Source: Amphibalanus amphitrite (Eukaryota > Arthropoda > Thecostraca > Balanomorpha > Balanidae). Taken from it: a DNA stretch of 64,000 bases. The position numbers and the translations under genes were made by a program. The DNA is taken from NCBI RefSeq assembly GCF_019059575.1, contig NW_024881566.1, positions 186,001-250,000 on the forward strand. The letters run 5' to 3'. How positions within the stretch are numbered: position 1 is the first letter of the stretch; each line of letters starts with the position of its first letter. A model generated the notes under the pieces. The model searched no databases. It worked only from the letters and a program-made list of their open reading frames with translations, and was not told the DNA's origin. Below are positions 1 to 64,000 of the stretch, piece after piece.

Positions 1-1961
1 TTGGCGGTTCACTGATATTACCATGGTGACTCAATGAACGGCAGCCCGCCAGTGCAGTGCGCACAGCGCTGAAACAGTGCCAGGGGCGTGCTATATCGCC
101 CTGCAGTCGCGGCCGGCCGCGCGGCGCCCGTGCGAGCGGCGGCGGCCAGGTTCTGTCCCAGCTGGCCGGGCGGTATCACGCCGAGCGCCGCCCTCCTCAG
201 CAGCGTGCCGCCGGCCCGGCCCTGACCCTGCCCACGGCCGGCCGACGAGCTGCGCCTGCCCCCCCCCCCTCCCCCGCCCGGCCCGCCCCCTCTCTGTCTC
301 AGCCGCGCCCCGCTCCGTAACACGCCGATTGTGGGCACGGGCGGTGACGTAGCGGGACCTGTCGGCTGATGGGCGGCGTGCAGTGAGGCAGGGTGATGTA
401 GGCTACATGCAGGTGACAGGATGGACTTGTAGGCCAGAGAAGGCTAGTCTAAAAATCTCCTCCATTATTTATATAGTGAATGGAAGAGTGTGAATGTAGA
501 AGAATGAAATGAATTTAGTGAATGGAGAATGTCAAATTTTCCGTTAGAGGGCCGCGGACACGGGACAGCTCTGAAGATATTTCATTAATACCCTGACTAG
601 ATTGGTGGATCATTAGCTTGGCCCAGTTCGCCGTAAATATTAGCGGTTTTCTGCTCAAATCCACGTAAGGATCCGACATTGCGTGTCCCGGAAGGCCTCG
701 GTCTCTGGAATTTACCTGCAGTATGGCACGCGGCACGCTACCTACAGATCAATGCTCGAACAATCAGTCTGGAAAATAATTCGGCTAGATGTTCCATTAC
801 ATTGAGTGACTACACTCTGCTTACCCCAAACGTTGGTCAATAATGGCGATTTAATGGCCCAAAATGACTGTCATGATAAAATATACTGCATTGAATGGAA
901 GTCCGATTGGAAATTATAAATCGGAGCTTATCATCTTATTCCTCTAAGGACCGGGGAGGCTACACGCTCCTACCCAGGGATAGAATATATCTGGGATCTG
1001 GTACACCCTTTTGCACCACTGCGTGCGGCGACATTTCGTGCTCACCCGGGCCGCGTTGACACTGCACGCGTGACGTCATTTCTGACGTTTGCTATGACGT
1101 CACTTGGGTATTGTTTGCCGTGGGCCGTTAAGTCGCGCGGTACTTACCGCGATTGCTGGAACCGGGTGGGCAGTTGGCGACGGCGGGGTTCGGTCGCTGC
1201 CACCGCATTCAGTCAGCCTTGGCAGGGACGGTAGCTGAATGGGTTCGTAGAGTGCCGCCCCGTACAATGGCGGCCGACTGGGCTGCCGGGGAGGGGACTG
1301 GCTACCGTGGGGAGGGGAGATTGGGCTGCAGTGGGAGAATGTTAGGACGACTGGGTGGTATGGGTTAGGGACTGATAGACCGCCGATGGCCGATCCGACT
1401 GCCGTGGGAGAGACGAGGGGACTCGGGACGGGCTAGTTTGGCTGTCCCAGTTCGTACCGTGCCGGGCGCCAACTAATTACTGTGGCTATTGGCCAGCTGT
1501 ATCTGGGAGGTGGACACCCGCCACCGCCACCTTACTATGTGGCTGGCTTGCTGGATGTGGGAGATGGAAATAAGTGTGTGCTGCGGCACGAGGCATATAT
1601 TGGAAGATGTTGATTAGGTAGAATAAAATGGATGCATTGATCGGCATCGAGCGCGTCCGGTCAATCGGATTTAGGGAAGTTTGATGACCTCTGAGTAAGC
1701 TTAATGCTACGACCATTTTTATCTGCCTGCTCAAATTACAATGGCCTTTATGCGTAACAGACCTGAACCGAAATAGCTTCCTCGCCATTCCGCTGAGTAA
1801 GTGCAGAATGCTGTCATGTTTAACACTGACTCAGGGCGTTGACCAGTCGTCGTCTGTTTTCCTAACAGTAGGAACTGCTCCCGGCTGCCAGCCGGTCGGG
1901 TTGTGTAGGAGCCGCTGCCAATGCGCCCCGCTGACCGGCGCCCCCTACCCGCCGACCACAG
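1..1961. other. Upstream intron or flank of the PITP gene, no gene recognised
   Basis: The sequence ends at the acceptor of the PITP exon at 1962, so at least its right part is probably an intron of that gene. I looked for the lipid-transfer core exons of PITP and did not find them; they probably lie before the window. The first 350 bases are very GC-rich with only low-complexity Arg/Gly/Pro frames. Two CRE palindromes lie near 1071-1102. Confidence 0.5.
1071..1102. promoter_or_regulatory. Pair of CRE palindromes
   Basis: Two perfect TGACGTCA palindromes start at 1071 and 1095, with a TGACGTTT half-like copy between them. TGACGTCA is the full CREB/ATF site. The 24-bp spacing is about two helical turns. 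There is no evidence that it is used. Confidence 0.4.
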
Positions 1962-2052
1962 ACAGGTGTTCTGCTGGCTGGACAAGTGGCACGGCATGAC
2001 GATGGACGACATCCGCGAACTGGAGGATAAGACCAAGGCCGACCTGGACAAG
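1962..2052 (+). CDS. vib: PITP (class I phosphatidylinositol transfer protein), penultimate coding exon
   Basis: This exon encodes the C-terminal helix region of a class I PITP, a cytosolic protein that moves phosphatidylinositol and phosphatidylcholine between membranes and supports phosphoinositide signalling. After an acceptor (CCGACCACAG) the frame reads QVFCWLDKW, then TMDDIRELEDKTKADLDK, and ends at a GTGAGA donor. This matches the family pattern FCWxDKW...LTMxDIRxxEDET. The exon has 91 bases: one base completes a split Arg codon, followed by 30 full codons. Upstream exons with the lipid-binding core are not in the window, so this gene is partial. It is transcribed towards talin. Confidence 0.9.
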
Positions 2053-2375
2053 GTGAGACGTCTGCAGAGACTCCCGGGCGGCAAGGAGGGGGGTAGCCAT
2101 GTGTGGAAGGGCAGGAGGGAAGGGAGCGGTATGGGGGCAGGGGGGAAGGGGAGGCAGTGGAAATGGGGGAAGGGGATCGGGAGGGTGTTGTGGCGTGTGC
2201 GTGACGTCGTACGTGGCGTGGTCTAGTGCGTATGCTGTTTTATGGGCACATATGACCTGGATTGCCTCAAACGGCAGTACAAACATACCTGCACGCTCGT
2301 AAGACCTGTTTTTTCTTCCCGCCCTCTACCCCACCACCTGTGGCTCCGTTCTGACGCCCCTCCCCCCCCCCCCAG

Positions 2376-2423
2376 CAACGGCGAGAGGGCCAGGTGCGCG
2401 GCATGAAGGCGGAGGGCGACTAG
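2376..2423 (+). CDS. vib: PITP last coding exon
   Basis: A long C-rich tract and CAG acceptor precede this 48-base exon. It encodes the last 15 residues, containing GQVRGM, and ends at TAG. It joins in phase 0 to the exon ending at 2052. The GQVRG motif also occurs at the end of vertebrate PITP beta, which supports the assignment and the stop. No canonical AATAAA was seen in the next few hundred bases, so the end of the 3' UTR is not placed. Confidence 0.88.
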   Translation, partial: QRREGQVRGMKAEGD

Positions 2424-4392
2424 CGGCGCGGCCGTGGCGCTGACTAGCGGCGGGCCCTGGTACCAGTGGTTCGCCGAGCGCCCGCCGACACCGGCCGGCC
2501 TGTCACGCGTGGGTGTTTAGGTAATGGCCATTGTACGGTGAATTTAGTTGATTTATATTCAATCAGTCAGTAAAATTTAGGAGGCTAGTGGGAGGAGCTG
2601 AGACATTGTGTGTGCTCTGCGTTGGTCGGCGGTCCGACCCATCTCTGTGTACCCCCGGTCCGCGCCGGTCCGGCCGCCCCCTCCCTCCGCCCGGCCGGCC
2701 GCCCGCCCGCATACAGACAGGCCGACTAGTCCGGCAGCTGTGCCCGCTGATCAGGCGCGCGCAGTGGTCGTGTGGGGCGGCGGACCGCTGGGGGTGGGTG
2801 GGGGCGACCGCGGCGGGCCGCACACGAATCCACCGACCGACAGCGCGGCTCTTATTGGCCCGGAATCTATGGCGATGTAGAATCGTTCCACACACTCGTA
2901 TCTCGAATCTATCATCTCAGACTGCAATGGCTGACGTTATTTTCCAATTAAGTAGGAGTGGAGCCCTGAATATGCACCGCTCGTCAGGTACTGAACTCTG
3001 CGCGCGGGGCCATCAGGCCGACCGTTCACCGATCGTCGTTCGAACCAGCCTCCTCCCACCCAATCCTCGCCACCGAAAAGGCTGATCTGGGTATCTAGTG
3101 TGAATGTCGCTCCTCTCCCCAAGTACGAGCAGCCGTCACCCGCATGTGGACGCGCACTGTTGTAACTGCCCTCCCCTCCGAGACGTCGACCGGTCCTCAT
3201 TTTATGCGTGTGCTCAACGGAGAGAGAGAGAGTGGATAATATTATCACGTCTTACTTCACTCGCCTCGCATCAGTGTCTGCTAGTGACCTGCCTCGGAGC
3301 GAATCGGAGCCGCGATGGAGTGCATGGGCCCCAGACTGACTGCTAGCTCTAGCTCGTTTTGCCTCGCTGTCTCCGCCGCCGCCGCCGCTGTCATTCGGGC
3401 GCCGCGGCGCGACTGTCGTTTGTTTCTCTGTCCCCCCGGTTCGTGTGTGCTGGTCCTGTTCTATTTCTCGGTGCGCGGCGACTGTCTCCGAGGCGCGCCG
3501 GTCTCCGCCGCCGTCCGGAGCCGTCGCTCGGACTGTGCGCGGTCGCAGCCGTTTGTGTCGCTGTGTGCGCGCCGGGCCGCGTCCCTGCCAAAACTGCGCT
3601 ATGCTTGCCCCATAATCGGGGGCCCACGCGCATGGGGCGTATGCATTCCATTCTTTTGTTTTGTTTTGGCTGTAAAAAGTGTGAATACAGGTAGGTCAGG
3701 TCATACCTAACGTGTTTGATGTGACATTTACTGATATTTGACGTTACCGGATGACGGCACAACCGCACTAAAGGGATACTGAGCTCGTCGGGCTGAGACG
3801 GTTGCCTATAGCCTCACAGAGGCTTTTGTCAAGCCTCTTCACACCGCCTGACCGACCCAGAGCCGGCCGGCGTCACCCCTGACCGGCCGGCAGTCCGTGG
3901 CACCGCCCACTCGGCGCGCGTCCCCCTCAATCGCACCTATCGCTAGAGCGTGACCTTCAGCCGGCCGACTGGCCTAGATGCGCCCCGATAGGACACGCTA
4001 GCGGACCCTGTGACCCAGTGCCCCACCGGACGCGTCTCCGGACAGATAAGCTGCACGTCACCTATCACCTCTGAGTGCCACCGACGCGACGGAGGGCGAT
4101 AGATGATAGCCGCTTGTTACCTATGCTGTCACAGCTTACATAAATGAGGCGTTACTTTGGTTGCTATTGGATTGCTATTGGCGTATATACAGGGATTTAA
4201 CGTAGATTGTTGGAATGATCAATTTTGTCTTCTTGTGTCACATTGCGAAAAGAAAGGAAAGATTTGATGGAACCTTTCTTTGGATTTGGTGAATTCATTC
4301 AATTTGGATTTGGTAAAATCTTTCAAGCCGGCGCCTGATGTCTAGTGCGACCTATTCCTAGCATTGCAATATGGACATTGACAAATAGTATA
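2424..4392. other. PITP 3' UTR and intergenic sequence
   Basis: This stretch holds the PITP 3' UTR and the start of the gap between two convergent genes. GC-rich sequence at 2580-2870 and 3300-3640 opens long Arg/Cys/Ser-rich frames on both strands, but none shows a domain or a sensible splice structure. A bidirectional CpG-type promoter or a long UTR are both possible. I see no gene that I can support. Confidence 0.4.
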
Positions 4393-4396
4393 TTAA

Positions 4397-5578
4397 CCCG
4401 CGCCCTGATGGGGGGGCCATTTTGGCCCCCCCCCCCCGTGGTTTTTCTTAAATAGCGAGAAAACGGCGGCGCGCAGCGCCGCCAAATTTTTAATACCTTA
4501 CCGGGCATCAATTTGACACCTTCACACAAAATTTCAAGTCACAGGTCACCTCAGGTCAGGAGTTATTGAGGTCAAACTGAGGTCATGTTCGAGTAAAAAT
4601 GAGCAAAAAACATGACATCTTTAAACGCTCACAAATTCTACAGTTAACAAGCAATTTTAAAGTTCTTTATGCGGTTGTGTAGAGAAAAGACGGCGCTACA
4701 AAACTGCTATCTCGAATTTTCGAAATTTTGGGATTTTGACCCCCAAAAATAAAAAAAATGATTTTTTTAGAAAAACTCAAAAAATTTCCAAAAAAATTTC
4801 GAATTTCGAAAAAAACCGGAATATATGTGATAGTCCCAGCGCTCTTCGATATACATACCAAATTTTAGATCGATACCTCTTTTTTTGGCCAAGTTATAGC
4901 AAAAAAAACTGTTAAAAATTGATGACGTCAAATTGTTGAACTCAATTTTTAGCAATTCTAGACCTCGTAGCGCAAAACGGAGATCACCATTGAACTCCCC
5001 GTGACGAGCTGCATCGAATCGATACCCATTTTATGCAAAAATATCAACTTTGAAATTTGACCTAATTTGACCTGACCTTGACCTGACCTTGACCTGACCT
5101 TGACCAAAACGTGACCTAAGCTGGCCCTAAAAGTCTGTCTGACCCACATAATCGCATTTGTCATGTAAAATAGACCATAAAACATGTATCACACGACACT
5201 TTCATATTGTGACCCCCCAGTGACCTGACCTCTGTGACCTGACCTGGTATCAGTGACCTCAAATAGCAAAATATGTGTTTGAAGAACATTTCCCCATCGA
5301 TGATTTTCAATGAAATGCATTTTACTCGATTTTACAACGCATTTCTTGAAATGCCTGTAAACGGTGAAAATTCGACCTTTGACCTGACCTGTGACGTCAT
5401 CGGTTTGACCGAGGTCAATGAAATTGGGTCACAAGGTAGTTCCCCGTTGGGGCTATCCAACACCGTTTACCGCTTGTCGCTATGTTGCGTGGTTCTCGAG
5501 ATCTGAGGGGGGGGGGGCCAAAATGCCCCCCCCCCCCCATCAGACCGCGTTGCTCGGCAGACCCCATCTGGGCGCGGG
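4397..5578. mobile_element. piggyBac-like non-autonomous element, copy 1
   Basis: The 1182-bp element starts CCCGCGCCCTGATGG and ends GGCGCGGG. TTAA lies directly outside both ends (4393-4396 and 5579-5582). TTAA target duplication with CCC...GGG ends is the signature of the piggyBac superfamily. G and C homopolymer tracts form inner subterminal inverted repeats. The body has no transposase frame but is packed with TGACCT/AGGTCA-type motifs, especially near 5060-5110 and 5210-5260. A related copy lies at 17624-18817. Confidence 0.8.
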
Positions 5579-5582
5579 TTAA

Positions 5583-6650
5583 TTATTTTGCCCTGGCTGA
5601 CTCCATATGCGTTCCAAATGAGAGCAGAGGGCGTGGTCAACACCTATAAACCGCAGCCTCCCGTTGTTCACCACAGTCCAGTCAGGTATTGTGTATCAGG
5701 GCGCTGTGCTCCCGTCGCCACAGAGGTTTACCCTGTGACCGGAGTATCAACACGGCGCCGAAAATAGCGCCTCCCACTGGCCGCTCCCCGGGGGGGCGGC
5801 CACCGGGAGACCTATTTGGAGGAGCCCGGCGCCGGCCGGGGATCGATAGAGTCGTTATCGGCGCCGGTCCGGTCCGCCGGATGGACCCGGTGACACGCCC
5901 TCCCTCCCCCCACCCCTCCCCCTGCGGCCATCGATTGGTGTGACGTCACCCAATTGGTGGACCAATCGCCGAGCAGCCGCTCCTGCCATCTGTCGGTCAG
6001 AGAAGGAACTTCTACACAATCCTGCAGCGCCCCACACAGACTCTGGGGTAAAAGTATATTTCCTCTTAGTTTTGTACAACACCAAATTACGCCGTCAATA
6101 ACCGGAAATAGACCATTGTTATAAAACGCTTATAATACTAGACATAATCTACGCGGGCGCTCTCGTGTGTGTGTATAAGGCGTTATCATTGCGCGGCGCC
6201 ATGGGGCGCTGGCGGGCAGGCGAATATACACGCTAATGTCAGAGTCGGAGTCGGCGTCTGGTCAGTCGGTCAGTCGGTCGGTGATTCACACGGCGCGCGG
6301 AGGGGCCGGCGGCGCGGCGGACGGCCCACGGCCCTCACACCGACCCGGCCGGCCCGGCACCCTCCGCGGCCCACTCCGACCGTCGCTAGTTGATATGTTG
6401 AACGCTGACTCGCACACAAGCGGGCGGCGCGCAGCGCGGCGCGACACATGTTATAGTGGTCATATAGGCACGCAGGATCACTCACGCACATTCAATACAC
6501 AGCTCTCAACAGAGGCGCACGCGCGCGCGGCGGGCGGCGGCTCACGAACGTTCGCAGCCGACCCAAGCTCTCGGCGGCGGCACCTGACGGCCCGCCCCCT
6601 CCTGGGGGCGGGGCGGTACGGCGGGCAGTGGCGCGGCGCGGCGCCGCCCC
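5583..6650. other. Talin 3' flank and intergenic sequence
   Basis: This is downstream of the talin stop, so part of it should be the talin 3' UTR. No TTTATT (AATAAA on the minus strand) was found here. A TATA-like CCTATAAACC lies near 5641 on the plus strand. A CRE/CCAAT cluster lies at 5934-5966. The GC-rich part at 6280-6650 opens meaningless Arg/Ala-rich frames. Confidence 0.4.
5934..5966. promoter_or_regulatory. CRE flanked by CCAAT boxes
   Basis: ATTGG at 5934, a perfect TGACGTCA at 5941-5948, CCAATTGG at 5950-5957 and CCAAT at 5962 are packed into 33 bases. CREB/ATF sites beside NF-Y CCAAT boxes are typical of animal promoters. No gene is expected to start between two convergent 3' ends, so a non-coding transcript or an unseen gene is possible. 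Confidence 0.4.
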
Positions 6651-6833
6651 CTAGGTCTGACCGCTGCGGTACGAGCGGCTCGTGTTGGTCATTGTCACCG
6701 TCTTCTCAACGCGCTGGGAGCTCTGACTGAGCATCCGCTCGGCAGAGGCCAGCGAGGTGAGCGGGTCGCCGCCGCCGCCGGCGCCGCCGCCCGTGGTACG
6801 CGTCATCGACGAACTGTAGTGACTGGTCGACGA
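6651..6833 (-). CDS. rhea: Talin exon 46, C-terminus and stop
   Basis: Sixty residues, then TAG at 6651. It starts SSTSHYSSSMTRTTGGG, has LASAERMLSQSSQRVE and ends with TSRSYRSGQT. Acceptor and phase fit. Insect-type talins are known to carry an extra C-terminal region; I do not recognise a specific motif. Confidence 0.88.
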   Translation of the reverse strand, partial: SSTSHYSSSMTRTTGGGAGGGGDPLTSLASAERMLSQSSQRVEKTVTMTNTSRSYRSGQT

Positions 6834-9800
6834 CTGCCGGCACACGGTCAGGGCAGGTCAGGGGTATTCAATGACGGGTGGGAAAAGATAGGGTACTTGC
6901 TTTTATTGGTAGTGCTGATGTAGCATACAATACATAAGCTGAAGTACATAACACAGTTAATTATTTCACCCATTTCTATGTGCATTGCTAAATACAGACC
7001 ATACAACAGACAACTTCATCGTTAGGATGTTCCTTCACAATGCCAGCATAGGTAGCCTGGTGGACGGACGGGCGGCGGCCTCACCTTGTTGAAGTTGCTC
7101 GCGGGACTGCCGGACCGGCCGCCGGCGAAGCTCTTGAAGTGTTTGAGTGACTCGGAGAAGCTGGGTCCTTCTGTGATAGAGCTGTCCATCTCGGCCTCAG
7201 AACCGGCGCCGCGGTCCGCCAGCGGGCTGAACAGGGAGAGAATATCAGAATTAGGCGGCAGCGGACAACAGGCAGGGCACATAACTGATGATTCGGACAG
7301 TTGATAGCACGCAGGGCACAGACGACTCAGACAACAAACGGGGCACAGACCGACTCGGACAATAGAAAGGGCAAAGGCTGACTCGAACAACTGAGCAAAT
7401 GGTACAGAGCGCAAGTAGTCTACGATTCAACTAAAAAAGAAATTATATTCGTAGACTACTTGCTCTGTACTATATCATACATGTCCAATATATCTACAAC
7501 TGAGCAAATACTAAGTCGGACAAAAGACAGGGTACAGACTGGCTCGTACATCTGACAGTGCACAGACTGAATCAGACAGCAGACCATGACGGCACCTAGC
7601 CTAGTGAAGAAGTGGGAAAACCCACTCCTTCACTAAAATCCCTGACAGCTCACCTGGCGGTGGACCGTTCGATGGTCAGTTTGGAGAGGCCGCCGGCCAG
7701 TGCCGAGGCCGGGTCCTGGTTCACGGGAAACTCGCGCGTCACGCTGTACGAGGTCTTCTTGAGCGTGTTGCCCGGGGTGGACTGGGGCGTCGAGTGGGCT
7801 GACGACGTGTAGTAGATGTTCCGCGCCCCGTTGGCGTCCTGACGCGAGGTCTCCAGCCGAGAGGACTCGTACCTGTAGAACGGAGAGGAGTTAAAGAGGG
7901 ACGACAGTGGGGCAGAGAAAGGAGAGAAGCGGATGATGCACAGACGTCATGGACGGCACACCAAATCATTACAATACAATGCTTGATTGATGTGTACGTA
8001 GGATGGCAAAAGCTTTATTACAGAGTCCATAAAACCAGTACGATTGTAGATCTGAGCGCCAGCCTCACCACTTCTCAGTATTAGGCGTCATGGGCGCCAA
8101 CTGCCGTGCAAATGCAAAAACGATTACGTCAGGTCAGAGGTCATTACGTCAGATACGAGCCTCACAGTTCGACCTAACGTAATCACTTTTGCCTTTGCAC
8201 GGCAGCACTGTTGTATTGTATGAACCTCGGCGGACCGGCCGTTCATCTTACCTGGTGGAGCTGTCGTAGCCGCTGAGGTATCCCTCGCCCTCGCTGTCGC
8301 CTCCCTCGCCGTACTTGGCGCGGCGCAGGGCGGCCAGTTTCAGCCGGGCGTCCTCCAGTTCTCGCTCCTTCCGCAGCACCTGGCAGAGGACGGCACAGGG
8401 GAGCGTGACAGCGGGTCAGCAGACGAGACAGCGTCACAGCGTGTCAAAGGAAGCGACAGGCGGACGGGCAGTGCTCAGAATCTCCATCGTGCAAGTAAAT
8501 CTTTCTTGGAACTTCGCTACAAATAGAGGTAATTTTTGTCAGTCAATTAAAATATATCAAAACAGAATGCAAAAGACAGCGCTTTATAATTTCGGCCAAA
8601 AAAAAAGCCTCAACAGACACAGTCGAACCACGCCACTATGACAAAATCCCGCGGCCTGTGCTGGGTGCCACAAACCACACACCAGCATCCACCACTCCCC
8701 CTGGCGGCACTCACGTCGCTCTGAGCGTCGAGCTCCTGGGCCAGTCCGCCGACGAGCCGTTTGTTGAGGATCAGGCTGCGCTCCTCGTCCTGCTCGATGG
8801 CCTGCTGTGCGGCGCGCACCAGGTTGTCGGTGGCCTTTTTGACGCGGTTGCCGGCCTCCTGGAGCCGGCGGGTGGCGGCCGAGTCGGGGTCGGCCTTCAC
8901 CTTACAGGCCACCAGCAGCTGGGCAGTCGAGCCCGCCACCTGGACAGGGCGAGAGGGATGTGTTACTGAGACTGACGCGGGTCAGTGTGAGGAAACAGGC
9001 TCTGTAGAAAAATACTAAACGCAGGGAATTATAAACAAAAGTCAACAAAAGTCGAGTAATCTGATTATCTTGTATGATGTAAGAGGAGCTACAACGTGGA
9101 AAAGGTGGCAAGAGGATGCCTTGTTGTAAGCTTGAAGTTTGAAGATAATCTTCGTTGAAACTGGAAAATACAAACATACAGCAACACATTGGCATTACGT
9201 CTACCACTTTTCACACCAATCATTCTCAGGAGGGAGCCGACCGCAGCCCGTGACTGACCTGTTTGGCGGCGGAGATGAGCATCTCCTCGGAGGAGTGTCC
9301 CTGCACCAGCGAGTTAGCCGCCTGGCACAGACTGTGGGTAGCAACGGCGACAGTGCGTGCCGCAGAGATGAGGCCCTCCGACCACTGGCCGTCCTCGCTC
9401 GAGTAGTGCGCACGCTGGCTCACCTGCAGAGCCGGACGGAATTAGTTCAGAGGTGAGAGACAGGTCAGATCTGAATGAGGAGGCTGGGGTAGCTGAACTA
9501 TATGTCAAAGACAAAGACGGGAAGTGCCTACCGCGGGGAGCTACCCAAAGGAATACCCCACAGGAGCAGAGGCAGGTTTGGGGGAGACCGGTCCTGAGTA
9601 AAAGATAAGCCACCTATCTTAGGATGGCTGGTTAGGAAGATGCGGAATGGAAGCGACAGGGCGCGTCCCCCCGAAGCCGTCACAGACTGTTGGCTGAGCG
9701 CGGGTCACCGTGTGGGACCGGCATATCGGCGGTAGAGAGAGAGACAGTGACGAGCCCAAACACAATGGTGACAGCCGGGCGGGTGCCGCCCGATACGGTG

Positions 9801-12800
9801 ATGGAAGGAGGGTGTGTCCGTCAGCGCACGCCACAGGCGGGGCAGGATTGTCCTACGGCAGGACTAACAGAGCGACAGCACAGTACACCGCCAGAGAGCG
9901 ACAGAAAGTCACGATACAAAAGCCCGCCCCGTCCCCGGACAGAACACGCCGTGTTGAGAGCCGAGAGCGGACGGCAGAGTCTCTGGTCTGACACAGAACA
10001 AATATGTCCACAGCGCACATATGTGATTGTAATCTTAGTTCTCCTTCCGTGACATCTAAATTCTAAACCAGCCCCTGATGCCTGCATTTCCTGACCCCTA
10101 CCACTGCCATCTCTCCTTCCTTTCTACTCCCCTACCCGCATATCCACCCTCTCCTTCCCTGTTCCCCGCACTCTCCGCCCCCCTCTCCACACTCTCCGCA
10201 CTCCCTTCCGTGGACTCTCCACTCCCTTCCGTCCCCCTCTCCCCGCACTCACCACTCCCCGGTCGACCAGCTCGCGCTGTGCGGAGGAGGCCGCCTTCAC
10301 CAGCGCAGAGGTGGCCGCCGCGATCGACTGGCATGACTCCAGGATCAGCTCGTCAAAGTTCATATCCTGGTCGGCCTCCTGTGGCGACAGACGGGGTCAC
10401 GGGTCAGAGGTCAGGTCACGGCTGGGTCAGAAGTCAGGTCAGTGACACGGCGCCGGTGGCTCGGCCCGGGACGGAGGCAGCGCCTCCCGTCGGTAATAAT
10501 ATGTCTGATATCTGGTTGATTGAAAACACAACCAAGAATATCAAACATATCTGACCGCCGGGGGCAGGTCTCCCGGGCCAGCTCTGGACGACTGACTGTC
10601 TGAGCCGTAAACAGACGCATTGCACCTGGTAAAGACAAGACGTCATATCGCTACTCAGCCAGCAATGAGCATACATTGTCGTGAGTGCTTCAAATCGCAC
10701 GCGGTTCAAGACACGGCAATCCCTGATGACTTGTCGCTCCCTTCTCCGTCAGCACACCATCATGCATAGTTTAACTACCCGTCACAAAAGCAGCTTTCTC
10801 ACTGGGTTGTAAATCTAACAACGATAAAAAGTTTTCTACGCTCTCCTATTCAGCTACCTACCTTGACCTGCCGCCGGGGACGGAGGGCGGCCAGTTTCTT
10901 GGCAGCGGCGTCGATGGAGGAGGCGGCGCCGAGCAGCTCTGTCTCGGCGATGGCGCACGGGTCGTCCGGATCTACCCAGTCACTGCCTGTTGGACGGGCG
11001 GGCGGCGGGAAGAGTGTCAGCAAAGACAGCGAGGGTGGGCGGACTGGTGAGGGAAGACTGGGGGCTTGTGAGGAAGGATTTCAGGCTAAAATGCAGCTGG
11101 GAATGGAGGGCAAGATAGGGTGCTGAAACTGGTGAGAGAAGTGAGGTGAAGTGCGGGTGAAGAGAGACAACGGGCGTCTGGTGAGGGGTTGAGTGGGCGT
11201 TGAGAATGGTGGGTGAGGTGAAGGGCAATTGAAGAGGGACAGGCGGACGACGGGCGAGTAGTGGGAAGAGACAGACAGAGGAGAGATGATTGATGAGCCG
11301 GGGAGACATTTTGCGACGAGACCAAACCATCAAACTTACATTACCGCCGTAAACTTTAGTCAAAACATAACTTCAGCAAAACCGCTCTCCAGGCCACCAA
11401 CTGAGCTGAATATCCTGACACGTTATGTAAGTCATACAACATCAATATTTTTTGCAACTACATGCTACTGTTAGTCTCGGCAAGAATCCACACATCTTAA
11501 AAAGTAATCATTAGCTGGGTCAGTGGCCAGTGCCGAACCAAAGCACTGACTAGATGAGACGCTCCACGCAGCGAACGCACTCGTCTTCCCAGCATCAGCT
11601 CGAGCATCAGTATCAGTTCTCTACAAGGAGCGTTAAGACGTCCTGGGTCACTACTGTGCAGGCACGAGCGGGTCGGTCCGACTCTAGCGAGCCTCCGCCG
11701 TCCCTCAGCTAGTCACAGCACACGCAGACAGATGAGGAGGGTGAGAGAAAGAGAGAGACAGCCAGCGAAGAAGGACATTCCCATGCGGAGATCGGCGTCC
11801 GCAAAGGACTGGCAGAGTCTGGGAGCCACGCCGAGCCACGCCGGGCCCGCTCGAACCAGGCGAGATCAGTGAGAGACGCAGGCAGTTACCCCGCAGTCGG
11901 CGCCGCCGCCTAAGAATTAGATCAGCTCCACTCTGTCGACTGAGCTAGGTGGGTGCTAGTCTGCTGCTAGTCTGCTGCTAGTCTGCTGCTAGTCTAGTCG
12001 GAGGTTATCCGGAGCCACACAGAGAGAGCACACACAGACTCACCGTTACCATGGAGACCGTAGTGACCGCCGCTCTCAGCTGCGCGCACACAGCTCGGTC
12101 AGACAGGGCCGGGGAGGGGCAGACGAGCCCGCGACCGGCCGCACACAGACACACAAACACAGGGAGGGCTGGAGCAGAGACTGAGGCGCGGTGACGAACT
12201 CTGTTTTGGTCAGGATATAATGTTGTTGTTTTTTTAATGCTAAAATAATTAAAAACATAGCATGGATGAAAACCCTTGCTCGGAATATTTCAGATCATAT
12301 GAAGCGACCAACAATGCTGGTGACCACTGTATAGTTTTCGGATCTTAGTGTCATCGAATAACAAGATCGTCAACTTCCTATAGTTTAGGCTGCTGGAATA
12401 CCAAGCGGACTGAGCCGCAGCAATATCCGGCAATGTCCAAAGACTGAGTTCATCACTCCCGCCTCAGTCTCTCTCCAACACACGTAGTCACAGAGACGGC
12501 ACGCGGGTGAAACACGGGCACACGGCACACATTAGCCGGCCGTCCAGCCACTACCTACGGGGCGCGGCGGACAGTGCTGTGTTGGTGCGGGAGGCGATAC
12601 TGGTGCTGGTGCGGTTGGTGCAAGAAGACAATGCTGCCGGCCGGTGACGGTGCAGTGCTCTATGCGAGTCTAGTGCTAGGTGTTGCTTAGCGCTACAGTC
12701 TGAGATAGCCCCTAGAGCTGTGTGTGTGTGGGACGAAGCACGCAGCCGGGCGGTGTCTAAAGCGGGGGTCGAGCGGGGGACAGACGCAGGAGCCACGGTA

Positions 12801-15800
12801 CGGCCCGCACGCCTGCACCGGATTAATCACCGTCACACTGGCATGGACTCACGGCTGTCTGGCGCCCGCCGTCCGCCGTCCCTTCGGCTGCTGCCGCGGA
12901 GTGCCCCACCTCCCCCGTCCCGTCCCGTGAGACCCACCTTTGAGCTGCTCGGCGGCTGCCACCAGCTCCGTGACACACTGGGCGATCTGGCGACTGACAG
13001 CCGGCAGCTGCTGCTTCGACTCCACGGTCGGCTTGTTGAGGATGGTCAGCACCCACTGTAGCAGACGGCGGTATTCGGCAGCGATACTGTGACCCGCCTC
13101 CAGCGTACGCGTCTTCAGCTCGGCAGACTCAGCACTGTACGCCGCGCCCTGCGCCGCACAACAGGAAATGACAGCGTTAACAGAGGATCAGGAAACGCTT
13201 AAACTTGGCGTGCAAAAATCCCGATCGCAGCAATATGACCGCAACTTACACCTGCTACACACACAAACTAGTTCCGGTGACTGCGGAAGCAGCGTTTGAC
13301 ACTGTGGAGCATAAATACAAGGTAGTTTCCAGGTACCTTGCAGGCGGTCAGCATGTCAGCGATGGCCTTCCGGCCAGCGTTGGCCGCCGCAATGACGTCA
13401 TCCTGGCGGCAGCTGTTACCGGCGGCCACGGCGCGCGCCGTGGCCTGCGTCACCGGCTTGGTGGCACGGATCAGCTCCTCCGGGGTCACCTGAGGGCGCA
13501 CGGCGGTGGTGTACGGGTTAGTGGTAAGGTTACATGTCAGAGATCAGTCAAAGATCAGTGGGGTCAGTCACAAACGGTCAAAAATATGGACCATGGGCAA
13601 GAAATGTCCAAATAATTAGCGATTACAAGACATTAGTTGACACTTTATCAGATTGGTAGCGACGAAACTCATACTACAGAGGGAGTAGCCTATTTTTTCA
13701 CCCCTCGTGAAAACCCCTCACCCAATTCCAGTACCTTGCCCTTGGGCGGGTCGGCCGAGTCGAACGCCTTGAGCTCCTGCGCCAGTGCCTCCACGGTGGC
13801 CTCGAGGGCGCGCGTGCCGCGGTTGTGCTCGTCCTCGACCACCTTCACCGTCTTCAGCAGCGAGGTGACGTTGGTGACCATCACCTGTAGGCGGGTGGAG
13901 GGCAGGTATGTTAGACGCCGACGAGGTTCGACAGGACCGGAGACGGGAAGGGAGCGGCAGGGAGCAGCCAGGAGTCGGTAGAAGGGTAGAGGAACGAATC
14001 TTCAGAAGCCGGTAGGGGAGAGGGAATGCGCGGCCAGCAGGCAGTGAAGTGGAGGCAGGAGCGACTACTAACGGTGGATGGAGGCGGCCAGCCATCAGGA
14101 GATAGTAAAAGGGAGGGAGGCTAAAGGGCATGTCAGTGGCTGGCGTGAAGATAAATCCAGACTCAGAGAGAGACATGTGCTTAGAAGGATTGAGGGCAGT
14201 GAGCTCCAAGAGTAGATGTTATTGATAGATCTGAAAAGGGGGTTATGTTGATAGGACACAAAACAAGATAGTAGCGTGACCGCCCACTTCTAGACAGGGA
14301 GACAGGACACCCGAGAGGGCAAAACAGGAGAGGGCAAGACAGGAGCGCAATGGAACAGGAGAGTCGGCAAGTCGTGGTCAGACAGGCAGCCAGTACCTGC
14401 TCAGTCAGGCTATCTGGACATCCGGTACTTTCCCAGGCCGGTTGAGAGATTGGAGCTCAAACAACACAGGACCGGCCAGTTGGGCGCAGCCGGTAACACA
14501 CCGCACACGACAGGGTACATCGCACTAACGGGACATCACCGACACACGGCACACACACGCGCACGCACACACAAACACATAAGGACACCAGGGTCATGCT
14601 CTATGCGCGCATGGCTGGTGGGTGGGTCGGCGAAGCTAGCTAGGCACACGGAGAGGCCGGAAAAGGCGGATGTGCGGCGGGAAAAGGCGGGGACAGACGG
14701 GCGGAGCGGGCCGGCACACGGGTTAGCTGAGCAGGCGGGCAGCTCGGCGGGTCACCGCGCTAGTCTAGGCTGGGCCGGCGGCGGCCTGTTAGTCTCAGAT
14801 AGAGATAGAGGGTCAGCCAGCGCCCTGCGGGGCCGTCCTACCTGAGAGGGAGCCGCGCACCGCCACCAGCGCCGGGGAGCCGCCGCCGCCGCCTCCGGGA
14901 TCTGACCTGACCTCTCTGTCGGACTCCGGGACCTGACCTGACATCTCTGCCGGCCTCCGGGACCTGACCTGATACTTCTCTGATGGCCTCGTCCGATCTG
15001 ACAGCCCCGCTGGCTCTGACTCCGACTGCTCTGCGCAGTCTGATTCGATTCAGATCGGACTCAAGAGCCCTAGCCTGACAGCCCCTTACGGATAACACCC
15101 GACAGACAGTCATTCAGACTCAAACCTAACCTAGCAGTCACTCTGATTCCGACAAAGTTCCGCGTCCTCCGAGCACACAGGAACTCTATCAAAATTCGTG
15201 TATTAAAGCTCGAAGCGACGAACTTGGCGCATCTAACGGTGGGCACGGCGGACCACAGCCGCCTCCTGCATCGAGACCGCGGCGCCGCCGGCGCGGAACG
15301 ACAAACCAACTCTGCAGCATCACCCCTGGCGACTAGTCCCCTCTGAACTCAGCAAGCTACCACTTTACGGTCGGCAGTTGGACACTTTTCCCGTTTATCT
15401 GACGGCTAGTATTCCAAGTTAGCATCCGTTACTCGAAGACGATACCCCCGACGTGAGATTCGCATAGACTAGCGTGAGAGGGACCCAGCGACTGCTCGCG
15501 CGCGCGGGGCGGCGGCCCGCTCAGAAGGTGCGGATAATTTTGGCGCTGTCAATATCTGGCTGCGGCTGATTGAGGTTCTCGACACTGAGCAATCGGATGA
15601 GCTCCTCCTCCTGATCTGAGACGGCCCAGTCGGTCACGTAGTCCGACTCAGAGGCATAGCCGGCCTGCGGTGGACGAGAGAGACAGACGGAGGGCCGGGC
15701 CGGGCGGGCGGCCGTCAGTCGACCGGCCCCGGACAGAGCGACAGAGCGGCAGGGAGAGGGAGAGAGGGAGGGGGAGGGAGAGGGCCGGGGCGGGCGGCCG

Positions 15801-18800
15801 TCAGTCCACCGGCCCCGGACAGAGCGACAGAGCGGCGGGGAGAGGGAGGGAGAGAGGGAGATGGAGAGGGAGAGGGAGAGGGAGGGAGCGGGCGGCCGTC
15901 AGTCCACCGGCCCCGGACAGAGCGACAGAGCGGCAGGGGAGAGGGAGGGAGAGGAAGGACGGAAGGAGAAGGAGAGATGGAGAGCGGCCGTCAGTCCACC
16001 GGCCCCGGACAGAGCGACAGAACGGCGGGGGAGAGAGGGGGAGGAAGAGAGGGAGAAGGAGAAGGAGAAAAAGAGGGAGATGAAGAGACGAAGGTCGGCG
16101 ATGAGCGGTCTCTACAGTACGGACACTACGGGGAGAGCGGCCGACACGGGATTTGGGAATAGCATCAGAGGACCGGGAATCGAACGGCATACACACAGTT
16201 AACGGAGCTACGCCTTCCAAACGAGCAACGTTATTCATGGCGGAAATATTAATGTCACAAATGACAATCAACATCTCGAAAACATCGCGCTTCAACACAT
16301 GCCGCGTCGATATGAGTAAAATAATTAATCAACACAGTCCGAACAAATTCAAATGATATGTTAACATGTTAAATTGGTTACGTGCCCCACTACTACTTTC
16401 AAGTTTTGATAAAATGGCTCGCAAAGTTTGGTAGCGCCTTACCCGCAAAAAAAGCGAGTCATGAATTAAGCATACTTTCCGCCATTTTAAAGAGCTGGAT
16501 CCTCTCAAATAAAAATGTCTTCATTTAATTACGTGAATTTTTACTAGAGGCAGCGTTTTGGGAAAGTGTTTCGATATTGTGATAAACAAATAAAATGGAA
16601 TGCAAGTAATGACACACATCATATGCGTCAAAATATCTAAAATATTACGATTTTTTCAGAAGCAAATAAGGATAACAATCCATCAAACATTCTTTCCGTG
16701 TCACCCGCCACCTAGCATTTCCGTCTGATGGCGATGGTGAGCCCTATCACTGAAAAACACCAGGCACCGCCGTAAAGTCCATCCTGCTGGCTTCAGCAAC
16801 TCCTGCCTCCCAGAAATTAATTGGACTGCGGCCCGCGGACCTAGTCGAGAAGGGTGCCGCCCACCCCGTCCCGCCCGCAGACCCACCTTGGCCGACTCCT
16901 TGAGGTTGAGCATGGCCGGGTCGGTGGACGGTTTGCCGGCGGCCGACTTTGTGGCGTGGATCAGGTCGCCGAGGGCCGAGGCCACGTCACGGACGGCGTT
17001 CATTAGCATCACCTGTCGACGGGAGCGGATGACATGGGTCAGCCGCGGGAGGGGGGGGGGCACTGGCCAGGGGTCAGCGGACTCCCGCAGGGGCTGACAG
17101 GTCGAGCGCCATGTCATCCGCAAAGTCTACATCTGCCGACTAAATTCACTCAATGCTTATAACGTGTGACACAGCTGATGGTTTCTTTTCTTCTCGAGCA
17201 TTTGAAAAAAAAAATCAATGGCCGTAAAGTTGATCATCCATCCCGTCCGTCAGCTAACCCTCAGTCAGAACGATAAGCATTCATCACCGATCATCCCCTC
17301 GCTCTCTCACCTGCGCGTCTGTGTTGTCGGTGCCCAGGCTGGCGGCGCCCAGTTTAACGACGTCCGCCAGCTGCAGGATTGTGGCCACCGCGTTCTGCGC
17401 GGCCGAGGCCAGCTGCTCCTGGGTGCTGGCCGCGCCGGCCACCAGCGTCTTGGTGTCCTCGACCAGCGCCTTGGCCGTCTTCAGGATGGTCTCGCGGTGG
17501 TCGGAGAAGGTGTCCTCCTCGTTCTCGGCAGGTAGGGTGCCGGCAGTGGCGAACTGCGGGACGGACGGGCGGTCAGTGCACAAAGCGATAGTGTCGGTAT
17601 AGCTGCTAGTTACTCCTCATTAACCCGCGCCCTGCTGGGGGGGGGGTGTTTGAACACCCCCCCTTGCGGTTTTTCGCAAATATCTCAAAAACGGCGGCGC
17701 GGAGCGCCGCCGTTTTTGGTACACCTTATCATACATCAATTCTACACATGTTGTGAAAATTTCAGACCAAGGTCATTCAAGGTCAGGTCACCAGGTCACT
17801 TGAAGTGACCTCACCTCATAAAAAGTTTCAATGTCTGTCATAGCTACACCGAGTGACCGATCGCTTTGAAACTTTCAGCGATTGCTAAGAGTAATAGCAT
17901 GTACAAAATGTATATCTCAGAATTTTGATATCGATGACCTAAGGTCAGGTCAATTTTGCGACCTCCCCATTATAAGTCAATGGGAGAAAATTGAAATGCG
18001 CCTCCTTTGGACGAAAGACATTATAAACACTCCCAAACACTGAATTACAAGTGGTTTAGACACACTGAACATGAAAATGGTGTCCGTGACCCCTGTTTAT
18101 GCCCTGAGGTCATCTTAGGTCACGAATGGTATCCAACAGTTTTTCGCAAATAACTTTTGATAGAGGCATGCTAGAGCGATGAAAACGCCTTAGATGTGTT
18201 CTGTTCAGCTCGACGATACGGATCGACTGATATGCAACATGGCCCTTTCCGGTCAGGTCATGACCTTGACCTGAGGTCAAATTTTCAAGTTGACCTTTCA
18301 AGGTCAAGTTATAGTTCATTCGATGCGTCTTGACGAGAGGAACACGATGCCGGTAAAAGTAAGCTCGTACAAGGCTTGGGTCAAAAGTTATTGCAGAAAA
18401 ACTGTTTCCGAAAAATCGTCTATTTTTGCAGTTTTTGCCCCCTGCAGGCAAAACCGTTGACGTTAGGTCAAATCTGAGAGAATTACTCAGAAAGGGCGTT
18501 AATAGGGCTATCGAATGCGCTTTTCCGCGGCGCTGTAGCTCTATTGGTTCCTGAGTTATGCGTTGGCGTCTTGGAAATTGTCGACATTTGACCTGAAAAT
18601 CGGCGAAATTTTGCCTTCAATGACCTCTGGTGACCTGACCTTTGACCTGACCAAAAAATTGACCGAAGTGATTTCCTCATTATTTTTGACGCTCTTTCGA
18701 ACGCCGCCTTCCGCGTGTCGCTACGTGGCCCAGGAGCCGAGTTAGAAGGGGGGGTGTTCAAACACCCCCCCCCCCCCAGCAGGGCGTGGAAATCCAGGAC

Positions 18801-21800
18801 CCCCAGCCGGGCGCGGGTTAACCTGTGTATGGCTGTGACTTGTTCTTCGCCACCTTTTTAACAGTCTATTACAGCATAGAACACAATTTAACTGTTTATA
18901 CATACGGTATTCCCTGACCAGACATGCATTTCCCAATCATACGCCGGTATGCATGCATGTATGTATGTATTTACGGCGCACTCATCTCTATGTGGTCAAA
19001 GAGCTATTCTCTAGTCAGACCATCCGACCATCCAGCCCAGTTACCTCACCCAAACCCACTTAACACCATCCTCCGTTCCTCTGCCCGCGCCTCACCATGA
19101 TGGTAGTGTCCAGGTCGCCGATGATACCCGACACGGTGGAGGCGGCGTTAATGCACGCCTGTGTTCCGCGCGAGCCCGCCTGGAGAGCTGACAGCACCTG
19201 GGCCACCTGGCGAAAGAAGAGCAGCACATTGTCAGAACAAAGCCACGGCATAGCTTCCCACACAATACGGCCAATTCTCTCTCTGCATGTATGTTGTATA
19301 ATTCAGTCGACTATCTAACTAAACATATTCCAAATGTGATAAAGAAAGGAGTTAAGCAGCGCATCACGATATGCAGCTTTGAGGCTTACACAATACCTTC
19401 ATTATCTATGACCGTGTAACCATGTAAGCCGTGTAAGGAAGCCTATCACCACCAACTTTGTCGTAAGCGCGTTTTCCTCACAGTCTCCTCTGATGTTAAT
19501 TGTCCTTGCTCGGTGCTTAGTGCTTACGGGGCATTCCACGTCAAATCGAACAAAAATCGGCTGTTTTGCACCTTACCATCAGCGATTTCATTATAAATTT
19601 GTGAGCGAGTTCCTGTGTCGCCCCGGACGTTACATTGATGTTTTTTTGCACATTCTGACCACAGGTCTTCTAAATATAGGGCATCAAATTTTTACAAAAT
19701 GTTGCATCTTTATATTTTTGAACGACCATAACTTTGGTTGTACTTGTTTGATTTGAATGAAATAAACCTTACTGTTTAGGTAATTTCTTAAGCATTTGTT
19801 TAGAATTGCATCGACTTAAATATATGACCTTGAAATTTGCTTAACTCTGTTCTTAAGCACAAAAATTGAAATAGCAAAAAACACGCCACCTTCGATTTGG
19901 CTCATTTTCATATATTTTATTGCCTACCATATTCTTAACAACCTGTGAAAAAATTAGAGTGGGCCATTCATAAGTTTTGAAGAAAATGGCACATATGCAA
20001 ACGTATGTTAGCACGCGCAGTGGAGGGGGAAGAGTGAATTTCGCCCCACCCCTCCTGTTTTTCGCCAATATCTCATAATATTGATGCGAAATTACTTATG
20101 GCTACCTGTCCAGAATTGAATTGCACATCTCATCGTGCAAGGAATAAGAAAATCGGTTCACAACTGTTCTAGTAATAGCGGTGTAAAGTGAACATACTGT
20201 CGCCGCGGCGACTCGGCAGCCGGCGCCGACCGCTACGCGCCGCCTGAATTGTAGACTGTGCCGGGACGGAACGGAACGGTTCCGTCTTTACATCGCGCTC
20301 CTTACCGCTGATTACGTTCGATTCGCGTCAAATTTTGTGAGAAGACTAAGAAATGTACAGGCAATCTTATGGTGAAAGAATTCTGAAAATAGGTTGGTAA
20401 ACAATTGAAATATGAACGTTTAAACAAAAAATTGTGACTGCTGCGTTTCCCACGTCGGCCGATCCCGCCTCAGCCGGCGACATGTTACTCTTAGCAGGAC
20501 TCTAACTGCCATATTTATTATCGGATTAACTAGAAATTCCCCATACATACTCAAAAATGTATGTTCTTTCGTATAGTGAAGATCAAAAGACGTGAAGATA
20601 TCGTTGCGTGATATTGTTTTCGTTGAATTTATTTCATGATGCATTTCCACACGGCTCAAAATTCACCGCAAAATACCGTTTGCCTGAGACACTTTTACAA
20701 TGGAACGTGAATGCTTGACTACGATGACTATGCATTTCCATTCTCGCAGAGTTTGGGATATCACTAATCAGCAATCATTCATTTCAGAAAGTGTACACAA
20801 GCAAGCATGTCTTGACTCTGTCTTTCAAGGTCACGCGCGGTTGCGTGATGTTGATGCATGAAAACGGCGTTTGCTGCGAAAGTTATGAATGGCCCACTCC
20901 AATTTTTTCACAGATGGTTAGGAACATTGTGACGGACATAATATGTAAATATTACTCAAATCGAAGGTGGCGTGTTTTTTGCTATTTAAATTTTTCTGTT
21001 TTAATTCAAGGTGAAATGCATTTCAAGGTCACTTCAATTTAATTTTATAATTAAAAATCAAAGCCTTATCAATTGCCTACAAGACCCTGTTAATATCATT
21101 TTGATACCAGAAAAGGAACCAGAGTTATAAGCATTTAAAAAAATGATGTGTTGCATTTTTGGCTATATTCGATGACCTATATCTCGGCGATACGTTATCA
21201 AATTTCGAAAATATTACACGTAACTCAGTTTTGAACCATGCCCAGTCTGCCTACACATTTTCAGAAAAATGGAAGGGGATGACGGATTTCGGTGTTTGAT
21301 TTGACGTGGAATGCCCCTTACCTTATCCTGGACGACTTTGTTGGCCTCCAGCACCTCCCTCTGAGCGGTCGGGTCGGCCGGCGCCGCCTGGCAGCTGCCT
21401 CCGGCCTTCACCAGGCCCACACACGACTGGCCCAGGTCCTGGACTGACGAGTGCAGGCGGTTGCTGCCGAGAGAGAGGTAGCGGGAGTTAGGTCAGATGG
21501 GGGGGGGGGGGTGAAGTGGGCAGGGACAAGAGAGAGGGACAGTGGGAAAAGTACAAACGGACGAAGGGGAGATGGGAGTACGACTGGTAGTTCAGCCTCA
21601 GAGACTCTGCAGCAGCGAGATACGTCGAGACTTACTGAAGCACACTTGAGTTACCTGCGAACATCCCGGGCACATAGTTGGAATTATACCTAACTGAAAG
21701 ATTCTTAGCTGGGTTGAGAGCTGTTAGCCGATGGCTGTGTTGATAGCTTACCCTTAGTGGGTTTTTTCTCCAAACTTCACTAAACCCTCTCGGAGCGCCT

Positions 21801-24800
21801 ATCCCGGCCCGTCGACCGACCTGATTTCGGTGTTGTTGGCCACCATGACGGCGCCGCGGCTGTCGGAGGCCAGCTGGCTGTAGCCGTGGCTCAGGTTAGC
21901 CGCCAGCTGTCCCAGCTGCGCCGGGTCGGCCGCCGACTTCTGAGACATCTCCTGAGATGTGCGGCTGATCTCCTTCACACTCTGCACCATACGCGTCTGG
22001 TAGTCGACGAAACTCAGGTCGCCGTACGCCCTGCAGAGGTAGCAAGCGATAGCGGAGGTTAGTATAATACAGGTCATGGTTATCTGCAACATGCTGAACT
22101 GCTATGATGAACATCAAACAATCACTTCATTAAAAATGATGAGGATCAGAAGAAAAATAATCTTATAAAGAAGTAATGAAAATTAACACTGAGGATCCCG
22201 ATTCACACGTCAATGTGTTAAAGATCCCCAGTTGTTCATAAAGCTGATAGCAAACTTAAGCTAAAATATGTTAGCTCGTTACAAGGAAGGCACTAGCACC
22301 ACGCCCCAAACAGCATTATCCGCGGTAGGCGTAGGGTCGGTCGCCATGACCTTCCCAGTGCACACACACCCAGAGACACGGACCTGCTGTCTGTGAAGTC
22401 CTGCTGCACCATCGACTTGTTGATGGTGTCGATCACGCCGTCGACAAAGCCGGCGTTGGCCGCCTGGTGCTCGAGACTGGCCAGCAGCTCCTGGGCCGCC
22501 TCCTTCATCGTGTCCGCCGACTCGTCGATATCCGAGTGGATGTGCGACGCCTTGGGGTTGCCGCCACCCTCCTTGGCGGCGTAGAGCAGCTGCAGCGCCG
22601 ACTCAGTCAGCGTCTTGCTCTGCTCGATCAGCATCATCTGCTGCTTGGTGTTGATCATGTGCGAGCAGGTGCCCACCACGGAGGCGCACAGCGGCTCGAA
22701 GAACGAGCTGAGCGCGGTGACGCCGTGTCCCAGCCGCTCAGCCTCGCCGCGGGCAGCGGCACGCACTTTGTCCACCGTCTGCAGAATCTGTAGGACAAGG
22801 GAGGGGATCACGGTCAGTCGGCGGGGAGCGAACCGGGAGAGCAGAATCACATAGAGGAGAGAGCTGAGTGACTGATAATGACTTGCACGCATTGTGCTTA
22901 CAAGTGGACCAAAAAAAAAAAATCAAAGGATGACTGAAGTGATTCTATAGTTCTAAGCGGAATACAGTGTAGGCGAGCAACGGGGTTTCCTCACTATTCT
23001 TGGAAACACTTTCTCTCAGCTTCAGTATAACCAGTCCCTAAGTCAACAGCCATGGCCTGACTGCCCACTCGCGAAGCGGTCTTACCTGACTGGTGGCGTT
23101 CTCGGCGCGGTCGCTGAAGCCCTGCAGGGTGTTGTCGCGCCGGGGTGCCAGGCTCTGACTGGCCACCGCCATGCTGGCCTGGTCCAGCTCGCGGATAGAT
23201 GCCGACAGCTTCTCGATGCTATCCTCGCACTCCTTCTGTCCTGGCGCCTTATCACGGATCGACGACACCAGTGCCTTGATCGAGTCTGAGACGTCCTTGC
23301 TGTGCGAGGCCAGCGCCTGCCAGCGTCCCGGGTCGCGGCTGTTGACCGCCAGCGACTTGGCGGCCGTGATGAGAGCGCACGAGCCGTCGATAATGCGCCG
23401 GCCCGAGTCGCCGATCGGTTGTTGCGCCTGCTGCGCCTTGGCAGAGATTTTGGCCGGCACGGACGCAAACTCTGGCGAGTTGGCGAAGCTGCAGAGGTTG
23501 TCCACTGCCTCGATCAGCGGCCGGGTGGCCTGGGCGCAGCGCGCACGGTTGGCGTCGCTGTAGTCCTTATCGAGCTCCTTGATCTCCTTGACGAGCGCAG
23601 CCGTGGCGTTGGCCACGTCCTTGGCCGCCTGCACAAAGTGCCGCTTGGCCACCGGGTTGGTGGACTTGCCGCTGGCCACGCGGCAGCTGGTGCACAGCGC
23701 AGACGTGTGCTTGGCGATCTGGGTGGCCGCCGAGAGCACCTGCTGCTGAGAGCTGGCGCGGTCTGTCAGCGCCACGCACGCCTGCTGGATGGCCTCTCGG
23801 GCGCGGCCGAACTGGCTCTGGTCGACCAGGCCGGGCCGGCCGGCCACCGAGGTCGGATCGGAGACGCCGATCAGGTAGCTGGCCTGGGCGGCCGACTCAA
23901 TCAGGCCGCAGATGGACTCGGACACAGAGCCGACCGACTGGCCGAACCGCTCCGGGTCCGGCTGACGCGTGTGGTTGGCGATACCCGTCATACCGTCACC
24001 TGCCGGAGCGGGGCAAAGCAGTCAGGGATGGGCGCATGGGTCGTTGCAGCGAGAGCGGGCCGTACATGGGCTGATGCAGAGAAAACGGGAAACGAGAAAG
24101 AAACGATAAAAGTAGCTCGGAGACGGCGAATCGGAATATTGAAGACGGAGAGTGGGAATATTGAGCTAGAGTAAAGTGCTAGTCAACAGAAGTACAGCGG
24201 CGGCTGAGGAAAAGACTAGGAAGTTATCAACACTTTCGGTCCACTTGTCGCCCAGACGAGAATGCTTGAAATCGTCACTCACCCAGACTGCGGGACTTGT
24301 CCATGACGGTCTCGAGGCACTCAAAGTAGGAGCAATCGCTGATGGGCTCGGTCGGATTGGCCAGCAGCGGCTGCAGGCTCTGGATCTGGCGGATAGCGTT
24401 GTCACACTCGCGCTGGCCAGGCGCCGCCGACGTGCACACGTTCACCAGACTGTTGATGGAGTCCGTCACCTGTTCACAGACACGGAGAGGTCAGTCTGGG
24501 TGGTAAAATACCTAATGATGGGTGGGGTGGATCGGCGGTAAATGCATTCATAACACATACAGTAATGGCGCCTACCATAGCTGATTTTCAAAATTATTCT
24601 TCAACACCAGCATGAGTCATTCAAGGACACTGACGCCGCTGGCAGGCACGTGTTTGTATCAACTGATCATGCGATGTAGAACAGAGATAGGGACAGGGAT
24701 AGAGACCACAATCTAGTAACGGAGACAAAACGGGGACAGGTACAGAAGACGGAGACAGACAGAGAAAGGGAGACAGGAACGGAAAGAGATAGCGACAGAC

Positions 24801-27800
24801 ACGGAGACTGAGCGAGAAACGGAGACGGAGACGGAAACGGAGACAACAATAGACAGAGACGTAGACACACCTGTCTGGCGGCCGCGGTCAGGTTGTTTTT
24901 GGCGTTGGGCGCGCTCGGGTCGGCCGAGACAGTTTTGGCGGCGTTCAGCAGTCGGGAGGAGACGGCCGAGACCGACTTGAGCGACTCGACGATCTCCTGA
25001 CGGTTGTGCTCATCCTGTTGGAGCACACAGGCGGCGGGGTCAGATAACTGAGGTACCACTGCAGCCGTAACGTGGACAGATACAGACGGCGGGGTCAGTT
25101 CACTGTCGCCGCGACGCAGAGCGATACAGGCGGCGGGTTAAGGCTTTATTCGTGGCGGTGCCACTGCCAGCGTCACGTACAAATGACAGGCCGTTACCCA
25201 GCACAGCACGGTTGAGAGTGACAGTATTATTCTCTGCACATCTCGGCACACGATTGTTGGCAGTCGCGATCCTTCCTGTCCTTCCAGCTCCCATTTAGCC
25301 AGCCACGTCCTGAGTTTAGCCAAATACACTAATCAGGATCTCCCCTGTCCCCATATCCCTCATCAGAATCCCACTTTCGTGGGTCCATCCTTACAAAAAT
25401 AATCCCTCACCCTCATTTGGGTCCCTCTCACCACTATCCCTCACCTTACGCAGACTTCCCTTACCTAGGTACCCCTGACCTCTGTCCAGTGTCCACTCCT
25501 CACTAAGGTCGGTCCCTCTTTCTTACCTGGGCCTGGCCGGCCATGCCCATGCCGGCGTCGAGCACGTCGCCGTACGCCCCGCCGAAGCGTTTGGTGCTGT
25601 CGGCCAGCTGTGCCGGAGACGTCTTGGCGCCGTGCACCACGTCAGAGGTGACGTCGTTGAGCTGGGAGGCGGCGCGGCTCAGGTCGGCCTGCAGCTCACT
25701 GAAGAGAGAGCGAAGGAATTGAAGTGAAAATTAGTAGCCAAACATTTAAAATAAAATTTGCCTAAGCCCCGAATTCTAAGCCAGCATACATCATACAACT
25801 ACGTCATCATTTTTCAAGCATCTCAGGTTGACAATATGAGCAACAATCGATCATCATGATGCCGCTCACAGAAAGCTACGATCTCTGTGATCTCTGACCA
25901 CCGACCACTCACAGTCCTTCTCCCTCCTCTCCCGCAGGAGAAGGACCACCCGCCATCCCAACCAGTAACCACCTCTACCCACCGTTCACGAACCCGTTGG
26001 GTTTCCTGGCCGCCACTTCGGCTGACCCGCATAATTTGTTGCCCCGTCACTTCCCTGTGACTAGCCAATAAGTAGCCATGTCCCGTCCCCTCCGACCGAC
26101 TGAGCCGTATGGTTTGCTGCCCAGTGCCCAGTCCCTCCCACTGGCCCATGTTGTTTGCTGTCCCGTCCGTCCCCTCTAACTAACCCGTAGGGTTTGCTGG
26201 CGGGCGGGAACTGGTGTCTCTCCAGCCGGGTGGTGGTCTCGGTGATCTCCTGGAGCACAATGTCCACGTCCCGCTGGCCAGGCAGACAGTTCACCGTGTT
26301 GTTGAGTGCCTGGCTCACACCCTGTGCACAGGAGGCAAGGCAAAGTGTCAGAGCGGCGGTTAGGCCAGATCCATACTCCGTTATTCACACAGAACAGTGG
26401 CTTCCTGCGGTAACCACTAACCATGCTGCTACATTTTCCAAGTTGTGAGTAATTTCGAACACTTTGATTCTTTATTGATCCTACTGATCCCACAGAAGTA
26501 AAATCCCATAAGTATAGCTTAGGGTTCGGCGACATTTCGCTTCTCTAGTCGATCATTTTCTCATTACACCTCACTTACAACAGCTCTGCTTCAGATATTG
26601 AGCCCAACACAGCAGCTGCAATATCTAGCAGTCCACAGGCTTTTGCCCGAATATCATAAAAGCTAACTAACCTTGGCGACGTTCTGGAGTTTGCGCTGGC
26701 TGTCTGCCGAGCGCGGGTTGGTGACAATGATCTTCACCTCCTCAATCAACATAATGGACGAGCCCATCACGTCGTGACCGGCGTCAATCACACTGCGGGG
26801 TCAGACAGACGGATAACAATCAAAACCAAAAACATCAATCAATGATTTTACACTGCAGGGTCAACCAAAATGACTTAAATTCACGAAGAGGCGATTACCA
26901 CATTATCAGAGAATCAGGTACAAATACAACCAGTCTTTTGTCACCGCAACCAAATGCAGCTGGGGTCACTGTGAGCAAACAACCCAAGGAACTAGCTTCA
27001 CATCCACCTGACCCAGCATAACCACCACGACTTTATATTCAGCCTCTCCACATTCTCACCCTCAATTTACCATTACGCATCACAGCATCTTCCCTTCAAA
27101 GCATCAAGCTTTCACCACAGCCCCTCCCTGGCCCTTATCCGATCGGCCCCCGTCCCTCACGAGTGCTGCGCGGCGTGGTCGTTCCTCGTTCCCCACCCTA
27201 CCCACCCCTCCCCTGTCCTATGCCCCTCCCTCCCCGTCACTCACGAGTGCTGGGCGGCGCGGTCGTCGGTGGTGGCCGCCCTATCCCACCCTCTCCCCGG
27301 CCTACGACCCTCTCTCCCCGTCACTCACGAGTGCTGGGCGGCGCGGTCGTCGGTGGTGGCCGCCACACTGCGCACCCCCTCCCCGGCCTACGCCCTTCCC
27401 TCCCTCCCCGCCACTCACGAGTGCTGTGCGGCGCGGTCGTCGGTGGTGGCCGCCACACTGCGCACGGCACCGGTGAAGTCGCGCAGGGCGTTGGCCGTCT
27501 CGCGCGCCGCGCGGCCCGTGTAGTCCTCGTTACCCTCGCTGGCAGCCGTCAGCAGCTGGGTCATCGTCGAGCCCACCGTCTTCTTGCAGGCGCTGAGGTT
27601 GTGTGCGGCCAGCTCCGGCTGTGTGCGGCATAGGGAGAAGGTCAGGGGTCTGTCCGGTAATACTGTGTTACGAGAACGATTGGAGCCGAAGATCGAGATC
27701 ACAGATGTGTGAGCGAAACCCATTATCTTCGGCAGCTGCTTTATAACGACAAATTATTTGTTGACTATCACTCAAACTATTGTGGTCTATCTCTAACGTA

Positions 27801-30800
27801 GCTGATGCTTTATCAACAACGCTATCCTGACCGACTCTCGTCCTGTCCCATCCTTACCCTATCTCCGGGGAGTGGGCGCAGCTGCAGCTCGTCGGCCGCC
27901 TATCTCAGTTGTGTACCCCGTCCCTCCCCTGTCCCTTACCGTATCTCCGGGGAGTGGGCGCAGCTGCAGCTCGTCGGCCGCCTATCTCAGTATGTGTACC
28001 CTGTCCTGTCCTGTCCCTTACCGTGTCTCCTGGCAGGGGACGCAGCTGCAGCTCGTCGGCCGCCTATCCCAGTATGTGCCCTCCGTCCCCGTTCCCGCCC
28101 CTTACCGTGTCTCCGGGCAGTGGGCGCAGCTGCAGCTCGTCGGCCGCCTGCCGGAACTGCTCCAGCTCGTCATCCAGGCCGCGGATCATGTCCAGCGCGG
28201 CATCCACCTCCAGCGAGCCGCAGGCCTCCTGGGCGCGAGCCATCGACGCCTGCGGTCCGGACAGCAGGGGTCAGCAGGATCAGCAGGTCAGTAGGGGGTG
28301 AGCTGAGATTCAACAGACCATCGACAATGCAAAGACCATATTTTAATCACATCACATCAAGCCGACCAGCTCTTTCCATCCATCAGCCAGCCCCAACTGT
28401 CTCAGACCCGCCAGTGACTGCCGACCCGGAGGAACCAAACCAGCCGTCCCTGACCCAGTTGTATCTGCTGACCTGCAGGTCGGCCAGCGCGGCGCTGAAC
28501 TGTTTGCTGGTGTTGTTGAGCTGCAGCGCCGACGACTCGTCCTGCACCGTGGGCAGCGCGCGACGCACGCTGTCCACCATCTTGGTACTCGGCTGTACAA
28601 ACGACTGGCACGCCTGCAAGAGGATAGTCATGAGCGTTTGAGGCGGCGGGTGGGCGGAAAGGGCGCCAGCCACGGTCAGTGACGACTGCTGTAAAGATAC
28701 GTTTATTAGGATATGACACGCAAATGAACTGTATCCACAAAACAGCGCAAAAACGAAGATTTAACATGACAAGAACGCTGACAGGAGACACGGGGGATAA
28801 CGGTATTCCTTCACATTTCCCATCAGACGCTTAGCCAAAATCAGGCGAAATGACCTCAGACTTCAAGAACGTCTAATCCGTTTGAAATTAAACCTCCCGG
28901 CACGAATATCAATAGTGGAGCTGTCAGCCCGATTAGTTCCCCGGACGAAATGAGACGCTCCATTGTCAAAGGAGGGTTGAAATGAGACGAACCATTCCGA
29001 ACAATGAGCGAAACTAGGATCACACGGTCTCTGTTGGTCTGAAGGCCTTCAAACAACCCTCACATTGCGTGTTGATCAAACATATTGTGCATCAATACAA
29101 GGATTTGGATATCCAGTGTTACTGGATACAAGATATTCAGTAACACTAACAGTTCAAAAGCTAAAAAAGCCAAGCCTCTAAACATCAATTTCAACTATCT
29201 ACTGAACAGAGTGACATCCCCTTCTCCCTACGTCTAGCATCTACCTGAAGCCTACCCAGCCCTGCCATCCTCCCGTCTATTTCCCCTCCTCCCCTCCATC
29301 CCTCACCTGCAGAAGGTCGAGCTGCGCGCGGGACGAGTCCGGCTCGGAGAGCGTGCCGCGGATGGAGCGCACCAGGTTTGGGATGTGGTTGGCCACCTGC
29401 CTGCAGTCGGAGATCAGCTCGTCCTGCACGGCGTGGTTCGAGTTGTACGGCCCGGCGCCCTGGCCGGCAGCGATACACTGCGTGGCAGAGCTGGCCGCGT
29501 GCTTGGCCGTGTCCTGTCAGGAGGGGGAGGTACGTCAGCTAACATGGTCTATGGGTCTTCTCCAAGAGAGGTGCGTTATCAGGGCGCCAGCCGACACGAC
29601 ATCGAAAGTATACATAAATTAACAATTCAATCAATTGGGTAAAAAAAATCAAACTCGTCTAATCTAAGTGTCTCTTCCGTCCCGACGTCCCATCAGCTCA
29701 GAGCCCTTCTCTCCCCTCTTTCCTCTCACATTCCCCTCGCTTCCTCTCTTAGCCCTCCCATCCCTTCCCACGCCCCTCCCATGTCCCCTTCCTCTCCCTT
29801 CCCCGCCGCACCTCGAGTCGTTTGATGAGTTTCTTCCGGAGCACGTCAGACGCAGCCAGGCTGGTGGCCGTTCGCAGGTCCTCGGCCGCCTCCCTCAGTC
29901 GCTGCTGCTGATCGGCGTTACGGGGGTCGGACGCGCACTGCTTGGCCGCCTGCAGGAGTGAGCCGAGAGCCGTCAGTATTTCTTCTTTGAAAAGGCGATC
30001 GAAGCCGAAAGCATGGAAAGCTGGACCAAAATGTGAATGAAAATGCGGTTGATTGATCAAAATTTAGCTTGAAAAATCTTATCGAATCAGCTATCGCATT
30101 ATCATGAGTGTTAACATAACGGCCATCGCATTCTCATGAGTGTTACCGAAAAAGTCTGAGAAACACAAAACTACGTCATTCCTGACGAATTCTGGGCATC
30201 CCACAAAATGAGACCATTCATTTAAAGCAAAACTGGCCGTTAGAGACTGAGTAGGTGCCACGTGGACCACACAGACCAGACACCCCGACCGGTCGCTCGA
30301 TCGTCACTCACCGCCACCATGCGCGCGGTGGCGTCGGCCAGCTGTTTGGCGGCGCTCAGCAGGCGCGTCTGGAGGTCAGAGTTGGGCGTCGTCTCCGCCT
30401 GCCCCTGTACAAAGGAGACACGGGAGTCAGTAGGGTACGGGTTGGGCGTCGTCTCCGCCTGTCCCTGTACAAAGGAGACACTGGAGTCAGTGGGGTCGGA
30501 GAGAGGCGTGGATCGGACGAGGGGCCATTGACGATAGACTGACCAGGGGATCCGCTGGGTCGCCTAGGTCAGATAGGGTTAGGCTGGAAGAAGAGACCAT
30601 CTGATTCTGGCTCTAGTGTACCCAGGACAAGCCCACCCTCGGTGAAGTCAGAGATGACCTCTGGAGACCGAAGGGTAGGGTCAAATTAGAACAGATGTTC
30701 ACACAAGATCTGTGGAAACATAGTTCGAAGAAGAAACTAGTTTAACACAGCACAGGGCGGCTACATGCACTAAGTCATTGATGACAAACACGTCGGAAGC

Positions 30801-33800
30801 AAGGCCACGGAAACAATTTCGTAGTATTGAATATTGACACTAAGCTCCGGTTCCTAAAAATAAAACGCTGGAAGAGCCTGTTACTCATATCATCGCACAC
30901 AAACTGTTTGGAAATGTTTATCAAACAAAACGATTTGTGGCGTGGGCGTCCTCATTCAACCCGTTCGCTCGGCCTGACTACTCTATCGTCGGTGTACTTT
31001 ATAAAAGCAGCGGTACTAACACAAACTAATTCCCAGCAGCTACAAGCACAAAGGCGCAGGCCGCAGCTGGTTGGTCGAACACAGTGAACAGTCAGCGTGG
31101 ACCTACTGTCTGTAAGGGACACCGAAATCCCCGGCTGCCAGCAGAGATAGACTCCCCTGCCCGGCCCTGGCGACTGTGCTGCGGTCAGGCGGCGCTACTG
31201 TAGCTACTCGGACCAAGGCGCACCGGACTGGCGATACCCATGGCTACATAAGGTGGGCACATGCGGCGACGTGCAGCTATCGAGACCGGGTCGGGCCGGG
31301 TCGCGCTCAAACTCGGCGCAGGAGACTAAACCGACGGCTAGCTGGAAAGCTAACTCCCTGAGGAAGCTAGCAACAAACGTCTCCTAAGCGTAACTCAAGC
31401 AACAAACACAGACGGAGTCGAGTCGACGGGGAAGGGGGACACCCCGTCGACCCAGCTTCATTCACCATGCGGTCGCCATGCAGCAAAGCAGCGTTTCGCA
31501 TAGCATCGAGTCAGCCGCGAGCTAACAGCGGCCCTACGCTCGGTGGCGCTGACATGCAAAGTGCGTGAGACAGACACAGCGCCATGGCGGCGAGCGCGGC
31601 GCATCGGGCAGCCACTAACCGGGGAGAGGCCGGCGGCCTGCTGCGTCGCATACGCCTCCTCCTGTAACAGTGGCGCATGGCTGAGCAGGGCCGTGGGTCG
31701 GACTCGGCGCCACACGCGGGGTTAATTATTACACACACACGCACGCAGGCCGGGATGAGAGTTACTGTCAGTCTAGTATACAGGTGTACCACGAGCAGCG
31801 AACACAAAGATGAGGCTTGCCCGTAGTTAGTGCGGCAGAGCCCAGAGACAGTCTGAGGGGTTAGTGAATCGCCGCAGTACGGACGGTGCCGGGTCGGCCG
31901 GACCGAGGGTAGATTACAGTTACCATAGGTACTACACCCTCAAATCGAGGAGCCGGCGAGGGAGAGTTAGGGCCATGTTACACTGCCATGCCGTGCCCGC
32001 TAATATTATCCACAGCACCAAACCAAGACACCCATCCCAGAGACACACATCCCCGTATCAAACTCCCCATACCAGCACTCAAAGACCAGTCCACCAGGCA
32101 CACTCTGAGCTCGACCAGGCCGCGAGTCCTGCCCGGTCACCTACCTTGATGCTCTGGATGAGCTGGGCGGTAGCCTGCGCCAGGATGCGCGCCTGGTTCA
32201 CCATCTCCTTTGTATCGGACGGCTGCGCGAACATTTTGTCCGTGACGGTGATGATGGTCTCCACACAGGTCTCGTCCGTGGTCTCCTTGACACGCTGCTT
32301 GGTGCCATGTCTGGCGGGGAGGGTTAGAGTGTGGTAACATGGTGTGCAAGGGCGACAGCACAGATGTTCAGACTTCAAACACAGTTGGTAACGCATGCCA
32401 GTCCAACATGGCCGGCGGCTACATACTCAAACGCTGACTTTTAAGGCAACAAACAAACGATTGCAAAACACAGCCCAAGACAGCCCTAAAACACAATAAA
32501 TACAACACACTGTCGACATACAGCAGCCCGTCCCAAAGCATCATTCCTCTCCCCTCCCCACTCAACCACCCATCGGCCACTCACTTGATATGGTTCAGCA
32601 GGTCGTTGAGGGCGCGCGTGACGTCGGTGGCCGCGGTGCCCAGTTCGCGGCTCAGGGCCTCATCCTGACAGCCGAGCTGGCACTCCTGGACGACGGCCTC
32701 GACAGCGCGCGCCACCTCCTTGGCCGCCTCGATCAGCTGGTCCTGGCAGCTCGGGTTCTGGATCGTCGGGGCCACCACCTACGTGGGAGAGGCCAGACAA
32801 GAAGATGACGTTACTTGATGGAAGGGACGAGTGTGAAATAATGACTACAGCGTTTCAGTTACAACAAAACCAGCGTCGATACAATAAGTGCAGTCGGAAG
32901 GGACGGAGTCTGGATGGTGCATAAATTTCTATCGCAGAAATAAGGTTCAAGGGTGGTGAACAGAGACAATGATGAACACACCGCAGGCTTTGCAGTGACT
33001 ACGGCGCCCACCAACATCTAAAGACTCAAGTCAGGTGGGTATATAATATGGCGTCGTTCCCTTCAAAAATCCTACCCTGCCCCTGAATCCACCAGTCAAC
33101 ATCCCAATCAAATCCTAATCACATCCCAACTTCTTATGTCTCAACACACGCCGCTCACCTTAGCGATGGCCACCAGCTGCGAGGTGGTGAGCGCGCACTG
33201 GGTGGCGGCGCCGATCACGCGGTTCTGCTGATCCTCCGTCTCACATGTTGACGCCACGTTTTTGGCCTTGAGTACCAGCGCGGCGGTGGAGTTGGCGACG
33301 GCCTTGGCCAGGCCGAGCAGCACATCCTGCACCTCCGTGTTGATCTCGGTCTCCTCAGCGATGTTGGTGAGCACGCCGCCAGAGGCCTCGCCCACCCGAG
33401 AGGCGGCGTTCAGCAGGTTCTGGCGCGGCTGCTCGGCGGAGACGGAGCGGGGAGAGAGGGTCAGACCGATGGGGCTCGCACACAGTGCTGATACCTACTG
33501 GTGTTGATTACTGCCCCTGTGATCGGCTTGATGAGCAAGCATGATAAATTTATATTTCTGGTTCGAAGTAGTCATTCAGGCTAAGGCTCCAATGCAGCAC
33601 TTAGACACTATCTCCGACAACTGTTTTCAGCTACCTCAGATCACAAAAGTCGTTAAACCTAATCGAAACCCGGCATTTCTATCCTTTTGAAGCCGTAGAC
33701 CAGTTGAAATCGTTTTCGGCCACAAACACCCTCCCCATCAGCCCTGCGGCAATGGCCCACCTCCAATTTCTCCGGCTCGGCGGCCTGCAGCAGGTCGCTG

Positions 33801-36800
33801 AAGGGAATTCCCCTCCCGCTCTATTCCCCAGCCCTGCGGCGGCGACCCACCTCCTGTTTCTCGGGCTCTGCGGCCTGCAGCAGGTCGCTGAAGAGGAATT
33901 CCCAATCTATTACCCCAGCCCAGCACGGCCCGGTGACCCACCTCCTGTTTCTCGGGCTCTGCGGCCTGCAGCAGGTCGCTGAAGGCGTCACACAGCTGCC
34001 GCGTGGCGCCGATCAGCCGATCGCCCGACATGGAGTCGTCCATGAGCGCGGCGATTGTCTGTACGCCACGGGTCATCGACGGCAGGTTGGTGGTGATGGT
34101 CGAGATGGCCGCGCCTGTGGACGTTCAGGGCGGTCAGCGCGGGGTAGAGTAACGTAGCGAATAAATCGAGACTGAGCTACAGGGGTGAGGCGTATGGAGG
34201 GGAAGAGCTCCAGAGAGCCTTATTTGAAATGGATAGCGTACACAGGCTGAACGTTCAATGCAGTAACAATCAACACGGCAGTTTACCGCCTGGCTAAACG
34301 ACACTCTAGAAATTGTCCAATGCATTTAGACTTCATGGCAACAGGAATGCTTTGGTCGTTGTCGCCCGACTTATGAAATGTTAGCCATCTCGAAATGGTG
34401 GCGGTGGTTTAGGCAGTTTGAAGTTTTAAACGCAGTCGGCGGGACCAACCCAGGATGCGAGAGGTGCCATTTAGACAAGTAGCTGGCTAAGCTGCCACAA
34501 TAGCGATAATACTGCGCAAGTCACATCTCAGCTAGTCATTTTCCACACACTAAACAAACCATTCCACCAAAACAGTAATCAAGCCGCTCTTGGGCAAGCT
34601 CCATAAACAGCTATCGCACCCGCACACACAAAAAGGCACATGAATGCCGCAAATATACCACAGCGAGCACCTCCACTCGGACAAAGGATGTGGCTGAGAG
34701 CGACACAGCTCGGCCGGAAGGGTCTGTACGGGTCTGTACGGGTCTGTACGGATCTGTACGGGTCTGCCGAGTCTGCACGCGGCCACGGGCGGTGCCGATT
34801 CAAACCGCGCACGTCTTTAGTAGGAGGGCGGGGAGCGGCGGAGCTCGGCTCTCGGCGCCTGAGTTTAGCCACAGCAGACGAGGGCGGCGCACGCCGCTCT
34901 GACGGGCGGCCGGGCGGTTAGGGCACACGGCAGCGGCGGCAGCGGCGGGCCGCGCGCGCGGTACGTACCGGTGCCCCGGCCGCCGGCAGCTCCGTCAGAG
35001 CGCGCGGCGCGGCCGTCGTCGGCGGCTCAGCTCTGAGCGCGGCGTCCCCAGGCGCACACACCGTTCGGCCAGCCGTGTATTGGAGAGAGAGCTCACACGG
35101 CCGGCGCAGCGGCGCAGCAGACCCGGCACGGCACACACGGAGTTGCGGCACCGAACACGAGGCTCACACCGAGCCTCACAGGGTGTAAGACGGCGCCACG
35201 CCGCGGCAGACTCGTATCTTCCGTAAGGGTGGACCGGGCGGCGGGCGCCGAGAATAGAAGGCCCCTTACACACCACGCTACACAGAGCTACCCAGGGGAG
35301 CGGCAGACCCGTACCTTCCAAAGGGCGCAGCCCCAGAGATAAAGCACCAGCACAACGCCGGGTACAGAGTTTGCAGCTCTTACATTGCTGCCAGCGGCGA
35401 CCCAATGCACACAAGCGACACAGCACTCGGATACAGCCCACGGAAGGCGTCCCCAACGCTCATTAAGCAAACTCCACTACGGGATGGCTGCATACTGCAT
35501 AGTGCATAAACTCCACACCACTCACTTCATGAACTCAGCACCTCTCATTCCATAGTCAATACCCAGGTAAACCCTCGCTACTGCGGACATAATTGCATCC
35601 TTTCATATTGAGCCCAAATAATTCGGTAGTTTTACAGCTGGCCCAAACGTTCCTCCACTTCTGGGCCCATTGGCACATATTCCTTCCAGCACTCATAGGG
35701 ACGCAATCTAGAGCAGACCGTCCCCCTGCGGCCCCGTCCCCGTCGCGCGCCGCTGCCGACTCCTCCAGTCCAGCCAGAGCATTGTCAGAGCGGCCACACA
35801 GAGTACGAGAACGGCTATCAGCGGGCCGTGGGGTCCAAGCGGGGAGCGACGAACGGCAGCCAGCGCCACCGGTTCTGCCGCAGGGGTCCCTGCCGAGGGT
35901 CCACTCAGAAGGGTCCCTTCCGACGGTCCATCTACAGGGGTCCCTAACGCCGCCCGCTCCCCATCCACCTCTGCGGTCCTTCCCTCTTCGGTCGCCGTCC
36001 CCCGCTCGGCACTCCCACTCGCCTCTGCCGACGTTCCAGCCTCGGTCGGTAAAACTCCCAGTCCCAGCGGGTCCTGCGTCTTTCCTGTCAGCTCCTGTGG
36101 CTCCCCCGTGCCGTCCGCCCCGGGCCGCCAGCGCAACGCGCTCGGCTCAACGTCCACAAAGCGCATCACGAGCCTGCTCTCGACCCAAGCGAGTTCCTCT
36201 GCCTCCTCGGCCTCCACCCAGAGCAGGTCCTCGCTGGCGCTCCTGGCGCGGTGCAGCGCCGGCCCGAGCTCCCCCTCAGAGACGGCGTCCGGCTCGCCGA
36301 GATCAGCGTCCCGCGGCCTCTCCTCGCCGCCTGGCAGGCTCTTTTCCAAGAGATCCCACTCGGTTTTAGAAACTCTAACGTCACCCAACTCCCTAGCTTG
36401 TTTGGCATCTCCATTGCGCTCAGTAAATTTGACATCGAAACTGTCATTCGTCTGGCTTTCTGTGCAGTCTCTGCTGCCTCCAGTCTTTCCGGAATCCCCG
36501 CCTTTCCACCGCCCCCGGTCGCTCTGCCTATCTGCGCTCGTCTCCTTCAGCTCGCTACTGCCGGCCGGAAGCTGTCCCCGCCGCTGATCCTGCAGCTGGA
36601 GAGCCTCTTGGAACACCCGCCGGGCCAGCTCGCTAGAGCGGGTCCAGTCGGGACAGCCGGCCGCACTCGCGCTGCCCGCCCGCGGCCGGCGAGGACCGCT
36701 CGGAGACTGGCTGCCGGGTAATGGACGCAGGGTCTGTACACCCTCAGAGTTAGCCCGCAACGTTCTGGGCCTGGGCAAGGGGCTGGTTTTGGTACGCTCA

Positions 36801-39800
36801 TGAGTTATGCTGCCGCTATCTGGTTCGATGCTGCTTTGGTTGAGTGTACAACTAGAATCAATGGCTATCTGATTCCCAAATTCGGAAGATACTTTTGAGC
36901 GGGTTCCGTTTATTTTAATATGCTGATTTTTATCGTAACAGGCTTTAGAATTATGAAGGATTTCTGAGCTAGAGTTGTATCCACTTTGTGCAAGCCCGTC
37001 GGTAGAAGCTGCTCCTTCCCTCTCGACCTCACGACTCTCCTGAGAGCAGGTCCTGTTCTCTGTGATAGCAGCGCCCTCCTCTGACCAGGCCCTGGCATCT
37101 CGACCCCTCTCCATCCAGCGGCATCGCTCGGGCTCCTCTGACCAGCCCCTTGTGCAGCCGCGCCGGCCCCCCGCCGGCCGGACCCGGGGCGACGGCGGCG
37201 GCCGGGCCGCGGTGCTCGGCCAGATGTGCTCAATGTACTCCGTCTCCTCATAGACCCGCGCCGGCCGGCGGCCGCCCCTCCCGACCCGCGAGTCCAATAC
37301 CGCGCTGCCGCCGCTGCCGTATCGGGTTCTATATCGCTGAAACCCTGCTCCGATACTACTAGAGGACACAGAAGGCCGTCCCGTGTCGCTCCGAAACCCG
37401 CTGAGGTAGTTCTGACTCCTCTCCCCTCCTAGTTCACTCGTGGGCTGCACCTCAGCCACTGCTCTCGTAGCCAGCGGCGGAGTTCTCGCTATACACGTCT
37501 CTGCGCTACCGCAGCTACTGCTACCGCTACTGCTCAGCTCAGTCCGCCTGCCCACAGGACTGTCAGGAGTGGGAGCGCTGGGACTGGGTGACAGCCGCCC
37601 GTCTCTACCCATTACAGCTCTTCTATCACCCGTACCAGCACTGTTCCAGCCATCTATACCATCACGCCTCTCTACGCCAGAACCACCGACCGCACCGCTC
37701 AGCACACTCGCTCCATAACGCCTCTCATCCCCTCCCACACCCTCCGCCGCCTTCTCTGCACCCTTCTGCATCACTGGAAACGTCGCGACTCGACACGTAC
37801 CGACGGCCGTGTGATCGACGTCCTCCTGTGGCCCGGAGGTGAGGGTCACCACCTGGGCCGTGGCCGCGTTCATGGCCGCCAGCTGCGACGACACGCTCTG
37901 CTTGTTGGTGTCCATGGTGGTCTCCTTCCACTTGAGCGATGCCTGTGGGAGGGAAGGAGGGTCATAGGGTGAGGTGGGTGGGCTGGGTGAGCATGAGACA
38001 TGGGTGAACAACACAGGTTTGTTTATAGGAGTTTTAGGGGGCGTCGACAACTTGCGCCCATTGCACGACACACGAGAGGCAGGATTGCTCAAGATGGGTT
38101 GCTCGTTATAAAGCCCCATCACAGTCACATTAACAACTTAGCAACATCATCTGAGCGTCAAAGCCAGTCGTAGAACTTTCACTCGCATAACCCTGCATAC
38201 GTAACCAACGACTGGCATTCATCAGATTCTCATGTCACTACAGTTACCCACAATCACGATACACCCTTCCCCTCCCCTTCCTCCCAGCTCTCGGCCACAC
38301 GGTCACCCTCTACCTTCACTCTCCTCTGGCCCCTCTCCCTTCCTCTGCCCAAAGTAATGTTGTCTCCCTCCCTCTGCGGGGCAGAGTCCACTAACCGGGT
38401 CGGTTCCCAGCTCGGGGAATTGCATCCTGGTGTCGAGCTGGCGGCGTGCCGAGTCGATGGCCTCGTGTCCCACCACAATGGTGTTGACCAGCGCGCGCTG
38501 CGGCTCAGAGCCCACGGACGTGATCTGGGGCTGCTGCGCCTGAGAGGGTGGGTAGGGGAACCGTCAGAGGGTGGGTGGGGACGGGGACTACAGCACATAG
38601 TGGACACAGACAGAGACTGTGAGACTCTACAGCTACACACGGTGATCCTTCCACAGCAAATACAGTTGAGCTTCAGGCGCAGTAGCTTGAATCATGGAGT
38701 ACCAGCAGGACATGGCACGGCCCTGAGGATTGTTAGCTCTATCCCATCAGTACAGTCCTGGCAGATTCGAAGCATGGACACTGCACAGCCTACATATGTA
38801 GCCTATATAGTAGCAGACATAGTCGCCTGGCGGCGGTCGCGACATCCCTGTCGATAGGGGGTCGCAGCCGCCCGGCTCAGTCACTAGCGGCAGCGCAGGC
38901 AGCAGTCACGGCCGGTCAACAGTGATGGACCATTAGAGGTGCAATGTGAACAGAGCACATCACGGCTGGATGGCATCCACACTCACAGCACAGCCACACT
39001 CATCGAACACAGATGTGGTGCCACAGTCAGTTAGCGCAGTCAGTCTCAACCAGCGAACGGCCAACAATCACACATAGCCCAGACAGTCAACGCGTAGCCC
39101 ATAGTCAACGATCAGCCCACAGTCAGCCAGCAGTCTACAGCCAGTGAACAGCCCACAGCCAGTCTCATGGCGGGCGCCACATATTTACAATCAGCCAACA
39201 GCTGTCAGCCAGCCTACAGGCACGTAGGTGGCTATTTGATGCTACAAAGTTAGTTAATGACGGTTAAAACAGCTCGTGCAGCCAACAGTCAGTTGGTTAC
39301 ATTTTATGAAAATGTCTGTAATGGAACGCCAAGATGGGACACTTGTCCAAATCGTGCAGAATAAAACGAAATGTACGGTGATTACTGGTCATGCATCGAA
39401 ATGAAATAAACTACTAACTGAATTGGAATGACATGCACTTGCATCAACCCATTAGTCTATTTGATGGCATGACAGGAGCGATATATTTATGTACCTACAC
39501 AAATCCTAAAGAAGTATCCTTTGGAGGCTAGAAAAGGGACAGAAAGACACAATCACCCAAAGCACCAGAGATGGCACACGTCCCAACCCATGTTAGTCAC
39601 TTGAGTTGGTAAAGGCTATAAAAGGTTGTTTGGAAAGGTCTGGAGCGGTTCAATGGGATACAGAGCAGGGCAGGACAAGCCAAGACGGACAAAACCAGCC
39701 AGGAAGTACTGGAAGCACTCGGGATACTGAGCCCAGCCTCGGGACAGGACCGGTGGCCGACAGCACGGCTCCAGGAACTCGCCAGGCCGGCCGAGCTCAT

Positions 39801-42800
39801 AACCCTCAAGTGGGACCAAATGCACGCCACAAGGAGCGGTCGAGATCGCCGACAGCCGGCCTCGGGGCTCGGCGGACGCCGTCCGTCCGGTTGGCCACGG
39901 CGGCTCCTTAGCTGCCGCCGTCCGACCGTGCCCGCTGGCCCTCCGGCCGATCTGGTGTTGGGTTACACCCTCGACCGAGGCAGCGGCCAGCTCAGCTCGG
40001 CCGGGCCGGGTGGATCAGAGGTGAGCAGAGACGGCGCCAGGACTCTGAGAGCCTAGCAGCTCGGATGGCGGTAGGTGGAAGGTGGTAGTGATGGTGTGAT
40101 GTGGGGTGAACAAATGGAAGAGCCGGCCAACACTTCCCAGGAGTGAAAATCGACTGGAGTGACAGGGAAATATGCGATCCATGTACCGGAGAGACGGACG
40201 GAGGCAGGTAGAAACGGTCAGTGTCTGAGATACGAGTCAGAGTTGACAGCCAGGATCGGTTTCACGATGGCAGAGAGCAGAGTCTACTAGTCTGTGACAG
40301 ACGTGTTAGTGGTGTGAGTGGACAGCCAGGATCACTTCTCTGGTGGGCGGGTTAGACAGCGGTTAGCTCCGGTCGGCACGTCGTCAGCTCTTACCATGGG
40401 CGGCGCGTGTGCCAGGTTCACCTGGCCTCTCATGGTACCGTGCTGTGCTCCACCCATGTGGCCTGTGCCCATCACGTTCGGTCCTGGGCCACAGACGGCA
40501 CCGTCAGCGGGTCAGGAGGTCTGCGCGGGGCCCCCACCGGGACCAGCGGGACCCCGCGGAGCCGGCAGATCAGCCGGTCCAACATGCGACACATCCGTGC
40601 CCGAACCAAAGACGGCCGCCGTACCGGCGACCGACTACAAAACAGCGAACTGAACCGAACCGAGCGTGCTATCAAACACAGAGAGTGATCCCGCGGCTGG
40701 CGGGCGGCCGCAAACAAACTGACAGCAGAACAAATCAACTGGCCGGCTGAGCAGTGAACTGAACAACGTAACTCGCAGGCTCAACCCACCGCAGTAACGG
40801 GGGAACGCAATGTGAACGCGACCGGTCACCGCCGAACAGAGTCTCACTAGCGGGCCGCGGCGGGTCTAACACAAAGACTGCCGGTTTGAGACTTACCAGT
40901 GTCACCCGTCCGGAGGATGCCTGGCTTGGAGATGGAGTCCTCCTCCACCTTGGTGATCTTGGTCATGCCCTGCTGAATGATGGTGGCCCTGTGGCAGAGG
41001 AGGAACACGGGAACACGCTGTTAGGAGCCGGGTATGTAACACATTGGCCCACACATCTAATACGGCGCTGCAGTCATGCCGGTGTGCAACTTTGTCTACA
41101 CTTTGTGAGTTGTTGGATAATAATCGAGTCACTACGCCCACTTTCCCTAGTTTCTACCTTTTCATCAAACCTAAACTGGCACATCGTCGGCAGGGAAGGC
41201 CTGAGGTTGATCGGGAATATTGTTTGACCCCCCGGTTCACACTGGGCCACAAATCACGGTCACATTTCGGGTCCGTCAGAGGCAGCCACTGCCGGCGCCG
41301 TTAACAGTGTATCAGAGTCCGTGGCAGCGGGCGGCTGGTAGCGGTCGACTGGTCGACACCGGTGCTTTCTGGACGCATCAACAGAGCTAGCCGAACGGCG
41401 CAAGCTCAGTCCTTCGATATCAAATTTGTACGGTGTATGCATAAAAATGGGATACAATTCAAATTAGCCCAAAACACCTAGAGATCTTAACATTACACCT
41501 CAATCTTGACACGTCATTCTCTCCATTTCTACGCGATGTTGGCTACCATTCCCACATCTCATTCTGACCACTTAAACTCCACAAGCCAATCCAGTACATC
41601 CTCCAAAAAAGCATCAACATGCCTTCAGACCCCTCCAGCCCGCCCCTTCCACCTGACTCACTTGTTGGGCGACACGGACTCTTCCAGCATGATGGCATCG
41701 TCATCCTTCTCGACGCCCAGCCAGTCCTTGGACTTTTGCTTCTTGAGGATGATGTCGATGTAGCCGGCGATCAGCTGTGAGATCTGCTCTCCCTCCGTGG
41801 TCTGAACCGAGTAGTACTGGTCGGCGTAGTCGCCGAAATCTGACGGCGCGGAGGGACGGATAGTCAGCAAGGGGGGGGGGGGCGTCACAGGGAGGGATGG
41901 AGGAACGAGCGAACGAGAAGATGTCACACAGCAATAAAAGCGGCGCCTCGCTGGACAGGCGTACTTTGGAATGTTAGCATGGCTATGTGTGAATGTGATT
42001 GAAGATGAAAAAGACTGGCCAAGTGACTCAGCCCAGCTGCAAAATGAAGACAGCCAGCACGTGAACGGAGAAGCGCAGGGTCAGGACAGAAAACGTCGAC
42101 TGGCGACACCTGGATTATGCTAAATTCCTCGAATTTACCATAATCCTACATACCCTATAATATGCGCGGCATGCTGCTAGAATTGTCCAAGCGGTTGCGC
42201 AGTATCCTAAGGACACATCTCCCTCATTAGCACACAATTTTGGGACTGGCAGGCGGCAGCCTCGCGGCGCACAGTGGTCAGTGGCCAGTGGCCACTCCTT
42301 ACTGGTCAAACGTACCGAGTGTGAAAGTGTTGGGGCTGATGGCCCACCGTCGCACAGTGTCCTAGCAGCACCTCTTTCACGTCCAAACGTAACGAGTGTG
42401 AATGTGTTCTCGGACGTCTGGCGACCCAGCGGCGCACAAGTAAGAAAATCCGTCCTTTTCTATTCAAACGTACCGAGTGTGAAAGTATTGGGGCTGGCCG
42501 CCCACCGGCGCACAGAGGTCAGCGGCCACTCCTTACTAATGTCAAACGTACCGAGTGTGAATGTGTTGGGGCTGGCGGCCCACCGACGCACAGTGGTCAG
42601 CGGCCACTCCTTACTGGCCAAACGTACCGAGTGTGAAAGTATTTAGGCTGGCCGCCCAGCGGCGCACAGTGGCCTGAGATCACCCCTCACAATTCCAAAC
42701 GTACCGAGTGTGAATGTGTTGGGACTGGCCGCCCACCGGCGGACAGTGGTCAGCGGCCACTCCTTGAGAATCTCCTTGGTCTTTTCATCCAGTCGCAGCA

Positions 42801-45800
42801 CGGCCTCCTTGGTGACGCCTAGCAAGCGCGGCACCAGCTTGTTGCGGCCCTTCAGCTTCTCCTGTGGACGGGAAGGAGTCGTAAGTGTCAAAGATAAGCA
42901 TATCTCCTAGTCAGAGACAGTGCACATGCAGTCATGTCTCAGCGTCACGGGCCATAAAGGGTCTACGCTAAATACAGATGGTCTCTAACAGCATCGTCGC
43001 CGGAGTAAAAATTAGGTCTCCGCCGGTTCAGCAGATCGCGAGCTACTTCAAGTGAGTCGTTACGTTCCACCCGGCGTATATTTGCAGAATCCATCCCAAT
43101 CGCGGTTATCGCTGAATATCAAACGCATGTGACGTCAGAGCACGGCTTTCGAAGAGCATCGATCATCGCTCTGAGAAGCTGTCCCGATCTGTCAACATAT
43201 TTACTAGCAGCACACAGCTTACACGGGTGGAACCGCGAACTGCGACGCGGCGCCGTGAAGGTCCCGACACCGGCTGCCGAGCCGTCAGCGGCCGCTAAAC
43301 TGACGACATTCTCCTAACGACTGACACTGAGTGCGTCACCGCGGCAGCGTCTGCCGCCCCCATATTGCCGCCGACCACACTCACTTTGACAAGGAAGAAG
43401 CTGACGCCATAGGTGGGCAGCGCGCGAGCCTCCTTCACGTACTCGACCTTGGCGTCGAGCTCGTTCTTGCCCTCGTACTTTTTGTGCTCGCTGTAGATCT
43501 TCTTCTCAATTCCTTTCGTTTTGACATAGTAGTGCGGCACAAACTCACGAAGACTGGCGGAAAGGGGAGAATATGGACGGTCAGATAAGCGAGATAGTGT
43601 GGGCGCAAAACTGACCTTGTAAGGCGCGACACAACTTAGCAATGACCGGAGCGTGCTAGAGAACCGAGGTGGCAACAGTTGGTTCATCTACTGACTTTGG
43701 TCCCAAGCGAAAACTTGTGTAATTTACAGACAGCTAACCACCCAGCAACGAAGTTGGGATAGAGCCAGGCTGTGGGTCAGAACTACCAGCCCGTCCCGGG
43801 CAAAGCCAATATCGGACCCCACTGCGAGTCTCCAGACCAACTATTAATACAGGCATTATTGCAGATGTGCGGGTTTCTAAGGTCCATGCAGTCCATTACC
43901 CTCACATTTAACAAAAGGAAGACCTGCGGAGCCGTGTTGGCCATCAAATTTTACGGCGTCAACTCCACTAAAGCTCATCACAGGAGTGGAATTAAGCCGT
44001 TCCCGGACACAGGGCGATTACTGAGCGGCGCCGAGCTCCGATCCCAGCTGCGCCAGCTCCCGGCGGCAGCCGGCAGCCCCCGCAGCAGCTGCAGCTCAGC
44101 CCTCGGCCGGCCGGCGAGCGCCAGCTCAGCCGCACGTGAGGCTTCAATCGCCTATCGACCCGGTATCACCCGTCCCGCTGCGCCCGGGCCGTCCGTACCC
44201 CGTACTCACTCTAGGAAGCCGCTCTTGTGCTTCTCCTGCTGAAAGTCGCCGAACTGGATCTGGCACTGAATGCCGGCGAACTGGCACGCCTTCTCCTCGG
44301 TGACCGGGTGGGTGCCGTTCAGAATGGCGTCACGGGCCTGTGAATATACACTCGACACGTCAGTGGAGGCTGGGGACGACCAGCCGGGGACGCGAAGCAT
44401 AGTGAAATAAAAATAAGATGACTGAAACATTGGAGATGCGACACAAAATGAGAGACAAGTAACTTTAACCAGTATTGAAAAATTAATATTGTGATCATTC
44501 GCAGCAGCAATGAGCCCCAACGTCCTGCACTGAACTCATTCTTTCATAGCGAGTTCTGTCCTATGGCTGAGCTGTCCCAGTGACTGAATGTCTCGTCAGG
44601 AGGAAAAGGCAGCAGGTAAGGCAGAGCAGTACTGAGACAAATGTGCACAAAATGGCCAGTCTGGGCAGAACTGACAGCCGGGGGTGGGGGCCGGGCTATG
44701 GGCGGGGGCGCCGCCACGCCGGCGCCACCACCAGCCACAGTGGCGCACACATCAATCTTACACGCTGGATTGGGGCTTAACGGTGCGGTACGGTCGGTGC
44801 GGGGGCCGGCGGCCGGCCGGGCGCCACCAGATGGTCCCGCGGCCAGGTCACGGGGGCTGCCGCCGCCGCCGCGACCGGCAGGTCATTTGAGCGCCGCCAG
44901 CGGCATGCCAAACACGCCCGGACGATCACTGAGCACCAGAGGAGGGTGGAGCTGTCCCAGTATCAGACAGAGGACGACGGGGAACGCCAGCCCAGGGCGA
45001 CGGGGAAAAGACAAGGGAATGTAGAACTCAGGTGTCATTTGGGTCTTCACAGGCTGGTGTTTTAAGTCGTCCAATCAACTCTCCGCAACAATTACAACCA
45101 CTGACAAATACTAGAACCGTGACTAGAGCAAGGGACAGAATAGTGGATAGTGGAAAAGAACAAAGGAGACAGGCGAACAGCGCGAATGAACGGCGGAGCA
45201 CGCTTCAAAGGTCTGCAGTCTCACCTGAACGTAGAGCAGGTTGAGCTGGACCGGGTCGCGGCCGTCGATATTCTGGTCAGAGAAGAAGAACTTGCGTCGC
45301 AGCAGCAGCGTTTCGTTTTCGTCCACCCCCTGTTCACGGAGGGTTTTGCTGTGGTCCACCCACCCCACTGAGGCACAGAAAGCACGGCAGAGCGTCAAAA
45401 ACGAGCAAAATAAGACACAGGTTGGCCGGAAATAAGGCATTCATACGCATCATTATACGTGACATAAAAAGTGATGGAAATACGCATTTCATAAGGCAGT
45501 TACATGGCCTGGGCAATACCCAAAGGGACCTACACTTGCCAAATGTGGTCAATTGGCCATTCATAGATCACACTTCGCGGTGATGCTTTGCTATTCTTCT
45601 TGGTATTCCTGGAGTAAATGACACCACAGTGAGCAGCCCTCGGTACATAAATTCCGGCGCTGGACTGCAATGGGCGCGGTCCCCTCAGTGAACGCTGGGA
45701 CGGGACACACACAGCCCCTCGGCGGCGGCACCACTATCAGCAGCAGCCATCTGAGGGCAGCTCCCACCGTCACCAGACTCGGCAGCCGCCCGGCGCAGGC

Positions 45801-48800
45801 CGCTAACACCCCGGCATCTGCCTGCTAACGCCCCGCGGCAGCACCGCGCACGCCTGGGGTCTGCCAGGTCGGCCGGAGTATTACCGAGCGGCGAGCCAGC
45901 TAACAGCGCTGATAACGAGAGCGGCACCGGCCGGCTGATTGCAATCAACGCGCCGTCAGGAAATGTGGGCTGTAAAACTGCGCGGCCGCCGCTCCAGTTT
46001 ATACGGAAAGCAGCGACATTTTAGCAGCAAATCAATGAGTGAATGCATCGGAGGCCGCGGATTTTTCATCAGCAATATACGCCTCTAATTGCTATCTCCG
46101 AGGGCCGCCAAATATTCTGCCGGCTGCCATCCGAACCCTGAGCGCGCTGATCCGATTACGTTCCAACAAGCGGCAATCAGGCACGCTCGTGCCATCACTT
46201 CTGCTCGTCTCCCTCATTTCTCCCGCTCCCTCCTCTCTCCCTCCCTCTCTCCTCTCTCCGTCGGCTGCTCACGTTCGTCGTCGGTCTTGAGCTTCTTCTT
46301 GAGGGACTCCATCTTGGCGTCGACAGTGCGGTCGTCGGAGGCCTTCTTGCGGCGCAGCGTGAGCGTGCCGAAGTTGGGCTTGACGTTCTCCTGCTCCTCC
46401 TCCTCCTTCTCCCGGATCAAGGAGTACTCCTCGTGGTTGATGATGCCTGCCGGAGAGAGACAGATGTGTCAGATGTGCTCGCTGAGGCCGCAGAAGCGCA
46501 GCGCAGCGCAGCGTTGAAACATGGCACCACTAATTATCACCGAGCAGTGCAATTCATTAAGTGAGAGGTGCATGATTGTTTCTGCTCAGCTGTTTTATGA
46601 ATTTGTGCCCGCTGCATCCACAGTCATATCCCACGACCTCCGATTACCATCCAGAATCAATCCATCTGTCTCGAACTTTCCTTCCGCCTAGTATCAGTCG
46701 GCCCTACCATTATCGCACATAACAGCATAGGCCTGTGTCTAACATCACGGATAAATGGATAAATCCTGCCACACATCACATCACATCACATCACATCACA
46801 GCACAACCCTGTCCAAATCACAGTACAGTCCGTCCACAGTTCAGTACAGCGCGACCCACGTCACAGCCCAGCCCCATCCTACATCACAGCCCGGCTTCGT
46901 CCCACAGCCCGCCCCACATCACAGCCCAGCCCAGCCCCGTCCCACAGGCGGCCGCACGTCATTCCGCAGCCCACGTCCATTCACCCATCGGCAGCACATA
47001 TCGGTGGTTCCGCGCCCATCACCGACCAGTCACCGCCAGCCGGCTGATAATCAGCAGAGCTGCCCGAGCCGAGGGCGGGGCGGGGGCGGCGGGGGCGGGG
47101 GCGGGGGCGGCTCTGCACCGAGCTGAAACCGAACCGGGTGCGAGGCGCCGGGAAGGCGGCGTCCCGGCTGCCGGCGGGCCGGCCATCGATCCGCGCTCAC
47201 AGCCGCCGACATACCGGCTGTATTACCGGCTGTATGGGAGGAGCAGATACCGGTACTGACATACCGGCTGTAGGAGAGAAGGAGGTGCCGATAGAATACC
47301 GACACAGATACTGACACTGACACCGCAAAGGTACCAATACTGACACCGCCGACACCTGACGTACCGGCTTTACGGGAGGAGTGGGTGCCGGTACCGACAA
47401 AGGTAACGGTACACCGCTCAGATACTGATACTGATACTGACACCGCACAAAAAAAAAAAAACAGCCGCTGACATACCGGCTGTATGGCAGGAGCAGGTGC
47501 CAGTACCGACTACCGACACAGCCGTAGATACTAGATAACCACACCGATACTGTGCAGATACTGACACAATTGTCCGCCACTGACATCAAGCCAATAATGA
47601 CGTCGGTGCAGATACTGACCCTGACGCAGACGCTAACACCAGTATAACGCCTTTCGGGGCGACTAACGGAGCGAGCGAGAGGGTGGGCCTTGCACGTGCG
47701 AAATGTCGAGGGGGTAACTTCGACTGACTTGTGCACTACACCCTACTAACCGGTCTCTAGCGATGTGCCAAATTTGAGCACAATCGGCCTAGCCGTTCTC
47801 GAGATCTGGAAGCGGCACGCTGCACGTGCGCACGTGCAGAATGGGTCCCAACTGACTTGTGCACGGCACCCTACTAACTGGTCCCTAACCGTGTACCAAA
47901 TTTGAGCGCCATCGGTCCAGCCGTTCTTGAGATCTGGAAACGACCCCTGCACGTGCGCACGTGCAGCAGCACCCCAACTCTGGCACATGGATATGCAGTG
48001 CCTAGTGGGTGCCTACCTACATGCCAACTTTCAGCGCAATCGGCCAAGTAGTTACCGAGATATTGCAACAATTACAAAACTGACACCTCTTCGTTTTGCA
48101 CGTGGCACGTGCATAAGGGGTCACCCACATGCATCGGGAATAGTCCAATACTTGGTAGAAGGAATGAAGCTACCCTACAAAAATTACCGCATGTAAATCG
48201 GTCAAGTGGTTGCTGAGATATAAGCCTCGCAAAAGCGTCCGCACGGCCGGCCGGGGCCGGCCGGCCGGCCGCTCATACTCAGAAATTTCCGTTAATCTAA
48301 GGAAAGACTACGCTCGCTTCGCTCGCTCCGTAACAAACGTTGAGACTGACTGATACTCAATTAGACATTTACTGACACAAATAACGCAAGACACGTGCAC
48401 ACATACTGCAATCGATGGGTAGTACTTGTTGGTAGCGTCACTGCTACCGAACCGCAACACGCACGGATAACGATATTACTTGGATATTACACTGGAACAT
48501 GGATGATATAACACTGGATTGGTGTCTCGTGGAAATTAACATTGGGATCCGCGACATTGGGATCAGGCCTGCCATCTAGCGAGAGAATTATCGTAAGTTA
48601 GGAGCAAGCCGAGTGAACGCCATCTCTCACCATTATGACACACGTGGGTGTGGTGTGTTAGTTGGCTTGAAGTGCATATTTCCACGAGTTGGAGGTAATC
48701 TTACTGGACCCGAGGCGACAAAAATGTCTTAAATGCTTGAAAGCCAAAAACGTCAAACAGCCTTTAGGTAATAACGAAAATAAAATGCGTAAGACGGTGT

Positions 48801-51800
48801 GTATTGAAACGCCCAGTCCCACCGGCTTGTACAAGACCTTTTATATGGTCATTTACTCACAATGGTACGGCAGTTTGGCAATATGTCATGCACATTTGGT
48901 AGGCTTATTCCTTCTTCTCCGAATTTCGCCCGATTTTCTTCATCTTAGTTAATGTTACGGCACGTGCCACGTGCCAACTTAGGGGTGTCGAAATTGTTCC
49001 ACATAAAGTAACTCCGCAATGACTGGGCCCATTACAGTAAAACTTCGTCAATAGTTAGGCACCCAGTGGCCAATGCATTTCCATGTGTCACCATGGGGGT
49101 GCTACTGCACGTGCGCACGTGCGGAGTGCCGCTTCCATATCTCAAGAACGGCTGGGCGGATAACACTCAAACTTGGCAAACAAATGTCACATCGATGCTG
49201 CACTGCATTGATCATTACTTACATTGGTGCAGAGTCGTTAGGAAAACGATGAAATGAGATGCGTGGTGTTTATGCCTTTTTGTTCCAGCAGTTGATTGAT
49301 CCACAACAGGAGATCCTTGTTTGAGAAGGGCGAAGGCTTCGTCTCCCTTTTCCACTCCTTGTTTAAAATAACATTAACAATGTCGAAGATCACACATCAA
49401 AGTTGTTTTAGGCGGCTATCTTGGGCCAAGGCTGCGGAGTTGTAGTCAGAGCCAGCGGTTCTGTTCCGACTCGGAGTCGGTTGATTTTTAAAAGCTGTAG
49501 TCGGAGTATGAGTCGAACGTCACCGAAAAGTCATCGACTCCACAGACTTATCAGGGCTACAGAGTCGGAGTCAGTCGGAGTATGTGTGAATCGACAATTC
49601 TGCCCGGAGGAGTCGGAGTCGATATTTGGATACCCAAAATTAATCGATTTGGGTGTGAAACGACATCCAAATGAAGACCATTTTCCACTCTCACTTCAAC
49701 CTTTCAAGATAAATTTTCCACTCCGAACGTCAAAAGCAAAGGGCATGGTCGTACATGGTCGTGCATGGTCTTAAACAACATATCGATGCTTACATTACAC
49801 GCTATATCCTATCATTTTTTTTGTGAAAATGTATGCTATCAATCTGTTTTTACTCAACTCTTATCCCTCGCATCTGTTGTTAGCTTTACTTTACCGGCAA
49901 TTTTCCACTCCCTTCACTCTGTCTACGGAATAATTTTCCTCTCTGACACCCAAGCTAAAATATAATTTTGGTACACTGGGATACCGGAATCGGAGTTGGA
50001 GCCAGTCACTGAAATTTCATCGACTACGCAGCACTGGTTGGGTCCTTTTCATAGAGCGTCTTGAATGACATATTGAGCGGCAATGACGTTAGCAATTCCG
50101 TTTAACTTTTTCATAAGACTTATAGATTAGTACTTAAGTTAGTTTTGTTCTTTGATCGGACAATTTGTTTGATTGAGGCCTGAGGCCAAGTAAAGACTCA
50201 TGTGAAAAATAGCGAAAACGACACGTGCTGGCGAAGCCTCCAATAACTCCCTGTTTCACGATTTAATGAAGAAATAACATGGAACTGCTTATCTTATTAC
50301 TGACCCTGCACATAAATCTATTAATTTCTTCGCTTTTACTGACATATAAAGACATAACCTTTTGAAAAATTGCACAACAAGCCTGCTACTACACCACACT
50401 CCCGTGTGTCACAATGCTAATCAGCGGCGTTCACTCGGCTTGCTCCTAACTTACGACAATTCTCCCGCTAGATGGCAGGCCTGAGCTCAATGTCGCCAAA
50501 AACTGCGGAGACACCAATCCATTATTATCTCATCCATGACTGGAATATACAGCTGAACAGACATGGCATCACAGATGCACATGCTATTAGGATAACTAGG
50601 TCCCACGGAACCGACAAATACCCACAGCGGCTCATCCAGCATCCGCTGCATGATCCACATACCCCCAACCAGCCCAGCCACGGTCTCCCACGAGCCGGAC
50701 GAGCGCCATCCGTGCTCGGCTAACTCACCGATCTTTGTGCAGATGGTGACCATGAGGTTGCTGACGATCTGGGAGTCGTCGACCAGCATCGTCTTGACAG
50801 TGCCGTCCAGCATACGCACCCGCAGCGGCCGCAGCTTCTTCCTGTACTCGATGACATCCTGAGGACAAGAAACATATGGTAGAGGCGTGGCGGGACGGGT
50901 AATTGTAGGGAGCTGTGTGATATTTTTATGTTGATAACCACGCCTAAATGATTTCATCGAAAGCATCAATGACTGGTTAGCTTACACGTACAAAACGAGA
51001 CAAACTAGCAACAGCGAAGGTGTAGGTAGGTATCATCGTTTTACAATTCCGCTTTATCTTTTACTTACGTTTTATGCTCCATTCCTTATGTAACTTTAAA
51101 AAATGTTGCAGCACACCACAGAAAGCATAGCAAACTACTTATCATCGCTGCTTACATAACGGTTTCGAAGAGAAAAAGAAAAGCAAAATCATAAATTAAA
51201 TTCAAGCAAAATCCTCAAAGAGGATTTAGGATTTTGAGGGACCATGTGAAGACGGAAAATGAGGCTGAAACTGATAAGAAAATGCGCCCGAAACACTCCA
51301 GTGACATCCTTTGGCACTTCTGAAAAGTACGGTCCTCAGAAGTCGCTGGAGCTCAAAACTGAAACTGACCCACCTGCGACAAAAACGCACCCAGCATTGG
51401 CCGGCGCAATTCACCACCACAGTTCGCGATGTTTTCCCCGGGTGGCAAGGGCATGGGACACCCATGGTCAGAGGAATGACTAAAAATCGCACCTCATACT
51501 TGACCCCTTCTAGAAACCTGAGCTCAGCCCAAAACAAATTCGGGGAACTTGTTCTGAGCATGTTACAAGAGTGAAAGACACCGCATTATTCCCGTCAAAC
51601 ACGACTGATGGTAAGAAGACAGCGTACCAAACATCCAATTACCACCAATTTGTCTCTTTCTGGTCCGCTCTTGACATCAAAGCCGGGTTTTTGTAGGAGC
51701 GACTCGTCGGTCGGAACTGACAGAGGCGCAGTGCGCCTGGATTCCGCGAACAGCCGACGGTATTCAAAGGAACGGAAGTGGGCGCCACCAGACTCCGCCG

Positions 51801-54800
51801 CCGGAAGGGAGGCTGGGCTCTGACCGCACCCGGCGGCCACTCCCTACGGACCGGCGCCGAGACAACGTCCCCGTGGCCGCACAGCGCAGACAGCGAGCCC
51901 GAACAGCGCTCCAGCGCATAGATGCACAGTGCATAATGCCGACTGGAACTGTGTCCGTGGCCATTTCCTGTGGTTTGTGGACAACGGTACGGCGCCAGGA
52001 CAGCGCCCCTGTGACTGCATCCCGCGGACCGGGAGGGCAGCGCCCCAGCGCATAGCTGCGCCCTGCGAGCAGCGGCCCGGCGCCAGGACCGTGACCCGGT
52101 GCATAGCAGCACCCTGCGGACTGGAACTGTGCCCGTGGCCACTCCCTACACAATGCGCCTACTAGAGACGGGACAACGTCCCTGTGACTGCACAGTGCAC
52201 CATGCAAACTGGAACCGTGCTCGTGACTACTCCCAGTAGGCACCCAAATGGCAGCGTTGGTAAGCCGGAATAATGACAGCAGATTGTAACTTTGTAAGGA
52301 CACTCGACCACCAGATCGTCAGCGCCTGCACCGTACAGGTTGGCCTGAAACCAACCTCTCTGTTCCGTGAGGAACAGAGAGCCAGATGTGATGTGCCGCA
52401 AGGGAGCATCAACGAGCCAGAAAAAGGAACAGCACGGTAGGTTCAATGACCCCACCTTTCGGTCCAACGCACTTGCTTATCTTGCAGCTCAACGCATTTG
52501 CAATATTTTAACTAGGTGCAGAAACTCAACTGAAGGTACACCAACATAACTAATATAAGATGGCACTGAATCGCATAAACAAACGCAAATATTGGTAGGT
52601 ATTCCTGTCAGATTATCAAATTTCTCAGACGTGAGATAAGCGCTGCAATATGAAGATAAAATAGTTACTCCGCAGAGCGGCGTTTCGACATCACACGCAA
52701 ATAAATAAGAACTGATGAAACTCTGCAACGAACTTTGATAAACATTAACTTTTAGGACAATCAGCTTCCTAGTCGAAGCATTTCACAGATTGCATTTTGT
52801 CAATTTCAAAAAAGGCGCCAGATACCATCAGAGCGATGAACTCAAATATGACCGTGCATTTTGTCAACTTTAAATCCTGTGATGTAAATCTATGCATATC
52901 TAGCCCCATTCCGCGCACTCACACATAAAGGGAATGCCGGTGGATGACCACTATGCTCCACACCCTCATTTCTGCGTAGTTGCACAGCCCAATGCCCCCC
53001 GACGCTCCCTTCCTACCTCCTAGTTCCGGAGCCATCCCTGCCAGCGTAGAGGAGCAGACCAGCTGCCGCCGACCGGCCTCCACCACCATATGCTGCAGAT
53101 TGGCCCCGACCGACCGATTTCCAGCGGCGGCAGACGGAGCACTGCCAGTCTCCCGGCGGTGACCGGGCCGGGACACACAGACAGCCACAGCGCGGTCCCG
53201 GTGACTGTCCTCTGGGCGCGCCCCGCTGACTGTCTGTGGGCGCGGCTGACTGGCTCGGTCGGCGGACCACCAGCCGCAGCAGCGCCGGCCGGGAGCCACG
53301 CGCGGCGCCGGCGGGCCGCGCCGCCGCCGCGCCGTCACTGGACGCCCGCCGCCGCCGGAGAGGAGCCGCCGCCGCTGGCGTCGACGCGACTGGGAGCTAT
53401 CGATCTGCGCGCCGCTCCCCGCCGCCTCCCCCGGCTCCGCTCGGCCGGCCAGGCCGCCCCGCAGCCGCTCATCTCTTTGTAGCGCACCGGCCGCGACGGC
53501 CCAGTCGGTGCCAAAGAGCCCCGGCGAGATAACGGCGGCACCGAGCGGCCCCCGCGTGCCATATACGGCATCGATACTTCCGAGCCGACAATTTCCGGCC
53601 GGCAATTTCCGTACGTGGTCCGCTCTAAGGGAGATTCATCATATCAACCAGCAAGCCATTCTAGAACGTCGGATATCTCCATCCACCGTCAGTATACACT
53701 GAAACATCCCTTGCCAGCACCCCAAGGCACCTCGCCCGGCCCCGGCCACACCATGCTCGATAATCCTCGCCGTTCCGTCAGACTCAGTACATGGCGGGCA
53801 ATGAACGGGTGTGCCCGGCCGTGCCGACTGCCAACGACCGACCGGTCGGCACGAGACGGCCCCGTGCGCGCCGGCACGCAGATAGATCCGGATGTCGTCG
53901 TGATCAAAGAACGATCTCTCACATAAAAGCACACAGACGCCCCGTGGTGCATCAGTGGCACTGACGCCAAAGCCGCCGACAGTACTCAGAGCTGTGGCAA
54001 GCGGAACTGCCCCCTCGACACCGGTCTGGGACGAGCTCTGAATTCATTTCCACCCACGAGACCGACTTTAACGAGCTATTCAAACCGGACACCGTAGTGC
54101 TGCCTCTCACGGAGCTTGATTTGATAAACTATGTAAAACAGTGTGTGGCGAAATGACACATAATTTGAGCCAGCCGCCGGCCGCCGGTGAAACTTCACTA
54201 GCCACGAGACAAAGAGCAGAGTCGGGCGCCAGACGCGCCCGCCCCGGCGGCACCATCTATTCAAGTTGGTCGCTCGGTCGAGAGGAAATCTTCTGAGGAG
54301 CGGCCCCACCTCGGTGATGACTCATTCTCCGCCGAGTTTCAAACAGCCCAGTGGCCTCAGACATCAAGGTTCAATCCGGCGGCTTTATAACAGCCGCAGC
54401 GGAGTTCCGTGGTGCCTTCCGTTCACCTAATCCGGAGTTTCAGTGATGTAAAGTGATTCAGATTATAATTTGACACGACGAAGCACTGACACAAGGCTCA
54501 TCACATCTTATCAAAGGGGGATAATTTCTTCTCAGCTGCGTACATATTCCGGAGATGTGCAGATAGTGGGACTCACCTCGCTTTTGAGCAGGTAGTACTC
54601 GAGTGTGCGGCCGGGCTCCAGCCAAAAGCCCTTCTTGGTCTCCTCGTCCCAGAAGAACAGCCCAAAGTCCTTATCTGAAAGCAGACAGACAGCATTTAAT
54701 AAAGAACGACCGTGGAACCGCCTCTCCACAGAACAGTGTGAGATTGCTGCGCCGTTTGAGTGGTCTGTCAGCTGTAACGGCTATGACACTGTCGATGTCT

Positions 54801-56645
54801 GTTCTCATTGTCCTAACACCTCTCGCCTAAAGCTAACGTTTCTCGTCCCCATAAATGCCTTAGCGCTCTATCGAATTTTTCAATTACGGCATTTCATATT
54901 CAATGGCACCTCTCACTCCTGTTTTCCTGGACACAGTGAGACGCGCACGGCGGCATTGCGCCGCTTCCACCGCGCGGAGAGAAATCAGCTGATTCAATTG
55001 TGCCCCGACTGCAATCGATCGCTTCGAACCGCTCAGAGTACATACTGTGTAAATAGAGCCGTAACTGTTACGCTGTAGGTAACCGTGACTAAGTGCCATA
55101 TCATCGGCTCTTAAATAAGGAAACAGTCACTTTAGCAAATCTATAACCGGTCTGGTCGTGAGCATGACAGGCTTGTGTTGAAATAATCGATAGACAAAAC
55201 AAAGATCACCGTCTCGAGTATCTGTCTTTTCTCGGCGACAAAAGCTACATAAAGTGAATCACATTCCATTGTGCGCTCGCTCGTCTGACGAACCTATTCG
55301 TATCTCGAGAATTCCTAGAATGTCCGGTGGGATTATGTCAGCACGCAACGAATTAAACCAGTAAGAAGATGTAGCTTTCTCATCAGTTTGCTACCACGTC
55401 ACGCAGACTACAAACCTATGAAATAATTACGGAGCGAGCGAAGCGAGCGGAGTCTTTACTTAGATTAACGGAAATTTCTGAGTATGAGCGGCCGGCCGGC
55501 CGGCCGGCCGGCCGTGCGGACGCTTTTGCGAGGCTTATATCTCAGCAACCACTTGACCGATTTACACGCGGTAATTTTTGTAGGGTAGCTTCATTCCTTC
55601 TACCAAGTATTGGACTATTCCCGATGCATGTGGGTGACCCCTTATGCACGTGCCACGTGCAAAACGAAGAGGTGTCAGTTTTGTAATTGTTGCAATATCT
55701 CGGTAACTACTTGGCCGATTGCGCTCAAAGTTGGCATGTAGGTAGGCACCCACTAGGCACTGCATATCCATGTGCCAGAGTTGGGGTGCTGCTGCACGTG
55801 CGCACGTGCAGGGGTCGTTTCCAGATCTCGAGAACGGCTGGACCGATGGCGCTCAAATTTGGTACACGGTTAGGGACCAGTTAGTAGGGTGCCGTGCACA
55901 AGTCAGTTGGGACCCATTTTGCACGTGCGCACGTGCAGGTGCCGCTCCCAGATCTCGAGAACGGCTGGGCCGATTGTGCTCAAATTTGGCACATCGCTAG
56001 AAACCGGTCAGTAGGGTGCCGTGCACAAGTCAGTTGGAGGTACCCCCTCGAAATTTCGCACGTGCAAGACTCACCCCCTCGCTCGCTCCGTTAGTCGCCC
56101 CAAAAGGCGCTATACTGGTATATCCAGCGTAGAGTATCCTCCGATATGTAACGGTAGCACAATACAGTTTTTACTGAGGGGCAGGGCGATCCCCGGCTGG
56201 GGCCGCCACCGTGTTTACGGACCACTGATCGGGGCGCTCCCCCGGCCACCCTCTCCCCTCCCTCCCCTCCCCAGCTCTGCCGGCGTCCCACCGCCAGATC
56301 AATACCCACCAACAAACGACATCGCTTACCAGCCCCTTAACCAACTCAATTACCGGAGTGTTTTGTCTCGGCAGCTCGGCAATCGATGTGAGCCGCCTGC
56401 TCGCCTCCGCCGGACGGCCGGTGGGGCCTCAGACTGGCGGTGTGACCCGTCTCGCCCGTCGCCCCTGAGACTGCCGGAGGGTGTGAGGACGCCCCCACCC
56501 GGTACTCACGGTTGGAGATATCCGTGGTGTCGGCCAGACGCTCCCGGATCATGCGGCAGGCGTCCAGCACGGCCGTGTTCGGCTCGAACTTCATCGCCTT
56601 CACCACATTCCGGTCCTCTATGCGGACCCGCAGCGTCAGCGCCAT
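6651..56645 (-). CDS. rhea: Talin, whole gene (46 coding exons, 2747 residues)
   Basis: Talin is the cytoskeletal adaptor that binds integrin beta tails through its FERM head and links them to actin and vinculin through a rod of helical bundles. The 46 exons listed separately here sum to 8244 bases with every phase closing. Order in the protein: F0 (about 1-85), F1 with a charged loop, F2, F3 (about 310-400), linker, rod bundles R1-R12, I/LWEQ actin-binding domain R13 (about 2330-2520), dimerisation helix, then a 180-residue Ser/Thr/Gly-rich tail. Vertebrate talin ends soon after the dimerisation helix, so the tail is the insect-like form. At least one 5' UTR intron exists, because an acceptor lies 7 bases before the ATG. 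Two alternative ends and several duplicated splice sites are described separately. Confidence 0.97.
7085..7226 (-). CDS. rhea: Talin exon 45, C-terminal extension
   Basis: About 47 residues with SSITEGPSFSESLKHFKSF and Gly/Ser stretches. The acceptor is CCTGTTCAG; it ends in phase 0. Confidence 0.9.
7402..7470. repeat. Near-perfect hairpin in intron 44
   Basis: GTACAGAGCGCAAGTAGTCT at 7402 and its inverse ending at 7470 form about 22 paired bases with one bulge around a 23-base AT-rich loop. Confidence 0.85.
7654..7872 (-). CDS. rhea: Talin exon 44, C-terminal extension
   Basis: About 73 residues, including IYYTSSAHSTPQSTPGNTL and VTREFPVNQDPASALAGGLS. Ser/Thr/Pro-rich and likely disordered. 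Phase 2 at both junctions matches its neighbours. Confidence 0.9.
8099..8206. mobile_element. Short foldback element in intron 43
   Basis: About 107 bases bounded by inverted arms: CTGCCGTGCAAATGCAAAAA on the left and GCCTTTGCACGGCAG on the right, then ATTACGT/ACGTAAT inside, and AGGTCAGAGGTCA in the loop. It looks like a miniature inverted-repeat element. Confidence 0.65.
8252..8379 (-). CDS. rhea: Talin exon 43, dimerisation helix
   Basis: Residues to 2567 contain VLRKERELEDARLKLAALRR, the C-terminal antiparallel dimerisation helix (MLRKERELEEARKKLAQIR in vertebrates), then an acidic GDSEGEG stretch where vertebrate talin is about to end. Confidence 0.96.
8715..8939 (-). CDS. rhea: Talin exon 42, R13
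   Basis: Residues 2450-2524 contain STAQLLVACKVKADPDS and LQEAGNRVKKATDNLVRAAQ, matching STAQLLVACKVKADQDS. This is the conserved core of the actin-binding face. Confidence 0.97.
9259..9423 (-). CDS. rhea: Talin exon 41, R13
   Basis: Residues 2395-2449 contain DGQWSEGLISAARTVA and LVQGHSSEEMLISAAKQ, matching DGQWSQGLISAARMVA and VQGHASQEKLISSAKQ. Confidence 0.97.
10253..10378 (-). CDS. rhea: Talin exon 40, start of R13 (I/LWEQ)
   Basis: Residues 2353-2394 contain EADQDMNFDELILESCQSIA and TSALVKAASSAQRELV, the beginning of the I/LWEQ actin-binding module. The family has SLNFEEQILEAAKSIAAATSALVKAAS. Confidence 0.97.
10862..10986 (-). CDS. rhea: Talin exon 39, R12-R13
   Basis: Residues to 2352 contain SDWVDPDDPCAIAETELLGA and AAAKKLAALRPRRQ, matching TEWVDPEDPTVIAENELLGAA. 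The donor GTAGGT was chosen over an inner GTCAAG because it is canonical; both leave the same frame. Confidence 0.95.
10987..12937 (-). other. Talin intron 38
   Basis: This 1.95 kb intron has an 11-bp repeat (TCTGCTGCTAG, 11954-11996). At 12044-12052 the talin-sense strand reads ATGGTAACG directly before a strong GTGAGT, which could be a short alternative first exon. The GC-rich stretch 11880-12180 would be its promoter area. Its phase does not fit exon 39. Confidence 0.5.
12938..13148 (-). CDS. rhea: Talin exon 38, R12
   Basis: Residues 2241-2310 contain EYRRLLQWVLTILNKPT and ESKQQLPAVSRQIAQCVTEL, matching LKQQLTGHSKRVAGSVTELI. It ends with one base at GTGGGT. Confidence 0.95.
13337..13489 (-). 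CDS. rhea: Talin exon 37, R12
   Basis: Residues 2190-2240 contain ATARAVAAGNSCRQDDVIAA and RKAIADMLTACK, matching AKAVAAGNSCRQEDVIATAN. Confidence 0.97.
13735..13884 (-). CDS. rhea: Talin exon 36, R11-R12
   Basis: Residues 2140-2189 contain VMVTNVTSLLKTVKVVEDE and GTRALEATVEALAQELKAF, matching VMVTNVTSLLKTVKAVEDEA. Both ends are phase 0. Confidence 0.97.
14892..14986. repeat. 31-32 bp tandem repeat with AGGTCAGGTC
   Basis: Three head-to-tail copies of CTCCGGGACCTGACCTGACA-type units start at 14892, 14924 and 14955. Each has two overlapping TGACCT-type motifs. Confidence 0.85.
15521..15664 (-). CDS. rhea: Candidate alternative terminal exon of talin (truncation in R11)
   Basis: A long pyrimidine tract and CCACCGCAG acceptor lead into a 47-codon frame that ends in TGA. 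Its start phase (0) fits the end of exon 35. It reads AGYASESDYVTDWAVSDQEE, then an acidic helix-like ELIRLLSVENL, and ends AKIIRTF. The joined product would have about 2186 residues and would lack R12, the R13 actin-binding domain, the dimerisation helix and the tail. No canonical poly(A) signal was found just downstream. It could be a poison exon. Confidence 0.5.
   Translation of the reverse strand, partial: AGYASESDYVTDWAVSDQEEELIRLLSVENLNQPQPDIDSAKIIRTF
15711..16100. repeat. Tandem repeat array, about 90-bp units
   Basis: Four copies of GGCCGTCAGTCCACCGGCCC followed by GGACAGAGCGACAGAGCGGC lie near 15711, 15796, 15893 and 15985, separated by GGGAGA-type purine runs of changing length. 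On the talin-sense strand the runs are long pyrimidine tracts just upstream of the alternative exon acceptor. Confidence 0.85.
16887..17012 (-). CDS. rhea: Talin exon 35, R11
   Basis: Residues 2098-2139 contain NAVRDVASALGDLIHATKSA and LNLKESAK. It ends in phase 0, so it can join either exon 36 or the alternative exon at 15521. Confidence 0.96.
17311..17553 (-). CDS. rhea: Talin exon 34, R11
   Basis: Residues 2017-2097 contain FATAGTLPAENE, FSDHRETILKTAKALVEDTK and ILQLADVVKLGAASLG, equal to the vertebrate FATAGTLNRE...FADHREGILKTAKVLVEDTK block. Confidence 0.97.
17624..18817. mobile_element. piggyBac-like non-autonomous element, copy 2
   Basis: The 1194-bp element starts CCCGCGCCCTGCTGG, ends GCCGGGCGCGGG, and is flanked by TTAA at 17620-17623 and 18818-18821. 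It belongs to the same family as 4397-5578: same termini, inner homopolymer inverted repeats, AACGGCGGCGCGNAGCGCCG subterminal palindrome and a body rich in AGGTCA/TGACCT. It lies in intron 33 and has no transposase. Confidence 0.82.
19096..19206 (-). CDS. rhea: Talin exon 33, R10-R11
   Basis: Residues 1980-2016 contain VLSALQAGSRGTQACINAAS and IIGDLDTTIM, matching VLAALQAGNRGTQACITAAS...IIADLDTTIMF. Confidence 0.97.
19528..21317. mobile_element. Foldback transposon inserted at the intron 32 splice donor
   Basis: The 1790-bp element starts GGGGCATTCCACGTCAAATC and ends with the near-perfect inverse, GATTTGACGTGGAATGCCCC. TTAC flanks both ends (19524-19527 and 21318-21321). Long inner inverted arms lie near 19880-19990 and 20870-20985 (shared AGTGGGCCATTCATAA and AATCGAAGGTGGCGTG, one of each on opposite strands). 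No transposase frame was seen. Read on the minus strand, the right-hand TSD is GTAA and is the 5' splice site of exon 32. Confidence 0.85.
21322..21463 (-). CDS. rhea: Talin exon 32, R10
   Basis: Residues to 1979 contain VQDLGQSCVGLVKAGGSCQ and REVLEANKVVQDK. It ends in phase 0. The donor GTAA directly after it is also the target-site duplication of a transposon. Confidence 0.95.
21821..22030 (-). CDS. rhea: Talin exon 31, R10
   Basis: Residues to 1932 contain LSFVDYQTRMVQSVKEI and NLSHGYSQLASDSRGAVMVA, matching SFVDYQTTMVRTAKAIA. The donor is GTCGGT. Confidence 0.96.
22384..22787 (-). CDS. rhea: Talin exon 30, R9
   Basis: Residues 1728-1862 contain ERLGHGVTALSSFFEPLCAS, KTLTESALQLLYAAKEGGGN and AGFVDGVIDTINKSM, matching TLAESALQLLYTAKEAGGNP. 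R9 is the rod bundle that masks F3 in autoinhibited talin. The donor is a weak GTCCGT. Confidence 0.97.
23086..23999 (-). CDS. rhea: Talin exon 29, R7-R8-R9
   Basis: This is the largest exon (914 bases), residues to 1727. It contains YLIGVSDPTSVAGRPGLVD, VLSAATQIAKHTSALCTSC, AKRHFVQAAKDVANATAALV, FANSPEFASVPAKIS and VSDSIKALVSSIRDKAPGQK. It spans R7 with the inserted R8 bundle, which in talin binds RIAM, DLC1 and vinculin, and the start of R9. No intron interrupts it, unlike the neighbouring short exons. Confidence 0.97.
24283..24469 (-). CDS. rhea: Talin exon 28, R7
   Basis: Residues 1361-1422 contain VTDSINSLVNVCTSAAPGQR, PISDCSYFECLETVMDKSR and end with one base. This matches VTDSINQLITMCTQQAPGQKECDNALR. 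Confidence 0.97.
24667..24866. repeat. Degenerate GAGACRGA purine repeat
   Basis: About 200 bases of short imperfect GGAGACRGA-type repeats sit directly next to the exon 27 donor in intron 27. On the transcribed strand this is a long pyrimidine tract. Confidence 0.7.
24871..25014 (-). CDS. rhea: Talin exon 27, R6
   Basis: Residues 1313-1360 contain IVESLKSVSAVSSRLLNAAK and SADPSAPNAKNNLTAAARQ, matching LLLAAKALSTDPAAPNLKSQLAAAAR. Confidence 0.96.
25527..25698 (-). CDS. rhea: Talin exon 26, R6
   Basis: Residues to 1312 contain ADLSRAASQLNDVTSDVVHG and KRFGGAYGDVLDAGMGMAGQ, matching RFGQDFSTFLEAGVEMAGQ. Confidence 0.95.
26185..26321 (-). CDS. rhea: Talin exon 25, R6
   Basis: Residues 1210-1255 contain VSQALNNTVNCLPGQRDVD and ERHQFPPASKPYG, matching TQALNRCVSCLPGQRDVD. 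It ends with two bases at a weak GTTAGT donor. Degraded look-alikes of its 3' end lie at 25990-26160. Confidence 0.96.
26672..26792 (-). CDS. rhea: Talin exon 24, R5-R6
   Basis: Residues to 1209 contain VIDAGHDVMGSSIMLIEEVK and DSQRKLQNVAK. Family talins have a similar helix ending QQRLAQVAK. The donor is GTTAGT. Confidence 0.94.
27161..27418 (-). repeat. Tandem copies of the exon 23 3' end
   Basis: Copies with the GCACTC|GTGAG junction start at 27329, 27245 and 27161 (periods 90, 84 and 84 bp). The copy farthest from the exon has decayed most. C-rich spacers separate them. Confidence 0.9.
27419..27618 (-). CDS. rhea: Talin exon 23, R5
   Basis: Residues 1103-1169 contain TMTQLLTAASEGNEDYTG and AARETANALRDFTGAVRSVA, matching LLGEVAQGNENYAGIAAR. 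It ends with two bases at GTGAGT. Its 3' end is copied three times downstream. Confidence 0.96.
27858..28105 (-). repeat. Tandem copies of the exon 22 3' end
   Basis: Three extra copies of the last 40-45 bases of exon 22, each with its GTAAGG donor, start at 28022, 27940 and 27858 (periods 84, 82 and 82 bp). They share the segment encoding ADELQLRPLPGDT with small changes. Confidence 0.9.
28106..28249 (-). CDS. rhea: Talin exon 22, R5
   Basis: Residues 1055-1102 contain AQEACGSLEVDAALDMIRGL and LRPLPGDT, matching QEACGPLEMDSAL...LKPLPGET. Its 3' end with the donor is copied three times downstream. Confidence 0.96.
28473..28613 (-). CDS. rhea: Talin exon 21, R4-R5
   Basis: Residues 1008-1054 contain SFVQPSTKMVDSVRRALPT and SALQLNNTSKQFSAALADLQ, equal to the vertebrate QSFLQPGGKMV...SAMQLSQCAKNL block. 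Confidence 0.96.
29307..29513 (-). CDS. rhea: Talin exon 20, R4
   Basis: Residues 939-1007 contain ATQCIAAGQGA, LISDCRQVANHIPNLVRSIR and SSRAQLDLLQ. This is the R4 bundle, phase 0 at both ends. Confidence 0.95.
29812..29949 (-). CDS. rhea: Talin exon 19, R4
   Basis: Residues 893-938 contain AAKQCASDPRNADQQQRLRE and LRKKLIKRLE, matching the vertebrate pattern EEQQQRLREAAEGLR...KKKLVQRLE. Confidence 0.97.
30312..30404 (-). CDS. rhea: Talin exon 18, R3-R4
   Basis: Residues 862-892 contain LLSAAKQLADATARMVA. The acceptor is TTTGTACAG. A second copy of this acceptor lies exactly 60 bases upstream and would lengthen the exon in frame. Confidence 0.95.
30405..30464 (-). other. Optional 60-base 5' extension of exon 18
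   Basis: A perfect-period 60-bp duplication repeats TTTGTACAG followed by GGNCAGGCGGAGACGACGCC. Use of the upstream acceptor adds 20 codons, read GQAETTPNPYPTDSRVSFVQ, with no stop and no frame change. Confidence 0.6.
30405..32144 (-). other. Talin intron 17
   Basis: This 1.74 kb intron carries the duplicated exon 18 acceptor at its 3' end (30420-30470). The rest, with GC-rich frames on both strands near 31100-31800, shows no exon I can support. Confidence 0.6.
32145..32310 (-). CDS. rhea: Talin exon 17, R3
   Basis: Residues to 861 contain ETIITVTDKMFAQPSD and MVNQARILAQATAQLIQSIK, the R3 family pattern. It ends in phase 0 at GTAGGT. Confidence 0.96.
32585..32778 (-). CDS. rhea: Talin exon 16, R2-R3
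   Basis: Residues 742-806 start VVAPTIQNPSCQDQLIEAAK and end TRALNDLLNHI plus two bases. R2 and R3 hold force-opened vinculin-binding helices in talin. Confidence 0.96.
33159..33428 (-). CDS. rhea: Talin exon 15, R2
   Basis: Residues 652-741 contain RQNLLNAASRVGEASGG, AVANSTAALVLKAKNVA and VIGAATQCALTTSQLVA. These match the R2 block of vertebrate talin almost residue for residue. Both ends are phase 0. Confidence 0.97.
33761..33941 (-). repeat. Tandem copies of the exon 14 3' end
   Basis: The last 43 or so bases of exon 14 with their GTGGGT donor recur at 33851 and 33761, a period of 90-91 bp. The near copy has very few changes; the far one has more. Confidence 0.85.
33942..34114 (-). CDS. 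rhea: Talin exon 14, R1-R2
   Basis: Residues 594-651 contain TITTNLPSMTRGVQTIAAL and LCDAFSDLLQAAEP, the family R1 helices. It ends in phase 0 at GTGGGT. Its 3' end is duplicated twice downstream. Confidence 0.95.
34721..34766. repeat. 10-bp tandem repeat
   Basis: About four and a half units of GGTCTGTACG (one with G to A) lie head to tail in intron 13. Confidence 0.9.
35708..37800 (-). CDS. Candidate alternative terminal exon: disordered region plus C-terminal membrane anchor
   Basis: Reading on from exon 13 without splicing, the frame stays open for 697 codons to a TAG at 35708. The product would be the talin head, part of R1, a long Ser/Gly/Arg/Glu-rich region, an acidic stretch (LLWVEAEEAEELAWVESRL) and a 19-residue hydrophobic segment (LIAVLVLCVAALTMLWLDW) followed by RSRQRR and a short tail, about 1290 residues in all. 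This is the layout of a tail-anchored membrane protein. The frame stays open even through AT-richer sequence near 36780-36960, which argues against chance. I recognise no family in the new part. It could instead be a nested gene starting at an internal ATG near 37760. No AATAAA was seen downstream. Confidence 0.6.
37801..37942 (-). CDS. rhea: Talin exon 13, R1
   Basis: Residues 547-593 contain LKWKETTMDTNKQSV and DHTAVG, matching vertebrate DYTAVG. It ends with one base at GTACGT. The same frame stays open through this donor into the long intronic ORF 35708-37800. Confidence 0.93.
38396..38539 (-). CDS. rhea: Talin exon 12, start of R1
   Basis: Residues 499-546 contain QRALVNTIVVGHEAIDSA and MQFPELGTDP, the first helix of the R1 bundle. 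Both ends are phase 0. Confidence 0.9.
40395..40483 (-). CDS. rhea: Talin exon 11, linker
   Basis: Residues 469-498 are Gly/Met/His-rich (GPNVMGTGHMGG...LAHAPPM) and fit the variable linker. The acceptor TGTGGCCCAG was preferred because it keeps phase and gives the expected GPN start. An in-frame alternative acceptor (GGGCACAG) would drop seven residues. Confidence 0.75.
40897..40988 (-). CDS. rhea: Talin exon 10, linker
   Basis: Residues 438-468, with IIQQGMTKITKVEEDSISKP, match the family linker pattern. It ends with one base of a Gly codon. Confidence 0.9.
41662..41839 (-). CDS. rhea: Talin exon 9, F3 end and start of linker
   Basis: Residues 379-437 contain DFGDYADQYYSVQTTEGEQ and LIAGYIDIILKKQKSKD, nearly invariant in talins, then the acidic start of the head-rod linker. 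It ends in phase 2. Confidence 0.96.
42315..42704 (-). repeat. Five tandem copies of the exon 8 3' end
   Basis: Copies of the exon 8 end (encoding about EWPLTTVRRWAASPNTFTL) with the CACTCG|GTACGT donor start at 42628, 42552, 42474, 42394 and 42315; the period is 76-80 bp. The donor GT is lost in the copy at 42394 (TT). The other four keep it. Confidence 0.9.
42705..42861 (-). CDS. rhea: Talin exon 8, F3 integrin-binding core
   Basis: Residues 327-378 contain GRNKLVPRLLGVTKEAVLR and RRWAASPNTFTL. The RRW segment includes the Trp that packs against the integrin NPxY motif in known talin F3 structures. The exon ends with one base at GTACGT. Its 3' end is copied five times downstream (42315-42704). 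Confidence 0.96.
43385..43553 (-). CDS. rhea: Talin exon 7, F2-F3
   Basis: Residues to 326 contain VPHYYVKTKGIEKKIYSEHK and ALPTYGVSFFLVK, the end of F2 and the first F3 strand. It ends in phase 0. Confidence 0.95.
44210..44337 (-). CDS. rhea: Talin exon 6, F2
   Basis: Residues 228-270 include ARDAILNGTHPV and FAGIQCQIQFG, the helical F2 subdomain. It ends with two bases of an Asp codon at GTGAGT. Confidence 0.95.
45225..45367 (-). CDS. rhea: Talin exon 5, F1-F2
   Basis: Residues 180-227 contain GWVDHSKTLREQGV, ETLLLRRKFFFSDQN and DPVQLNLLYVQ, among the most conserved FERM segments of talin. It ends in phase 0. Confidence 0.96.
45368..46272 (-). other. Talin intron 4
   Basis: A 0.9 kb intron with C-rich and GC-rich segments. 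Nothing recognisable beyond splice sites. Confidence 0.5.
46273..46446 (-). CDS. rhea: Talin exon 4, F1 with charged loop
   Basis: Residues 122-179 start GIINHEEYSLIRE and carry an acidic EEEEQE run, then a Lys-rich segment ending KKKLKTDDE. This corresponds to the disordered, membrane-binding F1 loop of talin. Confidence 0.95.
47205..47490. repeat. Degenerate tandem array with ACATACCGGCTGTA
   Basis: Repeats of GACATACCGGCTGTATGGGA and GAGCAGGTGCCGGTACTGAC-like words recur at irregular 60-100 bp spacing, with short CTGATACTGATACTGACAC runs. Confidence 0.7.
47638..48332 (+). mobile_element. 0.69 kb repeat, left copy of an inverted pair
   Basis: It starts ACCAGTATAACGCCTTTCGG and ends CTTCGCTCGCTCCGTAA. 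It contains GCACGTGCGCACGTGC palindromes and GCCGGCC runs. The copy at 55427-56119 is the same element in the opposite orientation with few differences. It has no coding capacity I recognise. Confidence 0.85.
48566..50485. mobile_element. 1.9 kb element with about 60-bp terminal inverted repeats
   Basis: The left end reads AGGCCTGCCATCTAGCGAGA, then AGTTAGGAGCAAGCCGAGTG; the right end is the inverse with a few changes. AGGCCT at each end is palindromic, so the exact target duplication is unclear. No transposase frame. A second repeat is nested at 49424-50036. Confidence 0.75.
49424..50036. mobile_element. GGAGTC-rich nested repeat
   Basis: It begins CCAAGGCTGCGGAGTTGTAG and ends ATCGACTACGCAGCACTGG, weakly inverted ends, with GACTCGGAGTCGG-like words between. 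It sits inside the larger TIR element, so it is younger. Confidence 0.55.
50729..50858 (-). CDS. rhea: Talin exon 3, end of F0 and start of F1
   Basis: Residues 79-121 include YRKKLRPLRVRMLDGTVKT and MVTICTKI, the F0-F1 join. It ends with one base of a Gly codon. With exon 2 it forms a 228-base, frame-neutral block. Confidence 0.95.
50859..54576 (-). other. Talin intron 2
   Basis: A 3.7 kb intron. A degenerate repeat with words such as GGCCACTCCCTAC and GGCGCCAGGACAGCG covers 51830-52230. GC-rich sequence at 53080-53500 opens long Arg/Pro/Ala frames on both strands with no domain. The remainder shows nothing. Confidence 0.55.
51830..52230. repeat. Degenerate tandem repeat in intron 2
   Basis: Words such as GTGGCCACTCCCTA, GGACTGGAACTGTG and GACAACGTCCCTGTGACTGC recur several times over 400 bases with unclear unit length (about 100-130 bp). 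Confidence 0.6.
54577..54674 (-). CDS. rhea: Talin exon 2, F0
   Basis: Residues 46-78, with DFGLFFWDEETKKGFWLEPG, match the family block DFGLFLSDDDPKKGIWLE. It begins with two bases finishing the split codon and ends in phase 0 at GTGAGT. Confidence 0.95.
54675..56509 (-). other. Talin intron 1 (coding numbering)
   Basis: A 1.8 kb intron containing the right copy of the inverted repeat pair (55427-56119). Nothing else recognised. Confidence 0.7.
55427..56119 (-). mobile_element. 0.69 kb repeat, right copy of an inverted pair
   Basis: The same element as 47638-48332 in the opposite orientation, about 693 bases, with matching ends TTACGGAGCGAGCGAAGCGA and GGCGCTATACTGGT. The two copies lie in introns 1 and 3. 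Confidence 0.85.
56510..56645 (-). CDS. rhea: Talin exon 1, F0 start
   Basis: It holds the start codon and residues 1-45, opening MALTLRVRI and including MKFEPNTAVLDACRMIRERL, the conserved F0 ubiquitin-like beginning of talin. The ATG is at 56645. The acceptor just upstream (CCGCCGGCAG, exon edge at 56652) shows that the leader is spliced. It ends after one base of a codon at GTGAGT. Confidence 0.95.
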
Positions 56646-56652
56646 CTCTGAT

Positions 56653-58133
56653 CTGCCGGCGGAACGAGAGATTCTGGTCAGCAGCCGCCAAGGCGCTGTC
56701 GTCGCGAGACCACTCCTGTTGTTGAGTCCGTCCACAGAGTACTGAGTAGTAAAGTAATCTTGCGTCCACCATCACATTGTCAAGTGTACATACTAAAGCA
56801 CACTCAACGTACACATCAGACAGTTGATAGTGAGGTGATACGTAAAGAACTGAAGTGAGTGGCTTTTGCGGCAGTCCCACACCGGTTGCAATCTTGGGTC
56901 GAATAGCCAGAATGCGGACACAGCACAGCGAGCAACATGAAGCGGACGACGGCGCGGAACGGACAGCACACGAGACAGCGGCGGTAGGGCAGGCAGACGA
57001 CAGACAGCAGACAGCAGACAGGGGACGGCAGTCAACAGACAGCGGATTACAAACAGCAGACAGGAGGCCACAGACAGCGGACGATAGACAGCAGACAGGA
57101 GACGGCAAACAAAAACAGCGGACTTTGTTGTTAATCAGTCGGGCGATAGTTACAGCCATGGCGATGGTTGAATGCCGGACCGTAACTGGTGAGCGCCCAT
57201 CAAAACTACCCGCCGCACGAAACGCTCGTCAGTCTACTTAAAAGCATAAAATGTTGAAAGCCCGAAGGGAAACTACAGCGGGCGTTTTTCGCATTCTTCT
57301 CTTACATTTACAACTTCCAGTATGATCAAACTAAGCAAGTTTGACATCTGACATCCGGTCAGAATAGATTAGCATATAGCGTGAAAAGGTAATAAAGTGC
57401 GATAGTGTGACGGTGCAGACGGAAAAGATAACGTGGAACAAGGAAAAGAACCATCGTGCCTACACAATAAACCACGTCCCTAATATGCATCCACTATTTC
57501 ACCCGCAAATCGTTCCCCGAGATTCAAAGGCAGAGCGGAGCGGCCGGCGGTCTATTACCGTTTATCGTCGCCCATCACGATACCGCTCGGCAAACGGCCG
57601 GCCGTTCTGTGGCTATCAGCGGACTGATCGGCCACACCCCTCCTCCCCCACCCCCGGCGAATTCATCGCGCGACTATCACTGTCAGTGTCCCCTCCCTGC
57701 GCGCCGTCCTCCCGCAGACCAGCCCCCGGGGGAGCGCGAACAGCCCTATCGGTAATTGTATCACTCCATAAAGCGGCCGACACAGACAACGGGCGCACGC
57801 GCCGCAGAAGAGAGAGAGCTCTCCCCGGCAGGGAGAGGGGGGAGCTGGAGAGGACCAATTAGGCAGAGCGGTGACGGCCGACAATGGGCGCAATTTGGCC
57901 GGACGATGTGACACCGCGTGTCACCGGGTGACCGGAGTGACACGGACCAGCAGACCGGGTGGCCAAGGAGGACAGACACTGCAGGACGAACGAGCGAGGG
58001 ATTCAATCGGCACGTTATAATGGTTTGTAAACAAACAGCCGAAGAACAGCATGTCAACATGGAACAAACCGATTCACTGACAGAGCAGCATCGCGACACG
58101 GCACCAGCACCAGCAACACACCAGCAGCAGTGG
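56653..58133 (-). other. Talin 5' leader intron or upstream sequence
   Basis: An acceptor at 56653-56654 means this is an intron behind an unplaced non-coding first exon. It holds an imperfect ACAGACAGCAG repeat near 56990-57110. No exon was identified. Confidence 0.5.
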
Positions 58134-58141
58134 CCCACCAG

Positions 58142-61064
58142 CACTGGCGGATCCAGACTTGCGTTTTGGGGGGGGGGCCAACTCCTGCAAGTAACCAAAC
58201 CTAGGGTACCCCCAAATCCTGTTTTCTCATCGGATTTAGGCCACTTATTTTTTCGTCACAGCCCTGAAACGATATTTTTTTTAAACTAAAAAAAAAAAAT
58301 AGAAATGGTAGCCCACCCAACCCGAGCCTAAATATTACTTTGAAAACACTTCAAATTGCTTTTGTCGACCAATTAGCCCGCTCCGGGTCGGTGCGTGGCG
58401 CAGCCTTCGCGGGCTGGGAGGTGTCGGTTGGACCCCCTGCCGTTCGGCCCCTGATTAAGCTAGAGCTCGCGGAAAAAAAAACAGGCGTGTTGCCCGTGAG
58501 TGACGAGACGAAGCCGATGATACCCGATTTTAAGGTCCTTGGTCATTGGTTGACCTTCCAGGGCGGTGTTTCACGGTCGTGCTGACAGCCGCTGACAGCG
58601 CATTCCGCGAGCTAAGGTCAGCCTTCGGGAGTGTTGTGGGTATAGGCTTGTTGATGTCTCCATTGAAACCAAAAGTGCCATCAGCGCTGGCAGCGGCTGG
58701 CAGCGTGCCGTGAAACACCGCCTGCAGGTCAGGTCACAGACCCAAAAGACGGGAAAATCAGGACCTGTCAGAACCTCCTAAAGTAAGGCTGTAATACGTT
58801 TTTTTTTTGTGCTGATCACAAATTTCATGTTAGTTTGGATCATAGATAATGTCTTCATGCGTTTAGACCATGTCGGGGCAGGTCAGGTCAGATCAACCAG
58901 TAGGAGTACTTATGGGCGTCCGTATAGCAGGTGTCCACTACCACTGGCAGCTACGTAACATGATACGAAGGCATCAAAACTACTTCGTAAATGTTCAAAT
59001 GGCTGCAAAATGCTAAATTCAAACTCAGCTAAACGAAACTATCCTAGAAACATGTTAAACTCGGAAAAGTGCACCGAGGTCATCAAAGGTCAATGACCTG
59101 ACTTGACCGTAAGGTGACATTGGCATCCGCCCTAATGCGTGGGAGCAACATCATATCACATGTTTGAGCGTTTTAAACCACGAAAAGACTATAAAAGCGC
59201 GGATAATGTGAGCCGACATATGCCGAATCGCTATTCCGGCCAAACATGGCCTCCAACATGGCCAAACAGTCTCGAGAAATAGGCCACAAGTCAAAGTTCA
59301 CTTGGGTCAGGGTCATTAAATTTTCAGACTCTGTCACCATGAGGGTACTAAAGTTTCGTCGCGATCGGCTTCATGATACCTTACACGATAACTTCACACG
59401 TCGATCGAGAGTTAAAGCATGGATGAAGGAGAACCAGGGGATGAAGGTTCTTTCATCCATGGTTAAAGTGTGCAATAAGAACTTCTTGGGTGAAGACAAG
59501 ACCAACACTTTTATCAAGCTCACAGATTTTTAATGATACGGTATTTTCTCTCTACCTACTACGCCCTTCTCACATTCATTTTTCTTAAGTGTTTTTGGGG
59601 ACAAAAAATATATGTTGTTCCCCTTTCAGGCTTGGGGGCATGACCCCGTGGCCCCCCTGGATCCGCTAGGCCGAAACTAACTAGGTCGTTTTCAAACGGT
59701 CTGATATTTCAGGTCATAGTTTGCAAACGGCAGGTGTTTTCAGGTAGTTTCATATGGCCTGACTGGGCCAGGCCGTTTGCAAACGGACCGAATTTTCATA
59801 CGGCCTGTAACATATATTTCAGATTTCGACATCTGTCGTAGCATCAAATGCTGATGTGGCGCACTCAAAAGCCGGAATTGGTCCTTGGATGCCGTAAGGA
59901 CCCTTTTAAGAAATAAGTGACCCGACTGACCCTTAGAGATTGGCCTGAGCTGTGACCGAAATAAGTCTTTTACCGTTTCGCAGGAAGGGACAAAAAGGTC
60001 CCTCATATGCTTCTTGTACAATTGCGAAACAAAACAAGTTTTTTCAACGAAAACTCAATGAGTTTTCCTAAAAAATTTATTGCGCATATTCCGTGAATGA
60101 AAAGTTGCCGGGTCATGTCAGGTCAGGCTGCCACAGCAAGTTTGTTAACTTGACAGCTCAATCGATATTTATGCAATAAGACCTTCTCGGGTGACGATAA
60201 GACATGACGACACTTTATGAAGGAAGCTAGTAAACCCGGTAGTTTCTCCATAGGCGCGGGAACCGGGGGGAGGGGGCAGTGGTGGCAACTTGCCCCCCCC
60301 CCCCCCAACTCTGGGGCCGTGCGGGCGGTGCCCCCACAACTTTCAGACAGAATACCGCTCCTTTTTGCAAATGTTTTCTTTTTTTGTTGAAAAAGCCAAG
60401 GGATGAAAAATAAGTGGCCTAAAACCGGCGAGAAAACTATATTTGGGGGATCCTAGGTTGATCTCTATCATGGTGTGACCTCCCCCCCCCCCCCCCCCCC
60501 GTCTAAAAGTAGTTCCCGCGCCCCTGGGTTTCTCTACGCTATTGAATCACGCTGCTGATTCTAGTAAGTATCTACTACACAACCTTCTCACATTAATTTT
60601 TCTTCGAGCGTTTTGGGGGGGCCAAAAGATATGTTGGCCCCCTCTTTCAGGCTTTTTGGGCCCATGGCCCCGGTGGCCCCCTTGAATCCGCCAGTGGGGG
60701 CGGTGCCCCCACAACTTTCAAACGGAATACCGTCCTTTTTTGCAACTGTTTCTTTTTTTGTTGAAAAAGCCAAGGGATGAAAAATAAGTGGCCTAAAACC
60801 GGTGAGAAAACTAGATTTGGGGGGACCCTAGGTTGATCTCTATTATGGTGTGCTCCCCCAGTCTGAAAGTAGTTCCCGCGCCCCTGACTTTCTCTACGCT
60901 ATTGAATCACGCTGCTGATTCTAGTAGGTATCTACTACGCAACCTTCTCACATTAATTTTTCTCCAAGCGTTTTGGGGGGGGCCAAAAGATATGTTGGCC
61001 CCCCCTTTCAGGCTTTTGGGGGGGGCCATGGCCCCGGTGGCCCCCCCCCCTGGATCCGCCAGTG
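58142..61064. mobile_element. hAT-like composite insertion with 8-bp target duplication
   Basis: The 2923-bp insertion starts CACTGGCGGATCCAGA and ends TGGATCCGCCAGTG, and is flanked by CCCACCAG at 58134-58141 and 61065-61072. An exact 8-bp duplication is typical of hAT transposons. Internal ends (GGATCCGCTAG near 59657, AATCCGCCAGTG near 60684) and two roughly 360-bp tandem blocks (about 60330-60694 and 60695-61064) show internal amplification or nesting. A 95-codon frame at 59246-59533 has no recognised domain. No transposase. Confidence 0.8.
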
Positions 61065-61072
61065 CCCACCAG

Positions 61073-64000
61073 CACCAGCAGTTGGTGCAACCATGGCTTA
61101 ACCACTAACCCGGCGCCGGACGAGACAACCACCCGCCCAACTCCCATGCCACCAGCCGGCTGGACCATGACGTCACTTGTCCGTGACGTCATCCGTTAGC
61201 GTGACCTCCACACGCACACTGGGCGGCCGACACACCTGTTTGGACCATCGACCGCTGACATGACGCACACACACCTGTTCACTGACCACCTGTTCAACAC
61301 GCAGTACAAAATAGAGCCACCGTCAGATTATCATCTTCAACTACACGGGACAAATGCACCGTATAGATGCAGAGAATGAAGTGCGACCGCAGTGTCCAAA
61401 GGCGACCAACTCGGGATAGTCCAGTTCCCACGGTACGGCTCAAAACAGAGTACCCGACTACACCTGTTCTCCGGAGAGCGGCCACTAATGACGTTCAGAC
61501 CCATCACGCAACGGGGGCCACCGCTCTCAAACTGCACTCGGACAGAGTGCAAACCGCTGTCCGAGTTTGTACCAAGCCCGCCCGCCGCTGACTGGGATCA
61601 TCAGTCATTCGGCACGGGACAGACACAGCTGCTGGAGCAGGGTTGGCAGCACGACAGGCCATGGTGCAGTGGCATGTGGCACCGCCCTGTGCCGGCCGGC
61701 GGGCTGGACCCCGTGGGTAAGCTAGGCTCGGCATGACAGGCCCGGTTACAGCGAGGCCACTGGTCCGGTCCGGCCGCCAGAACTGCCACGCTCTCCAGAG
61801 GACACACTCGGAAGCCGTGTAAAGCTGTGGACTCTGCCTTCATGTGGGTTCGTGACCTTTGTGTAGACTCCTGGACTCCCGGTCTACAGTGGGCGGACCC
61901 GGCCGCCGCCGGTGGGTGGGCCGCATTGTGTGCGTGCGCGCACGCTGAGTGAATGCGTGATATGCGCGCCAGCGTGTGCGGCGTGACACGCACGTCTGGC
62001 GGCTGAGGTATGCGGCCGCCCACGACAGTGGGACAGCTGACACGGTCGGTGCCCTGTCAGCGGTCTCTGGGACATTTCCTGTGTCACATACCAAACGAAC
62101 AAACCAGACAATGCAACGCAGAGTTAGAATATGCAGAATGAGTCGGTAACACATCACAGAAAAACACAAAACTCGACACTGCGCGCAACGCGCAACTGTC
62201 ATCAGGACACGACCCGCTCTGCCCTGTTCCGTGCCTGCCTTCCTGAAGCGCCGAAGCCAACATGAAATCGCCAGATTTATTTGGCAGATGGTTTGGACAA
62301 GCATGATCACTTGTACAGTGCTCCCGGAACAACTATCGTACAGCAAAACTGTGGCATGACCAGACATGGTGACAGCCATGCAGCGGACGGCGGCGGCCGA
62401 TCGGTCGGTAAGGGTGAACGGCAGCTGGACACGGTAAACACATCACAGAGACTGAGGGAGTAGGCGGCTCAGCTAGTGGTGAAGCGAATACACCATGTGA
62501 GCAGGTGCGCTCGGAAAGTGTTTTCCCTTCCACGGTGGGCGATACGCGACCAGTGATCTCAAGCTTACTATTACAATTGTGAGGGTTAGAAGAGTTTGAC
62601 ATAGTTGCGAGGGCCCGCCAAAGGAGTTCACCATCGCAATGACCGCGTCAACGTAACGTAAATGCTTTCGGCTATCTCAGTTCACCGCCCTAAGCGTTCG
62701 GGCACAGCCGCGGCGGCCGGAACCGGCTTAGAGAGCACGGAAGAACCAGAACCGGTCTGGCACCCCCCCCCCCCTCCCCACCCACAGAGCGGGGGAGGTA
62801 GCTTACAGGAGTGGAGTCTAGAGGGCGTGCACCTCCGTCAGTAGCTGCGAGTCGCCCCAGACGGTGGAGAAAGCGTTTGAATGTCCGCACAGAACAGCTG
62901 GCACGCAACAATGGACGAACACGCGCTGTGGGTTTGAACGACTGGGAATGGGCGTGGCGCAGTCACAGACGGCGGAAGCCAGCAGCTGCCAACCAGGCCA
63001 GCGGGAGACAAATCTGTCCATGGGAGGCGGTCTGAATTCTGATCCCGCAGTCGCAAGTGGCATTGTTGGCAGGGCAGCGCACACGCTACCATTTGACGTA
63101 TGGATGAGAAGCATATGTGAGTGACTAGACAGGTCTACACCCACGATAGTCTTGATCAGGTTGAGTCAACCACACCCAAGCACTAGAAGCACGCTACCCT
63201 TTTCCGCACACAAAGCGCGATCTATTACACGAGTCGCAAGGTACCAGCCAGTGCACTTTAGATGCGCGGACAGAAGCTTCTCATATTTAGCACCGGTTAT
63301 GTGGTCCATTTCCGATAAATTGTAGAAATTCAAAAAGCAGATAAAAACATATTAACATTACATAACAGGTGGCCGGATCCCGGACAGATAATAACCCCAG
63401 CCCGGGAAGGATAAATATCCGCCGAGGTCACTGAACCCGCATGAACCAAACTCGTCAATGATGTCATGCAGGCACGCTCGCGGGCATTGTTTGGCTGGGA
63501 ACACCGGTCGGACGGGTCCATAAAACCGGCAGCTACGGCCCGGTTACACGAGTGAAGCAGGCGAGGCATTCAGTCCGAGCTGCAAGCGCGGAGAGCGCAC
63601 CTGTCGAGCTGAGGCCTGCGCTCAATGCAGCCCAGCACGCACGGCACCAGCAGTTTGTCCCTCAGCTGGACTGTCAGCTACTCTCTCAGCTGTCCACCTA
63701 CCACCATTGCTACTGAGCACCTCCTACCGTTATCCAATGAGCGTTGTTACCGAGAGCCTGCCCGGCTTGGGGCGGCCGGCCGCCGCTCCAGACACGGTGG
63801 TCCGCCGCCCCCGCCCGGCGTCCAGATAAATATAACTGCGCGCGCCTACCGCAGCACGGCTGCCCTCCGACCACCTGGTGAGCAGATACAGTTCGGAGGA
63901 GAGCCCCGACTCCGACACTCCTGGCAGGCCGACGGATACAGTAGCGGACGGTAATATCCACTCAACTGGCAGCCACTCTGGCAGGTACTCGATTCAATGA
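61073..64000. other. Sequence upstream of talin, possible promoter area
   Basis: No coding exon was recognised. Two TGACGTCA palindromes lie at 61168 and 61184. GC-rich sequence at 62660-62830 and 63740-63960 and a minus-strand TATA-like word (TTATATTTATC near 63825) are possible promoter parts for the talin first exon, but I could not place a start site. Confidence 0.35.
61168..61191. promoter_or_regulatory. Second pair of CRE palindromes
   Basis: Perfect TGACGTCA sites at 61168-61175 and 61184-61191, 16 bp apart, about 4.5 kb upstream of the talin ATG on the minus strand. Their use is unknown. Confidence 0.4.

Follow-up and report, generated by a model that had tools for sequence, protein, structure and literature searches.

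An open frame running on from talin exon 13 in Amphibalanus amphitrite may encode a talin head with its own C-terminal membrane anchor

The talin gene on the minus strand of the window (the whole 64,000-nucleotide stretch analysed) contains an exon, number 13 in the numbering of the original prediction, whose reading frame continues through its GTACGT donor for a further 697 codons, to a TAG stop that ends at 35708. Judged from one pair of diverged gene copies, this extension behaves as protein-coding sequence under purifying selection. It probably serves as an alternative composite terminal exon of talin, used when the exon 13 donor is ignored; the product would be a talin head carried on a membrane helix of its own.

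The identity of the host gene is clear from its domain content. Between 56639 and 8709 the minus strand gives matches to FERM_f0, FERM_M, IRS/PTB, Talin_middle, VBS2, R4, IBS2B, RS, VBS and I_LWEQ; a FERM head (F0-F3), R1 with the rod and an I/LWEQ end are thus combined in a single gene, as in talin. Exon 13 is preceded by ...CCACAG and its donor begins at 37800. When exon 13 is joined to the acceptor that precedes 34114, the normal talin reading HTAV-G-AAISTITTNLPSMTRG is recovered (read from the sequence), and the whole extension therefore lies inside intron 13 (37800-34115). The features of the region are as follows.

38396..38539, minus strand: talin exon 12, which holds the linker and the beginning of R1; donor GTTAGT, phase 0 splice to exon 13 (..GTDP-ASLKWKET..), read from the sequence.
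37801..37942, minus strand: exon 13 of talin, ending in phase 1; matches positions 36-85 of the 161 in the Talin_middle/R1 profile (Pfam PF09141, E 3e-18).
37795..37800, minus strand: exon 13 donor GTACGT, identical in both gene copies; read through in the proposed isoform.
35708..37800, minus strand: in-frame extension of exon 13 with its stop (697 codons), within intron 13; open in the second copy, omega 0.41.
37610..37612, minus strand: first ATG after the donor common to both copies; possible start of a nested gene.
36578..36634, minus strand: extension residues 390-408, SELARRVFQEALQLQDQRR, predicted as a helix by AlphaFold2 from the single sequence (pLDDT 62-69 by block) and unchanged between the copies.
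36170..36265, minus strand: extension residues 513-544, GPALHRARSASEDLLWVEAEEAEELAWVESRL, predicted as a helix with low confidence and unchanged between the copies; it falls in the omega window with the lowest value.
35765..35821, minus strand: predicted transmembrane helix LIAVLVLCVAALTMLWLDW, GRAVY 2.3, identical in both copies (hydropathy; two pLDDT 91 blocks).
35711..35764, minus strand: 18-residue tail RSRQRRATGTGPQGDGLL, net charge +3.
35076..35081, minus strand: weak candidate for a variant poly(A) signal, AATACA, conserved and followed by a GTGTGTG stretch.
33942..34114, minus strand: talin exon 14 (remainder of R1), to which exon 13 is constitutively spliced; its end is given approximately.

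From stop to stop the frame spans 809 codons (38137-35708) and is the longest open frame in the window. First- and second-order sequence models, built on the ORF region, on 33000-39000 or on the window as a whole, give a stop frequency of 3.0-3.7% per codon and a probability of 5e-12 to 6e-10 that 697 codons stay open; runs of that length are expected 2e-8 to 2e-6 times in the six frames of the 64 kb. Agreement of the extension with the frame of exon 13 has by itself a one-in-three chance. The frame analysis thus bears out the original prediction, which had exon 13 read through its donor for 697 codons to a stop at 35708 and called a chance origin very unlikely.

The same genome holds a second talin copy (contig C78), with flanking stretches that are 12-15% different, and every dN/dS and simulation result given here derives from this one pairwise comparison. 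The whole extension frame is open in the C78 copy; of the six frames, it alone is stop-free in both copies over the whole stretch. The codon-level check suggested at the outset was run against this copy and indicates purifying selection: dN/dS (omega) for the extension is 0.41 (bootstrap 0.32-0.52), a value reached by 0/3000 neutral simulations. In none of the eight non-overlapping windows computed does omega reach 0.6; the lowest value, 0.21, is at 36401-36102. For exon 13 itself, dN is 0 and dS 0.24 (47 codons). In the MAFFT nucleotide alignment, indels come in multiples of three in 6/6 cases within the extension versus 10/32 in the flanks, of which the upstream one (39190-37943) contains exon 12. 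Placement by blastn gives 5/9 for the extension, with the frame still open over 717 codons; the open frame is therefore independent of how the indels are placed.

The best blastn match in the second copy was examined for fourteen frames: the ORF, the three frames antisense to it, two that hold talin exons and eight controls. The controls are long frames with no known coding role. All eight carry 1 to 10 stops there, although some of them coincide with talin exons that lie in a different frame or on the opposite strand, and some matches are partial. The talin-exon frame 22293-22922 passes, with 0 stops and 2/2 indels in multiples of three, while frame 23038-24021 fails, with 4 stops and 0/3. 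This failure we put down to intron flanks inside the frame, and a true exon can therefore fail the test. In composition, the extension has A or T at the third codon position at a frequency of 0.35 versus 0.13 in matched talin exon pieces; codon periodicity is significant (P < 0.05) in only 11 of 22 overlapping windows.

The main rival reading is a separate gene on the same strand, nested in intron 13, with a putative promoter around exons 12-13 and a start at Met 37612, encoding a mostly disordered, tail-anchored protein of 634 residues that is not a talin. We consider it unlikely. The ATG at 37612 is the first to be shared by both copies, each with G at -3, and the strongly conserved part of the extension starts near it: the block that follows (RLSPSPS..TPDSPVGRRTELSSSGSSSCGSAETCIARTPPLA) has one difference, whereas 37801-37613 is poorly conserved and the first 64 extension codons evolve fastest (omega 0.58, bootstrap 0.32-1.15). 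Codon use unlike that of the talin exon pieces also favours a gene of its own. Set against this are the signals upstream of 37612. The 63 codons of 37801-37613 are stop-free in both copies and have a dN/dS of 0.59 in the reading frame, whereas the two remaining sense frames give 1.42 and 0.89; the two indels there are 12 nt each (MAFFT alignment), and 3-periodicity reaches P 0.012 in 37801-37622. Under neutral simulation an open frame with such a dN/dS arises in 6.6% of cases, falling to about 0.65% (a joint probability of ~0.0065) after multiplying in the indels, though the omega interval extends to 1.15. Furthermore, the frame is that of exon 13 and runs without a stop from exon 13 through the donor into the extension in both copies, a continuity that we count for the isoform. 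The coding signal thus seems to start at the donor itself, before any ATG that the copies share. The interpretation in the original prediction is partly supported, and of its two readings we favour the alternative talin C-terminus. Its other reading, a nested tail-anchored gene with a start near 37760, is weakened, as the ATG at 37771 is CTG in C78, and we reject a nested start at that lost codon.

An improbable variant has the ORF joined by splicing to talin or to another start, either at an internal acceptor or from an exon outside those seen, such that part of the 697 codons is used. By eye, a good-looking acceptor (CCTTCTGTGTCCTCTAG) lies inside the ORF near 37362, and four windows from 37441 to 36992 are without significant 3-periodicity (P 0.16-0.62). 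This acceptor, however, would start at a third codon position, which by our reading agrees with the phase of neither exon 12 (0) nor exon 13 (1); no conserved acceptor was seen by eye in 37800-37612 of the two-copy alignment, and the low omega of all eight windows speaks against a partly used frame.

A chance open frame in a GC-rich intron, where the base composition (GC 61-65%) lowers stop frequency, and an antisense gene are both highly improbable, and we reject the former on the expected number of such runs, the open second copy with its omega, the stops in all eight control frames and the neutral simulations. Plus-strand frames of 291 and 222 aa are stop-free up to their end in the second copy, and one antisense frame has an omega of 0.52 overall (sense frame 0.41), 0.58 in 35711-36587 (sense frame 0.44) and 0.41 in 36053-36721 (sense frame 0.34), each time above the sense value. 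Over its full length, stops fall at 14 to 26 codons of the antisense frames. The low-omega antisense frame has its third codon positions in common with the sense frame, and a low value is therefore to be expected there as a shadow of the sense frame. The antisense gene is accordingly rejected on frame-by-frame omega and stops.

The protein encoded by the extension was modelled with AlphaFold2 from the single sequence (mean pLDDT 40, mostly below 50). Hydropathy and the model agree on a single predicted membrane helix at the C-terminus, LIAVLVLCVAALTMLWLDW at 35821-35765, which contains two blocks at pLDDT 91 and is followed by RSRQRR, as the original prediction had read. Eighteen residues separate this helix from the C-terminus. 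In a scan confined to the extension, the best 19-residue hydropathy window starting before extension residue 620 scored only 0.48. The extension therefore has one hydrophobic helix near the C-terminus and a short tail, the arrangement of a tail anchor, and its C-terminus is a coherent protein end. We know of no described tail-anchored protein with a talin head. Tail-anchored proteins as described in PMC5450235 likewise have a single hydrophobic helix near the C-terminus and a short tail, and the GRAVY of 2.3 and charge of +3 found here can be placed on the axes used there. The basic tail would also suit mitochondria or peroxisomes.

Known domains were sought in the extension and rejected: Pfam, searched with each of the two copies at E up to 5, returned no family, NCBIfam 0 matches for the window copy, and the PDB no match below E 0.3, its two weak ones (E 0.32 and 0.5) being taken as chance. 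A protein search of the animal's own genome listed 7 matches up to E 10, with the two talin loci alone below E 0.1; a duplicate or mobile sequence is rejected on this ground. That these searches gave the extension neither a family nor a relative independent of talin counts for the isoform. Pattern matches in viral contigs (45 and 16) and in prokaryote genomes (81) yielded none that was confirmed; these are non-animal collections and therefore give no evidence that relatives are absent.

Returning to the talin isoform, we infer its transcript, target membrane and function as follows. If the exon 13 donor went unused and the transcript ended inside intron 13, translation would continue for 697 codons. 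The product, of about 590 + 697 residues (the 590 following vertebrate talin numbering), would retain roughly half of R1 together with the FERM head. A long spacer, mostly disordered and rich in Ser, Gly and Arg, with a few conserved and possibly helical motifs, would lead to the single tail-anchor helix. The frame stops at 35708, before exon 14, and the actin-binding rod and C-terminus are absent from the proposed isoform; with the remaining rod, it would lack vinculin sites, actin-binding sites and the autoinhibitory part, and would count as a head-only variant and not as a complete talin. The anchor would be inserted post-translationally, probably into the ER, with passage to the cell surface, and would hold an uninhibited talin head at a membrane. 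The anchored head could activate or occupy integrin beta tails without linkage to actin.

Several observations weigh against the isoform, among them the fast-evolving first codons, the codon use, the patchy periodicity, the blastn placement of indels and the basic tail described above. R1 is cut in the middle of its helical bundle at the end of exon 13, and partial R1 should fold poorly alone. Additionally, 35707-34115 contains no AATAAA or ATTAAA, and of 13 hexamers sought only AATACA and ACTAAA (34821) are present; unless polyadenylation came early, the message would retain the intron and be exposed to decay.

Our literature search found no membrane-anchored talin. This fits the original statement that no talin with its own membrane anchor is described, but short talins with a different C-terminus are: predicted Drosophila short talins end differently from the long isoforms, and a tagged one concentrates at leg-muscle costameres, not attachment sites (PMC4805545). 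By their description, isoforms C/D would resemble the proposed one in being short talins with an alternative C-terminus (PMC4805545). The available portions of PMC6005683, PMC6453563, PMC6092120, PMC8742874 and PMC7259718 add no further detail on the fly short isoforms; Rbfox1 and bru1 flies showed no change in those alternative splicing events of rhea that were tested (PMC8742874). Vertebrate talin-2 short isoforms are likewise short, tissue-specific and made from part of the gene, but they retain the C-terminal rod and are missing the N-terminal half, a mirror image of the isoform proposed here; the available text of these reports mentions no membrane anchor (PMC2702505, PMC6032930). The testis form of talin-2 starts at its own internal first exons (PMC2702505). 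Alternative splicing near R1/R2 is also known from TLN1, whose cassette exon 17b, unlike the extension, adds 17 residues to an otherwise full-length talin (PMC9997659).

The talin head released by calpain is, like the proposed isoform, separated from the rod and hence without autoinhibition and the actin link; unlike it, this head is made by proteolysis, is cytosolic and has neither spacer nor anchor. Talin head alone activates purified integrin (PMC3311585). RIAM-(1-176)-CAAX targets talin to membranes and so likewise brings talin there by a membrane signal, although this construct is artificial, with the anchor on a partner protein and a full-length talin, whereas the anchor of the proposed isoform would be built in (PMC3311585).

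The reading that we hold to be evenly poised between right and wrong is that of a tail-anchored talin head: an integrin activator on its own transmembrane helix, with a disordered leash of ~660 residues, free of autoinhibition and actin, and with the Drosophila costamere isoforms perhaps among its relatives. If this is true, the two jobs of talin, integrin activation and force transmission to actin, would be separated by gene design, and one gene would supply an ordinary force-bearing talin and a tail-anchored talin head in the same animal. Being free of autoinhibition and actin, the anchored head could thus switch integrins on without loading them. There would then be a sequence reason to re-examine the puzzling short isoforms at Drosophila costameres and, should these be relatives, membrane-linked short talin would be an old invention.

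Most or all of the talin gene was found on the minus strand of the window. Profile matches and the exons bordering intron 13 (exon 13 in the numbering of the original prediction) are as follows.

Talin features in the window
From 56639, minus strand: FERM_f0 profile match
Between 56639 and 8709, minus strand: FERM M, PTB, Talin_middle, rod and I_LWEQ profile matches
37942-37801, minus strand: talin exon 13, donor GTACGT
37800-34115, minus strand: intron 13, as defined by the end of exon 13 (37801) and the start of the next exon (34114)
From 34114, minus strand: next talin exon, preceded by CCACAG; splicing from exon 13 restores the talin protein

The exon 13 frame remains open for 697 codons into intron 13, up to a TAG at 35710-35708; the coordinates and peptide originally predicted for this extension are correct. 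Two repeats were also observed in the gene. At 33739-33985 the 3' part of exon 14 is itself repeated, with approximately 2.8 copies of period ~90, each ending in the donor-like GAG|GTGGG; these are possibly duplicated alternative donors. A tandem array of 77-nt units (42279-42765, 6.3 copies) extends over the end of the PTB match (42861-42706).

Whether fitted to the ORF, the window or the neighbourhood, first- and second-order models predicted stops at 3.0 to 3.7% of codons. Open runs of the extension's length are then expected 2e-8 to 2e-6 times in the whole window, bearing out the claim that so long a frame is very unlikely by chance. Codon-position structure in the extension (chi-square 42.6; stop-free null means 10.9 and 9.2) was reached in 0 of 400 simulations under either stop-free model, and thus exceeds what a lack of stops alone yields. 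Tested locally, 11 of the 22 overlapping windows showed significant periodicity (P < 0.05), including the first three past the donor; the same test gave no significant signal in 37441-36992.

A search of the genome (807.5 Mb, 2644 contigs) revealed a second match to the talin locus on another contig, C78. The contig containing the window (C69, 186001-250000) is collinear with C78 across the window, with block identities of 74 to 97%. Outside it, four of six 10-kb samples of C69 (136, 156, 176 and 250 kb) were collinear with C78, while those at 270 and 290 kb showed no collinearity with its first 190 kb. All four FERM_f0 matches in the genome lie on C69 or C78. A second I_LWEQ gene is likewise present on two contigs (C528 and C835), and the 29 RNA polymerase second-subunit matches listed are all confined to three contig pairs (C31/C795, C119/C528 and C1227/C1472). 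C69 and C78 therefore most likely carry the two haplotypic (or homeologous) versions of a single talin gene. Throughout these pairs the genes examined appear two-copy, as in an assembly of strongly diverged haplotypes, a hybrid or homeologs; divergence is 12-15% in stretches beside the talin ORF, with dS about 0.25. Identity is uneven: a 14 kb block (19488-5579) is 97% identical, while towards the gene's 5' side blocks mostly show 74-92% identity (one 95.8%), a mosaic divergence such as recombination or gene conversion would leave. A 1.8 kb stretch (21317-19528) matches C78 at a displaced site (124819-126615, 96%) and probably represents a shifted insertion or a mobile element.

The C78 copy keeps the frame open over 765 codons, from exon 13 down to the same stop. 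In a nucleotide MAFFT alignment of the copies, every one of the six indels in the extension has a length divisible by three; the corresponding figures are 4 of 15 upstream (39190-37943, a flank that takes in exon 12) and 6 of 17 across the remainder of intron 13. Blastn alignment of the extension gave nine indels, five of them multiples of three. Nucleotide identity was no higher in the extension (0.872) than in the flanks (0.855 and 0.875). Constraint is thus visible in the pattern of change, not its amount. Over 696 aligned codons (Nei-Gojobori), dS was 0.256 and dN 0.104, giving in this single pairwise comparison an omega (dN/dS) of 0.41 (bootstrap 0.32-0.52); dN in exon 13 was 0. None of 3000 neutral simulations reached this omega, and with substitutions alone the frame stayed open in 1 of 3000. 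Only the extension's frame, among six, is stop-free in both copies. Eight further long frames with no known coding role were compared with their best blastn match in C78, and all eight carry 1-10 stops there. Given the open frame in C78, the omega, the simulations and the stops in other frames, the comparison of copies identifies the extension as coding sequence under purifying selection.

Such a sequence could belong to talin or to a nested gene. The start originally suggested for the latter, near 37760, corresponds to ATG 37771, which is replaced by CTG in C78; the first ATG common to both copies is at 37612. Strong conservation starts directly after this methionine, and the segment between donor and 37612 is short and the most diverged part of the extension (omega bootstrap 0.32-1.15), as a nested gene would have it. 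However, the segment is open in both copies, both its MAFFT indels are 12 nt, and its omega of 0.59 compares with 1.42 and 0.89 for the two remaining sense frames. A stop-free frame combined with so low an omega arose in 6.6% of neutral simulations, or ~0.65% once the probability that two indels both keep the frame, at the flanks' rate (10/32), is multiplied in. The coding stretch thus probably reaches exon 13 itself, a point in favour of a talin isoform. We consider it reasonably probable, on this sequence evidence, that the extension is part of an isoform made by exon 13 read-through, and rather unlikely that it is a nested gene.

To produce the isoform, the cell would have to ignore the exon 13 donor and end the transcript upstream of exon 14. 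A search of 35707-34115 for 13 poly(A) hexamers found just AATACA (35081, followed by a GTGTGTG run) and ACTAAA (34821), both kept in the two copies; AATAAA and ATTAAA do not occur in this interval. Intron 13 also contains a GC- and CpG-rich block (35200-34700; GC reaching 0.78, CpG o/e about 1.2). Between 35100 and 34701, each 50-nt window shows 92-100% identity between copies (immediate flanks 58-83%). The block is a candidate internal promoter (headless talin?) or conserved RNA element, or may reflect a recent exchange between alleles.

G, S, R and A are abundant in the extension, and its comparison with Pfam and NCBIfam found no family and with the PDB no convincing relative. A single-sequence AlphaFold2 model (mean pLDDT 40; 600 of 697 residues below 50) predicts it to be mostly disordered, with the following helices.

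Predicted helices (extension residues)
390-408, 479-486 and 513-544: low confidence
659-687: terminal helix, two blocks reach pLDDT 91

Long blocks identical in both copies include EETEYIEHIWPSTAARPPPSPR, SSELARRVFQEALQLQDQRR, GDVRVSKTEWDLLEKSLPGGE, EGELGPALHRARSASEDLLWVEAEEAEELAWVESRLVMRFVDVEPSALRWRPGADGTGEP and AVRRSPLGPHGPLIAVLVLCVAALTMLWLDWRSRQRRA. The terminal helix has a GRAVY of 2.3 over 19 residues and is followed by an 18-residue tail of net charge +3; hydropathy windows that start before residue 620 stay at or below 0.48. For mammals, PMC5450235 describes tail anchors as directed to the ER by a very hydrophobic TMD (its example has 2.4) and as pulled to mitochondria and peroxisomes when tail charge rises. 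By these measures the putative anchor is intermediate, and we lean towards the ER and surface as its target.

Among open-licence PMC papers, none was found describing a talin with its own membrane anchor. The vertebrate short talin-2 forms described in PMC2702505 and PMC6032930 differ in retaining the opposite half of talin. According to PMC4805545, the predicted Drosophila isoforms C and D are short talins with a different C-terminus, and they concentrate at leg-muscle costameres. PMC3311585 reports that the isolated talin head suffices to activate purified integrin and that the rod is thought to hold full-length talin in check. We infer that a head lacking the inhibitory rod and tied to a membrane by a tail anchor would act as a constant, non-force-bearing integrin activator or, alternatively, would compete with full-length talin at beta tails, with conserved short motifs in the mostly disordered spacer between head and membrane helix as candidate docking sites.
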